NCBI RefSeq assembly: GCF_021049305.1
Contig: NZ_CP088081.1
Location: 2,418,001 to 2,482,000, forward strand
Length of the DNA: 64,000 bases
Direction of reading: 5' to 3'
Source of the DNA: Ideonella dechloratans
GTDB lineage: Bacteria > Pseudomonadota > Gammaproteobacteria > Burkholderiales > Burkholderiaceae_C
A model generated the notes under the pieces. The model did no database searches, was not told the DNA's origin, and was given only the letters and a program-made list of their open reading frames with translations. Of this stretch, positions 1-64,000 are shown one piece after another. Made by a program: the position numbers and the translations under genes. Position 1 is the stretch's first letter, and every line of letters starts with the position of its first letter.

Positions 1-2375
1 AGCTGGCTGACGCTGTGCCGCTCCTCGGGCGGCTGACGCAGCACGATGCCGATCAGCCGATCCTTCTCGCGGTACTGGCCGATGGTGCGGCCGCTGTACA
101 GCGTCTGCGTAGCCTGGGCGATGGACTGGCTGGTGACACCCAGGGCGCGGGCCTTGTCCTGGTCCACCGACAGGTGCACCGCGCGCACCGGCTCGTTCCA
201 GTTGTCGTTCACCCCGCGCATGCGGGCGTCCGCGCGCATCAGGGCCTTGACCTCGTCGGCCCAGTGGCGCACGGCCTGGGTGTCGTCACCGAGCACCCGG
301 AACTGCACCGGATAGGCCACCGGAGGACCGTTGGGCAGCAGCTTGACCCGCCCCCGCACCTCCGGGAACTCGGTGGCCAGCAGTTCGGGCAGACGCTTGC
401 GCAGGGCCTCTCGGGCCGCCAGATCCTTGCTCAGCAGAATGAACTGGCTGACGTTGGTCTGCGGGAAGATCTCATCGAGCGGCAGGTAGAAGCGCGGTAC
501 GCCACGGCCCACCCACTCGGCCACGGATGCCAGCCCCTGCTCCTGCAGCATGCGCTGCTCGAAGCGGCGCGCCACCCGCTCGCTGTCCTGGATGGTCGAG
601 CCCTCGGGCAGCCACAGGTCCACCAGGATCTCCGGCCGGCTGGAATCGGGGAAGAACTGCTGCTGCACCCGGCCCATGCCCGCCACGCCCAGCACGAAGA
701 CCAGCACCGTGATGCCGATGGTCCACCAGCGGTGGCCCACGCACCAGTTCACCGCGGCGCGAAAGCGGTTGTAGAACGGCGTGTCGAAGAGTTCGTGCTC
801 GCCCCCTTCGGCATGGACGGCCTTGGTGCGCAGCAGCCAGGCCCCCAAGTAGGGCACGAAGTAGACCGACACCACCCAGGAGATGACCAGGGCCGCCGCG
901 GTCACCGCGAACATCGCGAAGGTGTATTCGCCCACGGTGGACTTGGCCATGCCGATGGGCAGGAAGCCGGTGGCGGTGATCAGGGTGCCGGTCAGCATCG
1001 GCATCGAGGTCACCTCGTAGGCATGGGTGGCGGCGTGCAGGCGGTCGTAGCCCTCCTCCAGCTTGCGCACCATCATCTCGACCGCGATGATCGCGTCGTC
1101 CACCAGCAGGCCCAGCGCCACGATCAGCGAGCCCAGCGAGATCTTGTGCAGGCCCACGCCCCAATAGAACATGGTGACGAAGGTGATGGCGAGCACCAGG
1201 GGGATGGTGATGGCCACCACCAACCCCGGCCAGACATCGATGCGCAGCGGCCGGGTGTGCAGCCCGAGGCTCAGAAAGCTCACCGCCAGCACCACCACCA
1301 CCGCCTCGATCAGCACATGGACGAACTCGTTGATCGAGTGGCTCACGGCCTCGGGCTGGTTCTGGATCTGCCCCAGCGTCACCCCCACCGGCAACTCGGC
1401 CTGGATGGCCTTGACTTCCTTCTGCAGCGCCTCTCCCAGCGCGATGATGTCCCCGCCCTTGGCCATCGAGACGCCCAGCGCCACCACCGGATGCCCCTGG
1501 AAGCGCACCAGGGTGGTCGGTGGGTCCACATAGCCCCGATGGATGTCGGCAATGTCTCCCAGCTTGATGGTGCTGGCGACGCCGGTCGTCGGGTTCACCG
1601 CCCGGATGGGCATCTGGCGCAGCGCATCGATGGAATCCAGCGCCCCTTCCACCCGGATCTGCACATTGCGGCTGCCGGTGTCCACCACGCCAGCCGCTTG
1701 CACCGCGTTCTGGGCATTGAGCTGGGAGACCACCTGGTTCATGTCCAGCCCCAGCTGCGCCAGGCGCCGCGCCGAGATCTCGACCTTCACCTCTTCGGCC
1801 TGCACGCCAAACAGCGCCACCTTGGCCACGCTGGGCACGCGCAGCAGGCGCGAGCGCACATCCTCGGCGAAGACGCGCAGTTCCTCGTCCGAGAAGCCAT
1901 CGGCCGAGAGCGCGAAGATGGAGCCGTACACATCCCCGAAGTCGTCGTTGAAATACGGCCCCTGCACCCCCGAAGGCAGCGTGGGCGCCATGTCGCCGAT
2001 GCGCTTGCGCACCTGGTACCAGGCCTCGCTGACCTCCTTGGGCGGCGTCGAGTCCTTCACCTGGAACAGGGTCAGCGACTCACCCGGCTTGGTGTAGCTG
2101 CGGATGGTGTCCGCATAAGGCACTTCCTGCAGAGTGCGCTCGATCTTGTCGGTCACCTGCTCGGCCACCTGCTGGGCAGTGGCGCCGGGCCAGTAGGCCT
2201 GCACCACCATGGCCCGGAAGGTGAAGGGCGGGTCCTCGTCCTGCCCCAGCTGGAAGTAGGCGAACAGGCCCAGCACCATCAGCACCACCATCAGGTAGCG
2301 CGTCAGGGGCGCATGCTCCAGCGCCCAGCGGGAAACATTGAAGCGCTCGCGGCGCGGCTCTTGCGTCGGTTCCAT
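1..2375 (-). CDS. RND efflux transporter permease (partial, C-terminus beyond left edge)
   Basis: Inner-membrane pump subunit of a tripartite resistance-nodulation-division system that expels substrates by proton antiport. The frame is open from the ATG at 2375 to the window edge (about 791 residues seen of roughly 1,030 expected). It starts MEPTQEPRRERFNVSRW, followed by the first membrane helix (LTRYLMVVLMVLG) and a DEDPPF stretch typical of HAE1-type pumps. The helix-4 proton-relay pair is visible in LGLLVDDAIIAVEMM (two Asp). The start lies 19 bp downstream of the adaptor stop, so the two genes form one operon. Family assignment is secure; the substrate cannot be told. The AcrB-type C-terminal half is not seen here. 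Confidence 0.93.
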   Translation of the reverse strand, partial: MEPTQEPRRERFNVSRWALEHAPLTRYLMVVLMVLGLFAYFQLGQDEDPPFTFRAMVVQAYWPGATAQQVAEQVTDKIERTLQEVPYADTIRSYTKPGESLTLFQVKDSTPPKEVSEAWYQVRKRIGDMAPTLPSGVQGPYFNDDFGDVYGSIFALSADGFSDEELRVFAEDVRSRLLRVPSVAKVALFGVQAEEVKVEISARRLAQLGLDMNQVVSQLNAQNAVQAAGVVDTGSRNVQIRVEGALDSIDALRQMPIRAVNPTTGVASTIKLGDIADIHRGYVDPPTTLVRFQGHPVVALGVSMAKGGDIIALGEALQKEVKAIQAELPVGVTLGQIQNQPEAVSHSINEFVHVLIEAVVVVLAVSFLSLGLHTRPLRIDVWPGLVVAITIPLVLAITFVTMFYWGVGLHKISLGSLIVALGLLVDDAIIAVEMMVRKLEEGYDRLHAATHAYEVTSMPMLTGTLITATGFLPIGMAKSTVGEYTFAMFAVTAAALVISWVVSVYFVPYLGAWLLRTKAVHAEGGEHELFDTPFYNRFRAAVNWCVGHRWWTIGITVLVFVLGVAGMGRVQQQFFPDSSRPEILVDLWLPEGSTIQDSERVARRFEQRMLQEQGLASVAEWVGRGVPRFYLPLDEIFPQTNVSQFILLSKDLAAREALRKRLPELLATEFPEVRGRVKLLPNGPPVAYPVQFRVLGDDTQAVRHWADEVKALMRADARMRGVNDNWNEPVRAVHLSVDQDKARALGVTSQSIAQATQTLYSGRTIGQYREKDRLIGIVLRQPPEERHSVSQ

Positions 2376-2394
2376 CGTGTGTCCCCGCCTTCGC

Positions 2395-3507
2395 TCAGCG
2401 GGAAGCCGCCATCGCGGGCGGTGCCACGAAGCGCTTGACGACCTGCCCCGGAGCCAGCAGGTGGGTACCGGCGGTCACCACCTCGTCGCCGGCCTTCAGC
2501 CCCGAGGCCACGATCACTTCGGCGCCTTCCGTGCGGGCCACCTTCACCGGCTGCACCCTCACGCTCAGGCTGGCGCCGTCCAGCAGCCACACCGCGTCCT
2601 GACCGTTCTGGCTGAACAAGGCCGTCAGGGGCAGACGAATGACCCCGGCCTCCTCGGCGCGAGGCAGCGACACCGTGGCGGTGCGGCCCAGCCGCAGCTT
2701 GGCGGCACCGACATCGGCCTTGGCCAGGAAGGTGCGCGTGACCGGGTCGGCCGCCGCCGCCACCTCCCGCAGGGTGGCGGGCCAGCGCTCATCACTGCCC
2801 CAGGCCGTCACGTTCACAGCGCCCGGACGCCCCAGCAGCGCCCGCGCCGCATCCACCTGGGTCTCCGGCAAGGCGAAGACCGCGTCACGCGGCCCCTCCT
2901 GCGCCAAGCGCAGCACCGGCGTTCCGGCAGCCACCACCTGCCCCGGCTCCGCGGCCACGGCGGTGATCACCCCGGCGGTATCGGCGCGCAGCACGGCGTA
3001 GTCCGCCTGGTGACGCTGGACCTGATTCTGGGCACGGGCCTGGTCCCATTGGGCACGGGCCGACTTCTCCGCCGTCTGGTAGCGCTCCAGCTCGGCCGCG
3101 CCGATGAAGCCCTGCGCATACAGTGCTTGGAAGCGCTGCAGATTGGCCGCCGCCAGGTCCAGGTTGGTGCGTGCCGCAGCTTCGGCCGCCTGCGCAGAGG
3201 CCTGACCCAGTTGCAGATCCTGCGCATCCAGCCGCGCCAGCACCTGACCCGGCTTGACCGCCTGCCCCAACTCGACCAGCCGCTCCACCAGCTTGCCACC
3301 CACCCGGAAGCCGAGATCGGACTCGGTGCGGGCGCGGATCTCGGCGGCATAGGCCACCTCGGGCCGGGCATCGGCCTGGCCCAGCTTCAGGGTGCGCACC
3401 GCGCGCACGGGCTCGGGGGCGGCAGGCTTGGGCGCGCAGGCCACCAGCAGCGCCGCAGACAGCGCCGCCGTCACGACCAGGCCTTGGCGAAACGAGAGAA
3501 TCGTCAT
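2395..3507 (-). CDS. RND efflux periplasmic adaptor subunit (membrane fusion lipoprotein)
   Basis: Periplasmic adaptor linking the downstream RND permease to an outer-membrane channel. About 370 residues. The chosen ATG (MTILSFRQG) gives a clean lipoprotein signal with lipobox LVAC near residue 22; the longer frame upstream to 3609 runs through the operator and lacks signal-peptide character. The usual order is seen: beta-barrel strand (VRTLKLGQADARP), first lipoyl half (GGKLVERLVELGQAVKPGQ), an Ala-rich alpha-hairpin (about residues 95-155), second lipoyl half (GVITAVAAEPGQVV), then barrel and membrane-proximal domains. No outer-membrane factor gene is in view, so a shared TolC-like channel is inferred. 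A TetR-type operator 26 bp upstream probably controls the operon. Confidence 0.93.
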   Translation of the reverse strand: MTILSFRQGLVVTAALSAALLVACAPKPAAPEPVRAVRTLKLGQADARPEVAYAAEIRARTESDLGFRVGGKLVERLVELGQAVKPGQVLARLDAQDLQLGQASAQAAEAAARTNLDLAAANLQRFQALYAQGFIGAAELERYQTAEKSARAQWDQARAQNQVQRHQADYAVLRADTAGVITAVAAEPGQVVAAGTPVLRLAQEGPRDAVFALPETQVDAARALLGRPGAVNVTAWGSDERWPATLREVAAAADPVTRTFLAKADVGAAKLRLGRTATVSLPRAEEAGVIRLPLTALFSQNGQDAVWLLDGASLSVRVQPVKVARTEGAEVIVASGLKAGDEVVTAGTHLLAPGQVVKRFVAPPAMAASR

Positions 3508-3532
3508 GGATGTGGGACGGGCAAGCCGCCAG

Positions 3533-3554
3533 TTAATGACCAATCGGTCAGTAA
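3533..3554. promoter_or_regulatory. Probable TetR-family operator between efflux operon and hpnCDE
   Basis: A 22-bp interrupted palindrome with arms TTAnTGACC and GGTCAnTAA around a 4-bp centre (AATC); only the fourth position of each arm breaks symmetry. The TGACC-N4-GGTCA core is the form bound by many TetR-type efflux repressors. It sits 26 bp upstream of the adaptor start and 79 bp upstream of hpnC, so a repressor here could affect both directions. No tetR gene is visible; it may lie past the left edge or elsewhere. Confidence 0.72.
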
Positions 3555-3632
3555 TGTAGGCAAGGCCAACCCGCACGTCAATCCGCATCGCGCAGGGCGA
3601 GGCCGACACCGCTGCAGCGACAATCCGCCGTT

Positions 3633-4475
3633 GTGAGCGTCGAACATTACGAGAACTTCCCGGTCGCCTCCTGGCTGTGCCCGCCAGCCCTGCGTCCGCC
3701 CATCACCGCGATCTACTGGTTCGCGCGCCGCGCTGACGACCTGGCTGACGAAGGCGATGCCCCGGCGGCACAGCGTCTGGCCGATCTGGCGGACTACCGC
3801 GCCGAGCTCCAGAAGGCCGCCCGGGGCGAGGCACCGGGCCCGCGCTGGGCTGGCGTCTTCACCCCGCTGGCAAGACAGATCCGCACCCATGCCCTGCCCG
3901 TGGCCCTGCTGGACGACCTGCTGCAGGCCTTCGTCCGCGACGTGCCCAACCCCCGGTATGCGGACCGACCGGCCCTGCTGGACTATTGCCGCCAGTCGGC
4001 CAACCCGGTCGGCCGCTTGCTGCTGCACCTGCACGGCATCAGGGATCCGGAGGCCCTGGCCCAGTCCGACGCCATCTGCAGCGCATTGCAACTGATCAAC
4101 TTCTGGCAGGACCTGAGCGTGGACCTGCCCCGCGGGCGTTGCTACCTGACGGACGAAGACCTGGCCCGCCATGGCATCGACACGGCCCCCTTGCCCGCCA
4201 CCGACACCCCGGCCACCCGGGCCCTGGTGGCCGACCTCTGTGCCTGGGCCCGCGCCATGATGCTGTCCGGTGCCCCCCTGGTGCACCGACTGCCCGGCCG
4301 GGCCGGCTGGGAATTGCGCGGGGTGGTGCAAGGCGGGCTGCGCATTCTGGAGAAAATCGACGCCATGCAGCATTGCAGCCTGACACGACGCCCCACGCTC
4401 GGCCCGGCCGACCTGGCCCTGATGACCTGGCGCAGCCTGTGGATGCGCCGCCAGACCGCTCCCGCCCAGCCATGA
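3633..4475 (+). CDS. hpnC: Squalene biosynthesis synthase HpnC
   Basis: In the HpnCDE route HpnD makes presqualene diphosphate from two farnesyl diphosphates, HpnC converts it to hydroxysqualene, and HpnE reduces that to squalene. 280 residues, GTG start (MSVEHYENFPVASWLCP). The first Asp-rich motif of the squalene/phytoene synthase fold is DDLAD at residues 35-39; the second region is FWQDLSVDLPRGRCYL near residue 155. HpnC proteins characteristically open with ENFPVAS, which separates this gene from phytoene synthase CrtB. The stop overlaps the hpnD start by 4 bp, so translation is probably coupled. Confidence 0.93.
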   Translation: MSVEHYENFPVASWLCPPALRPPITAIYWFARRADDLADEGDAPAAQRLADLADYRAELQKAARGEAPGPRWAGVFTPLARQIRTHALPVALLDDLLQAFVRDVPNPRYADRPALLDYCRQSANPVGRLLLHLHGIRDPEALAQSDAICSALQLINFWQDLSVDLPRGRCYLTDEDLARHGIDTAPLPATDTPATRALVADLCAWARAMMLSGAPLVHRLPGRAGWELRGVVQGGLRILEKIDAMQHCSLTRRPTLGPADLALMTWRSLWMRRQTAPAQP

Positions 4476-5320
4476 CACCCCAGCAGTACGTCGAGCAGAA
4501 GGCCGCCGCCAGCGGTTCATCCTTCTACTACGCCTTCCTGTTCCTGCCGCCCGAGCGCCGCGCCGCCATCACCGCCTTCTACGCCTTCTGCCGCGAGGTG
4601 GACGATGTGGTGGACGAGGTGCACGACCCCAGCGTGGCCGCGGCCAAGCTGGCCTGGTGGCGACGCGAGGTGCAGCAGGCCTTTGCGGGCCAGCCCAGCC
4701 ACCCGGCGATGCAGGCACTGATCCCCCTGGCCCCGACCTACGGGATCTCCGCCGATCATCTGGACCAGGTGATCCAGGGCTGCGAGATGGACCTGAGCCA
4801 GACCCGCTACCTGGACTATGCCGGCCTGCAGCGCTACTGCCACCTGGTGGCCGGCGTGGTGGGCGAAGTGGCCTGCAACATCTTCGGCCGCACGCAGGAG
4901 GCCACGGTGCGCTATGCCCACACCCTGGGCCTGGCTCTGCAGCTCACCAACATCATCCGCGACGTGGGCGACGACGCCCGGCGCGGCCGCATTTACCTGC
5001 CCATCGAGGACCTGCAACGCTTCGACGTGAAGGCCCATGAGCTGCTCAAGCGGGAATCGCCCTGGGGCTACAGCGACCGCTTCCAGGCGCTGATGCGTTT
5101 CCAGGCCGAGCGCGCCCACCGCTGCTATGACGAGGCCCTGGCCCTGCTGCCGGAGGTCGACCGCAAGGCCCAGAAGCCCGGCCTGATGATGGCCAACATC
5201 TACCACGACCTGCTGCGCGAAATCGAGCGGGGCGGCTTCCAGGTGCTGCACCAGCGCATCTCGCTGACGCCGCTGCGCAAGCTGTGGATTGCCGCGCGAA
5301 CCCAGTGGCGCGGGCGATGA
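4472..5320 (+). CDS. hpnD: Presqualene diphosphate synthase HpnD
   Basis: Condenses two farnesyl diphosphates to presqualene diphosphate. 282 residues. Both Mg-binding motifs are intact: DDVVD at 44-48 and RDVGDD at 163-168, the second in the classic NIIRDVGDDARRGRIYLP context. The C-terminal part (LMMANIYHDLLREIERGGF) is typical of HpnD. The start overlaps hpnC and the stop overlaps hpnE, each by 4 bp (ATGA), so three enzymes of one route are tightly coupled. A carotenoid role (CrtB) is the main alternative, made unlikely by the HpnC and HpnE partners. Confidence 0.94.
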   Translation: MTPQQYVEQKAAASGSSFYYAFLFLPPERRAAITAFYAFCREVDDVVDEVHDPSVAAAKLAWWRREVQQAFAGQPSHPAMQALIPLAPTYGISADHLDQVIQGCEMDLSQTRYLDYAGLQRYCHLVAGVVGEVACNIFGRTQEATVRYAHTLGLALQLTNIIRDVGDDARRGRIYLPIEDLQRFDVKAHELLKRESPWGYSDRFQALMRFQAERAHRCYDEALALLPEVDRKAQKPGLMMANIYHDLLREIERGGFQVLHQRISLTPLRKLWIAARTQWRGR

Positions 5321-6633
5321 GCAACGCAGCCCCGGCGCGCCGGCTGGCCGTGATCGGCGCCGGCTGGGCCGGCCTTTCGACCGCCGTGCGCGCCACCGAG
5401 GCGGGCGCCCGGGTCGTCCTGTTCGACATGGCCCGCCAAGCCGGGGGACGCGCGCGCAGCACACCTCAGGATGGCCTGGACCTGGACAACGGCCAGCACA
5501 TCCTGATCGGTGCCTACCGCGAGACCCTGGCCCTGATGCGCCAGGTTGGGGTCGATGTGGATCAGGGCTTCTGGCGGCAGCCGCTGGCCCTGGTGTCACC
5601 GGATGGCTTAGGCCTGCGCCTGCCGGGCGGCCCGGCCGTGCCGGCCTTCGTGCGCGGCGTGCTGGGCTGGTCGGAACTGCCCTGGCGCGCCCGCCTGGCT
5701 CTGTTGGCCCATGCCGCACGCTGGCGACTGGGTGGCTTTCGCTGCCCCGCCGACTGGAGTGTGGCCCGTCTTTGCGAGCACCTGCCCCGGGCCGCCTTCG
5801 ACGCACTGATCGACCCGCTGTGCGTGGCGGCACTGAACACCCCGGCCCGGGAGGCCAGCGCCCAGGTGCTGCTGACCGTGCTGAAGGAGGCCTTGTTCGG
5901 CCCCCCGGGCGGCGCGGACCTCCTCCTGCCCAGGCGCCCGCTGCAGGACCTGCTGCCCGGCCCGGCGCTGGCCTGGCTGCAATCACATGGGACCCTGTGG
6001 CGGCCTGGCTGTCGGGTGCAGCATGTGGCACCCCAGGCCGGCGGCGGCTGGCAGGTGGACGGCGAAGCCTTCGACGCGGTGGTGCTGGCCTGCAGTGCCA
6101 TCGAAGCGGCGCGACTGCTGGCCAGCCTGGCGCCGGAATGGTCGAGCACCGCCGCAGCGCTGGCCTACCAACCCATCGTCACCGTCTGGCTGCGGCACCC
6201 CGGCCTGCACTGGCCGCAGGCGATGATGTCCTTTCCGGCCCAGGCCACGCCCGGCCTGCCAGCCCCGGCCCAGTTCGGCTTCGACCTGGGGCGTCTGGGC
6301 CTGGCGCCCGACACCTTCGCGCTGGTGATCAGCGGTGCGGCCGAGTGGGTCGCTCGCGGGACGGAGGACACGGTGCAGGCCCTTCGCCGCCAACTGCAAC
6401 ACGCTTTTGCGGGCAGCACACCGGCCTGGCAGGACGAACGGGTGTCGCTGCTGGCCGTGCGCACCGAGAAGCGGGCCACCTTCGCCTGCACGCCCGACTT
6501 GCACCGACCATCGGCCAGCCCCCTGCCCGGTCTGGCGGTGGCGGGCGACTACGTGGCCGGTCCCTTCCCGGCCACGCTGGAGGGCGCCGTGCGCAGCGGA
6601 CGCCTGGCCATCGAAGGCCTGCTGCAAGCTTGA
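5317..6633 (+). CDS. hpnE: Hydroxysqualene dehydroxylase HpnE (FAD amine-oxidase fold)
   Basis: FAD-dependent reductive removal of the hydroxyl of hydroxysqualene to give squalene. 438 residues from the ATG that overlaps the hpnD stop. The N-terminal dinucleotide-binding motif is AVIGAGWAGLSTA (GxGxxG at 14-19), followed by the amine-oxidase/desaturase segment QAGGRARS and the substrate-side motif NGQHILIGAYRETL. The C-terminal FAD segment is LAVAGDYVAGPFPATLEGAVRSG. Homologous to phytoene desaturases, but with the hpnC-hpnD context the squalene role is favoured. Squalene-hopene cyclase (hpnF/shc) is not in this window. Confidence 0.92.
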   Translation: MSNAAPARRLAVIGAGWAGLSTAVRATEAGARVVLFDMARQAGGRARSTPQDGLDLDNGQHILIGAYRETLALMRQVGVDVDQGFWRQPLALVSPDGLGLRLPGGPAVPAFVRGVLGWSELPWRARLALLAHAARWRLGGFRCPADWSVARLCEHLPRAAFDALIDPLCVAALNTPAREASAQVLLTVLKEALFGPPGGADLLLPRRPLQDLLPGPALAWLQSHGTLWRPGCRVQHVAPQAGGGWQVDGEAFDAVVLACSAIEAARLLASLAPEWSSTAAALAYQPIVTVWLRHPGLHWPQAMMSFPAQATPGLPAPAQFGFDLGRLGLAPDTFALVISGAAEWVARGTEDTVQALRRQLQHAFAGSTPAWQDERVSLLAVRTEKRATFACTPDLHRPSASPLPGLAVAGDYVAGPFPATLEGAVRSGRLAIEGLLQA

Positions 6634-6724
6634 TTGGACGGCCTTCCATTTTGCTGCAGCGCAACAGTGGCGACGATTGACCTTTTCGCCATATAAAATC
6701 CGCACCTCTCTTGGTCGGATTGCC

Positions 6725-7513
6725 ATGCAAAAGAAAGACCCGCAGACCCCGAGCATCCAGGTTCTCTCCCGTGCGTTCGCCTTGCTCGACGTACTGGCTT
6801 CCCAACAGGATCCGGTGCCGCTGAAGGACCTCAGCGAGCGTACCGGCCTGCATCCGTCCACCGCCCACCGCATCCTCAACGACCTGGCCGCCGGCCGGCT
6901 GGTGGACCGCCCTGAAGCGGGCACCTACCGCCTGGGCATGCGCCTGCTGGAACTGGGCAACCTGGTCAAGGCCCGGCTGGACGTGCGCGAGGCGGCCATC
7001 GGCCCGATGCGCGAGCTCAACCGCTTCACCAATCAACCGGTGAACCTGTCGGTGCGCCAGGGCGACGAGATCGTCTACATCGAGCGGACCTACAGCGAGC
7101 GCTCCGGCATGCAGGTGGTGCGGGCGGTGGGCGGCCGGGCCCCGCTGCACCTCACCTCCGTGGGCAAGCTCTTCCTGGCTTACGAGGAACCGCAACGGGT
7201 GCGCAGCTACGCCACCCGCACCGGGCTGAGCGGCCACACCCGCAACAGCCTGACCACCCTGCCTGCCCTGGAGCGCGAGCTCGCCCAGGTGCGCCGCCTG
7301 GCCGTGGCGCGGGACGACGAGGAACTGGAACTGGGCGTGCGCTGCATGGCCGCGGGCATTTTCGATGACCAGGGCAAGCTGGTGGCTGGCCTGTCGATCT
7401 CCGCCCCCAGCGACCGGCTGGAGGAATCCTGGATGGAGCGGGTCAAGGCGACGGCGGCCCAGATCTCCGCCGCCCTGGGTTATCGGGGCCCGAGCACCCC
7501 GACCACCGCCTGA
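6725..7513 (+). CDS. IclR-family transcriptional regulator
   Basis: DNA-binding regulator, 262 residues, start MQKKDPQTPSIQVLSRAFALL. The N-terminal winged helix-turn-helix spans about residues 12-75, with recognition helix around GLHPSTAHRILNDLAAGRLV. The C-terminal GAF-like effector domain (about 90-255) carries family signatures HLTSVGKLFLAY and LELGVRCMAAGIFDDQGKLVAGLSISAP. It is alone between hpnE and a convergent endopeptidase gene, so no target pathway is suggested by neighbours. IclR proteins usually respond to small organic acids or aromatics; the effector here is unknown. Confidence 0.92.
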   Translation: MQKKDPQTPSIQVLSRAFALLDVLASQQDPVPLKDLSERTGLHPSTAHRILNDLAAGRLVDRPEAGTYRLGMRLLELGNLVKARLDVREAAIGPMRELNRFTNQPVNLSVRQGDEIVYIERTYSERSGMQVVRAVGGRAPLHLTSVGKLFLAYEEPQRVRSYATRTGLSGHTRNSLTTLPALERELAQVRRLAVARDDEELELGVRCMAAGIFDDQGKLVAGLSISAPSDRLEESWMERVKATAAQISAALGYRGPSTPTTA

Positions 7514-7543
7514 GGCCGCCCGGCGCATCTGGGTCACATCATG

Positions 7544-7575
7544 AAAAAAGGCAGCCTTCATGGCTGCCTTTTTTT
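7544..7575. terminator. Bidirectional intrinsic terminator (IclR gene / pbpG)
   Basis: A-tract, stem GGCAGCC, loop TTCA, complementary stem TGGCTGCC region and seven T. It is symmetric enough to end the IclR transcript on the plus strand and the convergent endopeptidase transcript on the minus strand. Confidence 0.9.
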
Positions 7576-7593
7576 CATGGCCAATCCCGAGAT

Positions 7594-8772
7594 TCAGCTC
7601 GTCGGCTTGAGCTTGCTGTCCAGCGTGCCGATCGGGGTGGGCGTGGTCGTGGCAGAGGTGGAGGGGTGGTTGCTCAGCAGCCACTTGCGGATGCGCTCGG
7701 CATCGGCAATGCGGGAATACTTGCCGGCCGAATCCAGCAGCACCATGATCAGCTTGCGCCCGGCCAGCTTGGTCTGCATCACCAGACACTGGCCAGCCTC
7801 GGTGATGTAGCCCGTCTTCTGGACACCGATGTCCCAGTTGGGGCTCTTCACCAACCGGTTGGTCGTGTGGTACTGCAGTTGCCGGGAACCCACCTCCACC
7901 TGGTATTCCGGCGAGGTGGAGAGCTCACGGATCAAGGGAACCTGGGCAGCCGCCTTCACCAGCACGGCCAGATCCTGCGCACTGGACTGGTTCTGGCTCG
8001 ACAGGCCGGTCGGCTCCACATAGCGGGTGTCGTGCATGCCCAGTTGGCGCGCCTTGGCGTTCATCGCGGCCACGAAGGCCGAGATGCCACCGGGATAGGC
8101 GTGACCCAACGCGCTGGCCGCCCGGTTCTCAGAGGACATCAGCGCCAGATGCAGCATCTCGCCACGGGTCAGCTTCGTGCCCACACGCAGGCGCGAGGAA
8201 CTCATCTTCTCGGTGTCGACATCATCCTGCGAGATGGTGATCGTCTCGTCCATCGGCAGATGTGCCTCGGTCACCACCATCGCCGTCATCAGCTTGGTGA
8301 TGGAGGCGATGGGCAGCACGGCCTGGGAATTCTTGTTCAGCAGGACCTCGTTGGTGTCTTGGTCCAGCACATAGGCCACGCTGCTGCGCAAGGACAGCGG
8401 ATCCTCGGTGTGGTGCAGGCCGTACATCTCGCCGAAGGAGCGGACCCCCGGGCTGAAGGAGGCGGGCTCCACCGGCTTGCGGGTGCTGGCCACGGCCTTG
8501 GTGGCCCGGGTGGGCTTGTGGGACGAGACCGATGCGGTGCGCGTGCGCGTCTTGCTGCTGGTCGTCGTCGACTTGGATTTGGACTTGGCTGCAGAGGACG
8601 CCGAAGAGGCCTTCTTGGCCTTGGCGTTCGAGGCCTTGCTGCCGGCCGTCGCCTTGGCCGAGGCACTGGCCTTGCGGTGGGAGGCGTCCTTGGCATCGGC
8701 CGCCCAGACTTGCGTCGCTGTCACCGACGCCAACAAGCAGCAGACCGCCAACCAAGCCTTGCGAAATTTCAT
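7594..8772 (-). CDS. pbpG: D-alanyl-D-alanine endopeptidase (PBP7-like, S11 family)
   Basis: Periplasmic serine peptidase that cuts D,D-crosslinks of peptidoglycan. All three penicillin-binding motifs are present: SITK (SxxK, near residue 156), SEN (SxN, near 212) and KTG (near 320). A signal peptide ends around VWA-ADAKD. An Ala/Lys/Ser-rich low-complexity stretch of about 70 residues separates signal and domain. Two ATGs lie 6 bp apart at 8778 and 8772. The GAGG Shine-Dalgarno is about 2 nt from the first but 7-8 nt from the second, so the second (MKFRKAWLAV) is chosen. Ends at a shared terminator. Confidence 0.9.
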   Translation of the reverse strand: MKFRKAWLAVCCLLASVTATQVWAADAKDASHRKASASAKATAGSKASNAKAKKASSASSAAKSKSKSTTTSSKTRTRTASVSSHKPTRATKAVASTRKPVEPASFSPGVRSFGEMYGLHHTEDPLSLRSSVAYVLDQDTNEVLLNKNSQAVLPIASITKLMTAMVVTEAHLPMDETITISQDDVDTEKMSSSRLRVGTKLTRGEMLHLALMSSENRAASALGHAYPGGISAFVAAMNAKARQLGMHDTRYVEPTGLSSQNQSSAQDLAVLVKAAAQVPLIRELSTSPEYQVEVGSRQLQYHTTNRLVKSPNWDIGVQKTGYITEAGQCLVMQTKLAGRKLIMVLLDSAGKYSRIADAERIRKWLLSNHPSTSATTTPTPIGTLDSKLKPTS

Positions 8773-8854
8773 CTTCATTCCTCGCGTCGCCTCTCGCGAT
8801 CCAACGTCCTCAACGGTGCGCTAACCCGCACAGGCATGACCAAAATCATTCTTA

Positions 8855-8873
8855 CGGGAGAATTATCCTCCCG
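8855..8873 (-). promoter_or_regulatory. Inverted repeat enclosing a candidate -10 box upstream of pbpG
   Basis: Perfect 6-bp inverted repeat CGGGAG / CTCCCG separated by 7 bp that contain, on the minus strand, GATAAT, a good -10 hexamer. It lies about 85 bp upstream of the pbpG start. No convincing -35 is present 16-18 bp further upstream, so this may be an activator-dependent promoter, an operator over the promoter, or chance. Confidence 0.45.
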
Positions 8874-8892
8874 AAGAAGCCGACGGCGCAAT

Positions 8893-8924
8893 GAAAAAGA
8901 CATGCAAGACGCCAACTTGCACGT
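8893..8924 (-). terminator. Intrinsic terminator of leuA
   Basis: On the minus strand, 23 bp past the leuA stop, a 9-bp stem (ACGTGCAAG with CTTGCATGT, one G-U pair) encloses a 7-nt loop and is followed by CTTTTTC. It separates leuA from pbpG. Confidence 0.75.
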
Positions 8925-8947
8925 CATTTTTCAAGTACGGACGCTGG

Positions 8948-10489
8948 TCAACCCTGGGCGGGGACGCGCTCGACGCCGGCGTGCAGCTTGCTCAACGCGG
9001 ACAGGTACGCCTTGGCTGACGCCACGACGATGTCCGGATCCGAGCCGACGCCGTTGACGATGCGACCACCCAACTGCAGACGGAATGTCACCTCGCCCTG
9101 GGATTCTGTGCTGCCCGAGGTGATCGCGTTGACCGAATAAAGCACCATCTCGGCACCACTTTGGACCTTGGACTCGATCGCCTTGAGGGTCGCATCCACC
9201 GGCCCGTTGCCGTCGCTCTCGACCACCACCTCTTCGCCCCCGACCATAAGCACGACACGTGCCTGCGGACGCTCGCCGGTTTCGGAGTGCTGGGACAGCG
9301 AGACGAAGCGGTAGTGATCCGGCTCGGCGGCGCGGGCGCTGTCGCCCACCAGGGCAATGATGTCTTCGTCGAAGATCTCGCTCTTGCGGTCGGCCAGGTC
9401 CTTGAAACGGGCAAAGGCGGCGTTCAGATCGGCTTCCGAGGCGACATCCACGCCCAGTTCCTGCAGGCGCTGCTTGAAGGCATTGCGGCCCGAGAGCTTG
9501 CCCAGCACCAGCTTGTTGGCCGCCCAGCCCACGTCCTCGGCCCGCATGATCTCGTAGGTGTCACGGGCCTTGAGCACGCCGTCCTGGTGGATGCCCGAGG
9601 CATGGGCGAAGGCGTTCGCGCCGACCACGGCCTTGTTGGGCTGCACCACGAAACCGGTGGTCTGGCTGACCAGGCGCGAGGCCGGCACGATCTGGGAAGT
9701 GTCGATGCCCACGTCCAGGCCGAAGTAGTCGCGGCGGGTCTTGACCGCCATGACCACCTCTTCCAGCGAACAGTTGCCCGCCCGCTCGCCCAGGCCGTTG
9801 ATGGTGCACTCCACCTGACGGGCGCCGCCGATCTTCACACCGGCCAGCGAATTGGCCACCGCCATGCCCAAGTCGTTGTGGCAGTGCACGGACCAGATGG
9901 CCTTGTCGGAGTTGGGCACCTTCTCCCGCAGCTGGCGGATGAAGTTGCCGTACAGCTCGGGGATGGCGTAGCCCACCGTGTCCGGGATGTTGATGGTGGT
10001 GGCGCCTTCGGCGATCACCGCCTCCACCACGCGGGCCAGGAAGTCCAGCTCCGAGCGATAGCCGTCCTCGGCCGAGAATTCGATGTCGCCACACAGGTTG
10101 CGGGCAAAGCGCACCGACAGGCGGGCCTGTTCCAACACCTCTTCCGGCGACATCCGCAGCTTCTTCTCCATGTGCAGCGGGCTGGTGGCAATGAAGGTGT
10201 GGATGCGGCTGCGGGCGGCACCGGCCAGCGCCTCGGCGGCCCGGCTGATGTCGCGGTCGTTGGCGCGGGCCAGCGAGCAGACGGTGGACTCCTTGATCTG
10301 CCCGGCAATCGCCCGCACGGCCTCGAAGTCGCCGTTGGAGGCCGCGGCAAAACCGGCTTCGATCACGTCGACACGCAGACGCTCCAGCTGACGTGCGATG
10401 CGCACCTTCTCCTCGCGGGTCATCGAGGCACCGGGGGACTGCTCACCGTCGCGCAGGGTGGTGTCGAAAATGATGAGCTTGTCGGTCAT
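8948..10489 (-). CDS. leuA: 2-isopropylmalate synthase
   Basis: First committed step of leucine synthesis: acetyl-CoA plus 2-oxoisovalerate to 2-isopropylmalate. 513 residues, close to the usual length of the long, feedback-regulated form. The HMGL-like TIM-barrel signature [13 protein letters not shown] is at 9-21. The metal-binding HxH is in [12 protein letters not shown] near residue 202, with [16 protein letters not shown] downstream. The C-terminal regulatory (leucine-binding) domain occupies about 380-513. It is the last gene of the ilvI-ilvH-ilvC-pssA-leuA run and is preceded by its own leucine leader peptide and attenuator. Its ATG overlaps the stop of a 23-codon upstream ORF. Confidence 0.97.
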
Positions 10490-10557
10490 GCGGGAATCTC
10501 CTGGAACGCGGCGGCAGCCGGGGCGGCTGCGCGGGGGAAGCGACGGTCAAAGGTCAT
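10486..10557 (-). CDS. Small upstream ORF overlapping the leuA start
   Basis: A 23-codon ORF ([15 protein letters not shown]...) between the leucine attenuator and leuA. It has a GGAG 6 nt before its ATG and its TGA overlaps the leuA ATG by 4 bp (ATGA). It is Ala/Pro-rich with no leucine codons, so it is not the attenuation peptide; a translational-coupling role is inferred. It could also be a chance frame. Confidence 0.4.
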
Positions 10558-10593
10558 GGACATCTCCGGGGAAGGTGCACGCAGCCGGAGGAC

Positions 10594-10631
10594 AAAGAAA
10601 AACGGCCCGCTGCGATGCGCTGGCGGGCCGT
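10594..10631 (-). terminator. Leucine attenuator (intrinsic terminator in the leuA leader)
   Basis: On the minus strand, a 9-bp GC-rich stem (ACGGCCCGC with GCGGGCCGT, 12-nt loop) is followed at once by TTTTTCTTTG. It lies 43 nt downstream of the leader-peptide stop and 105 nt upstream of leuA, so read-through must be allowed for leuA expression. The arrangement of Leu-rich peptide, gap and terminator is that of classical transcription attenuation. Confidence 0.85.
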
Positions 10632-10673
10632 GATCCGAAAAATGGTTCGGTGAACTTCGATGGACGTGTTCGA

Positions 10674-10742
10674 TCAGCGTGCCCGCAGACTGGCTAGGGG
10701 CAGCGATAGCAGCAGAGCGCGGGCCATCACGATCGAGTTCAT
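10674..10742 (-). CDS. leuL: leu leader peptide
   Basis: A 22-codon ORF starting MNSIVMARALLLSLPLASLR. It has six leucines, five of them in the eight-codon run LLLSLPLA (codons 10-17). Two are CTA, a rare codon in this GC-rich genome, next to an AGT. Its ATG is 18 bp past the pssA stop. Slow translation when charged tRNA-Leu is scarce would stall the ribosome here and favour an antiterminator over the hairpin at 10602-10631. The peptide is inferred from position and composition. Confidence 0.8.
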   Translation of the reverse strand: MNSIVMARALLLSLPLASLRAR

Positions 10743-10759
10743 GGTTTGAGTATACCGCC

Positions 10760-11605
10760 TCAGTGCAGGCCGCGCTCGTCGGGTTCGTCCTTGGAGGTGG
10801 AGATCACGCTCACCGGCTTGCCCTTCAGGCGCTTGTAGCCGTAGACCACGTAGCCGGAAACACCGTACACGCAGAACAGGCCGAACAACACGATGGGCGG
10901 GTGGATGGTGATCACCGCGAAACCCAGCGCGATCAGCACGATCACGATGAAGGGCACGCTGCGCTTGAGGCTGATGTCCTTGAAGCTGTAGAAGGGCACG
11001 TTGGTGACCATGGTCAGCCCGGCATAGAGCGCAAAGGCGAAGGCCGTCCAGGTCAGGGCCGGCGAGCCCACCACGTCCTTGACGCCATGGTCGTCGACCA
11101 CCCAGATGAAGCCCACCACCATGGCCGCCGCGGCCGGGCTGGGCATGCCCTGGAAGAAGCGCTTGTCGACGATGCCGATGTTGGTGTTGAAGCGGGCCAG
11201 GCGCAGGGCCGCGCAGGCGCAATACACGAAGGCGGCAATCCAGCCGGCCTTGCCCAGGCCCTTCAGGGCCCATTCGTAGACGATCAGCGCTGGCGCCGCG
11301 CCAAAGCAGACCATGTCGGACAGGCTGTCCATCTGCTCGCCGAAGGCGCTCTGGGTGTTGGTCATGCGCGCCACGCGGCCGTCCAGGCTGTCCAGCACGG
11401 CCGCACAGAAGATGCCCACGGCCGCCATGTCGAAGCGGGCGTTCATGGCCATCACGACGGCATAGAAGCCGCCGAAGAGCGCACCCAGGGTGAAGAGATT
11501 CGGAAGGATGTAGATGCCACGACGCCGACGGCGCGGCGGCATGTCGTCCAGGTCCTGGTCATCATCGTCCAGGGCGTCCGGAACGTTCGGGGTCAAATCG
11601 GTCAT
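10760..11605 (-). CDS. pssA: CDP-diacylglycerol--serine O-phosphatidyltransferase
   Basis: Integral membrane enzyme making phosphatidylserine from CDP-diacylglycerol and serine, the precursor of phosphatidylethanolamine. About 281 residues from MTDLTPNVPD. A GTG frame extends 17 codons upstream but has no better ribosome site. After an acidic then Arg-rich N-terminus (DDMPPRRRRRGIY), the CDP-alcohol transferase motif is complete: DSLDGRVARMTN followed by GEQMDSLSD. Multiple membrane helices follow. Its place between ilvC and leuA is a known betaproteobacterial arrangement with no obvious metabolic link. psd is not adjacent. Confidence 0.94.
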   Translation of the reverse strand: MTDLTPNVPDALDDDDQDLDDMPPRRRRRGIYILPNLFTLGALFGGFYAVVMAMNARFDMAAVGIFCAAVLDSLDGRVARMTNTQSAFGEQMDSLSDMVCFGAAPALIVYEWALKGLGKAGWIAAFVYCACAALRLARFNTNIGIVDKRFFQGMPSPAAAAMVVGFIWVVDDHGVKDVVGSPALTWTAFAFALYAGLTMVTNVPFYSFKDISLKRSVPFIVIVLIALGFAVITIHPPIVLFGLFCVYGVSGYVVYGYKRLKGKPVSVISTSKDEPDERGLH

Positions 11606-11655
11606 AAGGGGAAAGGATAACTCAGCGCCCGGCCCCGGCACGGCCAGAAACGACA

Positions 11656-11677
11656 CGGGCCGCCCGAAGGCGGCCCG
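11656..11677 (-). other. Intergenic hairpin between ilvC and pssA
   Basis: A 9-bp perfect stem (CGGGCCGCC with GGCGGCCCG) and a CGAA tetraloop just past the ilvC stop. No T-run follows on the minus strand, so it is more likely an mRNA-stabilising or weak pausing structure than a full terminator. Confidence 0.55.
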
Positions 11678-11714
11678 CTTCTCGCAGTCAGGCGGCCCAA
11701 GCCACCTGCCACGA

Positions 11715-12755
<1,041 letters not shown>

Positions 12756-12790
12756 TCAGGTCAGATAGCGGGATGGAGCGATCGCGGGGA

Positions 12791-13282
12791 TCAGACGCGC
12801 AGGATGCGCTCGCCGCGACCGATCCCGCTGGAGCCGGTGCGCACGGTTTCGAGGATGGCGGTGCGGTCGATCGCCTCGATGAAGGCGTCGAGCTTGCCGG
12901 CATCCCCGGTCAGTTCGATGGTGTAGCTCTTCTCGGTCACGTCGATGATGCGGCCACGGAAGATGTCGGCCATGCGCTTCATCTCCTCGCGTTCCTTGCC
13001 CACGGCGCGGACCTTGATCAGCATGAGCTCGCGCTCGGTGTAGTGGCCTTCGGTCAGGTCCACGACCTTGACCACGTCGACCAGGCGATTCAGGTGCTTG
13101 GTGATCTGCTCGATCACCTCGTCGGAACCGGTGGTGACCACCGTCATGCGCGACAGCGACGGATCTTCCGTCGGCGCCACGGTGAGGCTCTCGATGTTGT
13201 AGCCGCGGGCAGAAAACAATGCCACCACGCGGGACAGGGCGCCGGGCTCGTTCTCGAGCAGCACGGCGATGATGTGTTTCAT
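12791..13282 (-). CDS. ilvH: Acetolactate synthase small (regulatory) subunit
   Basis: Regulatory partner of the catalytic subunit encoded just upstream; it binds valine through its N-terminal ACT domain (MKHIIAVLLENEPGALSRVV, about 1-80) and raises catalytic activity. 163 residues, the usual length. The RGYNIESLTVAPTEDPSLSR segment is strongly conserved in this family. It lies 162 bp after ilvI; that gap holds GC-rich inverted repeats (for example GACGG/CCGTC) but no clear terminator. Confidence 0.97.
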   Translation of the reverse strand: MKHIIAVLLENEPGALSRVVALFSARGYNIESLTVAPTEDPSLSRMTVVTTGSDEVIEQITKHLNRLVDVVKVVDLTEGHYTERELMLIKVRAVGKEREEMKRMADIFRGRIIDVTEKSYTIELTGDAGKLDAFIEAIDRTAILETVRTGSSGIGRGERILRV

Positions 13283-13444
13283 GTGCAGTCTCCTGACGCG
13301 CTCTTCAGACCGACGGCGGTAACCGTCGTCCCTTGGCCACGTCGCTAGGCACGGTTGGGAAGAAGTGGTCCTCGGCTGGGAACCTGCCCTCCCCGGCGCC
13401 AGCAGTGGTGCGGTAACACCACCACCCCGCCGGGTTGGTCGGGT

Positions 13445-15250
13445 TCACAGATCCTCGGACCCGAGCAGCATCTCCGACAGACCCTTGCCCGCCTTGACCA
13501 TGGGCCAGACGTTCTCGGTCGGGTCGGTCCGCACGTCCAGGAAGACGGTGCGGTCCTTCAGACGCATCATTTCCTTGAGGGCCGGTTCGATCTCCGAGGG
13601 CTTCTCGATCTTGATGCCCACGTGACCATAGGCCTCGGCCAGCTTCACGAAGTCCGGCAGCGCGTCCATGTAGCTGCTGGAGTAGCGGCCCTCGTAGTCC
13701 AGCTCCTGCCACTGGCGCACCATGCCCAGGTAGCGGTTGTTCAACGCGATGATCTTCACCGGCGTCTTGTACTGCTGGCAGGTGGAGAGCTCCTGGATGC
13801 ACATCTGGATCGAGCCTTCGCCGGTGATGCAGAACACATCCGACTGCGGCTTGGCCAGCTTGATGCCCATCGCATAGGGCAGACCCACGCCCATGGTGCC
13901 CAGACCACCGGAGTTGATCCAGCGCCGTGGCTCGTCGAAGCGGTAGTACTGGGCCGCCCACATCTGGTGCTGGCCCACGTCCGAGGTGATGTAGGTGTCG
14001 GTGCCGCGGGTCATCTCCCACAGGGCCTCGACGACCTGCTGTGGCTTGATGACGTCCGGGCTGGTGCGGTAGGCCAGGCACTCGCGGCGGCGCCACTCGT
14101 TGATCTGGCTCCACCACTGGGAGATCACCGCGGTGTCGGGTTTCTGCTGGGCTTCCTTGATCTGGGCGATCAGCTCCTGCAGCACATCCTTCACGTCGCC
14201 GACGATGGGGATGTCCACCTTGACCCGCTTGGAGATCGACGAGGGGTCGATGTCGATGTGGATGATCTTGCGCTCCACCGAGGCGAAGTGCTTGGGGTTG
14301 CCGATCACCCGGTCATCGAAGCGCGCGCCCACAGCCAGCAGCACATCGCAGTTCTGCATGGTCATGTTGGCTTCGTAGGTACCGTGCATGCCGGGCATGC
14401 CCAGGAACTTCGGGTCCGAGGCCGGCGTGGCGCCCAGGCCCATCAGCGTGTTCGTGACCGGGAAGCCCAGCATGTCGCACAGCTGGCGCAGTTCGGCCGA
14501 GGCCTCACCCAGGATGACGCCGCCACCCGAATAGATGTAGGGTCGCTTGGCGTTCAGCAGCAGTTGCACCGCCTTGCGGATCTGCCCCCCATGCCCCTTC
14601 TTGACGGGGTTGTAGGAGCGCATCTCGACGTGCTCGGGATAGTGGAAGTGCGCCGTCTTCAGCGAGACGTCCTTGGGGATGTCCACCACCACCGGGCCGG
14701 GACGACCGGTGCGCGCGATGTGGAAGGCCTTCTTGATGGTCATCGCCAGGTCACGCACATCCTTCACGAGGAAGTTGTGCTTGACCACCGGACGGGTGAT
14801 GCCCACCGTGTCGCATTCCTGGAAGGCGTCCAGGCCGATGGCCGCCGTGGGCACCTGACCGGTGATGATCACCAGGGGGATGGAATCCATGTAGGCGGTG
14901 GCAATGCCGGTGACGGCATTGGTCACACCCGGGCCGGAGGTGACCAGGGCCACACCGACGTCACCCGTGGCACGGGCATAGCCGTCGGCGGCATGGACAG
15001 CGGCCTGTTCATGACGGACCAGCACGTGCTGGATGCTGTCCTGCTGGTACAGCGCGTCGTAGATGTACAGGACCGAGCCACCCGGGTAACCCCAGATGTG
15101 CTTGACGCCCTCGGCCTGCAGGCAGCGCACGAGGATCTGGGAGCCGTTGAGCTCCTTGGGGGAGGAAGAAGACGTGGAGGAAGCGTTCGGAGAGGTGGCG
15201 CGCCCATCGGAGGGGGCGGCACGCTTGACGTCCGCGGCAGACATGTTCAT
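13445..15250 (-). CDS. ilvI: Acetolactate synthase catalytic subunit
   Basis: Thiamine-diphosphate enzyme joining two pyruvates (or pyruvate and 2-oxobutyrate), first common step of branched-chain synthesis. 601 residues from [16 protein letters not shown], chosen for the AGAGG Shine-Dalgarno 7 nt upstream; an in-frame extension to 15352 lacks one. A Ser-rich N-terminal tail (about 30 residues) precedes the catalytic fold. The activating Glu is expected in the N-terminal domain after [13 protein letters not shown]; the TPP-binding GDGS-type motif appears as [12 protein letters not shown] followed by [12 protein letters not shown]. First gene of the ilv-pss-leu operon. Confidence 0.96.
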
Positions 15251-15507
15251 TTTCGAACCTCTGTGAATTTCTCTGACGAAAAACCTTCGGTGCCCCTCCC
15301 CGCGCCCTTGTGAGGCGGGATCGGAACCTGCGCGATCAACAACTGCCGACACCCGCTGTCGGGGCGGCCTGAGGACCCATTCGCAATAGTGCGATTCCTT
15401 ATTATGGCATCAACCCGAACCGGTTCCGCAGCGCACCCCACTGCCGATGACATAATCCGCGGTTCTCAGCCCGGTCGATCCGCCTTTCAGGCCGGTGAGG
15501 TCCCATC

Positions 15508-16080
15508 TTGGCCACCGACAAAGAACTTTCCGACTTCCTGGTCAGCGTCGAGAAACGCGCCTTCAAACGCACGGTCTACACGGTGCGTGACGAGGATGCT
15601 GCCCTGGACATCGTCCAGGACGCCATGATCCGTCTGGCCGAGAAGTACGCGACCCGTCCGGTGGCCGAATTCCCGATGCTGTTCCAGCGCATCCTGTCCA
15701 ACGCGACGATGGACTGGTTCCGCCGACGCAAGGTGCGGCAGGCCGTCGAACAGAACATGTCCGACTTCGAAGGTGCCGACTCGGGAGATGGCGCGGACTT
15801 CGACCTGCTGGAAATGCTGGAAACCGTCGAAGGCAGTCTGGGTGCCGAAAGTGCCGCGGACACCGTCGGACGGGAACAGATCCTGCTCAAGATCGAGCAG
15901 GAGGTGGCCCAACTGCCCGCCCGTCAACGGGAAGCCTTTCTCCTGCGTTACTGGGAAGAACTTGATGTGGCCGAAACGGCCAGTGTGATGGGATGCTCTG
16001 AAGGCAGTGTGAAAACCCACTGCTCCCGGGCCGTGCATGCACTGGCCAAATCGCTCAAAGCCAAAGGTATTGCGCCGTGA
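15508..16080 (+). CDS. ECF-type RNA polymerase sigma factor
   Basis: Alternative sigma-70-family factor of 190 residues with a TTG start preceded by GGTGAGG at suitable spacing. Region 2 is about residues 10-80 (DEDAALDIVQDAMIRLAEKY, then ATMDWFRRRKVRQ). A long acidic linker (DFEGADSGDGADFDLLEMLE) precedes region 4, with its helix-turn-helix in DVAETASVMGCSEGSVKTHC. The stop overlaps the next gene (GTGA), suggesting a partner protein. Divergent from the ilv operon; the 257-bp gap carries a GAACCGGTTC palindrome at 15417-15426 and a CATAAT hexamer at 15451. Confidence 0.9.
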   Translation: MATDKELSDFLVSVEKRAFKRTVYTVRDEDAALDIVQDAMIRLAEKYATRPVAEFPMLFQRILSNATMDWFRRRKVRQAVEQNMSDFEGADSGDGADFDLLEMLETVEGSLGAESAADTVGREQILLKIEQEVAQLPARQREAFLLRYWEELDVAETASVMGCSEGSVKTHCSRAVHALAKSLKAKGIAP

Positions 16081-16556
16081 ACACCCGCTCCATTGCCCCG
16101 CAGCGGCTCCCCCAGGATGCCGCCAACCTGGAACTCCGGTTTGGCCTGCGCGTCGGTGCGGCCCTGTCCGAGCGCAGCGCCACACCGGGTCACGATGTGT
16201 TCGAGCGCCTGCGGGTGGCCCGCGAGCAGGCGCTGGCCCGCGCGCGCGAGGCCCGCGCCGCCCTGCCCGCCCGTCAGGCGAAGGAAGCCGGCAGCGTGCT
16301 GGTGCAGAGCCAGGGCACCCTGGCCTTGGGGGGCTCGCCGCTGTCCGAGGGGTTCCGCTGGTGGGCGCCGCTGGCCTCCCTGGTGCCGCTGCTGCTGCTG
16401 GTGCTGGGCTTGGTTCTGATCGACCAGTGGCATGACCGCCTGCAGACCGCCACGGTCGCCGAGGTCGATTCGGCCCTGCTGTCGGACGACCTGCCGCCCG
16501 ACGCCTACACCGACCCCGGCTTCAGCGAATTCCTGAAGGCCCCGGAGCAGCACTGA
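16077..16556 (+). CDS. DUF3619 single-pass membrane protein, possible anti-sigma factor
   Basis: 159 residues, GTG start overlapping the sigma stop by 4 bp. Residues 1-95 are cytoplasmic by charge and helical (RFGLRVGAALSERS; Arg/Ala-rich). One membrane segment follows (WWAPLASLVPLLLLVLGLVL, about 102-122). The tail of about 37 residues ends in acidic, Pro-containing sequence (LPPDAYTDPGFSEFLK). That topology and the overlap with a sigma gene fit an anti-sigma factor. This is inference: the family is uncharacterised as far as I know and no zinc-binding anti-sigma motif is visible. Confidence 0.82.
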   Translation: MNTRSIAPQRLPQDAANLELRFGLRVGAALSERSATPGHDVFERLRVAREQALARAREARAALPARQAKEAGSVLVQSQGTLALGGSPLSEGFRWWAPLASLVPLLLLVLGLVLIDQWHDRLQTATVAEVDSALLSDDLPPDAYTDPGFSEFLKAPEQH

Positions 16557-16566
16557 CCCCCACTCG

Positions 16567-17331
16567 ATGACGCCCGCCCTCTTCTCCCGACGGTTGCAGC
16601 GCCAGGCGCTGGGTGTGGCCCTGTGCCTGCTCGCCAGCGCCTGCGTCTGGGCCCAGCCGGCCTCGGCCGCGGCGGGCGTGCGCTGGCAGGAACTCCCCCC
16701 GGCGCAGCAGCGCGCCCTGGCCCCGCTGGCCCATGACTGGGACCAACTGCCCGAGGAGCGCCAACGCAAGTGGCAGGATGTGGCCCGCCGTTTCGACCAC
16801 ATGACGCCGGCCCAGCGGCAGCGCGTCCAGCAACGCATGACCGAATGGGCCCGGATGAGCCCCCAGGAGCGGGACCGGGCCAGGTTGAATTACCAGAAGG
16901 CGCAGGAGCTCTCGGCCAGCGAACGGCAATCCCGCTGGGAGGCCTATCAGGCGCTCAGCCCCGAGCAGCGCAAGGCCCTGGCCGCCAAGGCCAAGCCCGC
17001 CTCGGCCACCGGCGACGCGAACGCCCTGCGCAAGCTGCGCCGGGCACCGGTGGATGCCCTGGCCCCCAAGTCCAACATCGTCAGCCCCACCAAGGGGCCT
17101 GGCACGGCACCCCGGTCGGTGTCGCCGGTGATGGTGCAAGGCCGGCCCGGCGCCAGCACCTCCCTGGTGAACGAGCGGATGAAGCCCCCCGCCCACCAGC
17201 CGGCGGGACAACCCAAGATCACCGCCTCGCCGTCCCAGGTCGATCGGCACACCCTGCTGCCTCGCCAGCCGCAGCCCCCCGCCGCGGTCAAGCCGGGGCA
17301 GGCCCCGACCGGCCCAGGCGCCAAACCTTGA
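16567..17331 (+). CDS. DUF3106 secreted protein (periplasmic, possible sensor)
   Basis: 254 residues with a signal peptide (QALGVALCLLASACVWAQ; a lipobox-like LASAC is also possible). The mature N-terminal half is helical with repeated W-x-x-L-x-P-x-x-R units: WQELPPAQQRALAPLAHDW, WARMSPQERDRARLNYQK, WEAYQALSPEQRKALAAK. The helical, Pro/Gln/Arg-marked repeats recall CpxP/Spy/CnrX-type periplasmic helical hairpins, but the resemblance is only at pattern level. The C-terminal half is Pro/Ala-rich and probably disordered. Together with the sigma factor and DUF3619 it looks like a signal-transduction set. Confidence 0.83.
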   Translation: MTPALFSRRLQRQALGVALCLLASACVWAQPASAAAGVRWQELPPAQQRALAPLAHDWDQLPEERQRKWQDVARRFDHMTPAQRQRVQQRMTEWARMSPQERDRARLNYQKAQELSASERQSRWEAYQALSPEQRKALAAKAKPASATGDANALRKLRRAPVDALAPKSNIVSPTKGPGTAPRSVSPVMVQGRPGASTSLVNERMKPPAHQPAGQPKITASPSQVDRHTLLPRQPQPPAAVKPGQAPTGPGAKP

Positions 17332-17333
17332 AG

Positions 17334-17870
17334 ATGCCGACACAGCGCGCCGCCGAACCCGCTCCCGGCAACCCAACCGGCCCGTTGACCACGCCATCGA
17401 TCCAGCGGCGCCTGGCCGCCTTCGTCTACGAAGGAGTGCTGCTGTTTGGCGTGCTGTTCGTCGCCGGATGGCTGTATTCCACCCTCACCCAACTGAAGGA
17501 TCCCGGGCGGCAAGGCACGCTGGGCCTGCAGTTGTTCCTTCTGCTGGTGTTGGGGGTGTATTTCGTCTGGTTCTGGAGCCGCGGTGGCCAGACGGTGGCC
17601 ATGAAGGCCTGGCACATCCGGTTGGTGGATCGCCAGGGCCGCCCCGTCAGCCAGGTCCGCGCGCTGGCCCGTTTCGCCCTGGCCTGGCTCTGGTTTGTGC
17701 CCGCACTGCTGACGGCCAAGATGGCCGGCCTGCATGGCGGGGCCCTGTTCGGCCTGCTGTTCGTCGGCGTGCTGGCCTATGCCGCGCTGGCGCGGCTGCA
17801 CCCGGACCGGCAGTTCTGGCACGACGCTGCCTGCGGCACGCGTCTGGTGGACTGGCGCCCGGCCCGATGA
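17334..17870 (+). CDS. RDD-family membrane protein
   Basis: 178 residues, starting 3 bp after the DUF3106 stop. The RDD signature is reduced but recognisable: IQRRLAAFVYEGVLLFGVLF (the R..A...D-type first helix has E in place of D), then two more helices and the conserved GQTVAMKAWHIRLVDRQG. The C-terminal HDAACGTRLV is typical. RDD proteins are small integral membrane proteins, some linked to ion exchange; function here is unknown. The stop overlaps dgkA by 4 bp. Confidence 0.88.
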   Translation: MPTQRAAEPAPGNPTGPLTTPSIQRRLAAFVYEGVLLFGVLFVAGWLYSTLTQLKDPGRQGTLGLQLFLLLVLGVYFVWFWSRGGQTVAMKAWHIRLVDRQGRPVSQVRALARFALAWLWFVPALLTAKMAGLHGGALFGLLFVGVLAYAALARLHPDRQFWHDAACGTRLVDWRPAR

Positions 17871-18256
17871 CCTCGCCCTTCCAGCGCCGCACCGGCCTGT
17901 CCCGCATCCTCCACGCCTTCGGCTATTCGCTGGCCGGGCTGGCATCCGCCCTGCGCAGCGAAAGCGCCTTCCGCCAGGAAACCGCCCTGGCCGTGGTCCT
18001 GCTGCCCGCCGCTTTTTGGCTGGGTCGCGGCTGGGTCGAGATCGGCCTGCTGGCCGGCTCGGTCATCCTGGTGTTGGTGGTGGAACTGCTGAACACCGCG
18101 GTGGAGTCCGCCATCGACCGGATCGGACCGGAGCGGCATGAACTCTCCGCCCGCGCCAAGGACCTGGGCAGCGCCGCCGTGCTGCTGAGCCTGCTGCTCG
18201 CAGGGGGTCTGTGGACGGGCGCCCTGTGGCAACGTTTTGGAGGCAGCGGCGCATGA
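17867..18256 (+). CDS. dgkA: Diacylglycerol kinase (prokaryotic DgkA type)
   Basis: Small trimeric membrane kinase that phosphorylates diacylglycerol, recycling it from membrane-derived oligosaccharide or LPS modification. 129 residues, three hydrophobic helices. The signature [33 protein letters not shown] contains the catalytic Glu and ATP/Mg residues. Overlaps its neighbours on both sides by 4 bp, so it is part of the sigma-to-LOG gene run. Confidence 0.95.
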
Positions 18257-18852
18257 GCCAGCGACCGTTCTCGGTGTGCGTGTACTGTGGCTCCCGTCCT
18301 GGCAGCCAGGCGGTCTACGCGGACAGCGCCAAGCGCCTGGGCACCGAACTGGGGCGGCGAGGCTGGCGCCTGGTCTACGGCGGCGGGCACGTCGGGCTGA
18401 TGGGCATCGTGGCCGATGCCGCCCTGGCAGCCGGCGCGCCCGTGCTGGGCGTCATCCCGCAGCGCCTGCAGGCCCGCGAGGTGGGCCACCGGGGTCTGAC
18501 CGAGCTGGTGGTGGTGGACAACATGCACCAGCGCAAGCAACGCATGGCCGAGGAGGCTGACGCCTTCATCGCGCTGCCGGGCGGGCTGGGCACCTTCGAG
18601 GAACTCTTCGAGGTGTGGACCTGGCACCACCTGGGCTACCACAGCAAGCCCATCGGCCTGCTGAACGTGGCCGGCTTCTACCAGCCGCTGCTGGATTTCA
18701 TGGCCGCGGCCCACAACCAGGGCTTTATCGACGCCAGCCAGCAACAGGCGCTGACGGTGGATGACACCCCTGGCCGCCTGCTGGACCGCATCGCCGCCCG
18801 CGCCGGCCTGCCGGGGCAACCCTCAGGCACCGAGGACTACTCCGCCATCTGA
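18253..18852 (+). CDS. LOG family protein (TIGR00730; cytokinin-type 5'-monophosphate phosphoribohydrolase)
   Basis: Rossmann-fold enzyme of the Lonely Guy family; bacterial members hydrolyse nucleoside 5'-monophosphates to base and ribose 5-phosphate. 199 residues. The signature [16 protein letters not shown] holds the catalytic Glu and phosphate-binding Gly run; [10 protein letters not shown] and an Arg-Lys stretch ([15 protein letters not shown]) complete the site. It ends 13 bp from the convergent glnB stop. Once misnamed lysine decarboxylase; that activity is not supported by the motif. Confidence 0.9.
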
Positions 18853-18865
18853 GGCGGCGTCAGGC

Positions 18866-19249
<384 letters not shown>

Positions 19250-20950
19250 TTAAGCACGGAACTTCGACGTGATCGGATAGCGCCAATCCCGCCCGAATGC
19301 CCTGTGGGTGATTCGGATGCCCACCGGCGCCTGGCGGCGCTTGTACTCGTTGATCTTGATGAGCCGGGTGACCCTTTCGACATCGGCACGCGCAAAGCCC
19401 GCCGCGACGATCTCCTCGATGCCCTGGTCCTCTTCCATGTAGCGCGCCAGGATGGCGTCCAGCACCTCGTAGGGCGGCAGGCTGTCCTGGTCGGTCTGGT
19501 CCGGCCGCAGTTCGGCCGAGGGCGGCCGGGTGATGATGCGCTCCGGGATCACCGGCCCGATGCTGCCATCGGCGCGCCGGGTCGGCTGGCGGTTCTTCCA
19601 CTCGGCCAGACGGTAGACCAGGGTCTTGGCCACGTCCTTGATGACGGCGAAGCCGCCCGCCATGTCGCCGTAGAGCGTGCAGTAGCCGGTGGCCATCTCG
19701 CTCTTGTTGCCGGTGGTCAGCACGATGGACCCGGTCTTGTTCGACAGGGCCATCAGCAGGGTGCCGCGGATGCGGGCCTGGATGTTCTCCTCGGTCGTGT
19801 CCTCCGGCAGGCCGGCGAACTGGGCCGCCAGCGCCTGCTTGAAACCGTCGAACACCGGGGAAATGGCGATCTCGTCGTAACGCACGCCCAGGCGCTCGGC
19901 CATGTCGCGGGCGTCCAGCCAGGAAATGTCCGCCGTGTAGGGCGAGGGCATCATCACCGCCCGCACCTTGTCGGCCCCCAGGGCGTCCACCGCAATGGCC
20001 AGCACCAGGGCCGAATCGATGCCACCGGACAAGCCGATGATGGCGCCGGGAAAGCCGTTCTTGCCGATGTAGTCGCGCACACCCATCACCAAGGCCTGCC
20101 AGGCCTGGCCCTCCAGCGGCGGCAGGGGGGCCAGCGGGCCGCTGACACGGCCATCGGCGCTCACCGTCACCACCAGCGTGGCCGGCTCGAAGCTGGGCGC
20201 GCGGGCGCCCACCAGGCCCTGGGCATCCAGCGCGAAGGAGGCGCCGTCGAACACCACCTCGTCCTGGCCACCGACCAGGTGGGCATAGAGCAAGGGCAGA
20301 CCCACCGCGCGCGCGCGCTGGGCCATGCGCGACTCGCGCTCGCCGTGCTTGTCCAGATGGAAGGGCGAGGCGTTGAGCACGCAAAGAACCTGGGCGCCAG
20401 CGGCCTTGGCGGCCTGGGCCGGCTCGTCGAACCAGGCATCCTCGCAGATCAACAGGCCGCAGCGCAGCCCGCCCACCTCGAAGACGACCGGCCCGCAGCC
20501 GGCATCCCGCCCGGAGGCGAAATAGCGTCGTTCGTCGAAGACCTGGTAGTTGGGCAGCTCGCGCTTGCAGTAGGTGGCCAACACCCGTCCCCCTGCCAAC
20601 ACCGAGGCCGCATTGAAGCGCCGCGGCAGGGAATAGGACTTCGACCTAACATCCTCCTGAGCATCCCAGTCCTGCGGGTGGCCGACGACCACGTGCAAGC
20701 CGGCGCAATCGGCCAGCTCGGCCGCCAGCTCGCGCAGGGTGCGGGCGCAGGCCGCCATGAAGGCCGGGCGCAGCAGCAGGTCCTCGGGCGGGTAGCCCGT
20801 CAGCGCCAGCTCGGGCGCCAGCACCAGCTGGGCGCCCTGCGCATGGGCCTCGCGGGCAGCCTGGGCGATCAGGCGGGCATTGCCGGCCAGGTCGCCGACG
20901 GTGGCGTTGATCTGGGCCAGGGCGACGGAAAGGGAGACCGGAGAGGACAT
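19250..20950 (-). CDS. nadE: Glutamine-dependent NAD+ synthetase
   Basis: Final step of NAD synthesis. 566 residues with two domains. The N-terminal nitrilase-like glutaminase (about 1-255) has catalytic Glu in LAPELALTGYPPED, Lys in CKRELPNYQVFDE and Cys in LLICEDAWF (near 168). The C-terminal ammonia-dependent synthetase has the P-loop IGLSGGIDSALVLAIA (near 305). The start codon overlaps the divergent start of the next gene within a single CATG (20948-20951), leaving no separate 5' spacer and no visible Shine-Dalgarno. A TGTGATAAT -10-like element lies about 20-30 bp upstream, inside the divergent gene. Confidence 0.96.
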   Translation of the reverse strand: MSSPVSLSVALAQINATVGDLAGNARLIAQAAREAHAQGAQLVLAPELALTGYPPEDLLLRPAFMAACARTLRELAAELADCAGLHVVVGHPQDWDAQEDVRSKSYSLPRRFNAASVLAGGRVLATYCKRELPNYQVFDERRYFASGRDAGCGPVVFEVGGLRCGLLICEDAWFDEPAQAAKAAGAQVLCVLNASPFHLDKHGERESRMAQRARAVGLPLLYAHLVGGQDEVVFDGASFALDAQGLVGARAPSFEPATLVVTVSADGRVSGPLAPLPPLEGQAWQALVMGVRDYIGKNGFPGAIIGLSGGIDSALVLAIAVDALGADKVRAVMMPSPYTADISWLDARDMAERLGVRYDEIAISPVFDGFKQALAAQFAGLPEDTTEENIQARIRGTLLMALSNKTGSIVLTTGNKSEMATGYCTLYGDMAGGFAVIKDVAKTLVYRLAEWKNRQPTRRADGSIGPVIPERIITRPPSAELRPDQTDQDSLPPYEVLDAILARYMEEDQGIEEIVAAGFARADVERVTRLIKINEYKRRQAPVGIRITHRAFGRDWRYPITSKFRA

Positions 20951-22133
20951 GGCAGACGAGGGAAAAGACGCGTCGGATTATCACATCGGGGTTCATGCCC
21001 ATCCCGACGAACTGGACGCCATCGCGTGGGACGCCCTGCTCGCGCAGCAGGCCCGGCCCACGCCCTTCATGCGCCATGCCTATCTGCGCGCCCTGGTGGC
21101 GTCCGGCAGCGCCACGGCGGACACCGGCTGGGCGCCCGTCTTCTTCAGCCTGCACCGGGCAGGCCGCCTGGTGGGCGCCACGGCTGCCTGGCTGAAGAGC
21201 CACTCCTATGGCGAGTACGTCTTCGACTGGGCCTGGGCCGATGCCTATGCCCGCCATGGGCTGGACTACTACCCCAAGCTGCTCGACGCCGTGCCTTTCA
21301 CGCCGGTGCCGGGCAGCCGCTTGCTGGCCGAAGACGACACGGCCCGCCGCCTGCTGCTGCGCACCCTGCGGCAGTGGGCCCAGCAGACCGGGCTGTCCTC
21401 GGCCCATCTGCTCTTCCTGGACGAGGACGAGCAAGCCCTCGCCCAGGCGGAGGGCTACATGCTGCGCCAGGGGGTGCAGTTCCACTGGCACAACCGGCCC
21501 GACACGCCCTACGCGGATTTCGCCGAATTCCTGGCCACTCTGCAGCGCGAGAAGCGCAAGAAGATCCAGCAGGAGCGCCGCAAGGTGGAAGCCAGCGGCG
21601 TGCAGTTCCGGGTGCGGGAGGGCACGCAGATCAGCGAAGCCGACTGGGACTTCTTCCACCACTGCTACCGCCTCACCTACCGGGCGCACCGGTCCACGCC
21701 CTACCTGAGCCGGGACTTCTTCACCCGCATGGCCCGCGAGTTGCCGGCCCACTGGCTGATGTTCATCGCCGAGCGTGCCGGCGCGCCGGTGGCGGTGTCC
21801 CTCCTGGCCATCGACCGCGCCCGCGGCGCCGCCTGGGGCCGCTACTGGGGCGCCACCGAGACGATCGACTGCCTGCACTTCGAGGCCTGCTACTACCAGC
21901 CCCTGGCCTGGTGCATCGACCAGGGCTTCCGGCGCTTCGAAGGCGGTGCCCAGGGCGAGCACAAGATGGCCCGGGGCCTCTTGCCGGTGCGCACCGCCTC
22001 CGCCCATTGGCTGGCCCACCCCGAATTCTCCCGTGCGGTGGAGGACTTCCTGGCCCGGGAGGGCGCGGGCATGGCGGGCTACCTGGACGAGCTGCGCGAA
22101 CGCAACCCCTTCAAGACGACCACCCCCGAGTGA
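20949..22133 (+). CDS. GNAT/FemAB-like N-acyltransferase (DUF482 type)
   Basis: 394 residues, ATG with GGAGAGGAC upstream. Recognised as the COG3146-type family of predicted N-acyltransferases: YGEYVFDWAWADAYARHGLDYYPKLL in the first third, FLATLQREKRKKIQQERRKV in the middle, and CLHFEACYYQPLAWCIDQG with FEGGAQGEHKMARGLLP near the C-terminus. Two GNAT-like lobes as in FemAB enzymes are likely. The substrate is unknown; the name peptidogalycan biosynthesis protein in databases is a prediction. Divergent from nadE with overlapping start codons. Confidence 0.85.
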   Translation: MADEGKDASDYHIGVHAHPDELDAIAWDALLAQQARPTPFMRHAYLRALVASGSATADTGWAPVFFSLHRAGRLVGATAAWLKSHSYGEYVFDWAWADAYARHGLDYYPKLLDAVPFTPVPGSRLLAEDDTARRLLLRTLRQWAQQTGLSSAHLLFLDEDEQALAQAEGYMLRQGVQFHWHNRPDTPYADFAEFLATLQREKRKKIQQERRKVEASGVQFRVREGTQISEADWDFFHHCYRLTYRAHRSTPYLSRDFFTRMARELPAHWLMFIAERAGAPVAVSLLAIDRARGAAWGRYWGATETIDCLHFEACYYQPLAWCIDQGFRRFEGGAQGEHKMARGLLPVRTASAHWLAHPEFSRAVEDFLAREGAGMAGYLDELRERNPFKTTTPE

Positions 22134-22143
22134 CGCCGCCATG

Positions 22144-22176
22144 AAAAAAGCCGCCAGGGTGTCCCCGGGCGGCTTT
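22144..22176. terminator. Intrinsic terminator between the acyltransferase gene and ppa
   Basis: A 9-bp stem AAAGCCGCC with GGCGGCTTT around a GC-rich loop. On the minus strand it is followed by a T-run and fits ppa best; on the plus strand the tail is only TTTCATC, so it is a weaker stop for the acyltransferase gene. Confidence 0.8.
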
Positions 22177-22216
22177 CATCTCGGATCGCGCCAAAGCGCG
22201 ACCCAGCGCGCATCGA

Positions 22217-22750
22217 TCAGGCCTTGTCGGCGTAGCGCTTGAGACCGTCGGTGATCTCGGTCTTGGCCGCTGCGGCGTCCAGCCAGCCTTCCACCTTCAC
22301 CCACTTGCCCTTCTCCAGGTCCTTGTAGTGCTCGAAGAAGTGCTGGATCTGCTTGAGCACCAGCTCGTTCAGGTCTTCCAGCTTGGTGATGTGGGCGTGG
22401 CTGGGCAGCAGCTTCTCGGTGGGCAGCGCCAGCAGCTTGGCGTCGCCGCCGGCCTCATCGGTCATGTTCAGCATGCCGATGGCACGGCAGGTGACCACCG
22501 AGCCCGCCACCAGCGGGAAGGGGGTGATGACCAGCACATCCACCGGGTCGCCGTCGGCTGCCAGGGTCTGGGGGATGAAGCCGTAGTTGCACGGGTAGTG
22601 CATGGCCGTGCCCATGAAACGGTCCACGAACAGCGCGCCGGACTCCTTGTCCACCTCGTACTTGACGGGATCGGCGTTGGCCGGGATCTCGATGATGACG
22701 TTGAATTGCTCGGGGGCCTTGGCGCCCGGGGTCACATTGTTCAGGCTCAT
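22217..22750 (-). CDS. ppa: Inorganic pyrophosphatase (family I)
   Basis: Cytoplasmic Mg-dependent hydrolysis of pyrophosphate, pulling biosynthetic reactions forward. 177 residues from [18 protein letters not shown]; a longer frame to 22837 is not needed. The family signature DGDPVDVLV with its metal-binding Asp residues is present, along with [17 protein letters not shown] and [15 protein letters not shown]. Monocistronic, divergent from aat. Confidence 0.97.
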
Positions 22751-22851
22751 GCTGGTCTCGGTGGTGTGAGGAAGGGAACGGGATTGGGGCGACATTCTAC
22801 GGATGCCGGCCAACGCCAGCTGACCGGGCCAAGCCACGATATGCTGCGCGC

Positions 22852-23619
22852 ATGCAGCTGCCCTGGCTTGGCGAGCACACCCCCTTCCCCCCCACGCTGG
22901 CGGCGCTGGGGCCGGACAGCGACGCCCCGGGCCTGCTGGCGGCCGGCGGCGGGCTGGACGTGCCCCGCCTGCGCGAGGCCTACCGCCATGGCATCTTCCC
23001 CTGGTATGGCGAGGGCCAGCCCATCCTGTGGTGGAGCCCGGACCCGCGCATGGTGCTGCCGGTGGACGAGTTCCGCCTGAGCCGCTCGCTGCGCAAGACG
23101 ATCCAGAAATTCCTGGCCACGCCGGGCTGCGAGATCCGCTTCGACCACGATTTCCGGGCGGTGATCACCGCCTGCGCCCAGACCCCCCGCGAGGGCCAGC
23201 CGGGCACCTGGATCGTGCCGGAGATGGTGGAGGCCTACGTCCGGCTGCACCTGGCCGGCCACGCCCACAGCGTGGAAACCTGGATCGACGGCCGGCTGGC
23301 CGGCGGGCTCTACGGCATCGGCCTGGGCCGCATGTTCTTCGGCGAATCGATGTTCGCCTGGCGCACCGATGCCTCGAAGATCGCCCTGGCCGCGCTGGTG
23401 GCCTTCTGCCGGGCTGAGCAGATCGGGATGATCGACTGCCAGCAGCACACCCAGCACCTGGCCAGCCTGGGCGCGCGCCTGCTGCCCCGCCCCCAGTTCG
23501 AGGGCCATCTGGCCGCCACGGTGGATGCGCCACCGCCCTGGCGCTGGTCCTATGATCGGGCCCATTGGGCGCGGCTGGGCATCGCCGTGCCCCCTTCGCT
23601 GGCCCAGAACATGCCGTGA
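22852..23619 (+). CDS. aat: Leucyl/phenylalanyl-tRNA--protein transferase
   Basis: Adds Leu or Phe from tRNA to N-terminal Arg/Lys, creating N-degrons read by ClpS-ClpAP. 255 residues. Hallmarks: [20 protein letters not shown] near the N-terminus, [18 protein letters not shown], and [20 protein letters not shown]. The C-terminal segment [18 protein letters not shown] completes the family pattern. The stop overlaps the next gene (GTGA), so both aminoacyl-protein transferases are co-expressed. Confidence 0.97.
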
Positions 23620-24374
23620 CCCACCCGAAAGAGCTTCCGTTCTCCTCGCTGCAGTTCTACGCCACGGCGCCCTACCCGTGCAGCTACCTGCCGGACCAGA
23701 CGGCGCGTTCCCAGGTGGCCACGCCCAGCCACCTGATCCACGCTGAAACCTATTCCGCCCTGGTGGCCTGCGGCTTCCGCCGCAGCGGCCTGTTCACCTA
23801 CCGCCCCCATTGCGACCAGTGCCAGGCCTGCGTGCCGCTGCGCATCCCGGTGGAGCGCTTCGAGCCCGACCGGAGCCAGCGCCGGGCCCGTGCGGCGCAT
23901 CAGCAGTTGCGCAGCCGTGTCGCCCGGCTGGGTTTCTCGGAAGAACATTACGCGCTGTATCTGCGTTACCAGGCCGCCCGCCACGCTGGCGGCGGCATGG
24001 ACCAGGACAGCGTGGACCAGTACACCCAGTTTCTGCTGCAAAGCCGCGTCAACTCCCGCCTGGTGGAGTTCCGGGAGCCAGCCGAACAGGGCCCCGGCGT
24101 CCTGCGCATGGTCTCCATCGTCGACATCCTGGCCGATGGCCTGTCGGCGGTCTACACCTTCTACGACCCTGACGCGCCGGGCAGCTACGGCACCTACGGC
24201 GTGCTCTGGCAGATCGAGCAGACCCGCCAACTCAAGCTGCCCTACCTCTATCTGGGCTACTGGATCGCCCAGAGCCCGAAGATGGCCTACAAGACCCGTT
24301 TTCGCCCCCATCAGCTGCTGGTGGGTGAACGCTGGGTCGATGCCCCACCGGCCGGTCGGTCGGCCCCCACCTGA
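23616..24374 (+). CDS. bpt: Aspartate/glutamate leucyltransferase (arginyltransferase family)
   Basis: Bacterial protein transferase that leucylates N-terminal Asp/Glu, the second branch of the N-degron pathway. 252 residues; the GTG at 23616 overlaps the aat stop by 4 bp. The Cys cluster [17 protein letters not shown] is the ATE1/Bpt N-terminal signature. [43 protein letters not shown] and [14 protein letters not shown] follow the family pattern. Together with aat this forms a complete tagging module; clpS and clpA are not in view. Confidence 0.95.
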
Positions 24375-24469
24375 GCTTCGTCGCCCCGGGCTGCAGTTCG
24401 TCGCACGAGCGCTTGCGGCCGAGCGCGTGTCCGCTAGCCTGTCGGCTTCACCCCATCAGGACGTTCACC

Positions 24470-25219
24470 ATGCCCACCCTGTCGCGTCGCCATCTGCTCT
24501 CCTTGCCCCTGTTCGCCGCCACCCTGGCCTTGTCGACAGGGGCTCACGCCTGGTCCTGGAGCCCGGTTGGTGCGATCGAAGGCTCCGGCAAGGTGATCGA
24601 GGACAGCCGCAGCGTGCCGGCCTTCCAGAAACTGAGACTGGACGGCGGCTTCGATGTCCGGGTGCAGATCGGCGGGCCCGCCAAGGTCGTGGTGCGGGCC
24701 GACGACAACCTGCAGCCGCTCATCGTCACCCGCGTGGAAGGCGACACCCTGGTGGTGGGCACCGAGCAGGAGAAGAACGTGCACAGCCGCAGCAAGGTGC
24801 TGGTGACGGTCACCACCCCCAGCCTCTCTGCCGCCGCCCTGCGCGGCAGCGGCGACCTGACCATCGACGGCGCACGCGGTGGCCCCTTCGAGCTCTCGCT
24901 CAGCGGCTCGGGCGATGTCCGCCTGGGCGGTGCCGACCTGAGCCGGCTGTCGGTGGCGTTGGCCGGCTCGGGCGACGTGCATCTGCAGGGCCGGTCGGAA
25001 ACCGCCAGCCTCTCGATCGCGGGCTCGGGCGACATCTTCGCCGCGGAACTGCAGACCCGCAGCACCAGGATCAGCATCGCTGGCAGCGGGGATGCTGAAG
25101 TGCGGGCCAGCGAGCTGCTGGACGTCAACATCGCCGGCTCCGGCGATGTGCGCTATGCGGGCTCACCACGGGTGCAGCGCCAGCTGGCCGGCTCGGGCGA
25201 CGTTGCCCCCCTGCATTGA
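24470..25219 (+). CDS. Secreted head-GIN domain (DUF2807) protein with GSGD repeats
   Basis: 249 residues. The N-terminus SRRHLLSLPLFAATLALSTG ends in AHA before WSWSP and reads as a signal peptide; the RR may route it through Tat, but the motif is imperfect. The mature chain starts EGSGKVIEDSRSVPAFQKLRLDGGFDVRV, the classic DUF2807 opening. Seven GSGD motifs recur at roughly 18-25 residue spacing, predicting a right-handed beta-helix with a Gly-Ser-Gly-Asp turn on each rung. Function unknown; periplasmic or surface adhesin-like roles have been proposed for the fold. Standalone gene. Confidence 0.85.
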   Translation: MPTLSRRHLLSLPLFAATLALSTGAHAWSWSPVGAIEGSGKVIEDSRSVPAFQKLRLDGGFDVRVQIGGPAKVVVRADDNLQPLIVTRVEGDTLVVGTEQEKNVHSRSKVLVTVTTPSLSAAALRGSGDLTIDGARGGPFELSLSGSGDVRLGGADLSRLSVALAGSGDVHLQGRSETASLSIAGSGDIFAAELQTRSTRISIAGSGDAEVRASELLDVNIAGSGDVRYAGSPRVQRQLAGSGDVAPLH

Positions 25220-25307
25220 CATTGATCTAGCCGCGGGCTCCGCAAGGCCGCGCTGGTTCACAATGCGGTTTTTGACTGGCGGGGGCCCCGGGGTCCCAAT
25301 CAAGGCC

Positions 25308-25658
25308 ATGAACCGCAACCGTGTTTTCCCGCTTCGCTGGCTGCTGCCGCTGAGCCTGTTCGCACTGGGCGCCTGCACCGCTCCCTCGCCGCACGTGCGT
25401 GTCGTGTTCCAGGTGGACGACGCCGGACACTGCCAGATGAACGGCCAGGCCCTGGCCTGTGACCATGCAGGCGCAGAGGCCTCCAGCCACTGGCTGGTGG
25501 CGCAGATCCATGCGGTGCTGCTGCCCTCGCCGCACGCCCCCCAGCCAGCGGTGCAGGCCCTGGATGACAGCCTGCGTGCGGCCCATGTGGCCCATGTGCA
25601 GTTCGGCGACCCCAGCACGTTCAAGTACGACCCGCACGAGAACGGCTTTCACATCTGA
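25308..25658 (+). CDS. Small hypothetical lipoprotein
   Basis: 116 residues with a clear lipoprotein signal (RWLLPLSLFALGAC, lipobox LGAC at about 20-23). The mature part contains two further Cys (HCQMNGQALACDHAG) that could form a disulfide, and His-rich patches near the C-terminus. It has an ExbD/biopolymer-like size but no membrane helix beyond the signal. I do not recognise the family. It sits 36 bp before the phosphorylase gene and may be co-transcribed. Confidence 0.75.
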   Translation: MNRNRVFPLRWLLPLSLFALGACTAPSPHVRVVFQVDDAGHCQMNGQALACDHAGAEASSHWLVAQIHAVLLPSPHAPQPAVQALDDSLRAAHVAHVQFGDPSTFKYDPHENGFHI

Positions 25659-25694
25659 CCTCGGCGGCCGCTCCGAGGCGGCTGCCGCGCGTGC

Positions 25695-27215
25695 ATGACC
25701 AAACTCCAAGATCTCCGCGTGCGCCGGGTCGGCATCGACACCTGGCGCGAGAATGTCGCCTACCTGCACCGCAACTGCGCCGTCGTGCGCGCTGCCGGCT
25801 TCCAGGCCCTGTCCAAGGTGCTGGTCAAGGCCAATGGCGCGGCCATCAACGCCGTGCTCAACGTGGTGGACGACGACTGCATCGTCCAACCCGATGAGCT
25901 GGGTCTGTCCGAGGACGCCTTTGCCCGGCTGAACGTGGACGCCGGGCATCCGGCCCATGTCTCACCGGCCGAGCCTCCGCCCTCCCTGCCCGCGCTGCGG
26001 CGCAAGATCGCCGGCGAGCGGCTGGACCGCAAGGACCTGCACGCCATCATCCGCGACGTGGCCCAGGCCCGCTACTCCAAGATCGAGCTGGCCGCCTTCG
26101 TGGTGGCCACCAACGGCTACGACCTGGAGCGCGACGAGGTGCTCTACCTCACCGAGGCCATGATCGACGTCGGACGCCGCCTGGACTGGCAGCACGCGGT
26201 GCGCGGCGGCCCGGTGGTGGACAAGCACTGCATCGGCGGCATTCCGGGCAACCGCACCTCGATGCTGGTGGTGCCCATCGTCACCGCCCACGGCATGCTG
26301 TGCCCCAAGACCAGCTCGCGCGCCATCACCTCGCCGGCCGGCACGGCCGATACGATGGAGGTGCTGGCCGAGGTGGAACTGCCCTTCGAGCGCCTGCGCC
26401 ACATCGTGCGCGACACCAACGGCTGCCTGGCCTGGGGCGGCACGGCCGGCCTGTCCCCGGCGGACGACATCCTGATCTCGGTGGAGCGACCGCTGGCCAT
26501 CGATTCCCCCGGCCAGATGGTGGCCTCCATCCTCAGCAAGAAGATCGCCGCCGGTTCCACCCATCTGGTGCTGGACATCCCGGTGGGACCCACCGCCAAG
26601 GTGCGCTCCATCGACGCCGCACAGCGGCTGCGCAAGCTGTTCGAATATGTGGCGGGCGCACTGAACCTGCACCTGGACGTGATGATCACCGACGGCAGCC
26701 AGCCCATCGGCCGCGGCATCGGCCCGGTGCTGGAGGCGCGCGACGTGATGCAGGTGCTGCGCAACGAACCCGAGGCCCCCATGGACCTGCGCGAAAAGGC
26801 CCTGCGCCTGGCCGGCCGGGTGATCGAGTTCGACCCCGATGTGCGGGGCGGCGACGGCTGGCGCATCGCGCGCGACATCCTCGAATCGGGTCGCGCCCTG
26901 GCGCAGATGGAGGCCCTGATCGACGCCCAGGGGCGCCGCACCAGCCCCCCCACCCTGGGCGAGCTGACCCACGAAGTCTGCGCCCCGCAGGCCGGCGTGG
27001 TCCGGGCCATCGACAACCTGCAACTGGCCCAGGTGGCCCGCCTGGCCGGCGCCCCCCAGGTGCCCGGTGCCGGCGTGGACCTGCTGTGCAAGGTGGGCGA
27101 TGCGGTGCAGGCCGGCGCGCCGCTGTACCGCATCCATGCCCAGTACCCGGCGGACCTGGGCTTCGCCCGTGACCGTTCGGGCCGCGACAGCGGCTACACC
27201 GTGGGGGCGGCATGA
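25695..27215 (+). CDS. Thymidine-phosphorylase-family protein, AMP-phosphorylase-like
   Basis: 506 residues, much longer than E. coli DeoA (about 440) and matching archaeal AMP phosphorylases (about 503). Residues 1-95 form an extra N-terminal domain; the helical glycosyl-transferase part begins [21 protein letters not shown]. The phosphate-binding stretch is [20 protein letters not shown], followed by [20 protein letters not shown]. The C-terminal PYNP domain includes [10 protein letters not shown]. The archaeal enzyme makes ribose 1,5-bisphosphate from NMPs. The stop overlaps a PRPP-synthetase-like gene by 4 bp, suggesting linked phosphoribosyl metabolism. Substrate choice (AMP versus pyrimidine nucleoside) is inference. 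Confidence 0.87.
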
Positions 27216-28120
27216 GTCCGCGCTGGCCCTCCGCCACGGCCGTCCTGGCCTTCGAGGACGAGCAGCGCCCCGCCCAGGCCCTGGCCACGGCCCTGGGGCT
27301 GCCCTTGCGCCTCGTCCAGCGCCACCGCTTTCCCGACGGCGAACTCAAACTGACCCTGCCCACGCCACTGCAGGGCACGGTGCTGCTGTACCGCAGTCTG
27401 CACCAGCCCAACGAGAAGCTGGTGGAGTTGCTGATCAGCGCGCCCGCCGCACGGGCACTCGGTGCCGAGCGCCTGCTGCTGGTCTGCCCCTATCTGGCCT
27501 ACATGCGCCAGGACATCGCCTTCCACCCGGGCGAGGCAGTGAGTCAGCGCCACATCGCCGGCCTGCTGGCCGGGCACTTCGACGGCCTGGTGACGGTGGA
27601 CCCGCACCTGCATCGCATCGCCTCGCTGGACGAGGTGATGCCCGGCTGCCGCGCGGTCTCGTTGTCCGCCGCCGGGCTGCTGGGCCGCTGGGTCTGCCAG
27701 CACGTGGGGCAGCCGCTGCTGCTGGGCCCGGACGGCGAAGCCGAGCAATGGGTGCGCGAGGCGGCTTCCGCTTCGGGCTGCGACGGCGCCTGGTGCCTGA
27801 AGGAGCGGCATGGCGACCGCGAGGTGACGGTGCGCCTGCCCGAGGGCATCGACTTCCGCGGATGCGCCGTGGTGCTGATCGACGACATGGCCAGCACCGG
27901 CCGCACCCTGGTGGCCGCGGCTCGGCTGGCCCTGGCCGCCGGTGCCGCCTCGGTGGACGTGGCCGTGACCCACGGCCTGTTCGTCGGTGAGGCCATGGCC
28001 GAACTGGCGGCGGCCGGCGTTCGCCATGTCTGGAGCAGCGACTGCGTACCGCACACCAGCAATGCCATTCCCATGGCACCGCTGCTGGCGCAAGGGGTGG
28101 AAACGGTGCTGGCCGGCTGA
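27212..28120 (+). CDS. Ribose-phosphate pyrophosphokinase-like protein (divergent PRPP synthetase)
   Basis: 302 residues with the two-lobed PRPP synthetase fold. Matches to the family: [13 protein letters not shown] (F-x-D-G-E), [13 protein letters not shown] (usual Y-x-x-x-R-Q-D), VDPHLHRI (D-x-H), [12 protein letters not shown] in place of the K-R-R loop, and the PRPP-binding loop [17 protein letters not shown]. The loop has MAST in place of the usual IVDT, and the catalytic K-R region is altered. It is therefore not the housekeeping Prs. Overlapped with the AMP-phosphorylase-like gene, it may use or make ribose 1,5-bisphosphate or PRPP. Confidence 0.85.
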
Positions 28121-28151
28121 TCCCGCCCCGGGGGCCGCGCGCACGCCCCCC

Positions 28152-28191
28152 CCAGAAACAACAACACCCCGGCGCCTGAGGCTGCGGGGTG
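28152..28191 (-). terminator. Intrinsic terminator of the tRNA-Val pair
   Basis: On the minus strand a 7-bp stem CACCCCG with CGGGGTG encloses a 13-nt loop and is followed by TTGTTGTTT. It lies about 20 bp past the last tRNA. Confidence 0.75.
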
Positions 28192-28211
28192 CGTTGAAAG
28201 ACTGGAGACTT

Positions 28212-28286
28212 TGGTGGGCGGTGCAGGGTTCGAACCTGCGACCCCTGCCGTGTGAAGGCAGTGCTCTACCGCTGAGCTAACCGCCC
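28212..28286 (-). tRNA. tRNA-Val (anticodon CAC)
   Basis: 75 nt with encoded CCA. Acceptor GGGCGGT pairs with ACCGCCC, discriminator A. The anticodon stem CTGCC/GGCAG closes the loop TTCACAC with anticodon CAC (codon GTG); T-arm GGTTCGAACC is present. Second of two copies; differs from the upstream copy by one base in the D-loop. Confidence 0.97.
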
Positions 28287-28313
28287 GGTCTGCGGGTCTG
28301 GCTGAAGCGAATC

Positions 28314-28388
28314 TGGTGGGCGGTGCAGGGTTCGAACCTGCGACCCCTGCCGTGTGAAGGCAGTGCTCTACCACTGAGCTAACCGCCC
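28314..28388 (-). tRNA. tRNA-Val (anticodon CAC), second copy
   Basis: 75 nt with encoded CCA. Identical to the copy at 28212-28286 except for one D-loop base (AGTGGTAG here, AGCGGTAG there). Transcribed first; the 27-bp spacer between copies has no terminator, so they are probably one transcript. Confidence 0.97.
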
Positions 28389-28478
28389 GGCTGCTACCTC
28401 CGGGTCGACTGATTCAGTCAGGCCCTTCGGATCGCGAACAACCGCTTCAGCAAGAAGTCGTTCCCGGGAAAGTCTGCC

Positions 28479-28508
28479 ATTATGCCATGGCCTTTTCCCA
28501 CAGGGCAA
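28479..28508 (-). promoter_or_regulatory. Candidate sigma-70 promoter for the tRNA-Val pair
   Basis: On the minus strand TTGCCC, 18 bp, CATAAT. It overlaps the last codons of dnaQ and starts RNA about 85 nt before the first tRNA, which would leave a 5' leader to be trimmed. Moderate match only. Confidence 0.4.
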
Positions 28509-29187
28509 GCACTTCGCCGGTTTTGTCGATGGACTTCATCACTTCGGCGTGGGCGGCCAGCTCGGCATCGGCCACGGCCACCAGCGGCAGGGCAAAGCTC
28601 GACAGGTCCTGCGAGCCCAGTTCCAGCGTGGGGCCGTCCCCCCCCTCGCTGGCGTCGATCACCAGGCTGCCCTGCCCGCGGGTCATGCGGATGTAGACCT
28701 CGGCCAGCAGTTCCGCGTCCAGCAAGGCGCCGTGCAGGGTCCGGCTGGAGTTGTCCACCTCCAGGCGCTTGCACAGCGCGTCCAGCGAGTTGCTCTTGCC
28801 GGGGAACATGTCCCGGGCCATCAGCAGCGAGTCGGTGACCGAGGCCACATGGGCGTGGAACAGCGGCTTGCCGATGCGCTTGAGCTCGGCGTCTAGGAAG
28901 CCCACGTCGAAGGCCGCGTTGTGGATGATGATCTCGGCCCCGGCCCAGTAGGCGATCAGGTCGTCCGCCACCGCCGAGAACAGGGGCTTGTCGGCCAGGA
29001 ACTCGTCGGTCAGGCCGTGCACCCGCACCGCCTCCTCGTTGTTCTTGCGCTCCGGGTTCAGGTAGAAGTGGCGGTTGTTGCCGGTCAGCCGCCGGTTGAC
29101 CATCTCCACGCAGCCGATTTCGACGATGCGGTCCCCGCTGTCGGGCGACAGGCCGGTGGTTTCCGTGTCCAGGAAGATCTGTCTCAT
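28480..29187 (-). CDS. dnaQ: DNA polymerase III epsilon subunit (3'-5' proofreading exonuclease)
   Basis: Proofreading subunit of the replicative polymerase core. 235 residues from [19 protein letters not shown]; the longer frame upstream lies inside lgt. DEDDh catalytic residues: Asp and Glu in LDTETTG, Asp in [12 protein letters not shown], His and Asp in [15 protein letters not shown]. The C-terminal 50 residues (LALWEKAMA end) would carry the alpha-subunit contact. The ATG overlaps the lgt stop by 3-4 bp, so the two are co-translated. Confidence 0.95.
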
Positions 29188-30026
29188 GCGCGGGCTCCGG
29201 TGGATCCGACAGGACGGGCCCGGCGGGTGGCCCAGGCCCAGACCAGGGCGCCACCGACGATCATCGGCACGCACAGCCACTGGCCCATGCTCAGCCCGGT
29301 GGTGGCCGGCAGGTCACGCAGGAAGGAATCAGGCTCGCGGAAGTACTCGGCGATGAAGCGGAAGCAGCCGTAGCCCATCAGGAAGGCCCCCGACACCTGC
29401 CCGGCCCAGCGCGGCTTGCTGCCGTACCACCACAGCAGCGCGAACAGCAACACCCCCTCCATGCCGAACTCGTAAAGCTGGGAGGGATGACGGGGCAGCG
29501 GCGAGCCAGACTGCGGGAACACCATGCCCCAGGGCAGCGAGGGGTCGGCAAAACGACCCCAGAGCTCTCCGTTGATGAAGTTGCCGATGCGTCCACTGGC
29601 CAGGCCGGTGGGCACGCAGGGGGCGATCAGGTCGGTCACGTCCCAGAACGAGCGCTTGCGCAGCCAGCCGAACAGGGCCATCGCCGCCGTCACGCCCAGC
29701 AGCCCACCGTGGAAGGACATGCCACCCTTCCAGACCGAGAAGATCTCCAGCGGGTTGGCCAGGTAGAAGGCGGGCTTGTAGAACAGCACATAGCCCAGGC
29801 GACCGCCCAGCACCACGCCCAGCACGCCGAAGAACAGCAGGTCTTCGACGTCGCGCGCGGTCCAGCCAGCGTCGGCGAACCAGGGCTTGCGCACCCGCAG
29901 CCGGGCCAGCCAGAGGAACAGCCCGAACGCCACCAGGTAGGTGATGCCATACCAGTGGATCTGGACGGGGATGCCAAAACGCGTCAGGTCGAGCGCGATG
30001 GGGTTGAACTGCGGGTGAATCAGCAT
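29184..30026 (-). CDS. lgt: Prolipoprotein diacylglyceryl transferase
   Basis: Inner-membrane enzyme transferring diacylglycerol from phosphatidylglycerol to the lipobox Cys, first step of lipoprotein maturation. 280 residues with seven predicted membrane helices. The Lgt signature [14 protein letters not shown] is intact, and [12 protein letters not shown] contains the conserved H-x-x-Y-G. The C-terminal [12 protein letters not shown] is typical. Divergent from ilvD, overlapping dnaQ downstream. Confidence 0.97.
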
Positions 30027-30159
30027 GGGGCGGCATCATAAGCGTCCCGGCTGCGCGAAAATACGACGGCTGTGCGGCAACCCTGCCCGCAGCGTGACCG
30101 CGTACTGCCTCGCCGCGCGCCCGACCAACGCCCATCAACGCTCCACAGCGCCTCCGCAC

Positions 30160-32019
30160 ATGCCCGCCTACCGCTCCAAGACTTCCACTGCTGGCCGCAA
30201 CATGGCCGGTGCCCGCGCCCTGTGGCGCGCCACCGGCATGAAGGATGGCGACTTCAGCAAGCCCATCATCGCCATCGCCAACTCCTTCACCCAGTTCGTG
30301 CCCGGCCATGTGCACCTGAAGGACCTGGGCCAGCTGGTGGCCCGCGAGATCGAGGCCGCCGGCGGTGTGGCCAAGGAGTTCAACACCATCGCGGTGGACG
30401 ATGGCATCGCCATGGGCCACGACGGCATGCTGTACTCGCTGCCCAGCCGGGACATCATCGCCGACTCGGTGGAGTACATGGTCAACGCCCACTGCGCCGA
30501 CGCGCTGGTGTGCATCTCCAACTGCGACAAGATCACCCCGGGGATGCTGATGGCCGCGATGCGCCTGAACATCCCGGTGGTCTTCGTCTCCGGCGGCCCG
30601 ATGGAAGCCGGCAAGGCACGTCTGGCCGATCCGACCACCCACACCGTCCAGATCAAGAAGCTCGACCTGATCGACGCCATGGTGATGGCCGCGGACAGCA
30701 AGGTGAGCGACGCCGATGTGGCCGAAGTCGAACGGTCGGCCTGCCCCACCTGCGGCAGCTGCTCGGGCATGTTCACCGCCAACTCGATGAACTGCCTGAC
30801 CGAGGCCCTGGGCCTGTCCCTGCCGGGCAACGGCACGGTGGTGGCCACCCACGCCGACCGCGAGCAGCTGTTCCTGCGCGCCGGCCGCCTGGCGGTCGAG
30901 CTGTGCCGGCGCTACTACGAGCAGGGCGACGAGTCCGTGCTGCCCCGCAGCATCGGCAAGAAGGCCTTCGAGAACGCGATGACGCTGGACATCGCCATGG
31001 GCGGCTCGACCAACACCATCCTGCACATCCTGGCCACCGCCCAGGAGGCCGGCATCGCCTTCGACATGACGGACATCGACCGCCTCTCGCGCGACGTGCC
31101 GCAGCTGTGCAAGGTGGCCCCCAACACCAACAAGTACCACATCGAGGACGTGCACCGCGCCGGCGGCATCATGGCCATCCTGGGCGAGCTGGAGCGCGCC
31201 GGCAAGCTGCACACCGACGTGCCCACCGTGCACGCCAAGACCCTGGGCGATGCGCTGGCCCAGTGGGATGTGCGCCGCACCCAGGACGAGGCCGTCAAGA
31301 CCTTCTACATGGCCGGCCCTGCCGGCATCCCGACCCAGGTGGCCTTCAGCCAGGCCACCCGCTGGCCCAGCCTGGACCTGGACCGCGCCGAGGGCTGCAT
31401 CCGCTCCTTCGAGCACGCCTTCAGCAAGGAAGGTGGACTGGCCGTGCTGCGCGGCAACATCGCCCTGGACGGCTGCGTGGTGAAGACCGCCGGCGTGGAC
31501 GACAGCCTGCTGGTCTTCGAGGGCCCGGCCCATGTGGTCGAGAGCCAGGACGAGGCGGTCGAGCACATCCTGAACGACCAGGTGAAGGCCGGCGACGTGG
31601 TGATCGTGCGCTACGAGGGCCCCAAGGGCGGCCCCGGCATGCAGGAAATGCTCTACCCGACCAGCTACATCAAGTCCAAGGGCCTGGGCAAGGCCTGCGC
31701 GCTGCTGACCGATGGCCGCTTCTCGGGCGGCACCTCGGGTCTGTCGATCGGCCACTGCTCGCCCGAAGCGGCGGCCGGCGGCACCATCGGCCTGGTGAAG
31801 AACGGCGACCGCATCCGCATCGACATCCCCGCGCGCTCGATCAACGTGCTGGTGAGCGACGAGGAACTGGCCCGTCGCCGCGCCGAGCAGGACGCCAAGG
31901 GCTGGAAGCCGGCCCAGCCGCGCCCGCGCAAGGTGTCGGCCGCGCTGAAGGCCTACGCCCTGCTGGCCACCTCGGCCGACAAGGGCGCGGTGCGCGATCT
32001 GTCCAAGCTGGAAGACTGA
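30160..32019 (+). CDS. ilvD: Dihydroxy-acid dehydratase
   Basis: Fe-S dehydratase giving the 2-oxo acids that precede valine and isoleucine (and 2-oxoisovalerate for leuA). 619 residues from [20 protein letters not shown], the length of the E. coli-type enzyme. Cluster cysteines lie in [10 protein letters not shown] and [17 protein letters not shown]; the modified-Lys/Mg region is [12 protein letters not shown]. The C-terminal [20 protein letters not shown] is the second family signature. It is separate from the ilvI-H-C operon in this window and carries no visible leader peptide in its 133-bp upstream gap. Confidence 0.97.
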
Positions 32020-32062
32020 CGCCCGCAGAGGGACCGGCCCGGGCGGGCCCGGCCGGTTCCAC

Positions 32063-32311
32063 TCACTTGCGGCGGGAGTTCTTGACGCCCAGGCCCATCG
32101 CGTCGATGTTGCGACGCCGCCGCTCTTCCTTGCGTGCGGCGTCCTTGTCCATCGCGCGGCGGCGGGTCAGGCCCGTCGCATCGGCATAGCCCCACCAGGC
32201 CAGCGCCAGGCCGAAGGGCAGCAGCACCCAGACCCAGGACCAGCCGGCCACCGGCCCCCACTCGGCGAGCTTCATCACCAGCAACAGCACGCCCAGCACC
32301 ACAAAAGCCAT
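32063..32311 (-). CDS. Small Trp-rich membrane protein (TIGR04438 type)
   Basis: 82 residues. Two hydrophobic helices rich in Trp (VVLGVLLLVMKLAEWGPVAG, then WSWVWVLLPFGLALAWWGYA) followed by a very basic tail (RKEERRRRNIDAMGLGVKNS). The pattern fits the small Trp-rich family common in Burkholderiales. Function unknown. The IS5 element inserted 61 bp upstream of its start, so its own promoter region may be disrupted. Confidence 0.8.
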   Translation of the reverse strand: MAFVVLGVLLLVMKLAEWGPVAGWSWVWVLLPFGLALAWWGYADATGLTRRRAMDKDAARKEERRRRNIDAMGLGVKNSRRK

Positions 32312-32368
32312 CGTGTTCTCCTTGCCTGCCTCCCGATCGGCCTCGAACGGACGGCCCGGCAGACTTCC

Positions 32369-32372
32369 CTAG
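32369..32372. repeat. Left target-site duplication CTAG
   Basis: Four-base direct repeat CTAG, matched at 33552-33555, flanking the IS. CTAG is the typical target of the IS5 subgroup. Confidence 0.85.
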
Positions 32373-32398
32373 GGAAGGTCTGCACAACTCGCAACCCG
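32373..32398. repeat. IS5-type left terminal inverted repeat
   Basis: 26 bp, perfectly complementary to 33526-33551. Read outward it contains TTGCGA at the spacing of a -35, but the flanking sequence offers only TAGGGA as a -10. Confidence 0.95.
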
Positions 32399-32520
32399 GC
32401 GTGGCTGCACGCTGAGACGATGGGAATGTGATGCTGTGGATGGCAAATTTGCTGCGATTTCCAGGTCTGCAGGCCCGAACAGGTCCGCGACCCGGGCCAT
32501 TTGCCATGCTGCGGACGCAC

Positions 32521-33483
32521 TCATGCCATCGCTCCGATGAGTTTGCGCCGCGCCATCCACAGATTGGCCAGCGCAAACAGCGTGTGCAACTGCGCCGTGT
32601 TCTTGGCCAGCCCGCGGTAGCGCACCTTGATGTGTCCGAACTGGCGCTTGATCACTCGGAACGGATGTTCGACACGTGCCCGGATGCCCGCTTTGACCTT
32701 CTCGAGCTGCTCGGTGAGGGCCTCGATCGGTTTGGCCGGGTTCAGTGTGCGACGCTTGCCCGGCCGCATGGCGATGTTCCAAGCCACACCCACCCTGGCG
32801 TCCGGACGCTTGTCGGCACCTCGATAGCCGGCATCGGCGTAGACCTCGCGGTCGCTCGGGCGCACCAGGCTGTTGGCCTCGGTCACGTCATTGACCGCTC
32901 CGCTGGTGCCGCGCACGGTGTGGACCAGGCCCGATTCGATGTCCACCCCGATGTGGCACTTCATGCCGAAGTACCACTGCTGGCCCTTCCTGCTTTGCTT
33001 CATTTCCGGGTCGCGCTCGCCGCTGCTGTTCTTGGTCGAGCTCGGTGCGGCGATCAGCGTGGCATCCACCACCGAGCCGCCCTTGAGCATCACGCCCTTG
33101 GCGCTCAGCAGGTCGTTGACGGTCTGCAGGATCTGCGCGGTCAGCTTGTGCTTCTCCAGCACATGCCGAAAGCGCAGGATCGTGCTCTCGTCGGGCAGCC
33201 GCTCGTCCCAGCCTTCCAGGCCCGCGAACTCGCGGAACACCGGCATGTCGTGCAGCGCTTCTTCCATCGCCGGGTCACTCAGCGTGAACCATTGCTGCAT
33301 GAAGTGGATGCGCAGCATGGTCTCCGGCGAGAACGGCGGGCGGCCTCGCTTGCCATCGGGCAGGTACGGGGACACCAGCGCCACCAGATCCGACCAGGGC
33401 ACGACCTTCTCCATTTCGTCCAGGAACTCCCGGCGTCGCGTTCGCTTGGTCGTCTGTCCCAAACCCAGGCTGTGCTGCTTCAT
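32521..33483 (-). CDS. IS5-family DDE transposase
   Basis: 320 residues, close to IS5 transposase InsH throughout. The DDE catalytic triad is visible: first Asp in GGSVVDATLIAAPSSTKN (near 145), second in YADAGYRGADKR (near 215), Glu in RARVEHPFRVIKRQFG (near 270, the Y-x2-R-x3-E-x6-K-like block). The N-terminal DUF772-type domain includes PPFSPETMLRIHFMQQWF. No frameshift or stop; probably active. The only transposase seen in the window. Confidence 0.96.
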   Translation of the reverse strand: MKQHSLGLGQTTKRTRRREFLDEMEKVVPWSDLVALVSPYLPDGKRGRPPFSPETMLRIHFMQQWFTLSDPAMEEALHDMPVFREFAGLEGWDERLPDESTILRFRHVLEKHKLTAQILQTVNDLLSAKGVMLKGGSVVDATLIAAPSSTKNSSGERDPEMKQSRKGQQWYFGMKCHIGVDIESGLVHTVRGTSGAVNDVTEANSLVRPSDREVYADAGYRGADKRPDARVGVAWNIAMRPGKRRTLNPAKPIEALTEQLEKVKAGIRARVEHPFRVIKRQFGHIKVRYRGLAKNTAQLHTLFALANLWMARRKLIGAMA

Positions 33484-33525
33484 GGCCCGTATCGTCTCAG
33501 CGCTTCACGTCCGCGCCAAGCACCA

Positions 33526-33551
33526 CGGGTTGCGAGTTGTGCAGACCTTCC
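33526..33551. repeat. IS5-type right terminal inverted repeat
   Basis: 26 bp, perfectly complementary to 32373-32398. Its outward TTGCGA (33530-33535) is 17 bp from a TAGAAT just outside the element. Confidence 0.95.
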
Positions 33552-33558
33552 CTAGAAT
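33530..33558 (+). promoter_or_regulatory. Hybrid promoter formed by IS end and target site
   Basis: TTGCGA (inside the right terminal repeat), 17-bp spacer, TAGAAT at 33553-33558. The -10 begins inside the CTAG duplication, so it existed before insertion; the -35 is supplied by the IS. The same TAGAAT hexamer is used upstream of 6S RNA and rpsU in this window. The reconstructed empty site has only ACGGAC at the -35 position. Start of RNA would be near 33565, about 54 nt before the cytochrome ATG. Confidence 0.7.
33552..33555. repeat. Right target-site duplication CTAG
   Basis: Second copy of the CTAG at 32369-32372; also forms the first bases of the TAGAAT -10 box. Confidence 0.85.
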
Positions 33559-33618
33559 GGGTTTCCCACTGTAAATCACCCACCCTGGCTCCACCATGGG
33601 GCATCGGAAGGAGACTTG

Positions 33619-33930
33619 ATGAAACAGCTGCTGCCCGCCGCCTTGCTGTGGCTTTCGGCATCCACCGTGCTGGCCGCACCGAATGCGCAGGCGCTGGCCA
33701 CCAGCAAGAACTGCCTGGCCTGCCATGCCGTGGATCGCAAGCTGGTGGGGCCGTCCTACCAGGATGTGGCGGCGCGCTACGCCGGCCAGAAGGATGCCGT
33801 GAGCCGCCTGGCCGAGAAGATCCAGAAGGGGGGCTCGGGCAGCTGGGGCCCCGTGCCCATGCCCGCCAACCCGGTCACGCCGGAAGAAGCCCAGACCCTG
33901 GCGAGCTGGGTGCTGTCTCACAAGAAGTGA
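33619..33930 (+). CDS. Class I cytochrome c (c551/c552-like)
   Basis: Small periplasmic electron carrier, 103 residues. The signal peptide ends STVLAAPNA. The haem motif is CLACH near residue 33 and the sixth ligand is the Met in GPVPMPANPVTPEEAQTLASW. The chosen ATG has AAGGAG 5 nt upstream; a TTG one codon earlier is unlikely. Monocistronic with its own terminator. Transcription probably now depends on the IS-derived promoter. Confidence 0.94.
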   Translation: MKQLLPAALLWLSASTVLAAPNAQALATSKNCLACHAVDRKLVGPSYQDVAARYAGQKDAVSRLAEKIQKGGSGSWGPVPMPANPVTPEEAQTLASWVLSHKK

Positions 33931-33956
33931 AGCTGGCGCCGCCCTGCGCGACCCCA

Positions 33957-33986
33957 TGAAAAAAGCCCCGCACTGCGGGGCTTTTT
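33957..33986. terminator. Bidirectional terminator (cytochrome c / acs)
   Basis: Stem GCCCCGC/GCGGGGC with a 3-nt loop, A-run on one side and five T on the other. Serves the two convergent genes. Confidence 0.9.
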
Positions 33987-34001
33987 GCTGGGCGCTTCGG
34001 C

Positions 34002-35969
34002 TCAGTTGTTCTGCGCCAGCTGGTCCAGGATGGCCGGGTTCTCCAGCGTGGAGGTGTCCTGGGTGATGGCCTCGCCCTTGGCGATCGAGCGCAGCAGGCG
34101 GCGCATGATCTTGCCCGAGCGGGTCTTGGGCAGGTTGTCGCCGAAGCGGATGTCCTTGGGCTTGGCGATCGGGCCGATCTCCTTGCCCACGTGGTCGCGC
34201 AACTGCTTGGCGATGGCCTTGGCCTCGTCGCCGGTGGGGCGCGGACGCTTGAGCACGACGAAGGCGCAGATGGCCTCGCCGGTCGTGTCGTCCGGACGGC
34301 CCACCACCGCGGCCTCGGCCACCAGCTCGGTGCAGCTCACCAGGGCCGATTCGATCTCCATCGTGCCCATGCGGTGGCCCGAGACGTTCAGCACGTCGTC
34401 GATGCGGCCGGTGATGGTGAAGTAGCCGGTCTTGGGATCGCGGATCGCACCGTCGCCCGCCAGGTAGTACTTGCCCTGGAAGTCGGCCGGGTAGTAGCTC
34501 TTCTTAAAGCGCTCCGGGTCGCCCCAGATGTTGCGGATCATCGAAGGCCAGGGGCGCTTGACCACCAGGATGCCGCCCTGGCCCCAGGGCACGTCCTTGC
34601 CGGTCTCGTCCACCACCGCGGCCTGGATGCCCGGGAAGGGCAGCGTGCAGGAGCCCGGCACAAGCGGGGTGGCGCCCGGCAGCGGGGTGATCATGTGGCC
34701 GCCGGTCTCGGTCTGCCAGAAGGTGTCCACGATGGGGCAGCGGCCGCCGCCCACATGCTGGTGGTACCACTCCCAGGCGGCCGGGTTGATCGGCTCACCC
34801 ACCGAGCCCAGGATGCGCAGGCTCGACAGGTCGTAGCTCTTGGGATGCACGGCGTCGTTGGCCTCGGCGGCCTTGATCAGGCTGCGGATGGCGGTGGGCG
34901 CGGTGTAGAAGATGCTGACCTTGTGGTCCTGGATCATCTTCCAGAAGCGGCCGGCGTCCGGGTAGGTGGGCACGCCTTCGAAGACGATCTCGGTGCCGCC
35001 CAGGGCCAGCGGGCCGTAGGTGATGTAGCTGTGGCCGGTGACCCAGCCGATGTCGGCCGTGCACCAGAAGACATCGTCCTCGCGCAGGTCGAAGGTCCAG
35101 GAGGTGGTGAGCGCCGCATGCAGCAGGTAGCCGCCGGTGCTGTGCTGCACGCCCTTGGGCTTGCCGGTGGAGCCGCTGGTGTAGAGCAGGAACAGCGGAT
35201 GCTCGGCCTCGACCCACTCGGGCTCGCAGCTGTCGGGCAGGCCGGCCACGGCATCGGCCATCCAGAGGTCACGGCCTTCCTTCATGGTCACCGCACCGCC
35301 GGTGCGCTTGACCACCAGCACCTTCTCGATGGCACCGCAGCCGTCCAGCGCCAGCGCTTCGTCCACGATGGCCTTCAGGGGCAGGTGCTTGCCGCCACGC
35401 ACCTGTTCATCGGCGGTGATGACCAGCTTGGCGCCGGTGTCCTCGATGCGGTCACGCAGCGACTGGGCCGAGAAGCCACCGAACACCACCGAGTGGATGG
35501 CACCGATGCGGGCGCAGGCCTGCATGGCCGCCACGCCGTCGATCGACATGGCGATGTAGATGACGACGCGGTCGCCCTTCTTGACGCCTTGGGCCCGCAG
35601 CGCGTTGGCGATGCGGCAGGTGCGCGCCAGCAGTTCGCTGTAGCTGACCTTGGTGACCTCGCCGCCATCGGCCTCGAAGATCAGCGCAGTCTTGTCGCCC
35701 AGGCCGCGCTCGATGTTGCGGTCCAGGCAGTTGTAGGAGGCATTGAGCGTGCCGTCGGAGAACCACTTGAAGAACGGCGCCTCGCTCTCGTCGAGCACCT
35801 TGGTGAACGGCGTCTTCCAGGTGATCAGCTCACGTGCGCGCTTGGCCCAGAAGCCCTCGTAATCGGTCTCCGCTTCCTTGCAGAGCGCCTCGTAGGCGGC
35901 CATGCCCGAGACACGGGCCTGGGCTGCCACGGCAGGATCGGGGGCGTAGATCTTCAGCTCGTCGCTCAT
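34002..35969 (-). CDS. acs: Acetyl-CoA synthetase (AMP-forming)
   Basis: Activates acetate to acetyl-CoA through acetyl-AMP. 655 residues from [20 protein letters not shown], with GGAGA 7 nt upstream; the longer frame is ignored. Core motifs: nucleotide loop [12 protein letters not shown], then [18 protein letters not shown], and the hinge Asp region [20 protein letters not shown]. The C-terminal [11 protein letters not shown] holds the catalytic, reversibly acetylated Lys. A 15-bp palindrome about 95 bp upstream is a likely regulator site. Confidence 0.97.
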
Positions 35970-36063
35970 CGTGATGTCTCCTGTGTTCTCGATTCGAGTG
36001 CTTGAATGCACTTTCCGGCGCAACTGTGGCCCCCGGGTCTGACGATGGCCTTACTCTGAATCC

Positions 36064-36078
36064 TGCTGCAATGCAGCA
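36064..36078. promoter_or_regulatory. Palindromic operator candidate upstream of acs and the YqhA gene
   Basis: Perfect 15-bp palindrome TGCTGCA-A-TGCAGCA in the 210-bp divergent region. Its core CTGC-N3-GCAG resembles, from memory, sites reported for PhaR-type regulators of acetyl-CoA/PHB metabolism. The binding protein is unknown. Confidence 0.5.
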
Positions 36079-36179
36079 AATTGACGGCAGATGCCGCCGT
36101 CATGGCGGTGTTGCGGGACAACCCTAGAATCCCGGCATTCCCGAGCTTCCGGCCTGTCACCGCGGCCATCCCCGACCCG

Positions 36180-36794
36180 ATGAACACCCCGCCCCCCTCC
36201 GGACGGCCCATGCGCCCCCTGCCCGCCCTGATCTTCGCCAGCCGCTGGCTGCAGCTGCCGCTGTATCTGGGCCTGATCCTGGCCCAGGCCGTCTACGTCT
36301 TCCACTTCTGGGTGGAACTCGTCCACCTGATCGAAGCGGCCTTCGGCAACACCCAGGCCCTGGACACGCTGGTCAAGAGCGTGGGCTATCTTCCTCCCAC
36401 CGATGGGCAGGTCAAGCTCAACGAAACCCTGATCATGCTCGTGGTGCTGGGCCTGATCGACGTGGTGATGATCAGCAATCTGCTGATCATGGTGATCGTT
36501 GGCGGCTACGAGACCTTCGTCTCACGCATGAACCTGGAGGGCCACCCGGACCAGCCGGAATGGCTGGACCATGTGAACGCCTCGGTGCTGAAGGTGAAGC
36601 TGGCCACGGCCATCATCGGCATCAGCTCGATCCACCTGCTGAAGTCCTTCATCAGCGCGGCCAACATCGACCAGAAGACCCTGCTCTGGCAGACGCTGAT
36701 CCACCTGACCTTCCTGCTGTCGGCCCTGGCCATTGCCGCCACCGACCGCCTGCTGGGTCATGGCCACAAGCCGGCCGCGGGCGAAGAACACTGA
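36180..36794 (+). CDS. YqhA family (UPF0114) integral membrane protein
   Basis: 204 residues. Four membrane helices with family motifs: [52 protein letters not shown], and [24 protein letters not shown]. Function unknown. Divergent from acs; a CTAGAAT box at 36124-36130 lies about 50 bp upstream of the start and may be its -10. An internal ATG (MRPLPALIF) 30 bp later is the alternative start. Confidence 0.9.
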
Positions 36795-36797
36795 GCT

Positions 36798-37961
36798 TCA
36801 GCGGGGGCGGCGCGCCAGCAGCAGCGCCCCCAGCACGCCCGACAGCACGGAGCCGCACAGCACGCCCAGCTTGACGGGCGTGTCATGGTCCCCGGGCAGG
36901 CCGACAAAGGCCAGGCCGCCGATGAACAGGCTCATCGTGAAGCCGATGCCGCACAGCACGCTCACGCCGAAGACCTGTCCCCAACTGGCCCCTGCCGGTG
37001 CGCTGGCCCAACCCAGCCGCACCATCGCCCAGACGCAGCCGAAGACGCCCAGCGTCTTGCCCACCACCAGGCCGGCGGTGATGCCCAGCGACACCGGCTG
37101 CAGCAGATCGGACCAGCTCAGGCCGGCCAGCGACACCCCCGCATTGGCGAAGGCGAACATCGGCAACACCCCAAAGGCCACCCAGGGGTGCAGGCCGTGC
37201 TCCAGGGCCTCGGCCGGCGAATGGCCGTCCTCGCCATCGCTGGGGATGAACAGGGCCGTCGCCACCCCGGCCAGCGTGGCGTGCACGCCCGACTTCAGCA
37301 CGCAGACCCACATCACCAGGCCGATCACGATATAGAGATCGGCCCGGCGCACCCCCGCCCGGTTCAGCAGCGCCAGCAACACCAGGCAGGCCGCCGCGGC
37401 CCCCAGCATGGCCAGGGACAGCTGGGCCGTGTAGAAGACGGCGATGACCGCGATGGCCCCCAGGTCGTCGATGATGGCCACCGCGGTCAGGAAAACCTTG
37501 AGCGAAGGCGGCACCCGCGGACCCAGCAGCATCACGATGCCGATGGCAAAGGCGATGTCGGTGGCCGCGGGAATCGCCCAGCCGCGCAGGGCCGCCGGGT
37601 CGCCCCAGTTGATGGCCACGTAGATCAGGGCCGGCAGCGCCATGCCGCCCAGGGCGGCCACCGCCGGCAGCGCGGCCTGGGCCGGGCGCGAGAGCTCGCC
37701 ATGCACGAACTCGCGCTTGATCTCCAGCCCGACCAGGAAGAAGAACACCGCCATCCACAGATCGTTGACCCAGACCTGCAGCGGCTTGGCCAGCACCAGC
37801 CAGTCGCCACCGATCCGCACCTCGCCCGGAATCTGGTCGAAGGCCACATACAGCGGGGCCCAGGGCGAGTTGCTGAAAATGAGCGCCGCCACCGTGGCCA
37901 GCGCCAGGACGATGCCCCCGGCGGTGGGGGCCGCGAAGAAGCGCTTGATTCCGTCGAACAC
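36798..37961 (-). CDS. nhaA: Na+/H+ antiporter NhaA
   Basis: Inner-membrane antiporter exporting Na+ for two protons. 387 residues from a GTG at 37961 (FDGIKRFFAAPTAGGI), preceded by GAGGAG. The open frame extends to 38090, but this start matches E. coli NhaA in length (388) and N-terminus. Ion-binding Asp pair: IPAATDIAFAIG carries the unwound-helix TD, and AVAIIDDLGAIAVIAVFY the DD. FFFLVGLEIKREFVHGELS is a family signature. Convergent with the YqhA gene, 3 bp apart. Confidence 0.94.
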   Translation of the reverse strand: MFDGIKRFFAAPTAGGIVLALATVAALIFSNSPWAPLYVAFDQIPGEVRIGGDWLVLAKPLQVWVNDLWMAVFFFLVGLEIKREFVHGELSRPAQAALPAVAALGGMALPALIYVAINWGDPAALRGWAIPAATDIAFAIGIVMLLGPRVPPSLKVFLTAVAIIDDLGAIAVIAVFYTAQLSLAMLGAAAACLVLLALLNRAGVRRADLYIVIGLVMWVCVLKSGVHATLAGVATALFIPSDGEDGHSPAEALEHGLHPWVAFGVLPMFAFANAGVSLAGLSWSDLLQPVSLGITAGLVVGKTLGVFGCVWAMVRLGWASAPAGASWGQVFGVSVLCGIGFTMSLFIGGLAFVGLPGDHDTPVKLGVLCGSVLSGVLGALLLARRPR

Positions 37962-38095
37962 GCTGGGTTGACTCCTCGTCGTTACACTGCCGGGTTGCGA
38001 CCCTGGCCCATCTTGCTTCTGCTCCGGGCATTGGACCATGGCCAGCCCGCCGCCCTGGCGGCCATCATCGCAAAGACTCGACCGAGCCATCCACC

Positions 38096-39622
38096 ATGAC
38101 CACCACCATCCGCTACCAAGATCTGGTCGACAGCGTCGCCGGCGCGCTGCAGTACATCAGCTACTACCACCCGGCCGACTACATCGCCCACCTGGCGCGC
38201 GCCTACGAGCGTGAGGAATCGCCCGCCGCCAAGGACGCGATCGCCCAGATCCTGACCAACTCGCGCATGTGCGCGGAAGGGCGCCGCCCGATCTGCCAGG
38301 ACACCGGCATCGTCAACGTGTTCCTGAAGATCGGCATGGACGTGAAGTGGGAAGGCTTCCCCGGCTCGATCCAGGACGCCGTCGACGAAGGCGTGCGCCG
38401 CGGCTACCTGAACCCGGACAACAAGCTGCGCGCCTCGGTGCTGGCCGATCCGATCTTCGAGCGCAAGAACACCAAGGACAACACCCCGGCGGTGGTCTTC
38501 ATGGAGGTGGTGCCCGGCGACAAGCTGGACGTGACCGTGGCGGCCAAGGGCGGCGGCTCCGAGAACAAGTCCAAGGTCTACATGCTCAACCCGAGCGACA
38601 ACATCGTCGACTGGGTGCTCAAGACCGTGCCGACCATGGGCGCGGGCTGGTGCCCGCCGGGCATGCTGGGCATCGGCGTGGGCGGCACGGCGGAGAAGGC
38701 CGCCCTGCTGGCCAAGGAATCGCTGATGGACGACATCGACATGTACGAGCTGCTGCAGCGCGGCCCGCAGAACAAGCTCGAAGAGCTGCGCATCGAGCTG
38801 TACGAGAAGGTCAACGCGCTGGGCATCGGCGCGCAAGGCCTGGGTGGCCTGACCACCGTGCTGGACGTCAAGATCAAGACCTACCCGACGCACGCGGCCT
38901 CCAAGCCCATCGCCATGATCCCGAACTGCGCGGCCACCCGCCACGCCCACTTCGTGATGGACGGCTCGGGCCCGGTCTACCTGGATCCGCCCAGCCTGGA
39001 TCTGTGGCCCAACGTGCACTGGGCGCCGGACTACAACAAGTCCAAGCGCGTGGACCTGAACACGCTGACCAAGGACGAAGTGGCCAGCTGGAAGCCCGGC
39101 CAGACCCTGCTGCTCAACGGCAAGATGCTGACCGGCCGCGATGCCGCGCACAAGCGCATCCAGGACATGCTGGCCAAGGGCGAGCCGCTGCCGGTGGACT
39201 TCACCAACCGGGTCATCTACTACGTCGGCCCGGTGGACCCGGTGCGTGACGAGGTGGTCGGCCCCGCCGGCCCCACCACCGCCACCCGCATGGACAAGTT
39301 CACCGACATGATGCTGGAGAAGACCGGCCTCATCAGCATGGTGGGCAAGGCCGAGCGTGGCCCCGCCGCCATCGAGGCGATCAAGAAGCACAAGTCGGCC
39401 TACCTGATGGCCGTGGGCGGCAGCGCCTACCTGGTGTCCAAGGCCATCAAGGCCGCCAAGGTGGTGGGCTTCGCCGACCTGGGCATGGAAGCCATCTACG
39501 AGTTCGACGTGGTGGACATGCCGGTCACGGTGGCCGTGGACGCCGGCGGCACCAGCGCCCACATCGAGGGCCCCAAGACCTGGCAGGCCAAGATCGGCAA
39601 GATCCCGGTCAGCGTGGCCTGA
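38096..39622 (+). CDS. fum: Fumarate hydratase class I (Fe-S)
   Basis: Interconverts fumarate and malate in the TCA cycle with an oxygen-sensitive [4Fe-4S] cluster. 508 residues, the fused alpha-beta form like E. coli FumA/FumB but with the shorter arrangement common in betaproteobacteria. Cluster Cys are in RRPICQDTGIVNVFLKIG, MGAGWCPPGMLGIGVGG and IPNCAATRHAHFVMDGSG. The beta domain has GRDAAHKRIQDML and GPTTATRMDKFTDMMLEKTG. Monocistronic, ends in a strong terminator. Confidence 0.95.
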   Translation: MTTTIRYQDLVDSVAGALQYISYYHPADYIAHLARAYEREESPAAKDAIAQILTNSRMCAEGRRPICQDTGIVNVFLKIGMDVKWEGFPGSIQDAVDEGVRRGYLNPDNKLRASVLADPIFERKNTKDNTPAVVFMEVVPGDKLDVTVAAKGGGSENKSKVYMLNPSDNIVDWVLKTVPTMGAGWCPPGMLGIGVGGTAEKAALLAKESLMDDIDMYELLQRGPQNKLEELRIELYEKVNALGIGAQGLGGLTTVLDVKIKTYPTHAASKPIAMIPNCAATRHAHFVMDGSGPVYLDPPSLDLWPNVHWAPDYNKSKRVDLNTLTKDEVASWKPGQTLLLNGKMLTGRDAAHKRIQDMLAKGEPLPVDFTNRVIYYVGPVDPVRDEVVGPAGPTTATRMDKFTDMMLEKTGLISMVGKAERGPAAIEAIKKHKSAYLMAVGGSAYLVSKAIKAAKVVGFADLGMEAIYEFDVVDMPVTVAVDAGGTSAHIEGPKTWQAKIGKIPVSVA

Positions 39623-39644
39623 TCGGCCCCCGGCCTCGAACAGC

Positions 39645-39669
39645 AAACCCCGCCTCGGCGGGGTTTTTT
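39645..39669. terminator. Intrinsic terminator of fumarase
   Basis: Stem AACCCCGCC/GGCGGGGTT, 2-nt loop, six T on the plus strand. Reads weakly on the minus strand for the convergent channel gene. Confidence 0.9.
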
Positions 39670-39703
39670 CATGGTGTGGTGTTCATGATGGGATGCGCCA
39701 GGG

Positions 39704-40996
39704 TCAGCCCGCGGACGGCGGCTCGGCCGCCGGCAGCATCTGCACCACCCGCTGCGGGAAGGGGATCTCCACCCCCAGGCGGTTGAGCAGGCGCCAGATC
39801 GCCAGGTTCACCTCGGAACGCACGCCCCCCTGGCCATTCTCCGGATCGATGATCCAGAAGGTGATGGTCAACTCCAGGCCATCGGCGGCGAAGTTGGACA
39901 GCTGCACGCCGGGCTTGGGGTCGCCCAGCACGCGCTGGACGGAGGACACGGCCTCGATGATCTGCGGGAACAGCGTATCCAGGTCGGTGCCATAACCCAC
40001 CTGCACCACGGTCGAGACCAGCACCTTGGGGTCGGCCAGGGAGGAGTTCTCCACCCGCTGGGTGATCAGCAGCTCGTTGGGCACGATGGCCTCGCGCCCG
40101 TTGAGGGCGCGGATCACGGTGTAGCGGGTGGTGATGCGGGAGATCGTGCCCTCGAAGTTGTCCACCCGCACCGTGTCGCCGATGCGCACCGAGCGCTCGG
40201 CCAGGATCACGAAACCCGAGACATAGTTGGAGGCCAGCTTCTGCAGGCCGAAGCCCAGGCCCACCCCCACCGCGCCGCCCAGCACCGACAGGGCCGACAG
40301 GTCGATGCCGGCCGAGGACATGGCCAGCAGCAGCCCGATGAAGGTGAGCAGGGTGCGGATCAGGTTGGCGCCGGCCATGCGCAGCGAGAGCTGGTCGCCG
40401 GTGGCCCCCTTGAGCAGCTGGGTCTCCAGCGCCGCCGAGATCCACAGCGTGATGACCATCACCACGCCCACGCTCAGCGCCCCCTCCAGCAGCGAGCGCA
40501 CCGAGACCACCGAGTTGCCCAGCTTCCAGCGGATGTCGTCCAACTCGTTCAGCATCTCCGGCAGCACGCCGGTGATCCAGCCCACCACCGCCAGCCAGGC
40601 CAGCCAGGAGATCGTGCGCTCGACCACGCGCATCAGGTGGGACCCCGGGAAGGCCACGGTCAGCACCCGCACCGACAGCCGGATGCTGGCAAAGGAAATC
40701 AGCACCGGCAGCACGATCTTGAACATCGCCAGCGGCACGCCCCAGCCCAGCAGCGCCCGCCGCGCCAGGTAGGCCAGGCCCAGGGCCAGCAGGGGGAACA
40801 GCACCCCGTCGACGATGCGGCGCCCGTACCAGATGGAGCGCTCGGGCACCGTGGGGCCACGCACCACCCGCACCAGCACCCAGGCCAGGACCAGACAGGT
40901 CAGCACCACGGCGCCCTCGATCAGGGCGCTGGGGTGCGTCAGGGCACTGAGGAATTCGTCGAGGGTGAGGACGGGAATGACGGGGGCGGAAGTCAT
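39704..40996 (-). CDS. MscS-type mechanosensitive channel
   Basis: 430 residues. Several N-terminal helices (about 1-240) precede the MscS core. The pore-lining helix is Gly/Ala-rich (LSVLGGAVGVGLGFGLQKLASNYVSG), followed by the beta domain FVILAERSVRIGDTVRV and IVPNELLITQRVENSS, ending in the C-terminal vestibule domain (LNRLGVEIPFPQRVVQM). It releases solutes on hypo-osmotic shock. It starts 39 bp after the deacetylase gene on the same strand, so the two may share a transcript. Confidence 0.93.
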   Translation of the reverse strand: MTSAPVIPVLTLDEFLSALTHPSALIEGAVVLTCLVLAWVLVRVVRGPTVPERSIWYGRRIVDGVLFPLLALGLAYLARRALLGWGVPLAMFKIVLPVLISFASIRLSVRVLTVAFPGSHLMRVVERTISWLAWLAVVGWITGVLPEMLNELDDIRWKLGNSVVSVRSLLEGALSVGVVMVITLWISAALETQLLKGATGDQLSLRMAGANLIRTLLTFIGLLLAMSSAGIDLSALSVLGGAVGVGLGFGLQKLASNYVSGFVILAERSVRIGDTVRVDNFEGTISRITTRYTVIRALNGREAIVPNELLITQRVENSSLADPKVLVSTVVQVGYGTDLDTLFPQIIEAVSSVQRVLGDPKPGVQLSNFAADGLELTITFWIIDPENGQGGVRSEVNLAIWRLLNRLGVEIPFPQRVVQMLPAAEPPSAG

Positions 40997-41035
40997 GCGC
41001 CCGATTGTCGCCTCAGCCCAGGGCGGAAGCCGAGC

Positions 41036-41971
41036 TCAGACGTCGGCCAGCGCGCGCAGATGGGCCACCACGCTGCGGGCCAGCGAGCTCAGCGCGTAGC
41101 CGCCCTCCAGGCAGGACACGACCCGTCCCTTGGCATGGCGCCGGGCCAGCTCCACCACCCGGCGGGTGATCCATTCGAAATCGGCCTCCACGAGGCCCAT
41201 GCGGCCCATGTCGTCCTCGCGGTGGGCGTCAAAGCCGGCCGAGATGAAGAACATCTCCGGACGGAACTCCTCCAGCCGCGGAATCCAGTTGGCCTCGATC
41301 ATCTCCCGCACCTCGCCGCCGCGGGTGTAGGGGGGCACCGGCAGGTTGACCATGTTCGAGCCCAGCGGCACGCCGCCGCTGAAGGGGAAGATCTGGTCCT
41401 GGAAGAAGCTCACCATCAGGATGCGCTCGTCGCCGGCCACGATGTCCTCGGTGCCGTTGCCGTGGTGCACATCGAAGTCGACGATGGCCACCCGCTTGAG
41501 CCCGCGCACATCCAGCGCATGGCGGGCCGCCACCGCGATGTTGTTGAAGAAGCAGAAGCCCATGGACTGCGAGCGCGTGGCATGGTGGCCGGGCGGGCGG
41601 ATGGCGCAGAAGGCGTTCTCGGCGCGGCCATCGATCACCGCGTCGGTGGCTGCCACGGCAGCGCCGGCCGAGCGCAAGGCGGCCTGCCAGGTGTGCGGGC
41701 CCACGTAGGTGTCCGAGTCCAGCGCCCGGTGCTCGCCGGTCTCGATGGCCTGGCGGATGAACTCCTCCAACTCGGTGAGATAACCCTCGGTGTGGGCCAG
41801 CAGCAGGTCGCTGTGCGCGGCCAGCGGCACGTCGAAACGGGTGAGCGCCACGTCCACGCCGGAAGACAGCAACTGGTCCTCGATGGCGTCGAGCCGCTGG
41901 GGGCATTCGGGGTGGCCGGCACCCATGTCGTGCAGGCGGCAATCGGGGTGGGAGAAGTAGGCAGTGGTCAT
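41036..41971 (-). CDS. Histone-deacetylase-family amidohydrolase
   Basis: Zn-dependent deacetylase fold of 311 residues. The active site is complete: tandem His in RPPGHHATRSQSMGFCFFNN, Asp-His ligands in VDFDVHHGNGTEDI, second Asp in ISAGFDAHREDDMGRMGL, and C-terminal ECGGYA-like LEGGYALSSLA. Bacterial homologues act on acetylpolyamines or other small acetylated compounds; histones are not expected substrates. A Tyr transition-state residue is replaced in some members; here LEGGYAL suggests the Tyr is kept. Divergent from the MoxR gene. Confidence 0.92.
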   Translation of the reverse strand: MTTAYFSHPDCRLHDMGAGHPECPQRLDAIEDQLLSSGVDVALTRFDVPLAAHSDLLLAHTEGYLTELEEFIRQAIETGEHRALDSDTYVGPHTWQAALRSAGAAVAATDAVIDGRAENAFCAIRPPGHHATRSQSMGFCFFNNIAVAARHALDVRGLKRVAIVDFDVHHGNGTEDIVAGDERILMVSFFQDQIFPFSGGVPLGSNMVNLPVPPYTRGGEVREMIEANWIPRLEEFRPEMFFISAGFDAHREDDMGRMGLVEADFEWITRRVVELARRHAKGRVVSCLEGGYALSSLARSVVAHLRALADV

Positions 41972-42054
41972 CGAAACAGGGCCAGCGCAGGATCGGGACA
42001 GGTCATTCCCAGCATGCCAGTGAAACCGGGCCGGGTAGGCTATCGTCTGCCCTC

Positions 42055-42984
42055 ATGATCAGCACAAGCCTTCTCGCCCGATTGACGAAGCTCAAGGGAC
42101 AGGTCAACAACGTGATCGCGGGCAAGACAACCCAGGTGGAGGATAGCCTGGCCTGCCTGCTGGCCGGGGGGCATCTGCTGATCGAGGACGTGCCGGGCGT
42201 GGGCAAGACCACCCTGGCCCACGCCCTGGCCGCCTCGCTGGGGCTGCGCTTCTCCCGCGTCCAGTTCACCTCCGACCTGCTGCCCAGCGACCTGGTGGGG
42301 GTGAGCGTGTTCGAGCGCCAGCGCGACGGCTTCGTGTTCCACCCGGGCCCGCTCTTCACCCAGGTGCTGCTGGCCGACGAGATCAACCGGGCCGGCCCCC
42401 GCACCCAGAGCGCCCTGCTGGAGGCGATGGAGGAGCACCAGGTCAGCGTGGACGGCAAGACCCGCCCGCTGCCCCAGCCCTTCTTCGTCATCGCCACCCA
42501 GAACCCGGCCGAGCAGCTGGGCACCTACCCGCTGCCGGAAAGCCAGCTCGACCGCTTCCTGATGTGCATCAGCCTGGGCTACCCGGACCGGGCCTCGGAG
42601 CGCGCCCTGCTGGCCGGCGAGGACCGGCGCGAAGCGGTGGCCCGCCTGCAGCCGGTGATGGAACCGGACGACCTGGTCGAGGCGATGGCCGCGGTGCGCA
42701 CCGTGCATGCGTCCAGCGCCCTGCTGGACTACCTGCAGGCCCTGATCGAGGCCACCCGCAGCGGCCGCTGGTTCGTCCAGGGCCTGTCGCCCCGCGCTGG
42801 CATCGGCATCCTGCGGCTGGCCCGGGCCCGGGCCCTGCTGCAGGGCCGTGACCACGTGGCGCCGGACGACCTGCAGGCCCTGTTGCCCCAGGCCCTGGGC
42901 CACCGCCTGGTGCCGGTGGCCTCGGCCGGCCGCGGCCCGCGCGAGCAGGTCCGCGCGATGCTGGACGCCGTCCCCCTGCCCTGA
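42055..42984 (+). CDS. MoxR-family AAA+ ATPase
   Basis: 309 residues. Walker A GVGKTT in LLIEDVPGVGKTTLAHAL, Walker B LLADEINRAGPRTQSALLEAM, sensor 1 FFVIATQNPAEQ, then PLPESQLDRFLM. MoxR ATPases act as chaperones for cofactor insertion or complex maturation, often with VWA or DUF58 proteins. First of a four-gene run with DUF58, transglutaminase and MltB, so an envelope or extracytoplasmic protein-processing role is inferred. Confidence 0.95.
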   Translation: MISTSLLARLTKLKGQVNNVIAGKTTQVEDSLACLLAGGHLLIEDVPGVGKTTLAHALAASLGLRFSRVQFTSDLLPSDLVGVSVFERQRDGFVFHPGPLFTQVLLADEINRAGPRTQSALLEAMEEHQVSVDGKTRPLPQPFFVIATQNPAEQLGTYPLPESQLDRFLMCISLGYPDRASERALLAGEDRREAVARLQPVMEPDDLVEAMAAVRTVHASSALLDYLQALIEATRSGRWFVQGLSPRAGIGILRLARARALLQGRDHVAPDDLQALLPQALGHRLVPVASAGRGPREQVRAMLDAVPLP

Positions 42985-42990
42985 ACCGGC

Positions 42991-43965
42991 ATGGCAAGCA
43001 CCGGCCTGTGGCCCCTGTCGGCCCTGCAGCGGCGCTGGCGCCAGTGGTGGCAGGCGCGCCTGCAGCCCAGTGCCCATTGCACCCTGCGCCAGCGCAACCT
43101 CTACATCGTGCCCACCCGGGCCGGCCTGGTGTTCGGTCTGACCCTGCTGCTGCTGGTGGCGTCCATCAACTTCCAGCTCAACCTGGGCTACGCCCTCACC
43201 TTCCTGCTGGCGGGCAGCGCCATCGTGTCGATGCACATGACCCATGCCACGCTGCGCGGGCTGGCGCTGCACCTGGGGCCGCTGAGCCCGGTGTTCGCCG
43301 GCCAGCCGGTGAGCCTGGAGGTCCGCATGGACAACCCCGGCCGCACCCGCCATGGCCTGGCGCTGGCGGTGCAGGAAGACGAGGGCGAGCCGCAGCCGGT
43401 GTGGTTCGATGCCGGCGCCCAGGCCCAGACCAGCGTCACCCTGCACTGGATGGCGCCCGGACGCGGGCACTGGCCGGCACCGCTGCTGCGCATCGAGACC
43501 CGCTTTCCCTTCGGCCTGTTCCGCGCCTGGAGCCTGTGGCGCCCGGACGCCCAGGCCTGGGTCTATCCCGCGCCGGAGCATCCCGCGCCGCCCTTGCCCC
43601 CGGCCGCAGTCCAGGCCGGCTCGCCCGGCACGCCGGCCCTGGGCCCGACCGACGAGCATGACGGCATCCGCCCCTGGCGCCGGGGCGACCCGCTCAACCG
43701 CGTGGTCTGGAAGAAGGTCGCGCGCACGGGCGAACTGGTCAGCCGCGAGGCCGCGGGAACGGCCCGCCCCCCGCTGCTCTGGCTGGACTGGCAGCAGGCC
43801 GGCCCGGGCGATGCGGAACGGCGCCTGTCCCGCCTGTGCGCCTGGGTGCTGGCCGCGCAGGCGCGCCAGCAGCCCCATGGCCTGCGCCTGCCCGGCCGGG
43901 AATGGCCCTGGAACGACTCACCCACCCACCGGGACACCCTGCTGCAGGCGCTGGCGCGATGGTGA
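42991..43965 (+). CDS. DUF58 domain-containing membrane protein
   Basis: 324 residues, starting 6 bp after the MoxR stop. Two adjacent N-terminal helices (GLVFGLTLLLLVASINFQLN and LGYALTFLLAGSAIVSMHM), then a beta-rich region. The DUF58 core is DGIRPWRRGDPLNRVVWKKV followed by LVSREAAG. DUF58 proteins are almost always next to MoxR. Overlaps the transglutaminase gene by 7 bp. Function unknown. Confidence 0.93.
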   Translation: MASTGLWPLSALQRRWRQWWQARLQPSAHCTLRQRNLYIVPTRAGLVFGLTLLLLVASINFQLNLGYALTFLLAGSAIVSMHMTHATLRGLALHLGPLSPVFAGQPVSLEVRMDNPGRTRHGLALAVQEDEGEPQPVWFDAGAQAQTSVTLHWMAPGRGHWPAPLLRIETRFPFGLFRAWSLWRPDAQAWVYPAPEHPAPPLPPAAVQAGSPGTPALGPTDEHDGIRPWRRGDPLNRVVWKKVARTGELVSREAAGTARPPLLWLDWQQAGPGDAERRLSRLCAWVLAAQARQQPHGLRLPGREWPWNDSPTHRDTLLQALARW

Positions 43966-45998
43966 TGCTGCCCCGCATCCGGGAGGCCCAGCTGCCGCGC
44001 GACACCCGGGACACCTTCTTCATGCTGGGACTGATCGCCTGGACGGTCGCCCCGCACCTGGCCCGCCTGCCGCTGGGCGTGGGGGGGCTGTGCCTGGCGG
44101 TGCTGGTCTGGCGCGCCGTGCTGGCCTGGCGGGACGCCGCCCTGCCCGGCCGCGGGCCCCTGCTCGCGGTGCTGCTGCTGGCCGCCGGCCTGACCTGGCG
44201 CGAGCACCACACCCTGCTCGGCCGCGACGCCGGCATCACCCTGCTGGTGGTGCTGATGGCCCTGAAGACGCTGGAACTGCGGGCCCGGCGCGACGCGCTG
44301 GTGGTCTTCTTCCTCGGCTTCTTCCTGGTGCTGACCCAGTTCCTGTACTCGCAGTCCCTGCTCTCGGCGGCGGCCATGCTGCTGTCGGTGTGGGGCTGGC
44401 TGACAGCGCTCACCCTGGCCCACATGCCCGCCGGACGACCGCCGCTGCGCGAGGCCGCCGGCACCGCGCTGCGGGCCGCCCTGCTGGGCCTGCCGGTGAT
44501 GCTGGCGCTCTTTCTGCTCTTTCCCCGCATTCCGCCGCTGTGGAGCATGCCCGGCGATGGGGCCCGCACCGGCCTGTCGGACCACCTGCGCCTGGGCGAC
44601 GTGGCGGAGCTGGCCCAGGACGACAGCGTGGCGCTGCGGCTGCGCTTCGAGGGCCCGCCGCTGCCGCTGGCCCAGCTCTATCTGCGCGGACCGGTGCTCT
44701 CCCGCTACGACGGCCAGAGCTGGCAGGCCGAGCCCTGGCCCCGGCGCCCGCCCGTGCCCGATCACGTGACAAGCTTCGCCCCTCCCCCTCGCGCCGGCCT
44801 GCGCTACGAGATGACGCTGGAGCCCCTGCGCATCGCCTGGCTGCCCCTGCTGGACTACGCCACCACGCCGCCGCAGGCCGAGCCCCCGCTGACCGGCCTG
44901 CGGCCCCCGGACGACGACAGCCTGCAGTGGCGCCTGCGCAGCCCCCTGGGGGAGCGGACCCGCCTGACCGCCGTGGCCGCGCCCGGCCGGCCGGAGGGTG
45001 GCGTGCTGTCCCGCTGGGACCGCCTGCAGCTGACCAGCCTGCCGCCGGGCCTGCACCCGCGCACCCGGGCCTGGGCGCGCGCCCTGGCCGCGCAGCCCGG
45101 CCTGCTGCATGCCGATGCGCAGACCCTGGTCCAGGCCGTGCTGCGGCACCTGCGCGAGGACGGCTATGCCTACACCCTGAGCCCGGGACCCTACGAGGGC
45201 GATGCCATCGACGAATTCTGGATGGACCGCAAGCTGGGCTTCTGCGAACACTACGCCAGCGCCTTCGTGGTGGTGATGCGCAGCCTGGGCGTGCCGGCGC
45301 GCATCGTCACCGGCTACCAGGGGGCCGATCCGGCGCCGGTGGACGGCTACTGGGTGGTGCGCCAGAGCAATGCCCATGCCTGGGCCGAGTACTGGCAGGA
45401 CGGCCAGGGCTGGCTGCGCGCCGATCCCACCGCCGCCGTGGCCCCCGACCGCGTCCTGCGCAGCAGCGCGCTGCGCCCGGCCCCCGGTCTGGTGATGGGC
45501 ACGCTGGACAGCGTGAGCCCCGGCCTGCGCCTGCAGCTGCGGCGCTGGCTGGAGACCTGGGACAACCGCTGGAACCAGTGGGTGCTGGGCTACGGCCGGC
45601 AGCAGCAGTTCCAGCTGCTGCGCGACTGGGGCTGGCCGGAGGTGGACGCCGCAGCCCTGGCCCGGCTGCTGGTCCTGTGCCTGTCCGGCCTGGGTCTGGC
45701 CGGGGCGGCCTGGGCGTGGTGGGATGGTCGCCGACAGGCGCCCTGGCCACGGCTGCAACGGCGCCTGGCCCGCCGGCTGGCGCGCTGGGGCGTGGTCCTG
45801 GCCCCGGCCGACAGCCCGGCCGCACTGGCGCGGCGCCTGGCCGAGCGCCACGGACAGGCCGTGGCACCCATGGTGGAAGCACTGCAGGCCCTGCAGCGCC
45901 AGCGCTACGCCCCAGGCCCCGCCGCGGCCACACTCTCCACCTGGTGGCGGACCTTCCGGGCCGCGGAGCGGCGCTGCGCTCCCCCGCGGCGCCCATAA
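43959..45998 (+). CDS. TgpA-type transglutaminase (DUF3488-transglutaminase-DUF4129)
   Basis: 679 residues. Residues 1-190 form about six membrane helices (DUF3488). A periplasmic transglutaminase-like domain follows, with catalytic Cys in LGFCEHYASAFVVVMRSLGV, His in SNAHAWAEYWQDG and Asp in WLRADPTAAV. One further helix near 570 precedes a cytoplasmic DUF4129-like tail. Homologous to Pseudomonas TgpA, needed for viability there. Start may be ATG 43959 or 43965. Confidence 0.93.
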   Translation: MVMLPRIREAQLPRDTRDTFFMLGLIAWTVAPHLARLPLGVGGLCLAVLVWRAVLAWRDAALPGRGPLLAVLLLAAGLTWREHHTLLGRDAGITLLVVLMALKTLELRARRDALVVFFLGFFLVLTQFLYSQSLLSAAAMLLSVWGWLTALTLAHMPAGRPPLREAAGTALRAALLGLPVMLALFLLFPRIPPLWSMPGDGARTGLSDHLRLGDVAELAQDDSVALRLRFEGPPLPLAQLYLRGPVLSRYDGQSWQAEPWPRRPPVPDHVTSFAPPPRAGLRYEMTLEPLRIAWLPLLDYATTPPQAEPPLTGLRPPDDDSLQWRLRSPLGERTRLTAVAAPGRPEGGVLSRWDRLQLTSLPPGLHPRTRAWARALAAQPGLLHADAQTLVQAVLRHLREDGYAYTLSPGPYEGDAIDEFWMDRKLGFCEHYASAFVVVMRSLGVPARIVTGYQGADPAPVDGYWVVRQSNAHAWAEYWQDGQGWLRADPTAAVAPDRVLRSSALRPAPGLVMGTLDSVSPGLRLQLRRWLETWDNRWNQWVLGYGRQQQFQLLRDWGWPEVDAAALARLLVLCLSGLGLAGAAWAWWDGRRQAPWPRLQRRLARRLARWGVVLAPADSPAALARRLAERHGQAVAPMVEALQALQRQRYAPGPAAATLSTWWRTFRAAERRCAPPRRP

Positions 45999-46006
45999 TC
46001 TCCGGC

Positions 46007-47164
46007 ATGACCCTGTCGCTTCCCGTTCCGCTGCGGCGTGCCTGCCGCGTCCTGCCCCTGCTCGCTCTGGCCGGCCTGGCCTCCACCGCCCTGGCCGCGG
46101 CGCCCTCGGCCAAGCGCGCTCCTGTCAAAGCCGCAGCCGTCATCAGCGACGACAGCCCCGACGTGGTCATCTACGGCCAGCGCGAGGACGTGGTGCAGTT
46201 CGGCCGCACCCTGGCCGCGGCCAACCAACTGGACCCCGAATGGGTGGTGGCCCAGCTGGCCCAGGCCCGCTTCCAGCCCCGCGTGACCCAGCTGGTCATG
46301 CCCCCGCCGGTGGGCACGGCCAAGAACTGGGCGGCCTACCGGGCCCGCTTCGTCGAGCCGCAGCGCATCGGCGCCGGGCTGCGCTGGTGGCAGGACAACG
46401 CCCAGGCCCTGAGCCGCGCCGAGGCCCGCTATGGCGTGCCGCCGGAGATCGTCGCGGCCATCGTGGGGGTCGAGACCTTCTATGGTCGGCTGACGGGCAG
46501 CTTCAAGGTCATCGACGCGCTGGCCACGCTGTCCTTCGACTTCCCCAGCGGCCGCAGCGACCGCTCGGCCTTCTACCGGGACGAGCTGGGCGCCTTCCTG
46601 CGCTGGTGCGCCGCCGAGAAGCGGGACCCGCAGAGCGTGCTGGGCTCCTTCGCCGGCGCCATCGGCCTGCCCCAGTTCATGCCCAGCAGCATCCTGAAGT
46701 ACGCGGTGGATTTCGACGGCGACGGCCGCATCGACCTGAACACGCACGGCGACGATGTGGTGGGCAGCGTCGCGCATTACCTGGCCGAATTCGGCTGGCA
46801 GCGCGGCCTGGTGCCCACCGTGGCCGTGACGCCCCCCGCGGACGTGCGGGAGAAGGCGCTGATGCTGGTCAACGACATCACCCCCAGCCTCAGTGCCAGC
46901 CAGATGCGCGAGCGCGGCGCGGTGCTGGACGCGGAGGCCACCGACGCCCTGGGGCCGCTGGCCTTGGTGGAGCTGCAGAACGGCGGCAACGCCCCCAGCT
47001 ACGTGGCGGGCACCCGCAACTTCTACGTCCTCACCCGCTACAACTGGTCGGCCTACTATGCGATGGCGGTGGTGGACCTGGCGCGCGCCCTGCGCAGCGG
47101 ACGCACCGACAGCACGGCCACGCCTGCCGCACCGGCCGCACCGGCCGCTTCGGCCGCGCCCTGA
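46007..47164 (+). CDS. mltB: Lytic murein transglycosylase B
   Basis: Cleaves the MurNAc-GlcNAc bond of peptidoglycan with formation of an anhydro end. 385 residues. The signal peptide ends around STALAAAPS; no lipobox Cys is seen, unlike E. coli MltB, so it is probably a soluble periplasmic form. Catalytic Glu is in IVGVETFYGRLTGSFKV; other marks are RDELGAFLRWC, AGAIGLPQFMPSS and YAVDFDGDGRIDL. The C-terminus is Ala/Pro-rich. It follows the transglutaminase gene by 8 bp. Confidence 0.94.
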   Translation: MTLSLPVPLRRACRVLPLLALAGLASTALAAAPSAKRAPVKAAAVISDDSPDVVIYGQREDVVQFGRTLAAANQLDPEWVVAQLAQARFQPRVTQLVMPPPVGTAKNWAAYRARFVEPQRIGAGLRWWQDNAQALSRAEARYGVPPEIVAAIVGVETFYGRLTGSFKVIDALATLSFDFPSGRSDRSAFYRDELGAFLRWCAAEKRDPQSVLGSFAGAIGLPQFMPSSILKYAVDFDGDGRIDLNTHGDDVVGSVAHYLAEFGWQRGLVPTVAVTPPADVREKALMLVNDITPSLSASQMRERGAVLDAEATDALGPLALVELQNGGNAPSYVAGTRNFYVLTRYNWSAYYAMAVVDLARALRSGRTDSTATPAAPAAPAASAAP

Positions 47165-47221
47165 GGCGCCCGCGCTCGTGCCTACAATGGCCACCTCCCC
47201 GCTCGTTTCACGCACTGGCCC

Positions 47222-47440
47222 ATGACCCGTCTGTCGGATCTTGCCGAGCGCATCGACCGCCTCGTGCTGCGGCACGAAGAGCTGGCGCGCACCAACGCCC
47301 TGCTGACCCAACAGGTGCAGGCCCTGCAGGCCGAACGCGACAGCCTCAAGTCCCGCCTGGCCGCAGCCCGCACCCGGGTCGAAGCCCTGCTGGATCGCTT
47401 GCCCACCGATCCCTCCTCCACCGGAGGTGATGCCGCATGA
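47222..47440 (+). CDS. Small coiled-coil protein, ZapB-like (TIGR02449 type)
   Basis: 72 residues, almost all coiled coil with heptad Leu (LAERIDRLVLRHEELARTNA, then QVQALQAERDSLKSRLA). The size and the position right before zapA with a 4-bp overlap match the TIGR02449/DUF904 family, proposed to aid FtsZ-ring organisation. Direct orthology to ZapB cannot be proved. Confidence 0.85.
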   Translation: MTRLSDLAERIDRLVLRHEELARTNALLTQQVQALQAERDSLKSRLAAARTRVEALLDRLPTDPSSTGGDAA

Positions 47441-47775
47441 AGCAGATGGAAGTCACCATCCTGGGCCAGAGCTACCTGCTGGCCTGCCCCGAAGGCGGCG
47501 AGGACCTGCTGCGCCAGGCGGTGAGCCGGGTGGACCAGGAGATGAGCGCGATCCGCGATGCGGGCAAGGTCAAGGCGCGTGAGCGCATGGCCGTGCTGGC
47601 CGCCCTGAACCTGGCCTACCTGCTGGCCGAGCAGCGACAGACCCCGGCCGCAACGGTGCCGGTGCCCGCATCCCCCCCGCCCAGCCTCGAGGCCAATCTC
47701 GAGGAAGAGGCCCTGCTGGACCGCCTGATTTCCAAGCTCGACGCCACCCTGGGCGACGATGGACAGCTGCTCTAG
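47437..47775 (+). CDS. zapA: Cell division protein ZapA
   Basis: FtsZ-ring-associated protein that bundles FtsZ protofilaments. 112 residues: N-terminal globular part MKQMEVTILGQSYLLACPEG, then helix DLLRQAVSRVDQEMSAIRDAG and KARERMAVLAALNLAYLLAE, with a Pro-rich linker and short C-terminal coil. Followed by 6S RNA, the ancestral proteobacterial order. Confidence 0.95.
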   Translation: MKQMEVTILGQSYLLACPEGGEDLLRQAVSRVDQEMSAIRDAGKVKARERMAVLAALNLAYLLAEQRQTPAATVPVPASPPPSLEANLEEEALLDRLISKLDATLGDDGQLL

Positions 47776-47854
47776 CACAAGCCCGTTCCGCACATCGCCC
47801 GGATTCCGCACTGCGCCCGTGGCAATTGGCTCGCGGCGGGCATGGCGCTGGTTC

Positions 47855-47860
47855 TAGAAT
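47855..47860 (+). promoter_or_regulatory. -10 box of 6S RNA
   Basis: TAGAAT in the context TTCTAGAATGGG, ending 6 nt before the predicted 5' end. No clear -35 at 16-18 bp. The identical CTAGAATGGG occurs at the cytochrome c promoter. Confidence 0.6.
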
Positions 47861-47866
47861 GGGCTC

Positions 47867-48042
47867 GTCCGTCGCATCCGCGTGGGTTTTATATTTCCTT
47901 GAACCGATGCTCTCGCGAGCCCGGGCTTGGAACATTGCCGGGCGGGCGTGATCGTCTCGCGTCAGATGAACCCGAAGCCCTGCTGACCTCGCCCACCTGA
48001 ATCCCCTGGGTTCAGGAATGCGGCCCACGGTTTGCGATGGAC
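47867..48042 (+). ncRNA. ssrS: 6S RNA
   Basis: About 176 nt, immediately after zapA. The termini pair almost perfectly: GTCCGTCGCA with TGCGATGGAC (one G-U), continued by GTGGG with CCCAC, forming the closing stem. The internal CCTGAA/TTCAGG hairpin (47996-48016) corresponds to the conserved 3'-side hairpin of the E. coli central bubble. 6S RNA mimics an open promoter and sequesters sigma-70 polymerase in stationary phase. Ends are approximate; no intrinsic terminator is evident. Confidence 0.85.
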
Positions 48043-48062
48043 ACCCTCTTCCCGCCTTGCCC

Positions 48063-48536
48063 ATGCCCCAGTACTGGCTGATGAAGATCGAGCCGGCCGA
48101 GTGCTCGATCGACGAGCTCGCGCGGCTGCCCGCCCAGACCGTGCCCTGGACCGGGGTGCGCAACTACCAGGCCCGCAACTTCATGCGCGACGCCATGCAG
48201 GTGGGCGACGGGGTGCTGTACTACCACTCCTCCTGCGCCGAACCCGGCGTGGCCGGTCTGGCCGAGGTGGCCAGCCCCGCCTACCCGGACGCCACGCAGT
48301 TCGATCCGGCCAGCCCCTGGTTCGACCCGAAGTCCACGCCCGAGCAGCCGCGCTGGCTGAACGTGGATGTGCGCCTGGTGCGCAAGACGCGTCTGCTGCC
48401 GCTGGCCCGGATGCGCAGCGAGCCGGCCCTGCAGAGCATGGTGCTGCTGCGCCCCGGCAGCCGCCTGTCGATCACCCCGGTGACCCCGCAGGAATGGCAG
48501 GCCGTGCTGGCCCTGCTGGACGCTTCCGCGGCATGA
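48063..48536 (+). CDS. EVE domain-containing protein
   Basis: 157 residues from MPQYWLMKIEPAECSIDELA. The EVE (PUA-like) fold is evident: YWLMKIEP, the WTGVRNYQARNFMRDAM pocket, and GDGVLYYHSSCAEPGVAGLAEV. EVE proteins bind modified bases in DNA or RNA; in housekeeping contexts like zapA-6S-EVE the role is unknown. An upstream in-frame ATG at 48018 would run into 6S RNA and is rejected. Confidence 0.93.
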   Translation: MPQYWLMKIEPAECSIDELARLPAQTVPWTGVRNYQARNFMRDAMQVGDGVLYYHSSCAEPGVAGLAEVASPAYPDATQFDPASPWFDPKSTPEQPRWLNVDVRLVRKTRLLPLARMRSEPALQSMVLLRPGSRLSITPVTPQEWQAVLALLDASAA

Positions 48537-49342
48537 GTCCCAGCCTCGTCGTCGAGCTGCTGTGCCTGGGCACCTTCGGCGGTTTCATGGCCGGGCTGCT
48601 GGGCATCGGTGGCGGCATGGTGCTGGTGCCCTTCATGACCATCATCATCAGCCACCGCGGCGTGCCGGGCGACATGGCGGTGAAGATGGCCATCGCCACC
48701 TCGATGGCCACCATCCTGTTCACCTCGCTGTCCAGCATGCGGGCGCACCACAAGCGGGGCGCCGTGCGCTGGCCCATCGTGGCCAGCATCGCCCCGGGCA
48801 TCCTGATCGGCGGCCTGCTGGCGGGGGCGGGCGCCTTCTCGCTGCTCAAGGGCCAGGCCCTGGCCCTGTTCTTCGCCGTCTTCGTCGGCGTCTCGGCCAC
48901 GCAGATGCTGCGTCATCGGCCCCCCCGCCCGGGCCGCGAACTGCCCGGCCCGATGGGCCAGGCGGCCGCGGGCACCGGCATCGGCTTCGTCTCGGGCCTG
49001 GTGGGCGCCGGCGGCGGCTTCCTGAGCGTGCCCTTCATGACCTGGTGCAACGTGCCCATGCACCAGGCGGTGGCCACCAGCGCGGCGCTGGGCTTTCCGA
49101 TCGCCCTGTCCAACACGCTGGGCTACCTGGTGGGCGGCTGGGCCCTGCCGGCGGCCCTGCCCGGCGCCGTGGGCTACCTCTACCTGCCGGCGCTGGGCGT
49201 GGTCGTGCTGGCCAGCATGAGCATGGCGCCGCTGGGCGCGCGGGCCGCCCACGCCATGGACGTGGCCCAGCTTCGCCGGGTGTTCGCCCTGGTGCTCTAC
49301 GGGCTGGCGGCTTACATGCTGTGGAAGTCCTTCCACACTTGA
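48533..49342 (+). CDS. TauE/SafE-family transporter (predicted sulfite/anion exporter)
   Basis: 269 residues, eight predicted helices in two inverted repeats: [20 protein letters not shown] and its counterpart [19 protein letters not shown] both show the G-x-x-x-G-x-G-G-G-x-x-x-V-P family motif. The start overlaps the EVE stop by 4 bp. Substrate unknown; family members export sulfite, sulfoacetate or other organosulfur anions. Confidence 0.92.
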
Positions 49343-49355
49343 CGGCGGCGCGTTT

Positions 49356-49384
49356 TTGCATTTATCCCGCAGGCGAGGTAGAAT
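49356..49384 (+). promoter_or_regulatory. rpsU promoter with inverted repeat over the -10
   Basis: TTGCAT, 17-bp spacer, TAGAAT. A perfect 8-bp inverted repeat, GCAGGCGA (49369-49376) and TCGCCTGC (49384-49391), brackets the -10. RNA would start near 49391, giving an approximately 124-nt leader before rpsU. The repeat could be an operator or a 5' RNA hairpin depending on the exact start. Confidence 0.75.
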
Positions 49385-49514
49385 CGCCTGCTTTGCTAGC
49401 AACCAACCGCGTGTCGATCCGGTGGACGGGATTTCCGGAACCGGCTTTGGCCTTTGCACCAAAGCAACGTCCATAACGGACACCGAGCGCAACTCACCGA
49501 AGGATTCTTCGCTC

Positions 49515-49727
49515 ATGACCACCATCCGAGTCAAGGAAAACGAGCCGTTCGACGTGGCCCTGCGCCGCTTCAAGCGCACCATCGAAAAGCTGGGTCTGCT
49601 GACCGAACTGCGCGCCCGCGAGTTCTACGAGAAGCCCACTGCCGAGCGCAAGCGCAAGAAGGCTGCCGCCGTGAAGCGCCACTACAAGCGCGTGCGCAGC
49701 ATGCAGCTGCCCAAGAAGCTCTACTGA
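49515..49727 (+). CDS. rpsU: 30S ribosomal protein S21
   Basis: 70 residues, highly basic, needed for initiation on natural mRNAs through contact with the anti-Shine-Dalgarno region. [20 protein letters not shown] and the Lys/Arg-rich C-terminus ([20 protein letters not shown]) are diagnostic. The usual rpsU-dnaG-rpoD or rpsU-yqeY neighbours are not adjacent; a yqeY-type gene lies 2.4 kb downstream, separated by lysR-lysA. Confidence 0.97.
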
Positions 49728-49780
49728 GCTTGGTGCCCAAGACGCTGCACTGATCGAACGACCGTCCTCGGACGTCGCAC

Positions 49781-49817
49781 AAAAAGCCCGCGCGGGACGC
49801 CGCAGCGGGCTTTTTTG
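49781..49817. terminator. Intrinsic terminator shared by rpsU and lysR
   Basis: Stem AAAAGCCCGC/GCGGGCTTTT with a 13-nt loop, A-run before and six T after; works in both directions. Confidence 0.9.
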
Positions 49818-49853
49818 CGTCTGGCCGACCTGCGCGTGCCTCCCTGCCTGCCC

Positions 49854-50771
49854 TCAGCCGAGTTGTGCCAGTTGCGCGCGCAGTTCCTCGACGGCCGCCG
49901 CCAGGGCTTGCTCGAACTCGGCACGCCAAGGATGCGCAGGCCGCCACCGCGGCACCACCTTGCCCAGGTGGAAGGGGATGCTGACCGAGAAGGGGCGCAC
50001 CTGCAGGGCCTGCGCCGCCGCCATCTCCAGGGCGGTCAGCGGGTTCACGATGGCCACCCCCAGGCCCTGGCGCACCAAGGCGCACACGGACAGCGCGCTG
50101 GGTGTTTCCAGCTGCAGCTGGCGCGCCACACCCGCCTGGGCGAACACCGCATCCACCTGCTGGCGATAGGGATCGGTGGGTGCCAGGCTGATGAAGGACT
50201 GCCCCGCCAGATCGGCCGGGGCGATGACCCGTCGCTCGGCCAGTGCATGGCCGGGCGGCAGCACGCAGACCTCGTCGGCCACCAGCAGGGTGCTGAGCTG
50301 GCAGCCAGGCGGCGGCTCGCGCTGCTCGGTCAGACCCAGGTCGTGGCGCTGCTCGGTCAGGGCACTTTCCAGCTGGGGCGATTCCAGCGGGGCCAGGGCC
50401 ACGGCCGCCGTCGGCCGGCCTTGCCGGTACAGCGCCACCGCGCGCGGCAGCAGGGCATGGGCCAGCGCAGGCAGGCAGGCCACCTGCAGGCGCATGGCAC
50501 CGGCATCCCGCAGGTTGAAGGCCGTGGCAGCGATCCTCTCCAGCCCCTCGTAGGAACGCTCCACCTCGTCCAGCAGAGCCTGCGCCTGGGCCGTCGGCCG
50601 CAGCCGGCCCTTGACCCGCTCGAACAGCACCAGGCCCAGCACCTGCTCCAGCCGGGCCAGCTCGCGGCTGACCGTGGGCTGGGACGTGTGCAGCAGCTCG
50701 GCCGCCCGGGTGACATGGCCGGTGCGCATCACCGCGCGAAAGACCTCCACCAGGCGATGGGTCAGATCCAT
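49854..50771 (-). CDS. lysR: LysR-family regulator, probable activator of lysA
   Basis: 305 residues, start MDLTHRLVEVFRAVMRTGHV. The N-terminal helix-turn-helix includes RAAELLHTSQPTVSRELARLE, closely like E. coli LysR (AAHLLHTSQPTVSRELARFE). The effector domain keeps ESPQLESALTEQRHDLGLTE, DEVCVLPPGHALA and VRQGLGVAIVNPLTALEMAA, again E. coli-like. Divergent from lysA across 69 bp. In E. coli LysR activates lysA when diaminopimelate is high and lysine low; the same role is inferred. Confidence 0.9.
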   Translation of the reverse strand: MDLTHRLVEVFRAVMRTGHVTRAAELLHTSQPTVSRELARLEQVLGLVLFERVKGRLRPTAQAQALLDEVERSYEGLERIAATAFNLRDAGAMRLQVACLPALAHALLPRAVALYRQGRPTAAVALAPLESPQLESALTEQRHDLGLTEQREPPPGCQLSTLLVADEVCVLPPGHALAERRVIAPADLAGQSFISLAPTDPYRQQVDAVFAQAGVARQLQLETPSALSVCALVRQGLGVAIVNPLTALEMAAAQALQVRPFSVSIPFHLGKVVPRWRPAHPWRAEFEQALAAAVEELRAQLAQLG

Positions 50772-50795
50772 ATCAGCCTTGAATCGAAGATTAAA

Positions 50796-50810
50796 GAAAA
50801 AGTATTTTTC
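50796..50810. promoter_or_regulatory. Palindrome in the lysR-lysA intergenic region
   Basis: GAAAAA-GTA-TTTTTC, perfect 6-bp arms, in an AT-rich 40-bp patch unlike its surroundings. It lies 24 bp downstream of the lysR start side and 30 bp before the lysA ATG, a plausible LysR operator and promoter region. Confidence 0.55.
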
Positions 50811-50840
50811 AGTATGACAGAAGCGCCGCATCATCGCGGC

Positions 50841-52079
50841 ATGAATCCGTTCGCCCCCGATCTGCTCCGCTCCCTGGCGCGCGCCCATGGCACGCCGCTG
50901 TGGGTGTATGACGCCGCCACCATCCGCCAGCGCATCGCCGAACTGCGGGCCTTCGACACCATCCGCTACGCCCAGAAGGCCAACTCCAACACCCACCTGC
51001 TGCGCCTGATGCGCGAGGCGGGCGTGGTGGTGGACGCGGTGTCCCGCGGCGAAATCGAACGGGCCCTGGCTGCCGGCTTCAGCCCCGCACCGGACGCCCA
51101 GGGGGCCGCCGGCATCGTCTTCACGGCGGACCTCTTCGACCCCGCCACGCTGGACACCGTGGTGCGGCACGGCGTCACCGTCAACGCCGGCTCGATCGAC
51201 ATGCTGGATCAGCTCGGCGCCGTCTCCCCCGGCCACCGCGTCTGGCTGCGCATCAACCCGGGCTTCGGCCACGGCCACAGCAACAAGACCAACACCGGCG
51301 GCGAGCACAGCAAGCACGGCATCTGGCACGCCGAGCTGCCGCAAGCCCTGGCTGCGGTGGCCCGCCACCGCCTGCATCTGGTGGGCCTGCACATGCACAT
51401 CGGCTCGGGCGTGGATTACGGCCACCTGCAGCAGGTCTGCGCCGCCATGGTGGACCTGGTCAAGCGCGCCGGGGTGGCCATCGAGGCCATTTCCGCCGGC
51501 GGCGGCCTGTCCATTCCCTACCGCGACGGCGAGCCGCGCCTGGACACCGCGCACTACTTCCAGCTCTGGGACGCGGCCCGCCGCGAGATCGCCAGCCACC
51601 TGGGGCGCGATGTGCACCTGGAGCTGGAACCCGGCCGCTACCTGGTGGCCGAGTCCGGCGTGCTGCTGACCGAGGTGCGGGCCACCAAGCACATGGGGCG
51701 CCAGCGCTTCACCCTGGTCGACGCCGGCTTCTCGGACCTGATGCGCCCGGCCATGTACGGCGCCTATCACGGCATGAGCCTGCTGCCGGCAGACGACACA
51801 CCCCGCGCGGAGGTCGACACCGTGGTGGCGGGCCCCTTGTGCGAATCGGGCGATGTGTTCACCCAGGCCGATGGCGGCGTGGTGCTGACCCGCCGCCTGC
51901 CCGAGGCCCGGGTGGGCGACCTGCTGGTGCTGCACGACGCGGGGGCCTACGGCGCCTCCATGTCCAGCAACTACAACACCCGCGGCCTGGCCGCCGAGGT
52001 GCTGGTCGATGGCGACACCCACCGCCTGATCCGCCGCCGCCAGACGGTGGAGGAACTGATCGCCCTGGAGAACGTCTGA
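50841..52079 (+). CDS. lysA: Diaminopimelate decarboxylase
   Basis: PLP enzyme for the last step of lysine synthesis. 412 residues from MNPFAPDLLRSLARAHGTPL; an in-frame ATG 27 bp earlier is possible. The PLP Lys is in IRYAQKANSNTHLLRLMREA. Substrate and cofactor motifs: NPGFGHGHSNKTNTGGEHSK, GLHMHIGSGVDYGHL, EAISAGGGLSIPY, and the dimer-contact CESGDVF. Matches E. coli LysA nearly block for block, including HSKHGIW, which is the enterobacterial subtype. Confidence 0.96.
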   Translation: MNPFAPDLLRSLARAHGTPLWVYDAATIRQRIAELRAFDTIRYAQKANSNTHLLRLMREAGVVVDAVSRGEIERALAAGFSPAPDAQGAAGIVFTADLFDPATLDTVVRHGVTVNAGSIDMLDQLGAVSPGHRVWLRINPGFGHGHSNKTNTGGEHSKHGIWHAELPQALAAVARHRLHLVGLHMHIGSGVDYGHLQQVCAAMVDLVKRAGVAIEAISAGGGLSIPYRDGEPRLDTAHYFQLWDAARREIASHLGRDVHLELEPGRYLVAESGVLLTEVRATKHMGRQRFTLVDAGFSDLMRPAMYGAYHGMSLLPADDTPRAEVDTVVAGPLCESGDVFTQADGGVVLTRRLPEARVGDLLVLHDAGAYGASMSSNYNTRGLAAEVLVDGDTHRLIRRRQTVEELIALENV

Positions 52080-52126
52080 GCGCGCTTCGGGACGACAATG
52101 CAGGCTTTGCTGCCAAGACATCGACC

Positions 52127-52576
52127 ATGAGCACGCTGAAAGAACGCATCACCGAAGACATGAAGGCCGCCATGCGGGCCAAGGAAGCCGAGCGCCTGGG
52201 CACCATCCGCCTGCTGCTGGCCGCCTGCAAGCAGAAGGAAGTGGACGAACGCATCGAGCTCGACGACGCCGCCGTCATCGCCGTGGTGGACAAGCTGATC
52301 AAGCAGCGCAAGGATTCGGTGGCCGCCTACAGCCAGGCCGGCCGCAGTGACCTGGCCGACAAGGAAAGCGCCGAGATCGCGGTGCTCGAGGTCTACCTGC
52401 CCCAGCGCCTGAGCGAAGCCGAGATTGCCGAAGCCGTGGCCGCCACCGTGGCCGAGGTGGGCGCCACCGGCCCGGGCGACATGGGCAAGGTGATGGGCGC
52501 GGTCAAGGCCCGCCTGGCCGGCAAGGCCGACATGGGCCTGGTTTCGGCTGCGGTCAAGAAGGCCCTCCAACCCTGA
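52127..52576 (+). CDS. GatB/YqeY domain-containing protein
   Basis: 149 residues. Helical YqeY fold: LKERITEDMKAAMRAKEAER, LLAACKQKEVDERIELDDAAV, and the C-terminal GPGDMGKVMGAVKARLAGKADM, similar to the tRNA-binding tail of GatB. Possible amidotransferase-linked or tRNA-related role; function is not established. Usually near rpsU and dnaG in related genomes; here the lysR-lysA pair lies between rpsU and this gene. Confidence 0.93.
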   Translation: MSTLKERITEDMKAAMRAKEAERLGTIRLLLAACKQKEVDERIELDDAAVIAVVDKLIKQRKDSVAAYSQAGRSDLADKESAEIAVLEVYLPQRLSEAEIAEAVAATVAEVGATGPGDMGKVMGAVKARLAGKADMGLVSAAVKKALQP

Positions 52577-52596
52577 ACTCCCACGAGGACGCCACG

Positions 52597-52944
52597 ATGC
52601 AGACTCAACTGCCCCTCCAGGCCATTGCGCCGGATGTCTATGTCGCGCCGCAGATGGCGCCCGAAGCCATGGCCGAACTCGCCCGCCTGGGCTTCAAGGC
52701 GGTGATCAACAACCGGCCGGACTTCGAGGGCGGGTCGGAGCAGCCCACCAGTGCCGCCGTGGAAGCCGCCGCTCTGGCCGCCGGCCTGCAGTACCGGCAC
52801 CTGCCTGTGCAAGGCGCCTACCAAAGCCCGGAAGAGATCGCGGCCTTCGGTGCCCTGCTGGCCGAGCTGCCCCGCCCGCTGTTGGCTTTTTGCCGCTCCG
52901 GCGCCCGCTCGACCAAGCTTTTCACAGCGGCCCGCACCGTCTGA
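52597..52944 (+). CDS. TIGR01244-family phosphatase-like/sulfurtransferase protein
   Basis: 115 residues. The DUF442 fold with active-site loop CRSGARS (Cys-x5-Arg type, as in tyrosine phosphatases) in LLAFCRSGARSTKLF. FKAVINNRPDFEGGSEQPTS is a family hallmark. The homologous N-terminal domain of Blh links to sulfide metabolism in some bacteria; no such partner is present here. Follows the YqeY gene by 20 bp. Confidence 0.9.
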   Translation: MQTQLPLQAIAPDVYVAPQMAPEAMAELARLGFKAVINNRPDFEGGSEQPTSAAVEAAALAAGLQYRHLPVQGAYQSPEEIAAFGALLAELPRPLLAFCRSGARSTKLFTAARTV

Positions 52945-53089
52945 GTGCACCGCCGGGCGGCGCCAGCGTCCACCGTCCTAGGACTTTCCCGCGGTTGTTG
53001 TGAGCGATTGCTGCAAAGCGCCATGACTTCCGTACAGTGCGGCGATCCACCACCGGCCCCGGCCGGTGTTGCTTTACCTAGGAGACGCT

Positions 53090-53689
53090 GTGTCCGCATT
53101 GTTAGCCCTTTCACGATGGATCGACCGACTCAATGAGTGGGTCGGTCGCAGTGCCGCCTGGCTGGTCCTGGCCGCGGTGCTCATCAGTGCCCTCAACGCC
53201 ATTGCCCGCAAGGCCTTCGACGTCGGCTCCAATGCCTTCCTGGAGATCCAGTGGTACCTGTTCGCCGGCGTCTTCCTGCTGGCCGCCGGCTACACGCTGC
53301 TGCGCCAGGAGCATGTGAAGATCGACGTGGTGCTCAGCCACTTCTCCAAGCGCACCCAGATCATCGTCGAAGCCGTCTGCATCGTCATCTTCCTGCTGCC
53401 CTTCTGCGGCGTGGTCATCGACCTGGTCCTGCCCCTGGTCAAGCAGGCCTATGAGACGGGCGAGACTTCCAGCAACGCCGGCGGCCTGATCCGCTGGCCG
53501 GTCTATGCCCTGGTGCCCGTGGGCTTCAGCCTGCTGGCCCTGCAAGGCGTCTCCGAGCTGATCAAGCGCATCGCCTTCCTGATGGGCCTGATCGAGGACC
53601 CGACCGAGAAGAAGCAGGAGAAGACCGCGGAAGAGGAACTGGCCGAAGCCATCCTGCGTGCCCAGAAGAACCAAGGAGCCGCGCAATGA
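53090..53689 (+). CDS. dctQ: TRAP transporter small permease (DctQ)
   Basis: 199 residues, GTG start chosen for TAGGAGA 5-6 nt upstream. Four membrane helices; the family segment NAIARKAFDVGSNAFLEIQWYLFAGVFLLAAGYTL and HVKIDVVLSHFSKRTQ is typical. The C-terminal tail is charged (DPTEKKQEKTAEEELAEAIL). Overlaps the large permease by 4 bp. Partner binding proteins are encoded convergently about 2 kb downstream. Confidence 0.92.
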   Translation: MSALLALSRWIDRLNEWVGRSAAWLVLAAVLISALNAIARKAFDVGSNAFLEIQWYLFAGVFLLAAGYTLLRQEHVKIDVVLSHFSKRTQIIVEAVCIVIFLLPFCGVVIDLVLPLVKQAYETGETSSNAGGLIRWPVYALVPVGFSLLALQGVSELIKRIAFLMGLIEDPTEKKQEKTAEEELAEAILRAQKNQGAAQ

Positions 53690-55389
53690 CCGAGTTCCTG
53701 CACGCCAACATGGCCCCGGTGATGTTCGGGGGCCTGATCGTCTTCCTGCTGATCGGCTTCCCCGTCGCCTTCTCGCTGGCTGCGGCCGGCCTGATGTTCA
53801 GCTTCGTCGGCATCGAGTTCGGCATCCTGCCTTCGTCGCTGATGCAGGCCCTGCCGCTGCGCATCTTCGGCATCATGCAGAACGAGACGCTGCTGGCGAT
53901 CCCGTTCTTCACCTTCATGGGCCTGATCCTGGAGCGATCCGGGATGGCCGAGGATCTGCTCGACACCATCGGTCAGCTCTTCGGCCCCATCCGCGGCGGC
54001 CTGGCCTTCGCGGTGATCCTGGTCGGCGCCATGCTGGCCGCCACCACCGGTGTGGTGGCCGCCTCGGTGATCTCGATGGGCCTGATCTCCCTGCCCATCA
54101 TGCTGCGCTACGGCTATGACCGCCGCATCGCCTCGGGCGTCATCGCCGCCTCGGGCACGCTGGCCCAGATCATCCCGCCCTCGCTGGTGCTGATCATCAT
54201 GGCCGACCAGCTGGGCCGCAGCGTCGGCGAGCTCTACAAGGGTGCCTTCATCCCCGGCTTCACGCTGACCGCGCTGTACACCGGCTTCATCGTCCTGGTC
54301 GCCATCTTCCGCAAGCACTGGGTGCCCGCCCTGCCACCGGAAGCCCGCACCATCCGCGAAGACAACGGCTCCTCCGGCCTGCCCTCGCTGGGCCTGCTGG
54401 CCCTGCTCTCGGTGGGCGCGGCTGTCGCCTTCGCCAAGAGCCGTCCGGCCGAGACCCCCACCGACGAGTTGATCGTGGTGTCGATGTGTGTGGGCGTGGG
54501 TGTGGCCTTCGTGCTGTCGGTGATCAACAAGGTGTTCAAGCTGGGCCTGCTCTCGCGCATGGCCGAACGGGTGACCTTCGTTCTGATCCCGCCGCTGGGC
54601 CTGATCTTCCTGGTGCTGGGCACCATCTTCCTGGGCGTGGCCACGCCCACCGAAGGCGGCGCCATGGGCGCGGTCGGCGCGCTGATCATGGCCCTGCTGC
54701 GCAAGCGCATCGACATGAAGCTGCTGCGCCAGGCCATGGACTCGACCATGAAGCTGTCCTGCTTCGTGCTGTTCATCCTGATGGGCTCGACGGTGTTCAG
54801 CCTGACCTTCCAGGGGGTGGACGGACCGAAGTGGGTCGAACACCTGCTGACCAGCCTGCCGGGCGGCCAGGTGGGCTTCCTGATCGTCGTGAACATCCTG
54901 GTGTTCGTGCTGGCCTTCTTCCTGGACTTCTTCGAGCTGTCCTTCATCGTCGTGCCACTGCTGGGCCCGGTGGCGGACAAGCTGGGGATCGACCTGGTCT
55001 GGTTCGGCGTGCTGCTGGCGGTCAACATGCAGACCTCCTTCATGCACCCGCCCTTCGGTTTCGCGCTGTTCTTCCTGCGCAGCGTGGCGCCCAACAAGGA
55101 GTACAAGGACCGTGTGACCGGCAAGCCGACCGCCCCGGTGACCACCGGTCAGATCTACTGGGGCTCGGTGCCCTTCGTGATCATCCAGATCATCATGGTG
55201 GGCCTGATCATCGCCTTCCCGGGCCTGGTCTCCGGTGGTCTGGGTCCCAAGGAGAAGATCGACCTGGACAAGGTGCAGATCCAGATCCAACCCGAGAACG
55301 ATTACGGCGGCGACAGCAATCAGGACGTCAATGCCCTGTTCGGCCTGCCGCCAGCGGCCAGCGGCGCCGCCTCGGGCGCGGCGCCCTGA
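53686..55389 (+). CDS. dctM: TRAP transporter large permease (DctM)
   Basis: 567 residues, longer than the usual 425-430 because of an insert around 210-270 (PPEARTIREDNGSSGLPSL plus an extra helical pair) and a soluble C-terminal tail of about 60 residues (QIQIQPENDYGGDSNQDVNA). Twelve or more helices. Family motifs: PFFTFMGLILERSGMAEDLLDTIG, TTGVVAASVISMGLISLPIML, ATPTEGGAMGAVGALIMAL and MQTSFMHPPFGFALFFLRSVAP. Ligand unknown; this long form is typical for TRAP systems of organic-acid or aromatic type. Confidence 0.94.
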   Translation: MTEFLHANMAPVMFGGLIVFLLIGFPVAFSLAAAGLMFSFVGIEFGILPSSLMQALPLRIFGIMQNETLLAIPFFTFMGLILERSGMAEDLLDTIGQLFGPIRGGLAFAVILVGAMLAATTGVVAASVISMGLISLPIMLRYGYDRRIASGVIAASGTLAQIIPPSLVLIIMADQLGRSVGELYKGAFIPGFTLTALYTGFIVLVAIFRKHWVPALPPEARTIREDNGSSGLPSLGLLALLSVGAAVAFAKSRPAETPTDELIVVSMCVGVGVAFVLSVINKVFKLGLLSRMAERVTFVLIPPLGLIFLVLGTIFLGVATPTEGGAMGAVGALIMALLRKRIDMKLLRQAMDSTMKLSCFVLFILMGSTVFSLTFQGVDGPKWVEHLLTSLPGGQVGFLIVVNILVFVLAFFLDFFELSFIVVPLLGPVADKLGIDLVWFGVLLAVNMQTSFMHPPFGFALFFLRSVAPNKEYKDRVTGKPTAPVTTGQIYWGSVPFVIIQIIMVGLIIAFPGLVSGGLGPKEKIDLDKVQIQIQPENDYGGDSNQDVNALFGLPPAASGAASGAAP

Positions 55390-55402
55390 TCTCCACCCCC
55401 TC

Positions 55403-55426
55403 AAAGGCCTCCTCGGAGGCCTTTTT
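55403..55426 (+). terminator. Intrinsic terminator of dctM
   Basis: Stem AAAGGCCTCC/GGAGGCCTTT with a 2-nt loop and five T. Confidence 0.9.
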
Positions 55427-55455
55427 CATGACCAGGGCCATGGCGGCCGAGGATG

Positions 55456-55482
55456 AAAAAGGGCGCCCCGCGGGGCGCCCTT
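55456..55482 (-). terminator. Intrinsic terminator of the first TRAP binding protein
   Basis: On the minus strand AGGGCGCCCCG/CGGGGCGCCCT, then TTTTC. Ends the transcript of the gene at 55505-56587. Confidence 0.85.
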
Positions 55483-55504
55483 GTCGCGTCAGGAGCAGGT
55501 GTGC

Positions 55505-56587
55505 TCAGAGCTTCTGGGCCTGCATGAAATCGTCGAAGCTGGCCTCGGCGAAGCGGAACCACAGGTTCTCGTCGCGACGGAAGGTGGCGAAGTCCTCGTA
55601 GACCTTCTTCCAGCGCGGATTCTTGGCGCTCAGCTCGCTGTACAGGGCCATCGATTCCTTGAAGGCCAGTTCCATCACGTCCTTCGGGAAGCGCGCCAGC
55701 TTGGTGCCCGAGCCCACCAGCTGCTTGAGCGCCCCCGGGTTGCGGGCGTCGTACTTGGCCTGCATGTCGATGTGCGCCACCGCGGCGGCGGCCTCCACCA
55801 TCGCCTTGTACTCGGCCGACAGGGCCGCGTAGGCCTTCTGGTTGATGAAGAGGTCGATCTGGGGACCACCCTCCCACCAACCCGGGTAGTAGTAGTGCGG
55901 CGCGACCTTGTTGAAGCCCAGCTTCAGGTCGTCGTAGGGGCCGATCCACTCGGCCGCATCGATGGTGCCCTTCTCCAGCGCCTGGTAGATCTCGCCGCCC
56001 GGGATGTTCTGCGGCACCCCGCCCATGCGCTCGATCACCTTGCCCGCAAAGCCGCCCACGCGGAACTTCAGGCCCTTGATGTCGGCCACCGACTTGATCT
56101 CCTTGCGGTACCAGCCGGCCATCTGGGCGCCGGTGTTGCCGCAGGGGAAGTTGATCATGTTGTAGCCGGCGTAGAACTCGCGCATGAGCTTCAGGCCGTT
56201 GCCTTCGAACATCCAGGCCGTCATCTGGCGCGAGTTCATGCCGAAGGGAATGGCCGCGCCCAGGGCGAAGGTCTCGTCCTTGCCGAAGAAGTAGTAGGGC
56301 ACGGTGTGGCAGGCCTCGACGGTGCCGTTCTGCACACCGTCCACCACGCCGAAGGCCGGCATCAGCTCGCCGGCCGCATGCACCGTGACCTGGAACTTGC
56401 CCCCCGAGAGCTCGCCCACCTTCTTGGCGAAGACCTCCGCAGCGCCGAAGATGGTGTCCAGCGACTTCGGGAAGCTGGATGCGATGCGCCAACGCACGGC
56501 GGCTTGGGCATGAACGATGGCCGGTGCTGCACCGGCCGCCAGCACGCCAGCCAGGCCCGCGCTTCTCACAAACGAACGACGTTCCAT
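55505..56587 (-). CDS. TRAP transporter substrate-binding protein (copy 1)
   Basis: Periplasmic receptor of the DctP/TAXI superfamily, 360 residues from MERRSFVRSAGLAGVLAAGA; GGAGA 7 nt upstream. The twin-Arg signal (ERRSFVRSAG) ends before QAAVRWRIAS, so Tat export is likely. DctP motifs: FPKSLDTIFGAAEVFAKKV, GLKFRVGGFAGKVIERMGG and VPQNIPGGEIYQALEKGTID, then AEWIGPYDDLKLGF. The helix with EGGPQIDLFINQ lines the ligand pocket. Differs from copy 2 by only 18 residues. Monocistronic. Confidence 0.95.
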   Translation of the reverse strand: MERRSFVRSAGLAGVLAAGAAPAIVHAQAAVRWRIASSFPKSLDTIFGAAEVFAKKVGELSGGKFQVTVHAAGELMPAFGVVDGVQNGTVEACHTVPYYFFGKDETFALGAAIPFGMNSRQMTAWMFEGNGLKLMREFYAGYNMINFPCGNTGAQMAGWYRKEIKSVADIKGLKFRVGGFAGKVIERMGGVPQNIPGGEIYQALEKGTIDAAEWIGPYDDLKLGFNKVAPHYYYPGWWEGGPQIDLFINQKAYAALSAEYKAMVEAAAAVAHIDMQAKYDARNPGALKQLVGSGTKLARFPKDVMELAFKESMALYSELSAKNPRWKKVYEDFATFRRDENLWFRFAEASFDDFMQAQKL

Positions 56588-56708
56588 CAGCAAGTCTCCT
56601 GTTGAGTGTTGCATGTTGCAGCACCATTCTCAGGGACACCTGACCCATGCGGCAGCCGGGGTATTCCCTTCACCCCCCCCTCATCCGGGGGACACACGCA
56701 AGAGGCAT

Positions 56709-56733
56709 GAAAAAGGCGCCCAGAGGGCGCCTT
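56709..56733 (-). terminator. Intrinsic terminator of the second TRAP binding protein
   Basis: On the minus strand, stem AAGGCGCCC/GGGCGCCTT with a 3-nt loop and T-run, about 24 bp past the stop. It separates the two receptor genes into independent transcripts. Confidence 0.9.
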
Positions 56734-56756
56734 GGACAGGAACACGGTTGTGTCGC

Positions 56757-57839
56757 TCAGAGCTTCTGGGCCTGCATGAAGTCATCGAAGCTGGCTTCGG
56801 CGAAGCGGAACCACAGGTTCTGATCGCGACGGAAGGTGGCCAGGTCCTCGTAGACCTTCTTCCAGCGCGGGTTCTTGGCGCTCAGTTCGCTGTACAGGGC
56901 CATCGATTCCTTGAAGGCCAGCTCCATCACGTCCTTCGGGAAGCGTGCCAGCTTGGTGCCAGAACCCACCAGCTGCTTGAGCGCCCCCGGGTTGCGGGCG
57001 TCGTACTTGGCCTGCATGTCGATGTGCGCCACCGCAGCCGCGGCTTCGACGATGGCCTTGTACTCGGGCGACAGGGCCGCATAGGCCTTCTGATTGATGT
57101 ACAGGTCGATCTCCAGACCACCTTCCCACCAGCCAGGGTAGTAGTAGTGCGGCGCGACCTTGTTGAAGCCCAGCTTCAGGTCATCGTAGGGGCCGATCCA
57201 CTCTGCCGCGTCGATGGTGCCCTTCTCCAGCGCCTGGTAGATCTCGCCGCCCGGGATGTTCTGCGGCACCCCGCCCATGCGCTCGATCACCTTGCCCGCA
57301 AAGCCGCCCACGCGGAACTTCAGGCCCTTGATGTCGGCGGCGGACTTGACCTCCTTGCGGTACCAGCCAGCCATCTGGGCGCCAGTGTTTCCGCAGGGGA
57401 AGTTCATGATGTTGTAGCCGGCGTAGAACTCGCGCATGAGCTTCAGGCCGTTGCCCTCGAACATCCAGGCGCTCATCTGGCGCGAGTTCAGACCGAAGGG
57501 AATGGCACCGCCCAAGGCGAAGGTCTCGTCCTTGCCGAAGAAGTAGTAGGGAGCGGTGTGGCAGGCCTCGACGGTGCCGTTCTGCACGCCGTCCACCACG
57601 CCGAAGGCGGGCATCAGTTCGCCGGCCGCATGCACCGACACCTGGAACTTGCCGCCCGACAGCTCGCCGACCTTCTTGGCGAACACCTCGGCCGCACCGT
57701 AGATGGTGTCCAGCGACTTCGGGAAGCTGGACGCGATGCGCCAGCGCACCGCCGACTGGGCATGGACAATGGCAGGCGCCGCACCCGCGGCCAACACGCC
57801 GGCCAGGCCAGCACTTCTCACAAACGAACGACGTTCCAT
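56757..57839 (-). CDS. TRAP transporter substrate-binding protein (copy 2)
   Basis: 360 residues, aligned without gaps to copy 1 (18 differences, about 95% identity). The signal peptide is identical in the first 28 residues. Changes include Phe to Tyr in DTIYGA, Val to Ala in CHTAPYYFF, Pro-Gln to Leu-Glu and Phe to Tyr in EGGLEIDLYINQ, and Glu to Gln in RRDQNLWF. Several are in or near the ligand cleft. Own terminator and upstream region, so expression may differ from copy 1. Both are probably served by the DctQM permease upstream, which is otherwise without a receptor here. Confidence 0.95.
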   Translation of the reverse strand: MERRSFVRSAGLAGVLAAGAAPAIVHAQSAVRWRIASSFPKSLDTIYGAAEVFAKKVGELSGGKFQVSVHAAGELMPAFGVVDGVQNGTVEACHTAPYYFFGKDETFALGGAIPFGLNSRQMSAWMFEGNGLKLMREFYAGYNIMNFPCGNTGAQMAGWYRKEVKSAADIKGLKFRVGGFAGKVIERMGGVPQNIPGGEIYQALEKGTIDAAEWIGPYDDLKLGFNKVAPHYYYPGWWEGGLEIDLYINQKAYAALSPEYKAIVEAAAAVAHIDMQAKYDARNPGALKQLVGSGTKLARFPKDVMELAFKESMALYSELSAKNPRWKKVYEDLATFRRDQNLWFRFAEASFDDFMQAQKL

Positions 57840-57966
57840 CAGCATGTCTCCTGCAGGGTACTGCGCAAAGCAAAGTACCCATTTTTAGGGACAGCTTCCG
57901 CAAACGGAAGACGGGCTATTCCCAGCGCGAGAACAACCCTAACGTCAGCCTGTCGTCAGACTGGTC

Positions 57967-59337
57967 TCAACCACCCGCCACCTTCATGCGGTCGATCAGC
58001 ACCGAGCCCACGGTCTTGGCGCCCAGGGTGTAGGCGTCCGCCCCCACGGCGACCACCCCGCACAGCATCTCGCGCAGGTGGCCCGCGATGGTGATCTCGT
58101 GCACCGGGTAGGCGATGCGGCCGTCCTCGACCCAATAGCCTGCGGCCCCGCGGGAGTAGTCGCCGGTCACGTAGTTCACGCCCTGGCCCATCAGCTCGGT
58201 GACGAACAGGCCGCGGTGCAGCTTGCGCAGCATCTCTTCGAGGTGGTCTCCGGGTCGGGTCAGGCGGCTGACCAGGCGCAGGTTCTGCGAGCCGCCAGCA
58301 TGGCCGGTCGTGCGCATGCCCAGCTTGCGGGCGGAGTAGCTCGACAGGAAGTAGCCCTGCACCACACCGGCCTCGACCACGCGGCGGGCACGGGTGCGCA
58401 CGCCCTCGTCATCGAAGGGCGCGCTGCCCTTGCCGCCGACGATGTGGGGATCTTCCAGCACGTCGATGTGGTCGGCCCAGACGGGCTGGCCCAGGCTGTC
58501 CTGCAGAAAGCTGGCCTTGCGGTACAGCGCGCCACCGCTGGTGCCCTGCACATAGGCGCCCAGCAGGCCGGCCGCCACGGTGGACTCGAACAGCACCGGC
58601 ACCTCGCAGGTGCCGATCTTGCGGGACTTCAGGCGGGAGAGCGCCCGCTCGGCGGCGTAGCGGCCCACGGCCTCGGGCGAGGCCAGGTCCAGCGCATTGC
58701 GCATCGAGCTGTACCAGAAGTCGCGCTGCATGTCGCGACCCTTGCCGGCGATGGGCGAGACCGACAGCGAGTGGCGCGAACTGGCGTAGCCGCCGCGGAA
58801 CCCCCGACTGTTGCCCGCCCAGAAATGCGACTGCTGGGCCGAGACCGAACCGCCTTCGGAATTGGTGATGCGCTTGTCCACGGCCAGCGCGGCGGCCTCG
58901 GCACGCCGGGCCAGTTCGGCGGCCTCCTCGGCCGTCACCTCCCAGGGGTGGAACAGGTCCAGGGGCAAGGCGGCTTCCTCGGCCGTGGCCAGGTCCGCCT
59001 CGTCGGGCAGGCCGGCGGCCGGGTCCTCAGCGGTGAAACGGGCAATGTCGTAGGCCGCCCGCACCGTCTGCTCCAGCGCCTGCTGGGAAAAGTCGGACGT
59101 GCTGGCATTGCCGCGGCGCTGGCCCAGGTAGACCGACACGCCCACCGACTTGTCACGGTTGCGCTCGACGTTCTCCACCTCGCCCTTGCGCACCGAGACG
59201 CTCAGACCACTGCCCTCGGACACTTCGACGCCGGCGTCCGAAGCCCCCAGCGCCTTGGCCATGGACAGCACGTCCTCGACGATCTGCTGGAACTGGTCAC
59301 GGGAAAAGCCGAAGCCCTGGGTGGCGGAGGAGGTCAT
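57967..59337 (-). CDS. pmbA: Metalloprotease PmbA/TldE
   Basis: Partner of TldD in a zinc metalloprotease that matures modified peptides (microcin B17-type) and degrades CcdA. 456 residues from MTSSATQGFGFSRDQFQQIV. The TldE half lacks the His-Glu zinc motif, which TldD supplies. Marks: SVRKGEVENVERNRDKSVG, ARRVVEAGVVQGYFLSSYSA, and RGAAGYWVEDGRIAYPVHEITIAG. Divergent from yjgA, as in many proteobacteria. Confidence 0.95.
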   Translation of the reverse strand: MTSSATQGFGFSRDQFQQIVEDVLSMAKALGASDAGVEVSEGSGLSVSVRKGEVENVERNRDKSVGVSVYLGQRRGNASTSDFSQQALEQTVRAAYDIARFTAEDPAAGLPDEADLATAEEAALPLDLFHPWEVTAEEAAELARRAEAAALAVDKRITNSEGGSVSAQQSHFWAGNSRGFRGGYASSRHSLSVSPIAGKGRDMQRDFWYSSMRNALDLASPEAVGRYAAERALSRLKSRKIGTCEVPVLFESTVAAGLLGAYVQGTSGGALYRKASFLQDSLGQPVWADHIDVLEDPHIVGGKGSAPFDDEGVRTRARRVVEAGVVQGYFLSSYSARKLGMRTTGHAGGSQNLRLVSRLTRPGDHLEEMLRKLHRGLFVTELMGQGVNYVTGDYSRGAAGYWVEDGRIAYPVHEITIAGHLREMLCGVVAVGADAYTLGAKTVGSVLIDRMKVAGG

Positions 59338-59423
59338 GGACAGATGGAATGGGGAACGATTGGGGGAACAGATGCGGGACAATCATAGCGACCCACCGAT
59401 CTCCGCCGATTCCACTCCCCCAC

Positions 59424-60035
59424 ATGCGCGCTGCTCCGTCCCGTTCCGCCCCCGCCGACTCTGCCGATGACTTCGACACCGATGGCCGGCCCAGCAAGTC
59501 CGCGCTCAAGCGCCAGATGCACGAGCTGCAGGCCCTGGGTCTGGCCCTGGCCGAGCTGCCAGTCTCGCGCAGCAGCAAGCTGGACTTGCCCGAACAGCTG
59601 CGCGACGCGCTGAAGGAATACCACCGCACCCGCTCCCACGAAGGCCGGCGGCGGCAACTGCAGTTCATCGGCAAGCTGATGCGTCAGATCGACCCCGAGC
59701 CGGTGCGCGAGGCCGTGGCGGCCTTCAAGCTCGGCAGCGCCGCCGAGACCCTGGCCCTGCACGAGGTCGAGCGCTGGCGCGAGGAACTGATGGCCAGCGA
59801 CGACGCGGTCACCCGCTGGATGGCCGACCATCCCGAGACCGACGCCCAGCAGCTGCGCAATCTGCTGCGTTCGGCCCGCAAGGATGCCGGCAAGGCCGCG
59901 CCCACCGATGGCCAGGGCCAGCGCCACGGCCGTGCCTACCGTGATCTCTTCCAGCTGATCAAGTCGGCGCTGACCGCCCCGGGCACGGCCCCGGCCGCCG
60001 ATGAAGACGCGGATGACGAGGCCGACGATGAATGA
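59424..60035 (+). CDS. yjgA: Ribosome biogenesis factor DarP (YjgA)
   Basis: 203 residues from MRAAPSRSAP; a longer frame upstream is rejected because it overlaps the pmbA promoter area. Family core: SKSALKRQMHELQALGLALA, LPEQLRDALKEYHRTRSHEG, RRRQLQFIGKLMRQID and RNLLRSARKDAGKAAP. Assists late 50S assembly. Acidic C-terminal tail. Overlaps mog by 8 bp. Confidence 0.94.
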   Translation: MRAAPSRSAPADSADDFDTDGRPSKSALKRQMHELQALGLALAELPVSRSSKLDLPEQLRDALKEYHRTRSHEGRRRQLQFIGKLMRQIDPEPVREAVAAFKLGSAAETLALHEVERWREELMASDDAVTRWMADHPETDAQQLRNLLRSARKDAGKAAPTDGQGQRHGRAYRDLFQLIKSALTAPGTAPAADEDADDEADDE

Positions 60036-60633
60036 GGCGGTGAGCAGCTCCTTCGAGCCCGTGCGCATCGGCGTGGTCTCGGTCAGCGACCGGGCTTCCA
60101 GCGGCGTCTATGAGGACAAGGGCATCCCGGCCCTGCAGGACTGGCTGGGCCGGGCCCTGCGCAACCCGATCACCTGGGAAACGCGGCTGATCCCCGATGA
60201 GCAGGACACCATCAGCGCTGCACTGCGCGAGCTGGTCGACACGGCCGGCTGCCATCTGGTGCTCACCACCGGCGGCACCGGCCCGGCCCCGCGCGACGTG
60301 ACCCCCGAAGCCACGCTGGCCGTGGCCGACAAGCTCATGCCCGGCTTCGGAGAGCAGATGCGCGCCATCAGCCTGAACTTCGTGCCCACGGCCATCCTGT
60401 CGCGCCAGGTGGCGGTGATCCGGGGTCAGGCCCTGATCATCAACCTGCCGGGACAGCCCAAGTCCATCGCCGAGACGCTGCAGGGCCTGCCCCAGGCCAG
60501 CCCGCCGGTGCACGGCATCTTCGCCGCCGTGCCCTACTGCATCGACCTGATCGGTGGCCCCTACCTGGAAACCGACCCGGCCCTCTGCCAGGCCTTCCGG
60601 CCCAAGTCGGCTCAACGTCCGCCCCGAGCTTGA
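60028..60633 (+). CDS. mog: Molybdopterin adenylyltransferase
   Basis: Adenylates molybdopterin before molybdenum insertion. 201 residues from MNEAVSSSFEP; starts 8 bp inside the end of yjgA. MoaB/Mog signature: VVSVSDRASSGVYEDKGIPAL, LTTGGTGPAPRDVTPEATLAV (substrate-binding GGTG and Asp), then IINLPGQPKSIAETL. No other molybdenum cofactor gene is adjacent. Confidence 0.95.
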   Translation: MNEAVSSSFEPVRIGVVSVSDRASSGVYEDKGIPALQDWLGRALRNPITWETRLIPDEQDTISAALRELVDTAGCHLVLTTGGTGPAPRDVTPEATLAVADKLMPGFGEQMRAISLNFVPTAILSRQVAVIRGQALIINLPGQPKSIAETLQGLPQASPPVHGIFAAVPYCIDLIGGPYLETDPALCQAFRPKSAQRPPRA

Positions 60634-60638
60634 ACCCC

Positions 60639-62291
60639 ATGCGCCTGCTGGCCCTTCGCCATTTGCCGGGCCTGATGGCCCTGGGCTTGACCGCCCTCTC
60701 AGGCCTGCCCAGCCACGCTGGTCCCGCCCCCGAGCCGGTGCTGCACTACACGGTGCAGCCACGCGACACCCTCTGGGACCTCAGCGCCCGCTGGTTCCGC
60801 AGCCCCGCCAGCTGGCCGGAGGTGGCCCGCCTGAACCACCTGCCCCAACCGGACCGCCTGAGCCCAGGACAGACGCTCAAGCTGCCGCTGCACTTGATCA
60901 AGCCCGAGAACGTGCCGGCCACGCTGAGCCAGGTGGAAGGCCAGGTGCTGCTGGACGGACAGGCGGCCCAGGCCGGCACCCCCATCCAGCCCGGGCAGCA
61001 GCTGCAGGCGGGCCCCGACAGCTCGGCCGTGATCCAGCTGGGCGATGGCTCGCGCGCCAGCTTGCCGCCGCAAAGCGAAGTGACCCTGGCACAGCACCAG
61101 CGCTACACGCTGAAGGCCGCGCAACCGGTGCAGGACGAAGGCCTCTACGCCGCGACCTTGCGTCTGCTGCGCGGCACCCTGGAAGTGCTGGCCACCCAGG
61201 CCCAGCGGGCCAAACCGCTGGAGGTGACCACCCCCACCGCGGTGATCGGCGTGCGGGGCACCCGCTACCGCGTGCATGCCGATGCCCAACAGCCGCGCAC
61301 CCAGACCGAGGTGCTGGAGGGACGGGTCTGGGCGCGCAACCAGGCCCAACCGCCAGCCAGTGCCATCCTCGATGCCGGCCAGGGCGCCGTGCTGCGCAAC
61401 GACCAGACGGTCACCCCGCAGCCGCTGGCCGCCGCCCCCGATCTCTCCGGCCTGCCCGCGCGTTTCGAACGTCCCCTGCTGCGCTTCAACCTGCCCGGCC
61501 AAACTGGGGAGGTCCGGGTGCAGATCGCCGCGGACGAGGGCTTTCTGCGCATCGTGCGGGACCTGACCCTGCCCGCAGGCGAGGAAGCCAAGGTCGCCGG
61601 CCTGGCCGATGGCCGCTGGTACCTGCGCGCACGCCAGGTAGCGGCCGACGGACTGGAAGGCCTGGACGCCGCGCGCCCCTTCGTGCTCAAGGCCCGTCCG
61701 GAGCCGCCGCCCAGCATCGCCCCGCGGCCCCAGGCCCGGCAGAGCGTGGGCACGGTGGACTTCTCATGGACCAGCAACACCGAAGCCGCCCGCTATCACC
61801 TGCAGGTGGCCCGCGACGCGGCGTTCCAGGACATCGTGGTGCAGCAGGACGACCTGCGCGACACCCGCAGCACCGTGACCCTGGACACCGCCGGGACCTA
61901 CCACTGGCGCCTGGCCAGCGAGCGGGCCGATGGCGACCGCGGCCCCTGGGGCGACGGTCAGCGCTTCGAGCTGCGCCCCCTGCCCGAGCCGCCCCAGGTG
62001 CACACCGGCGAGGACGGCCAGATCCAGCTCACTTGGAGCGCCCGCCCCGACGAAAAGCAGCAGGTGGAGCTGGCGCGCGACCCGGGCTTCAGCTCGGTGG
62101 TGACCAGTGCCGAACTCGCGGGTGGCCAGTGGACGTTGCCCAGCCTGCCGGTGCCCGGCACCTACTACTTCCGCTACCGCTATGTGGACGACCAGGGCTT
62201 CGTCTCGCCCTGGACGGCGCCGCTGGGCATCGACGTGCCGGTGGACTGGCACATGCTGCTGCTGGGCGCGCCGCTGCTGTTCGCGCTCTGA
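60639..62291 (+). CDS. LysM-FecR domain secreted protein
   Basis: 550 residues from an ATG 5 bp past the mog stop. Signal peptide to about residue 30 (GLPSHAG). A LysM domain follows (VLHYTVQPRDTLWDLSARWF through LSPGQTLKLP, about 37-85). Next is a FecR domain (about 100-230; LQAGPDSSAVIQLGDGSRA, LEVTTPTAVIGVRGTRYRVH, AGQGAVLR), then two fibronectin-type-III-like repeats (YLRARQVAADGLEG and YHWRLASERADGDRG). No TonB-type receptor or FecI sigma gene is adjacent. Genes of this type usually sit by CHASE2 cyclases or kinases; that partner is absent here. Function unknown, likely periplasmic and cell-wall-binding. Confidence 0.87.
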   Translation: MRLLALRHLPGLMALGLTALSGLPSHAGPAPEPVLHYTVQPRDTLWDLSARWFRSPASWPEVARLNHLPQPDRLSPGQTLKLPLHLIKPENVPATLSQVEGQVLLDGQAAQAGTPIQPGQQLQAGPDSSAVIQLGDGSRASLPPQSEVTLAQHQRYTLKAAQPVQDEGLYAATLRLLRGTLEVLATQAQRAKPLEVTTPTAVIGVRGTRYRVHADAQQPRTQTEVLEGRVWARNQAQPPASAILDAGQGAVLRNDQTVTPQPLAAAPDLSGLPARFERPLLRFNLPGQTGEVRVQIAADEGFLRIVRDLTLPAGEEAKVAGLADGRWYLRARQVAADGLEGLDAARPFVLKARPEPPPSIAPRPQARQSVGTVDFSWTSNTEAARYHLQVARDAAFQDIVVQQDDLRDTRSTVTLDTAGTYHWRLASERADGDRGPWGDGQRFELRPLPEPPQVHTGEDGQIQLTWSARPDEKQQVELARDPGFSSVVTSAELAGGQWTLPSLPVPGTYYFRYRYVDDQGFVSPWTAPLGIDVPVDWHMLLLGAPLLFAL

Positions 62292-62295
62292 TGCT

Positions 62296-62319
62296 TCAGC
62301 CGCCCCCGGGGGCGGCTGA
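62296..62319. repeat. Perfect 24-bp palindrome between the FecR gene and cysE
   Basis: Two 12-bp arms, TCAGCCGCCCCC and GGGGGCGGCTGA, with no spacer. It occupies nearly all of the 31-bp gap between two convergent stops. There is no T-run, so it may act as a strong RNA hairpin on both transcripts or as a Rho-assisted stop. Confidence 0.8.
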
Positions 62320-62322
62320 GCT

Positions 62323-63102
62323 TCATTTGACCAAACGGTTCAGGCGCTCGGCGTCGAACTGCTCGGTGGTGCGGGCTTCCTGCGGCACGCAGGTGTCGGC
62401 CGGCAACTCGCGGGCCTGCATCGAGAGCTTCTCGATCGCCTGCCACAGCAGGGCGATCTGGTGCTCGTGCGAGGAGGCGTTGTCGATCAAGCCCTTCATG
62501 GCCTGGGCCACCGGATCGTCGCCACTGGTCAGACCATAGGCCGAGAAGCCCATGCGCGCGGCGGCGGCCTCGCGCTTGGCATCGGCCTCGGCCTGGATGA
62601 TGCGGGCCGGGTTGCCCACCGCCGTCGCCCCGGCGGGCACCGGCTTGGTCACCACGGCCCCCGAGCCCACGCGGGCACCGGCGCCCACCGTGAAGCCGCC
62701 CAGCACCGCCGCGTTCGCGCCAACGATCACGCCGGCCTCCAGCGTCGGGTGGCGCTTGGCGCCCTTGACCAGCGAGGTGCCGCCCAGGGTGACGCCCTGG
62801 TAGATCGTGCAGTCGTCGCCGATCTCGGCCATCTCGCCGATGACGACGCCCATGCCATGGTCGATGAAGACGCGGCGACCGATGGTGGCCCCCGGGTGGA
62901 TCTCGATGCCGGTGGCCCAGCGGGCGATGTGCGAGATGAAGCGGCCCAGCCACTTGAAGCCGCGCTGCCAGCACCAGTGGCCCAGGCGCTGCATCCACAG
63001 CGCGTGCAGGCCGGGGTAACAGGTCAGCACCTCCCAGCGGCTGCGCGCCGCAGGGTCGCGCTCCAGAATGCAGGCAATGTCTTCGCGCAGGCGGGAGAAC
63101 AT
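62323..63102 (-). CDS. cysE: Serine O-acetyltransferase
   Basis: First step of cysteine synthesis: serine plus acetyl-CoA to O-acetylserine. 259 residues from [20 protein letters not shown]. The left-handed beta-helix hexapeptide region includes [27 protein letters not shown], with catalytic His in the HPGA and DHGMG segments. [25 protein letters not shown] and [10 protein letters not shown] are typical. The C-terminal tail extends about 50 residues past the helix. Co-directional with trmJ, 78 bp apart. Confidence 0.96.
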
Positions 63103-63180
63103 GGCGGCTCCGTGGGTGGTTGATTCGAAAAACGAGAAAGCAAAGTCAGTGTAGCCGGGCACCCCGGAACCCGACCGGGC

Positions 63181-63981
63181 TCAGGGCTCTTTGCCCTGTG
63201 CCGGGGAGAGCTTCTGCATGGCCCGGGCGATGCCGCGCAGGATGTGCACCTCCTCCTGGGTCAGCTGGGCGCGATTGGCCAGCTGGTTCAGGCGCGGCAG
63301 CAGCTTCTTGGGCGCGGCAGGGTCCAGAAAGCCGATGTCCACCAGGGCCGCCTGCCAGTGGGCCAGCAGGCCCTGGATGGCCGCGCCATCAGCCCACTGC
63401 ACCGGCGCCGTGCGCGGCGCCACGGTGAAGCCCCCCAGAGCCTGGCGCCAGTCGTAGGCCAGCACCTGCACCGCCTGGGCCAGATTCAGCGAGCCGTAGG
63501 ACGGATCGGTGGGAATGGACAGACAGGCGTGGCAGCGGTAGACGTCCTCGTTGCCCAGACCGAAGCGCTCGCTGCCGAACACGAAGGCCACCCGGTGGCC
63601 CTGCGGCGCCAGCTCGGCGAAATGGGCCCGTGGCGCGTGCGTGGGCGGGCCGAAGTCGCGCGGGGTCATGGCCGTGGCACAGGCCCAGGTGATGCCGTCC
63701 AGCGCCTCGGCCAGGGTGGGCACGATGCGGGCCTGCGCCAGCACGTCGGTCGCGCCACTGGCCATGGCCACGGTGTCCTCGTGCTGCAGCACGTCGGCAA
63801 AGCGCGGGGCCACCAGCACCAGGTCCGAGAAGCCCATCACCTTCATCGCGCGGGCCGCCGCCCCCACGTTGCCTGGATGGCTGGTGCGCACCAGCACGAA
63901 ACGGGTGCCATCCGCCGGCCGGCCGGCCGTTTCGTGATCTTGTGCCGCAGCACCGGAGGGGGAAGCCAGGGGATGGGACAT
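63181..63981 (-). CDS. trmJ: tRNA (cytidine/uridine-2'-O-)-methyltransferase TrmJ
   Basis: SpoU-family (SPOUT) enzyme methylating position 32 of tRNA. 266 residues from MSHPLASPSGAAAQDHE; a TTG two codons earlier is less likely. Motif 1 is VRTSHPGNVGAAARAMKVMG, motif 2 FVFGSERFGLGNEDVYRC and motif 3 IPTDPSYGSLNLAQAVQVLAYD. The C-terminal part (QLTQEEVHILRGIARAMQKL) is the TrmJ-specific dimer region. trmJ-cysE is a recurring Burkholderiales pair. The gene lies against the right window edge. Confidence 0.93.
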   Translation of the reverse strand: MSHPLASPSGAAAQDHETAGRPADGTRFVLVRTSHPGNVGAAARAMKVMGFSDLVLVAPRFADVLQHEDTVAMASGATDVLAQARIVPTLAEALDGITWACATAMTPRDFGPPTHAPRAHFAELAPQGHRVAFVFGSERFGLGNEDVYRCHACLSIPTDPSYGSLNLAQAVQVLAYDWRQALGGFTVAPRTAPVQWADGAAIQGLLAHWQAALVDIGFLDPAAPKKLLPRLNQLANRAQLTQEEVHILRGIARAMQKLSPAQGKEP

Positions 63982-64000
63982 TGCCAAACGGGCGCTGAGC

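Follow-up and report, generated by a model that had tools for sequence, protein, structure and literature searches.

Sequence and genomic context of the gene pair

The window, i.e. the 64,000-nucleotide stretch of the Ideonella dechloratans genome that was analysed, contains two overlapping genes, A and B, coding for a phosphorylase-like protein and for a protein resembling PRPP synthetase. In many bacteria and on plasmids, such genes are annotated as “thymidine phosphorylase” and “ribose-phosphate pyrophosphokinase”, and both labels are probably wrong or incomplete. A plausible reading, if a little short of probable, is that A and B are consecutive enzymes which take the ribose phosphate moiety from NMPs to ribose 5-phosphate. 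The features on which the analysis is based are compiled in Table 1.

Table 1. Features of the A–B gene pair (positions in the window)
Feature	Position	Strand	Basis or remark
Gene A, NMP (AMP) phosphorylase-like, PRK04350 family	25695..27215	+	506 aa; ORF, profile scores, model fold
Extra N-terminal domain of A, residues 1-94	25695..25976	+	4ga5 match; absent in ordinary thymidine phosphorylases
D-K-H-C-I-G-G of A, followed by IPGNRT	26220..26240	+	phosphate-binding/catalytic by homology
4-base ATGA overlap, A stop / B start	27212..27215	+	translational coupling likely
Gene B, PRPP-synthetase-like, PRK07199 family	27212..28120	+	302 aa; ORF, profile scores, model fold
B R99-Q100-D101, ATP-site residues, kept	27506..27514	+	invariant in 117/117 and 14/14 further B proteins
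B H132-L133-H134-R135	27605..27616	+	H132 as in PRPP synthetases; H134, R135 special to B family
B altered pyrophosphate (PP) loop G172-P-D-G-E176-A-E-Q-W180	27725..27751	+	Glu176 replaces Gly
B catalytic K197-x-R199, kept	27800..27808	+	alignment of B proteins
B ribose-5-phosphate loop D224-D225-M-A-S-T-G-R-T232	27881..27907	+	D224, D225, T232 invariant

Both open reading frames were recovered as an earlier, sequence-only reading of this DNA had placed them, and their overlap agrees with the translational coupling which it proposed. Co-occurrence of the genes, one of the checks it recommended, was assessed in a class sample of 274 genomes searched for both families. Fifty-five genomes contain A and B, five contain A alone and two B alone, and B lies directly downstream of A in 57 of the 62 A copies; three of 65 A matches (G139, G149, G261) were left out, being below the cut-off and matching only from profile position 93–94. 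By their coordinates, the A genes of three A-only genomes (G058, G123, G186) look truncated at contig ends, leaving G146 and G216; no A was found at E 1e-60 in the B genomes G145 and G232, which are 100 and 98% complete, respectively. Among the 80 nearest named loci, tblastn located B next to A in 79 (69 by an ORF-based count), the exception being L170 with B about 7 kb away, and two Azospirillum plasmids carry A together with an RNase gene (see below) with B not alongside. The pair also adjoins in distantly related bacteria. A and B almost certainly constitute a functional unit.

Gene A codes for a putative NMP phosphorylase

A belongs to the DeoA superfamily, and its model matches the AMP phosphorylase of Thermococcus kodakarensis (4ga5) over 505 columns (TM 0.88/0.91), as compared to TMq values of 0.67–0.74 for the listed thymidine and pyrimidine phosphorylases. 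Since this match spans 505 columns and is better than those to the thymidine and pyrimidine phosphorylases, the extra N-terminal domain is real; the first Pfam thymidine-phosphorylase domain starts at residue 99. The structural comparison suggested in the sequence-only reading hence supports its description of A as a DeoA homologue of 506 residues with the N-terminal domain of archaeal AMP phosphorylases. In profile searches, A scored 698.7 bits against NCBIfam PRK04350 (cut-off 434), a family labelled “thymidine phosphorylase”, and 473.8 bits against the AMP-phosphorylase equivalog TIGR03327, below its curated cut-off of 535. The scores against TIGR02643 (thymidine phosphorylase; 156.3, cut-off 570.7) and TIGR02644 (pyrimidine-nucleoside phosphorylase; 190.8, cut-off 409.05) both missed the cut-offs, and as the extra domain is present, the identification of A as an ordinary thymidine phosphorylase was rejected.

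Residues D176, K177, H178, G181 and G182 occupy invariant columns in an alignment of 13 A proteins. When A is aligned to 4ga5 and 1uou, the stretch after D-K-H-C-I-G-G reads IPGNRT in A and VPGNKT in 4ga5; a stretch beginning PGN[RK] and continuing for 11 residues, and a PADDI stretch, are common to A and 4ga5. Judging by family, fold and motifs, A very probably is an NMP phosphorylase, which would convert NMP and phosphate to the free base and ribose 1,5-bisphosphate.

Gene B codes for a PRPP-synthetase homologue with a rebuilt active site

B passes the cut-offs of PRK07199 (376.1 bits; cut-off 322) and of the PRPP synthetase subfamily TIGR01251 (172.5 bits; cut-off 113), and its NCBIfam name is ribose-phosphate diphosphokinase. 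Structural comparison with Prs, likewise suggested before, revealed a PRPP-synthetase fold with matches to 3mbi and 1u9y, which together with these scores and Glu176 in the PP loop supports the description of B as a divergent PRPP synthetase. All catalytic residues of PRPP synthetases that were checked (Lys/Arg, RQD, His, Asp, DD...T) are invariant in 117 aligned B proteins, representing 113 distinct sequences, and in 14 further ones. We take R99-Q100-D101 to be ATP-site residues, K197 and R199 to be the catalytic Lys/Arg pair, the His and Asp to bind Mg, and DD...T to form the loop. A “changed K-R region”, as noted from the sequence, was rejected, since K197 and R199 are invariant in 117/117 B proteins.

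The loop that presumably binds pyrophosphate is altered. Glu176, as well as H134 and R135, occurs in 117/117 and 14/14 further B proteins, W180 and H281 are nearly invariant, and the PDxES and DPHLHR motifs are found in 6/6 additional B proteins, including those of Criblamydia and Pontibacter. The window genome's own Prs as well as 1u9y, 4twb, 5t3o, 3dah, 7xmu, 6nfe and 3mbi have Gly at the position of Glu176; B lacks the Gly-bearing PP loop PDxG of the PRPP synthetases compared. The genuine changes lie outside the two loops reported earlier as altered; the Ser of “MAST” is found in 5t3o as well, and in two archaeal PRPP synthetases, 1u9y and 4twb. Because its active site is rebuilt, the real reaction of B probably differs from that implied by its name. 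PhnN is a P-loop kinase; its family, TIGR02322, is missing from the list of 13 families that B matched at E 0.001, and B as a PhnN protein was rejected on account of fold and family.

Neighbouring genes in relatives

Of 21 plasmid regions opened, 18 annotated, A-bearing regions form a selection of our own; outside it are L211 and L214 (unannotated) and L212, which has B and no A in the stretch. In 17 of the 18, a gene for an MBL-fold protein matching beta-CASP RNase (tblastn) belongs to the same run as A. The corresponding tblastn counts for an RNase gene near the pair are 10/40 class stretches and 2/80 nearest named loci, and a beta-CASP homologue occurs somewhere in the genome in 48 of 57 B genomes (B genomes alone were counted). 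The cassette phosphoketolase was identified by Pfam. Fifteen plasmids matched phosphoketolase at E 1e-60, with the gene located within 1.5 kb of A in 12 and within 10 kb in 13; as the query came from a cassette, these counts reflect one phosphoketolase subfamily. Phosphoketolase is near the pair in 1/40 class stretches, and neither phosphoketolase nor acetate kinase was detected near it in the 80 nearest named loci. At the genome level, phosphoketolase is present in 27/57 B genomes versus 45/217 others (kinship ignored) and absent from 30/57; most of the 27 have a form matching at E 1e-70 or better, the cassette form being at about 1e-37 to 1e-44.

Gene orders vary: A-B-RNase-x-acetate kinase-phosphoketolase in L099, phosphoketolase-glgP-ATP cone-RNase-A-B-acetate kinase in Criblamydia, whose phosphoketolase shares just 23% identity with the cassette queries, and arcA-argF-arcC-adenylate kinase-USP-P-type ATPase-B-phosphoketolase-RNase-A in Rhizobium rosettiformans, the single case of a neighbouring adenylate kinase. 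Relatives with these pathway neighbours are diverged, their A and B proteins being about 46–60% and 35–50% identical to those of the window, respectively. In nearer relatives (L148, L151, L152, L154, L155, L169), a gene for an NMP-nucleosidase-like LOG protein directly follows B. Taken together, RNase, phosphoketolase, acetate kinase, adenylate kinase and LOG protein point toward degradation of NMPs to ribose 5-phosphate, not toward PRPP.

A DUF1614 membrane protein is encoded near the pair at 14 loci, although three of these merely repeat contigs already counted; other recurrent neighbours are an SDR oxidoreductase, an ABC transporter and AspRS, the last two named by eye. None of these neighbours suggested a function for the pair. 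An apparent RNase-A fusion in L093 was not relied on, as the single open frame includes four N bases, one of them beside the A start. A defence system was also rejected: neither A nor the Criblamydia RNase had a match in PADLOC, and B and the ATP-cone protein had only weak partial ones.

In Bradyrhizobium diazoefficiens, bll3115 (MBL fold), bll3116 (ribose-phosphate pyrophosphokinase) and bll3117 (thymidine phosphorylase family) are listed as induced in microoxia in Table 2 of PMC6515984, and so is the phosphoketolase bll2518, encoded elsewhere in the genome. In the tabulated data of that paper, the trio belongs to the expanded list (log2 change of at least 1), outside the 62 most significant proteins, and carries no bacteroid-induction mark.

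The genome of the window

Phosphoketolase was not found in the window's genome, and its beta-CASP homologue is located about 250 kb from the pair. The genome codes for a standard Prs (C1:886895-887692) and for a RuBisCO large subunit (C1:59745-60665), and the model of ribose-1,5-bisphosphate isomerase gave no match. The earlier statement that neither isomerase nor RuBisCO is present therefore stands for the isomerase throughout the genome, and for RuBisCO next to the pair but not genome-wide. The search for regulatory signals gave no promoter-like site and one terminator-like site, versus 1.1 expected.

Proposed role of the pair

We lean towards a catabolic role leading from NMPs to ribose 5-phosphate. 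RNA breakdown would be the chief source of the NMPs cleaved by A, and B, with its catalytic residues kept and its PP loop rebuilt, would regenerate ribose 5-phosphate from ribose 1,5-bisphosphate. By homology, the reaction of B might be ribose 1,5-bisphosphate + AMP -> ribose 5-phosphate + ADP, which amounts to the PRPP-synthetase reaction run backwards with transfer of a single phosphate. That B transfers the 1-phosphate to an adenine nucleotide is, from its sequence, a tentative proposal; the sequences equally allow the reverse direction, and under standard conditions it is energetically unfavourable for AMP to take over the phosphate of a sugar 1-phosphate. In the diverged relatives, the beta-CASP RNase would provide the upstream step, and phosphoketolase and acetate kinase the downstream steps leading to ATP. 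In the organism of the window, where those partners do not accompany the pair, the ribose 5-phosphate formed would be fed into the normal pentose phosphate network.

In its most specific form, the proposal is rather doubtful: B would be a reversible ribose-1,5-bisphosphate:AMP phosphotransferase, derived from a PRPP synthetase by the change of Gly to Glu in the loop, which together with A conserves the N-glycosidic bond of RNA as ADP, and which together with the RNase, phosphoketolase and acetate kinase of diverged relatives forms a mobile, cross-phylum RNA-to-ATP pathway used when oxygen is scarce. If true, bacteria without the archaeal isomerase would own a route for using ribose 1,5-bisphosphate, a compound familiar mainly from PhnN and the pathways of archaea, the PRPP-synthetase fold would have been converted to a one-phosphate transferase, and in lineages with the longer gene run, genes induced at low oxygen would make sense as a pathway that converts RNA to acetate and ATP. 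The sequence-only reading did not recognise the route as characterised, and no description of it was found in the literature searched.

An alternative, which we consider somewhat unlikely, is that B provides the cell with one more PRPP synthetase of the ordinary kind, forming PRPP and AMP from ribose 5-phosphate and ATP, with A disposing of AMP or other NMPs and PRPP serving to salvage the bases which A sets free. The fold, the conservation of every catalytic residue checked, the passed TIGR01251 cut-off and the NCBIfam name of B agree with it, as does the scarcity of catabolic neighbours among the 80 nearest loci. However, every B checked has Glu instead of Gly in the PP loop, a standard Prs already exists in the genome, neighbours in diverged relatives are catabolic, and the annotated trio and a phosphoketolase are induced in microoxia (Table 2 of PMC6515984). 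PRPP would also be formed if B phosphorylated ribose 1,5-bisphosphate, the expected product of A, with ATP, providing an NMP-fed PRPP buffer; PhnN, as outlined in PMC9700705, shows that this reaction exists in bacteria. PhnN is above the cut-off in only 4/57 B genomes, and B could therefore replace it. However, in PRPP synthetases the attack is on the beta phosphate of ATP, a different geometry, the invariant Glu sits in the loop expected to hold the new distal phosphate, and the known neighbours are catabolic, which makes such a PhnN-like activity improbable. The conversion of NMPs via ribose 1,5-bisphosphate to PRPP, as first envisaged, is accordingly upheld as regards the two-gene unit and the resemblance of A to NMP phosphorylases, but its PRPP step is less supported, given the PP-loop Glu and the catabolic neighbours.

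The pair could also operate biosynthetically: B would use ADP (or ATP) to phosphorylate ribose 5-phosphate to ribose 1,5-bisphosphate, and A would join the latter to a free base. Such PRPP-free salvage would spend one phosphate bond instead of two and, with its favourable energetics, would suit energy-poor cells. Its sequence evidence is identical to that for the catabolic reading, but the pair's association with RNase, LOG protein, phosphoketolase and acetate kinase speaks for degradation, and we regard this reading, too, as improbable. By far the least credible is an archaeal-type NMP shunt, in which an isomerase would convert ribose 1,5-bisphosphate to ribulose 1,5-bisphosphate for carboxylation by a RuBisCO encoded in the same genome. 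The window's genome has the large subunit, RuBisCO occurs in 37/57 B genomes versus 94/217 others (odds ratio 2.4, p 0.0045, kinship ignored), and the isomerase model has matches below the cut-off in 39/57 B genomes, presumably to the related MtnA. Yet the isomerase is above the cut-off in 0/57 B genomes and without any match in that of the window, RuBisCO is absent from 20/57, and B would have no role; with no isomerase above the cut-off, the RuBisCO shunt was rejected as the main route.

Comparison with known systems

The closest counterpart of A is the archaeal AMP phosphorylase TK0352 (4ga5), which shares its full-length fold, extra N-terminal domain, active-site stretches and expected product, ribose 1,5-bisphosphate. 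In contrast to TK0352, A belongs to the bacterial family PRK04350, falls below the TIGR03327 cut-off, and is partnered with B, no isomerase partner having been found. B resembles the archaeal-type Prs proteins 1u9y, 4twb and 3mbi in fold, ATP site, K/R pair and the Ser-bearing ribose-5-phosphate loop, but differs from them by Glu for Gly in the PP loop, by the invariant H134/R135 and by the near-invariant W180/H281. With the ribose 1,5-bisphosphokinase PhnN it may share a substrate, whereas its fold is that of PRPP synthetases. The trio bll3115-bll3116-bll3117, raised together, corresponds to RNase-B-A by annotation and locus tags alone, but appears in the expression table of PMC6515984 as an entry without assigned function. 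The pentose bisphosphate pathway or NMP shunt, which PMC9700705 portrays for archaea and some bacteria, has the same entry, namely phosphorolysis of NMPs to ribose 1,5-bisphosphate. Unlike that shunt, in which RuBisCO is the exit, the A–B pair, with no isomerase above the cut-off, would lead to ribose 5-phosphate and, in some relatives, on to phosphoketolase.

Conservation of the gene pair

The AMP (NMP) phosphorylase-like gene (A) and the PRPP synthetase-like gene (B) of Ideonella dechloratans overlap by stop and start codon (ATGA) and form a conserved unit, as their description as a cassette in the sequence-only reading had implied. In an even sample of 274 genomes of the class, A was found in 60, B in 57 and both in 55, at E values of at most 1e-60 and after exclusion of three matches that are ordinary thymidine phosphorylases. 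Of the 62 A copies in this sample, 57 are followed immediately by B in the same orientation, and in 79 of 80 named loci B comes immediately 3' of A. B occurs alone in genomes G145 and G232, and A alone in G146 and G216; three further A-only genomes appear truncated. At the limits used, 115 and 102 of 72,556 plasmid records contain A and B, respectively. The nearest named locus is that of Ideonella benzenivorans (identity 91% for A, 83% for B). No sigma-70-like promoter was detected at the pair in a promoter scan.

Coordinates of features in the window and on contig C1 of the same genome
Feature	Location	Strand	Remarks
Small ORF 5' of A	window, ends 25658		reads like lipoprotein
A	window 25695-27215	+	506 aa
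B	window 27212-28120	+	302 aa
Two tandem tRNA-Val(cac) genes	window 28212-28388	-	just 3' of B, opposite strand
ORF resembling IS5-type transposase (by eye)	window 32521-33483	-	320 aa
RuBisCO	C1:59745-60665
Standard PRPP synthetase	C1:886895-887692		separate from B
beta-CASP homologue	C1:2698491-2699924 (= L201:9192-10625)		away from pair

Family and predicted structure of A

The A protein passed the NCBIfam models PRK04350 (698.7 bits, cut-off 434) and TIGR02645 (591.2 bits, cut-off 434.6), and stayed under the cut-offs of the AMP phosphorylase model TIGR03327 (473.8 bits, cut-off 535) and of the thymidine and pyrimidine phosphorylase models. A search of the genome with PRK04350 (E 0.001) yielded A and one weak match, taken as TrpD. 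The solved protein nearest by sequence is 4ga5, titled AMP phosphorylase; the AlphaFold2 model of A (pLDDT 89.1, pTM 0.86) matches it over 505 columns with TM values of 0.88/0.91, in line with the proposed relationship to archaeal AMP phosphorylases, as compared to TMq values of 0.67-0.74 for the listed thymidine and pyrimidine phosphorylases. According to the alignments, A and 4ga5 share PADDI and a motif beginning GG[IV]PGN[RK] (11 further residues not shown), whereas human thymidine phosphorylase differs there. The NMP phosphorylase of T. kodakarensis forms ribose 1,5-bisphosphate from AMP, CMP or UMP and phosphate (PMC9700705), and was once misannotated as thymidine phosphorylase (PMC8376864).

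The rebuilt loop of B

B passed PRK07199 (376.1 bits, cut-off 322) and TIGR01251 (172.5 bits, cut-off 113), and its predicted structure (pLDDT 94.4, pTM 0.91) has the fold of PRPP synthetases such as 3mbi, 1u9y and 7pn0, which agrees with its reading as a divergent member of that family. Our alignment comprised 117 B proteins, representing 113 distinct sequences, together with the genome's own standard PRPP synthetase and three solved ones. R99, Q100, D101, H132, D174, K197, R199, D224, D225 and T232, which we take to be positions used by PRPP synthetases, are kept in all 117; the changed K-R region claimed previously is contradicted by the invariance of K197 and R199. H134, R135, E176 and W180 are likewise invariant, unlike in the comparators, as is D202, which among the comparators occurs only in 5t3o; H281 is kept in 116 of 117. 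Residue 176, Glu in B, is Gly in the genome's own enzyme, 1u9y, 4twb and 5t3o, and, from reading of alignments, in the PRPP synthetases 3dah, 7xmu, 6nfe and 3mbi. A second set of 14 B proteins (13 from plasmid records, one from genome G007; 36-50% identity to the B protein of locus L099) has E176, H134, R135 and D202 throughout, and W180 and H281 in 13 each. The motifs PDxES and DPHLHR recur in six more B proteins, including those of Criblamydia (Chlamydiota) and Pontibacter (Bacteroidota). E176 lies in the so-called pyrophosphate loop; judging from sequence, an acidic side chain at this position would speak against a 1-diphosphate product, and would be compatible with a 1-monophosphate, the expected product of A.

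Gene neighbourhoods

In the 80 named loci (tblastn; flanks up to 10 kb, some shorter), a beta-CASP RNase gene occurs near the pair in two (L149, L160), a gene of the NMP-nucleosidase-like LOG family in nine, and phosphoketolase or acetate kinase genes in none; thus, among the closest relatives of the window, the pair is mostly without companions. The LOG protein, encoded directly 3' of B in L148 (12389-13291), L151, L152, L154, L155 and L169, passes TIGR00730, shows weaker resemblance to NMP nucleosidases, and may be an alternative NMP breakdown enzyme. At 14 loci (e.g. L090:8203-8853), three of them second copies of the same contigs, a DUF1614 membrane protein is encoded on the same strand two genes past A, directly after B.

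Of 40 stretches from the class sample (38 with A), ten have the RNase gene near the pair, and one, L099, phosphoketolase and acetate kinase genes. The RNase, which comprises MBL, beta-CASP and RMMBL domains, is encoded immediately 5' of A in L079, L086, L091, L092, L097 and L098, just past B in L099 and, on the opposite strand, in L095, and four genes away in L065. At L093:7516-10377 it shares one open frame with A, albeit an insecure fusion, since the frame has four N bases. A phosphoketolase gene adjoins A-B in G007 (L215).

We examined 21 plasmid regions, chosen for taxon spread and, in the case of the last six, also in part because of phosphoketolase or an unusual phylum. In the 18 annotated A-bearing regions, the same run contains B in 16 (all except two Azospirillum plasmids) and an MBL-fold gene in 17 (all except Novosphingobium pNL2), each of the 17 matching the RNase in tblastn. 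A gene annotated "xylulose 5-phosphate 3-epimerase" passes Pfam phosphoketolase models; its best NCBIfam matches are phosphoketolases, all far under cut-offs. Phosphoketolase matches (E 1e-60) were found on 15 plasmids. Twelve of these have A at most 1.5 kb away, 13 have it at most 10 kb away, and 14 carry it anywhere on the plasmid; the fifteenth (Alteromonas) had no A among the matches listed. As a cassette gene served as query, these counts cover one subfamily. Runs read A-B-RNase-x-acetate kinase-phosphoketolase in L099, phosphoketolase-glgP-ATP cone-RNase-A-B-acetate kinase in Criblamydia, whose phosphoketolase is just 23% identical to the queries, and arcA-argF-arcC-adenylate kinase-USP-P-type ATPase-B-phosphoketolase-RNase-A in R. 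rosettiformans.

An ATP-cone protein is encoded directly 5' of the RNase in Criblamydia and Pontibacter (L217:7789-8631, L218:1972-2817). Its portion past the cone reads as PDDEXK nuclease-like, and the Criblamydia protein weakly matches the PADLOC CARF-PDDEXK model; it is possibly a nucleotide-sensing nuclease. Genes for rbbA, annotated as ribosome-associated ATPase, lie two genes past the RNase in Azospirillum (L198, L206) and 5' of the cassette in Pseudorhizobium (L197), raising the question of a tie to ribosome turnover. Copper/heavy-metal resistance genes (P-type ATPases, multicopper oxidases, efflux) often surround the cassette on plasmids (L195, L196, L199, L200, L208-L210, L213, L217, L219, L221, L222).

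Genome-level co-occurrence

In the class sample, with phylogeny ignored, 27 of the 57 B genomes encode phosphoketolase, as compared to 45 of the 217 genomes without B (odds ratio 3.4, p 0.00014), mostly as a form whose score on the Pfam model far exceeds that of the cassette form. Of the same two groups, 37 and 94 genomes, respectively, encode RuBisCO (odds ratio 2.4, p 0.0045; phylogeny again ignored). A beta-CASP homologue is present in 48 of the 57 B genomes, the only ones counted. A genome search of I. dechloratans found no phosphoketolase; the best match of its beta-CASP protein, whose homology to the RNase covers C1:2698554-2699900, is the type VII CRISPR Cas14 model, far under the cut-off (366.2 versus 800). 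The ribose-1,5-bisphosphate isomerase model had no match in this genome, and matches under the cut-off, tentatively taken as MtnA, in 39 of the 57 B genomes.

Published expression and proposed function

Table 2 of a study on Bradyrhizobium diazoefficiens (PMC6515984) gives protein and transcript values of 2.9 and 15.4 for bll3115 (MBL fold), 4.4 and 7.7 for bll3116 (ribose-phosphate pyrophosphokinase), 2.1 and 5.1 for bll3117 (thymidine phosphorylase family), and 4.3 and 8.2 for bll2518 (phosphoketolase), which we take as log2 protein change and transcript fold change, respectively, at 0.5% oxygen versus oxic conditions. From their place in the text, the four genes appear to be among the 71 in the expanded list, outside the 62 most significant proteins; in the accessible part of the source they are unmarked for bacteroid change, NifA or direct FixK2 control. 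That bll3115-bll3117 are the RNase-B-A trio is suggested by how the genes are named, by their adjacent locus tags, and by a Bradyrhizobium plasmid on which the order is A-B-RNase.

Beyond the conserved unit, folds, conserved residues, loop change and gene neighbourhoods established here, and the induction of annotated A, B and RNase counterparts already in print, we propose that A would make ribose 1,5-bisphosphate, and that B would use it, giving back ribose 5-phosphate and passing the phosphate to AMP. This transfer would correspond to the PRPP synthetase reaction reversed (PRPP + AMP -> ribose 5-phosphate + ATP), less one phosphate; in R. rosettiformans, the adjacent adenylate kinase would convert the ADP to ATP and AMP. 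However, the standard energetics of such a phosphate transfer to AMP are unfavourable, and the two genomes with B but no A, as well as the scarcity of catabolic genes next to the pair in the closest relatives, also argue against the mechanism.

The families of A and B are both known; in the open-licence papers searched, their combination and the rebuilt loop of B are undescribed, although an earlier description elsewhere is possible.
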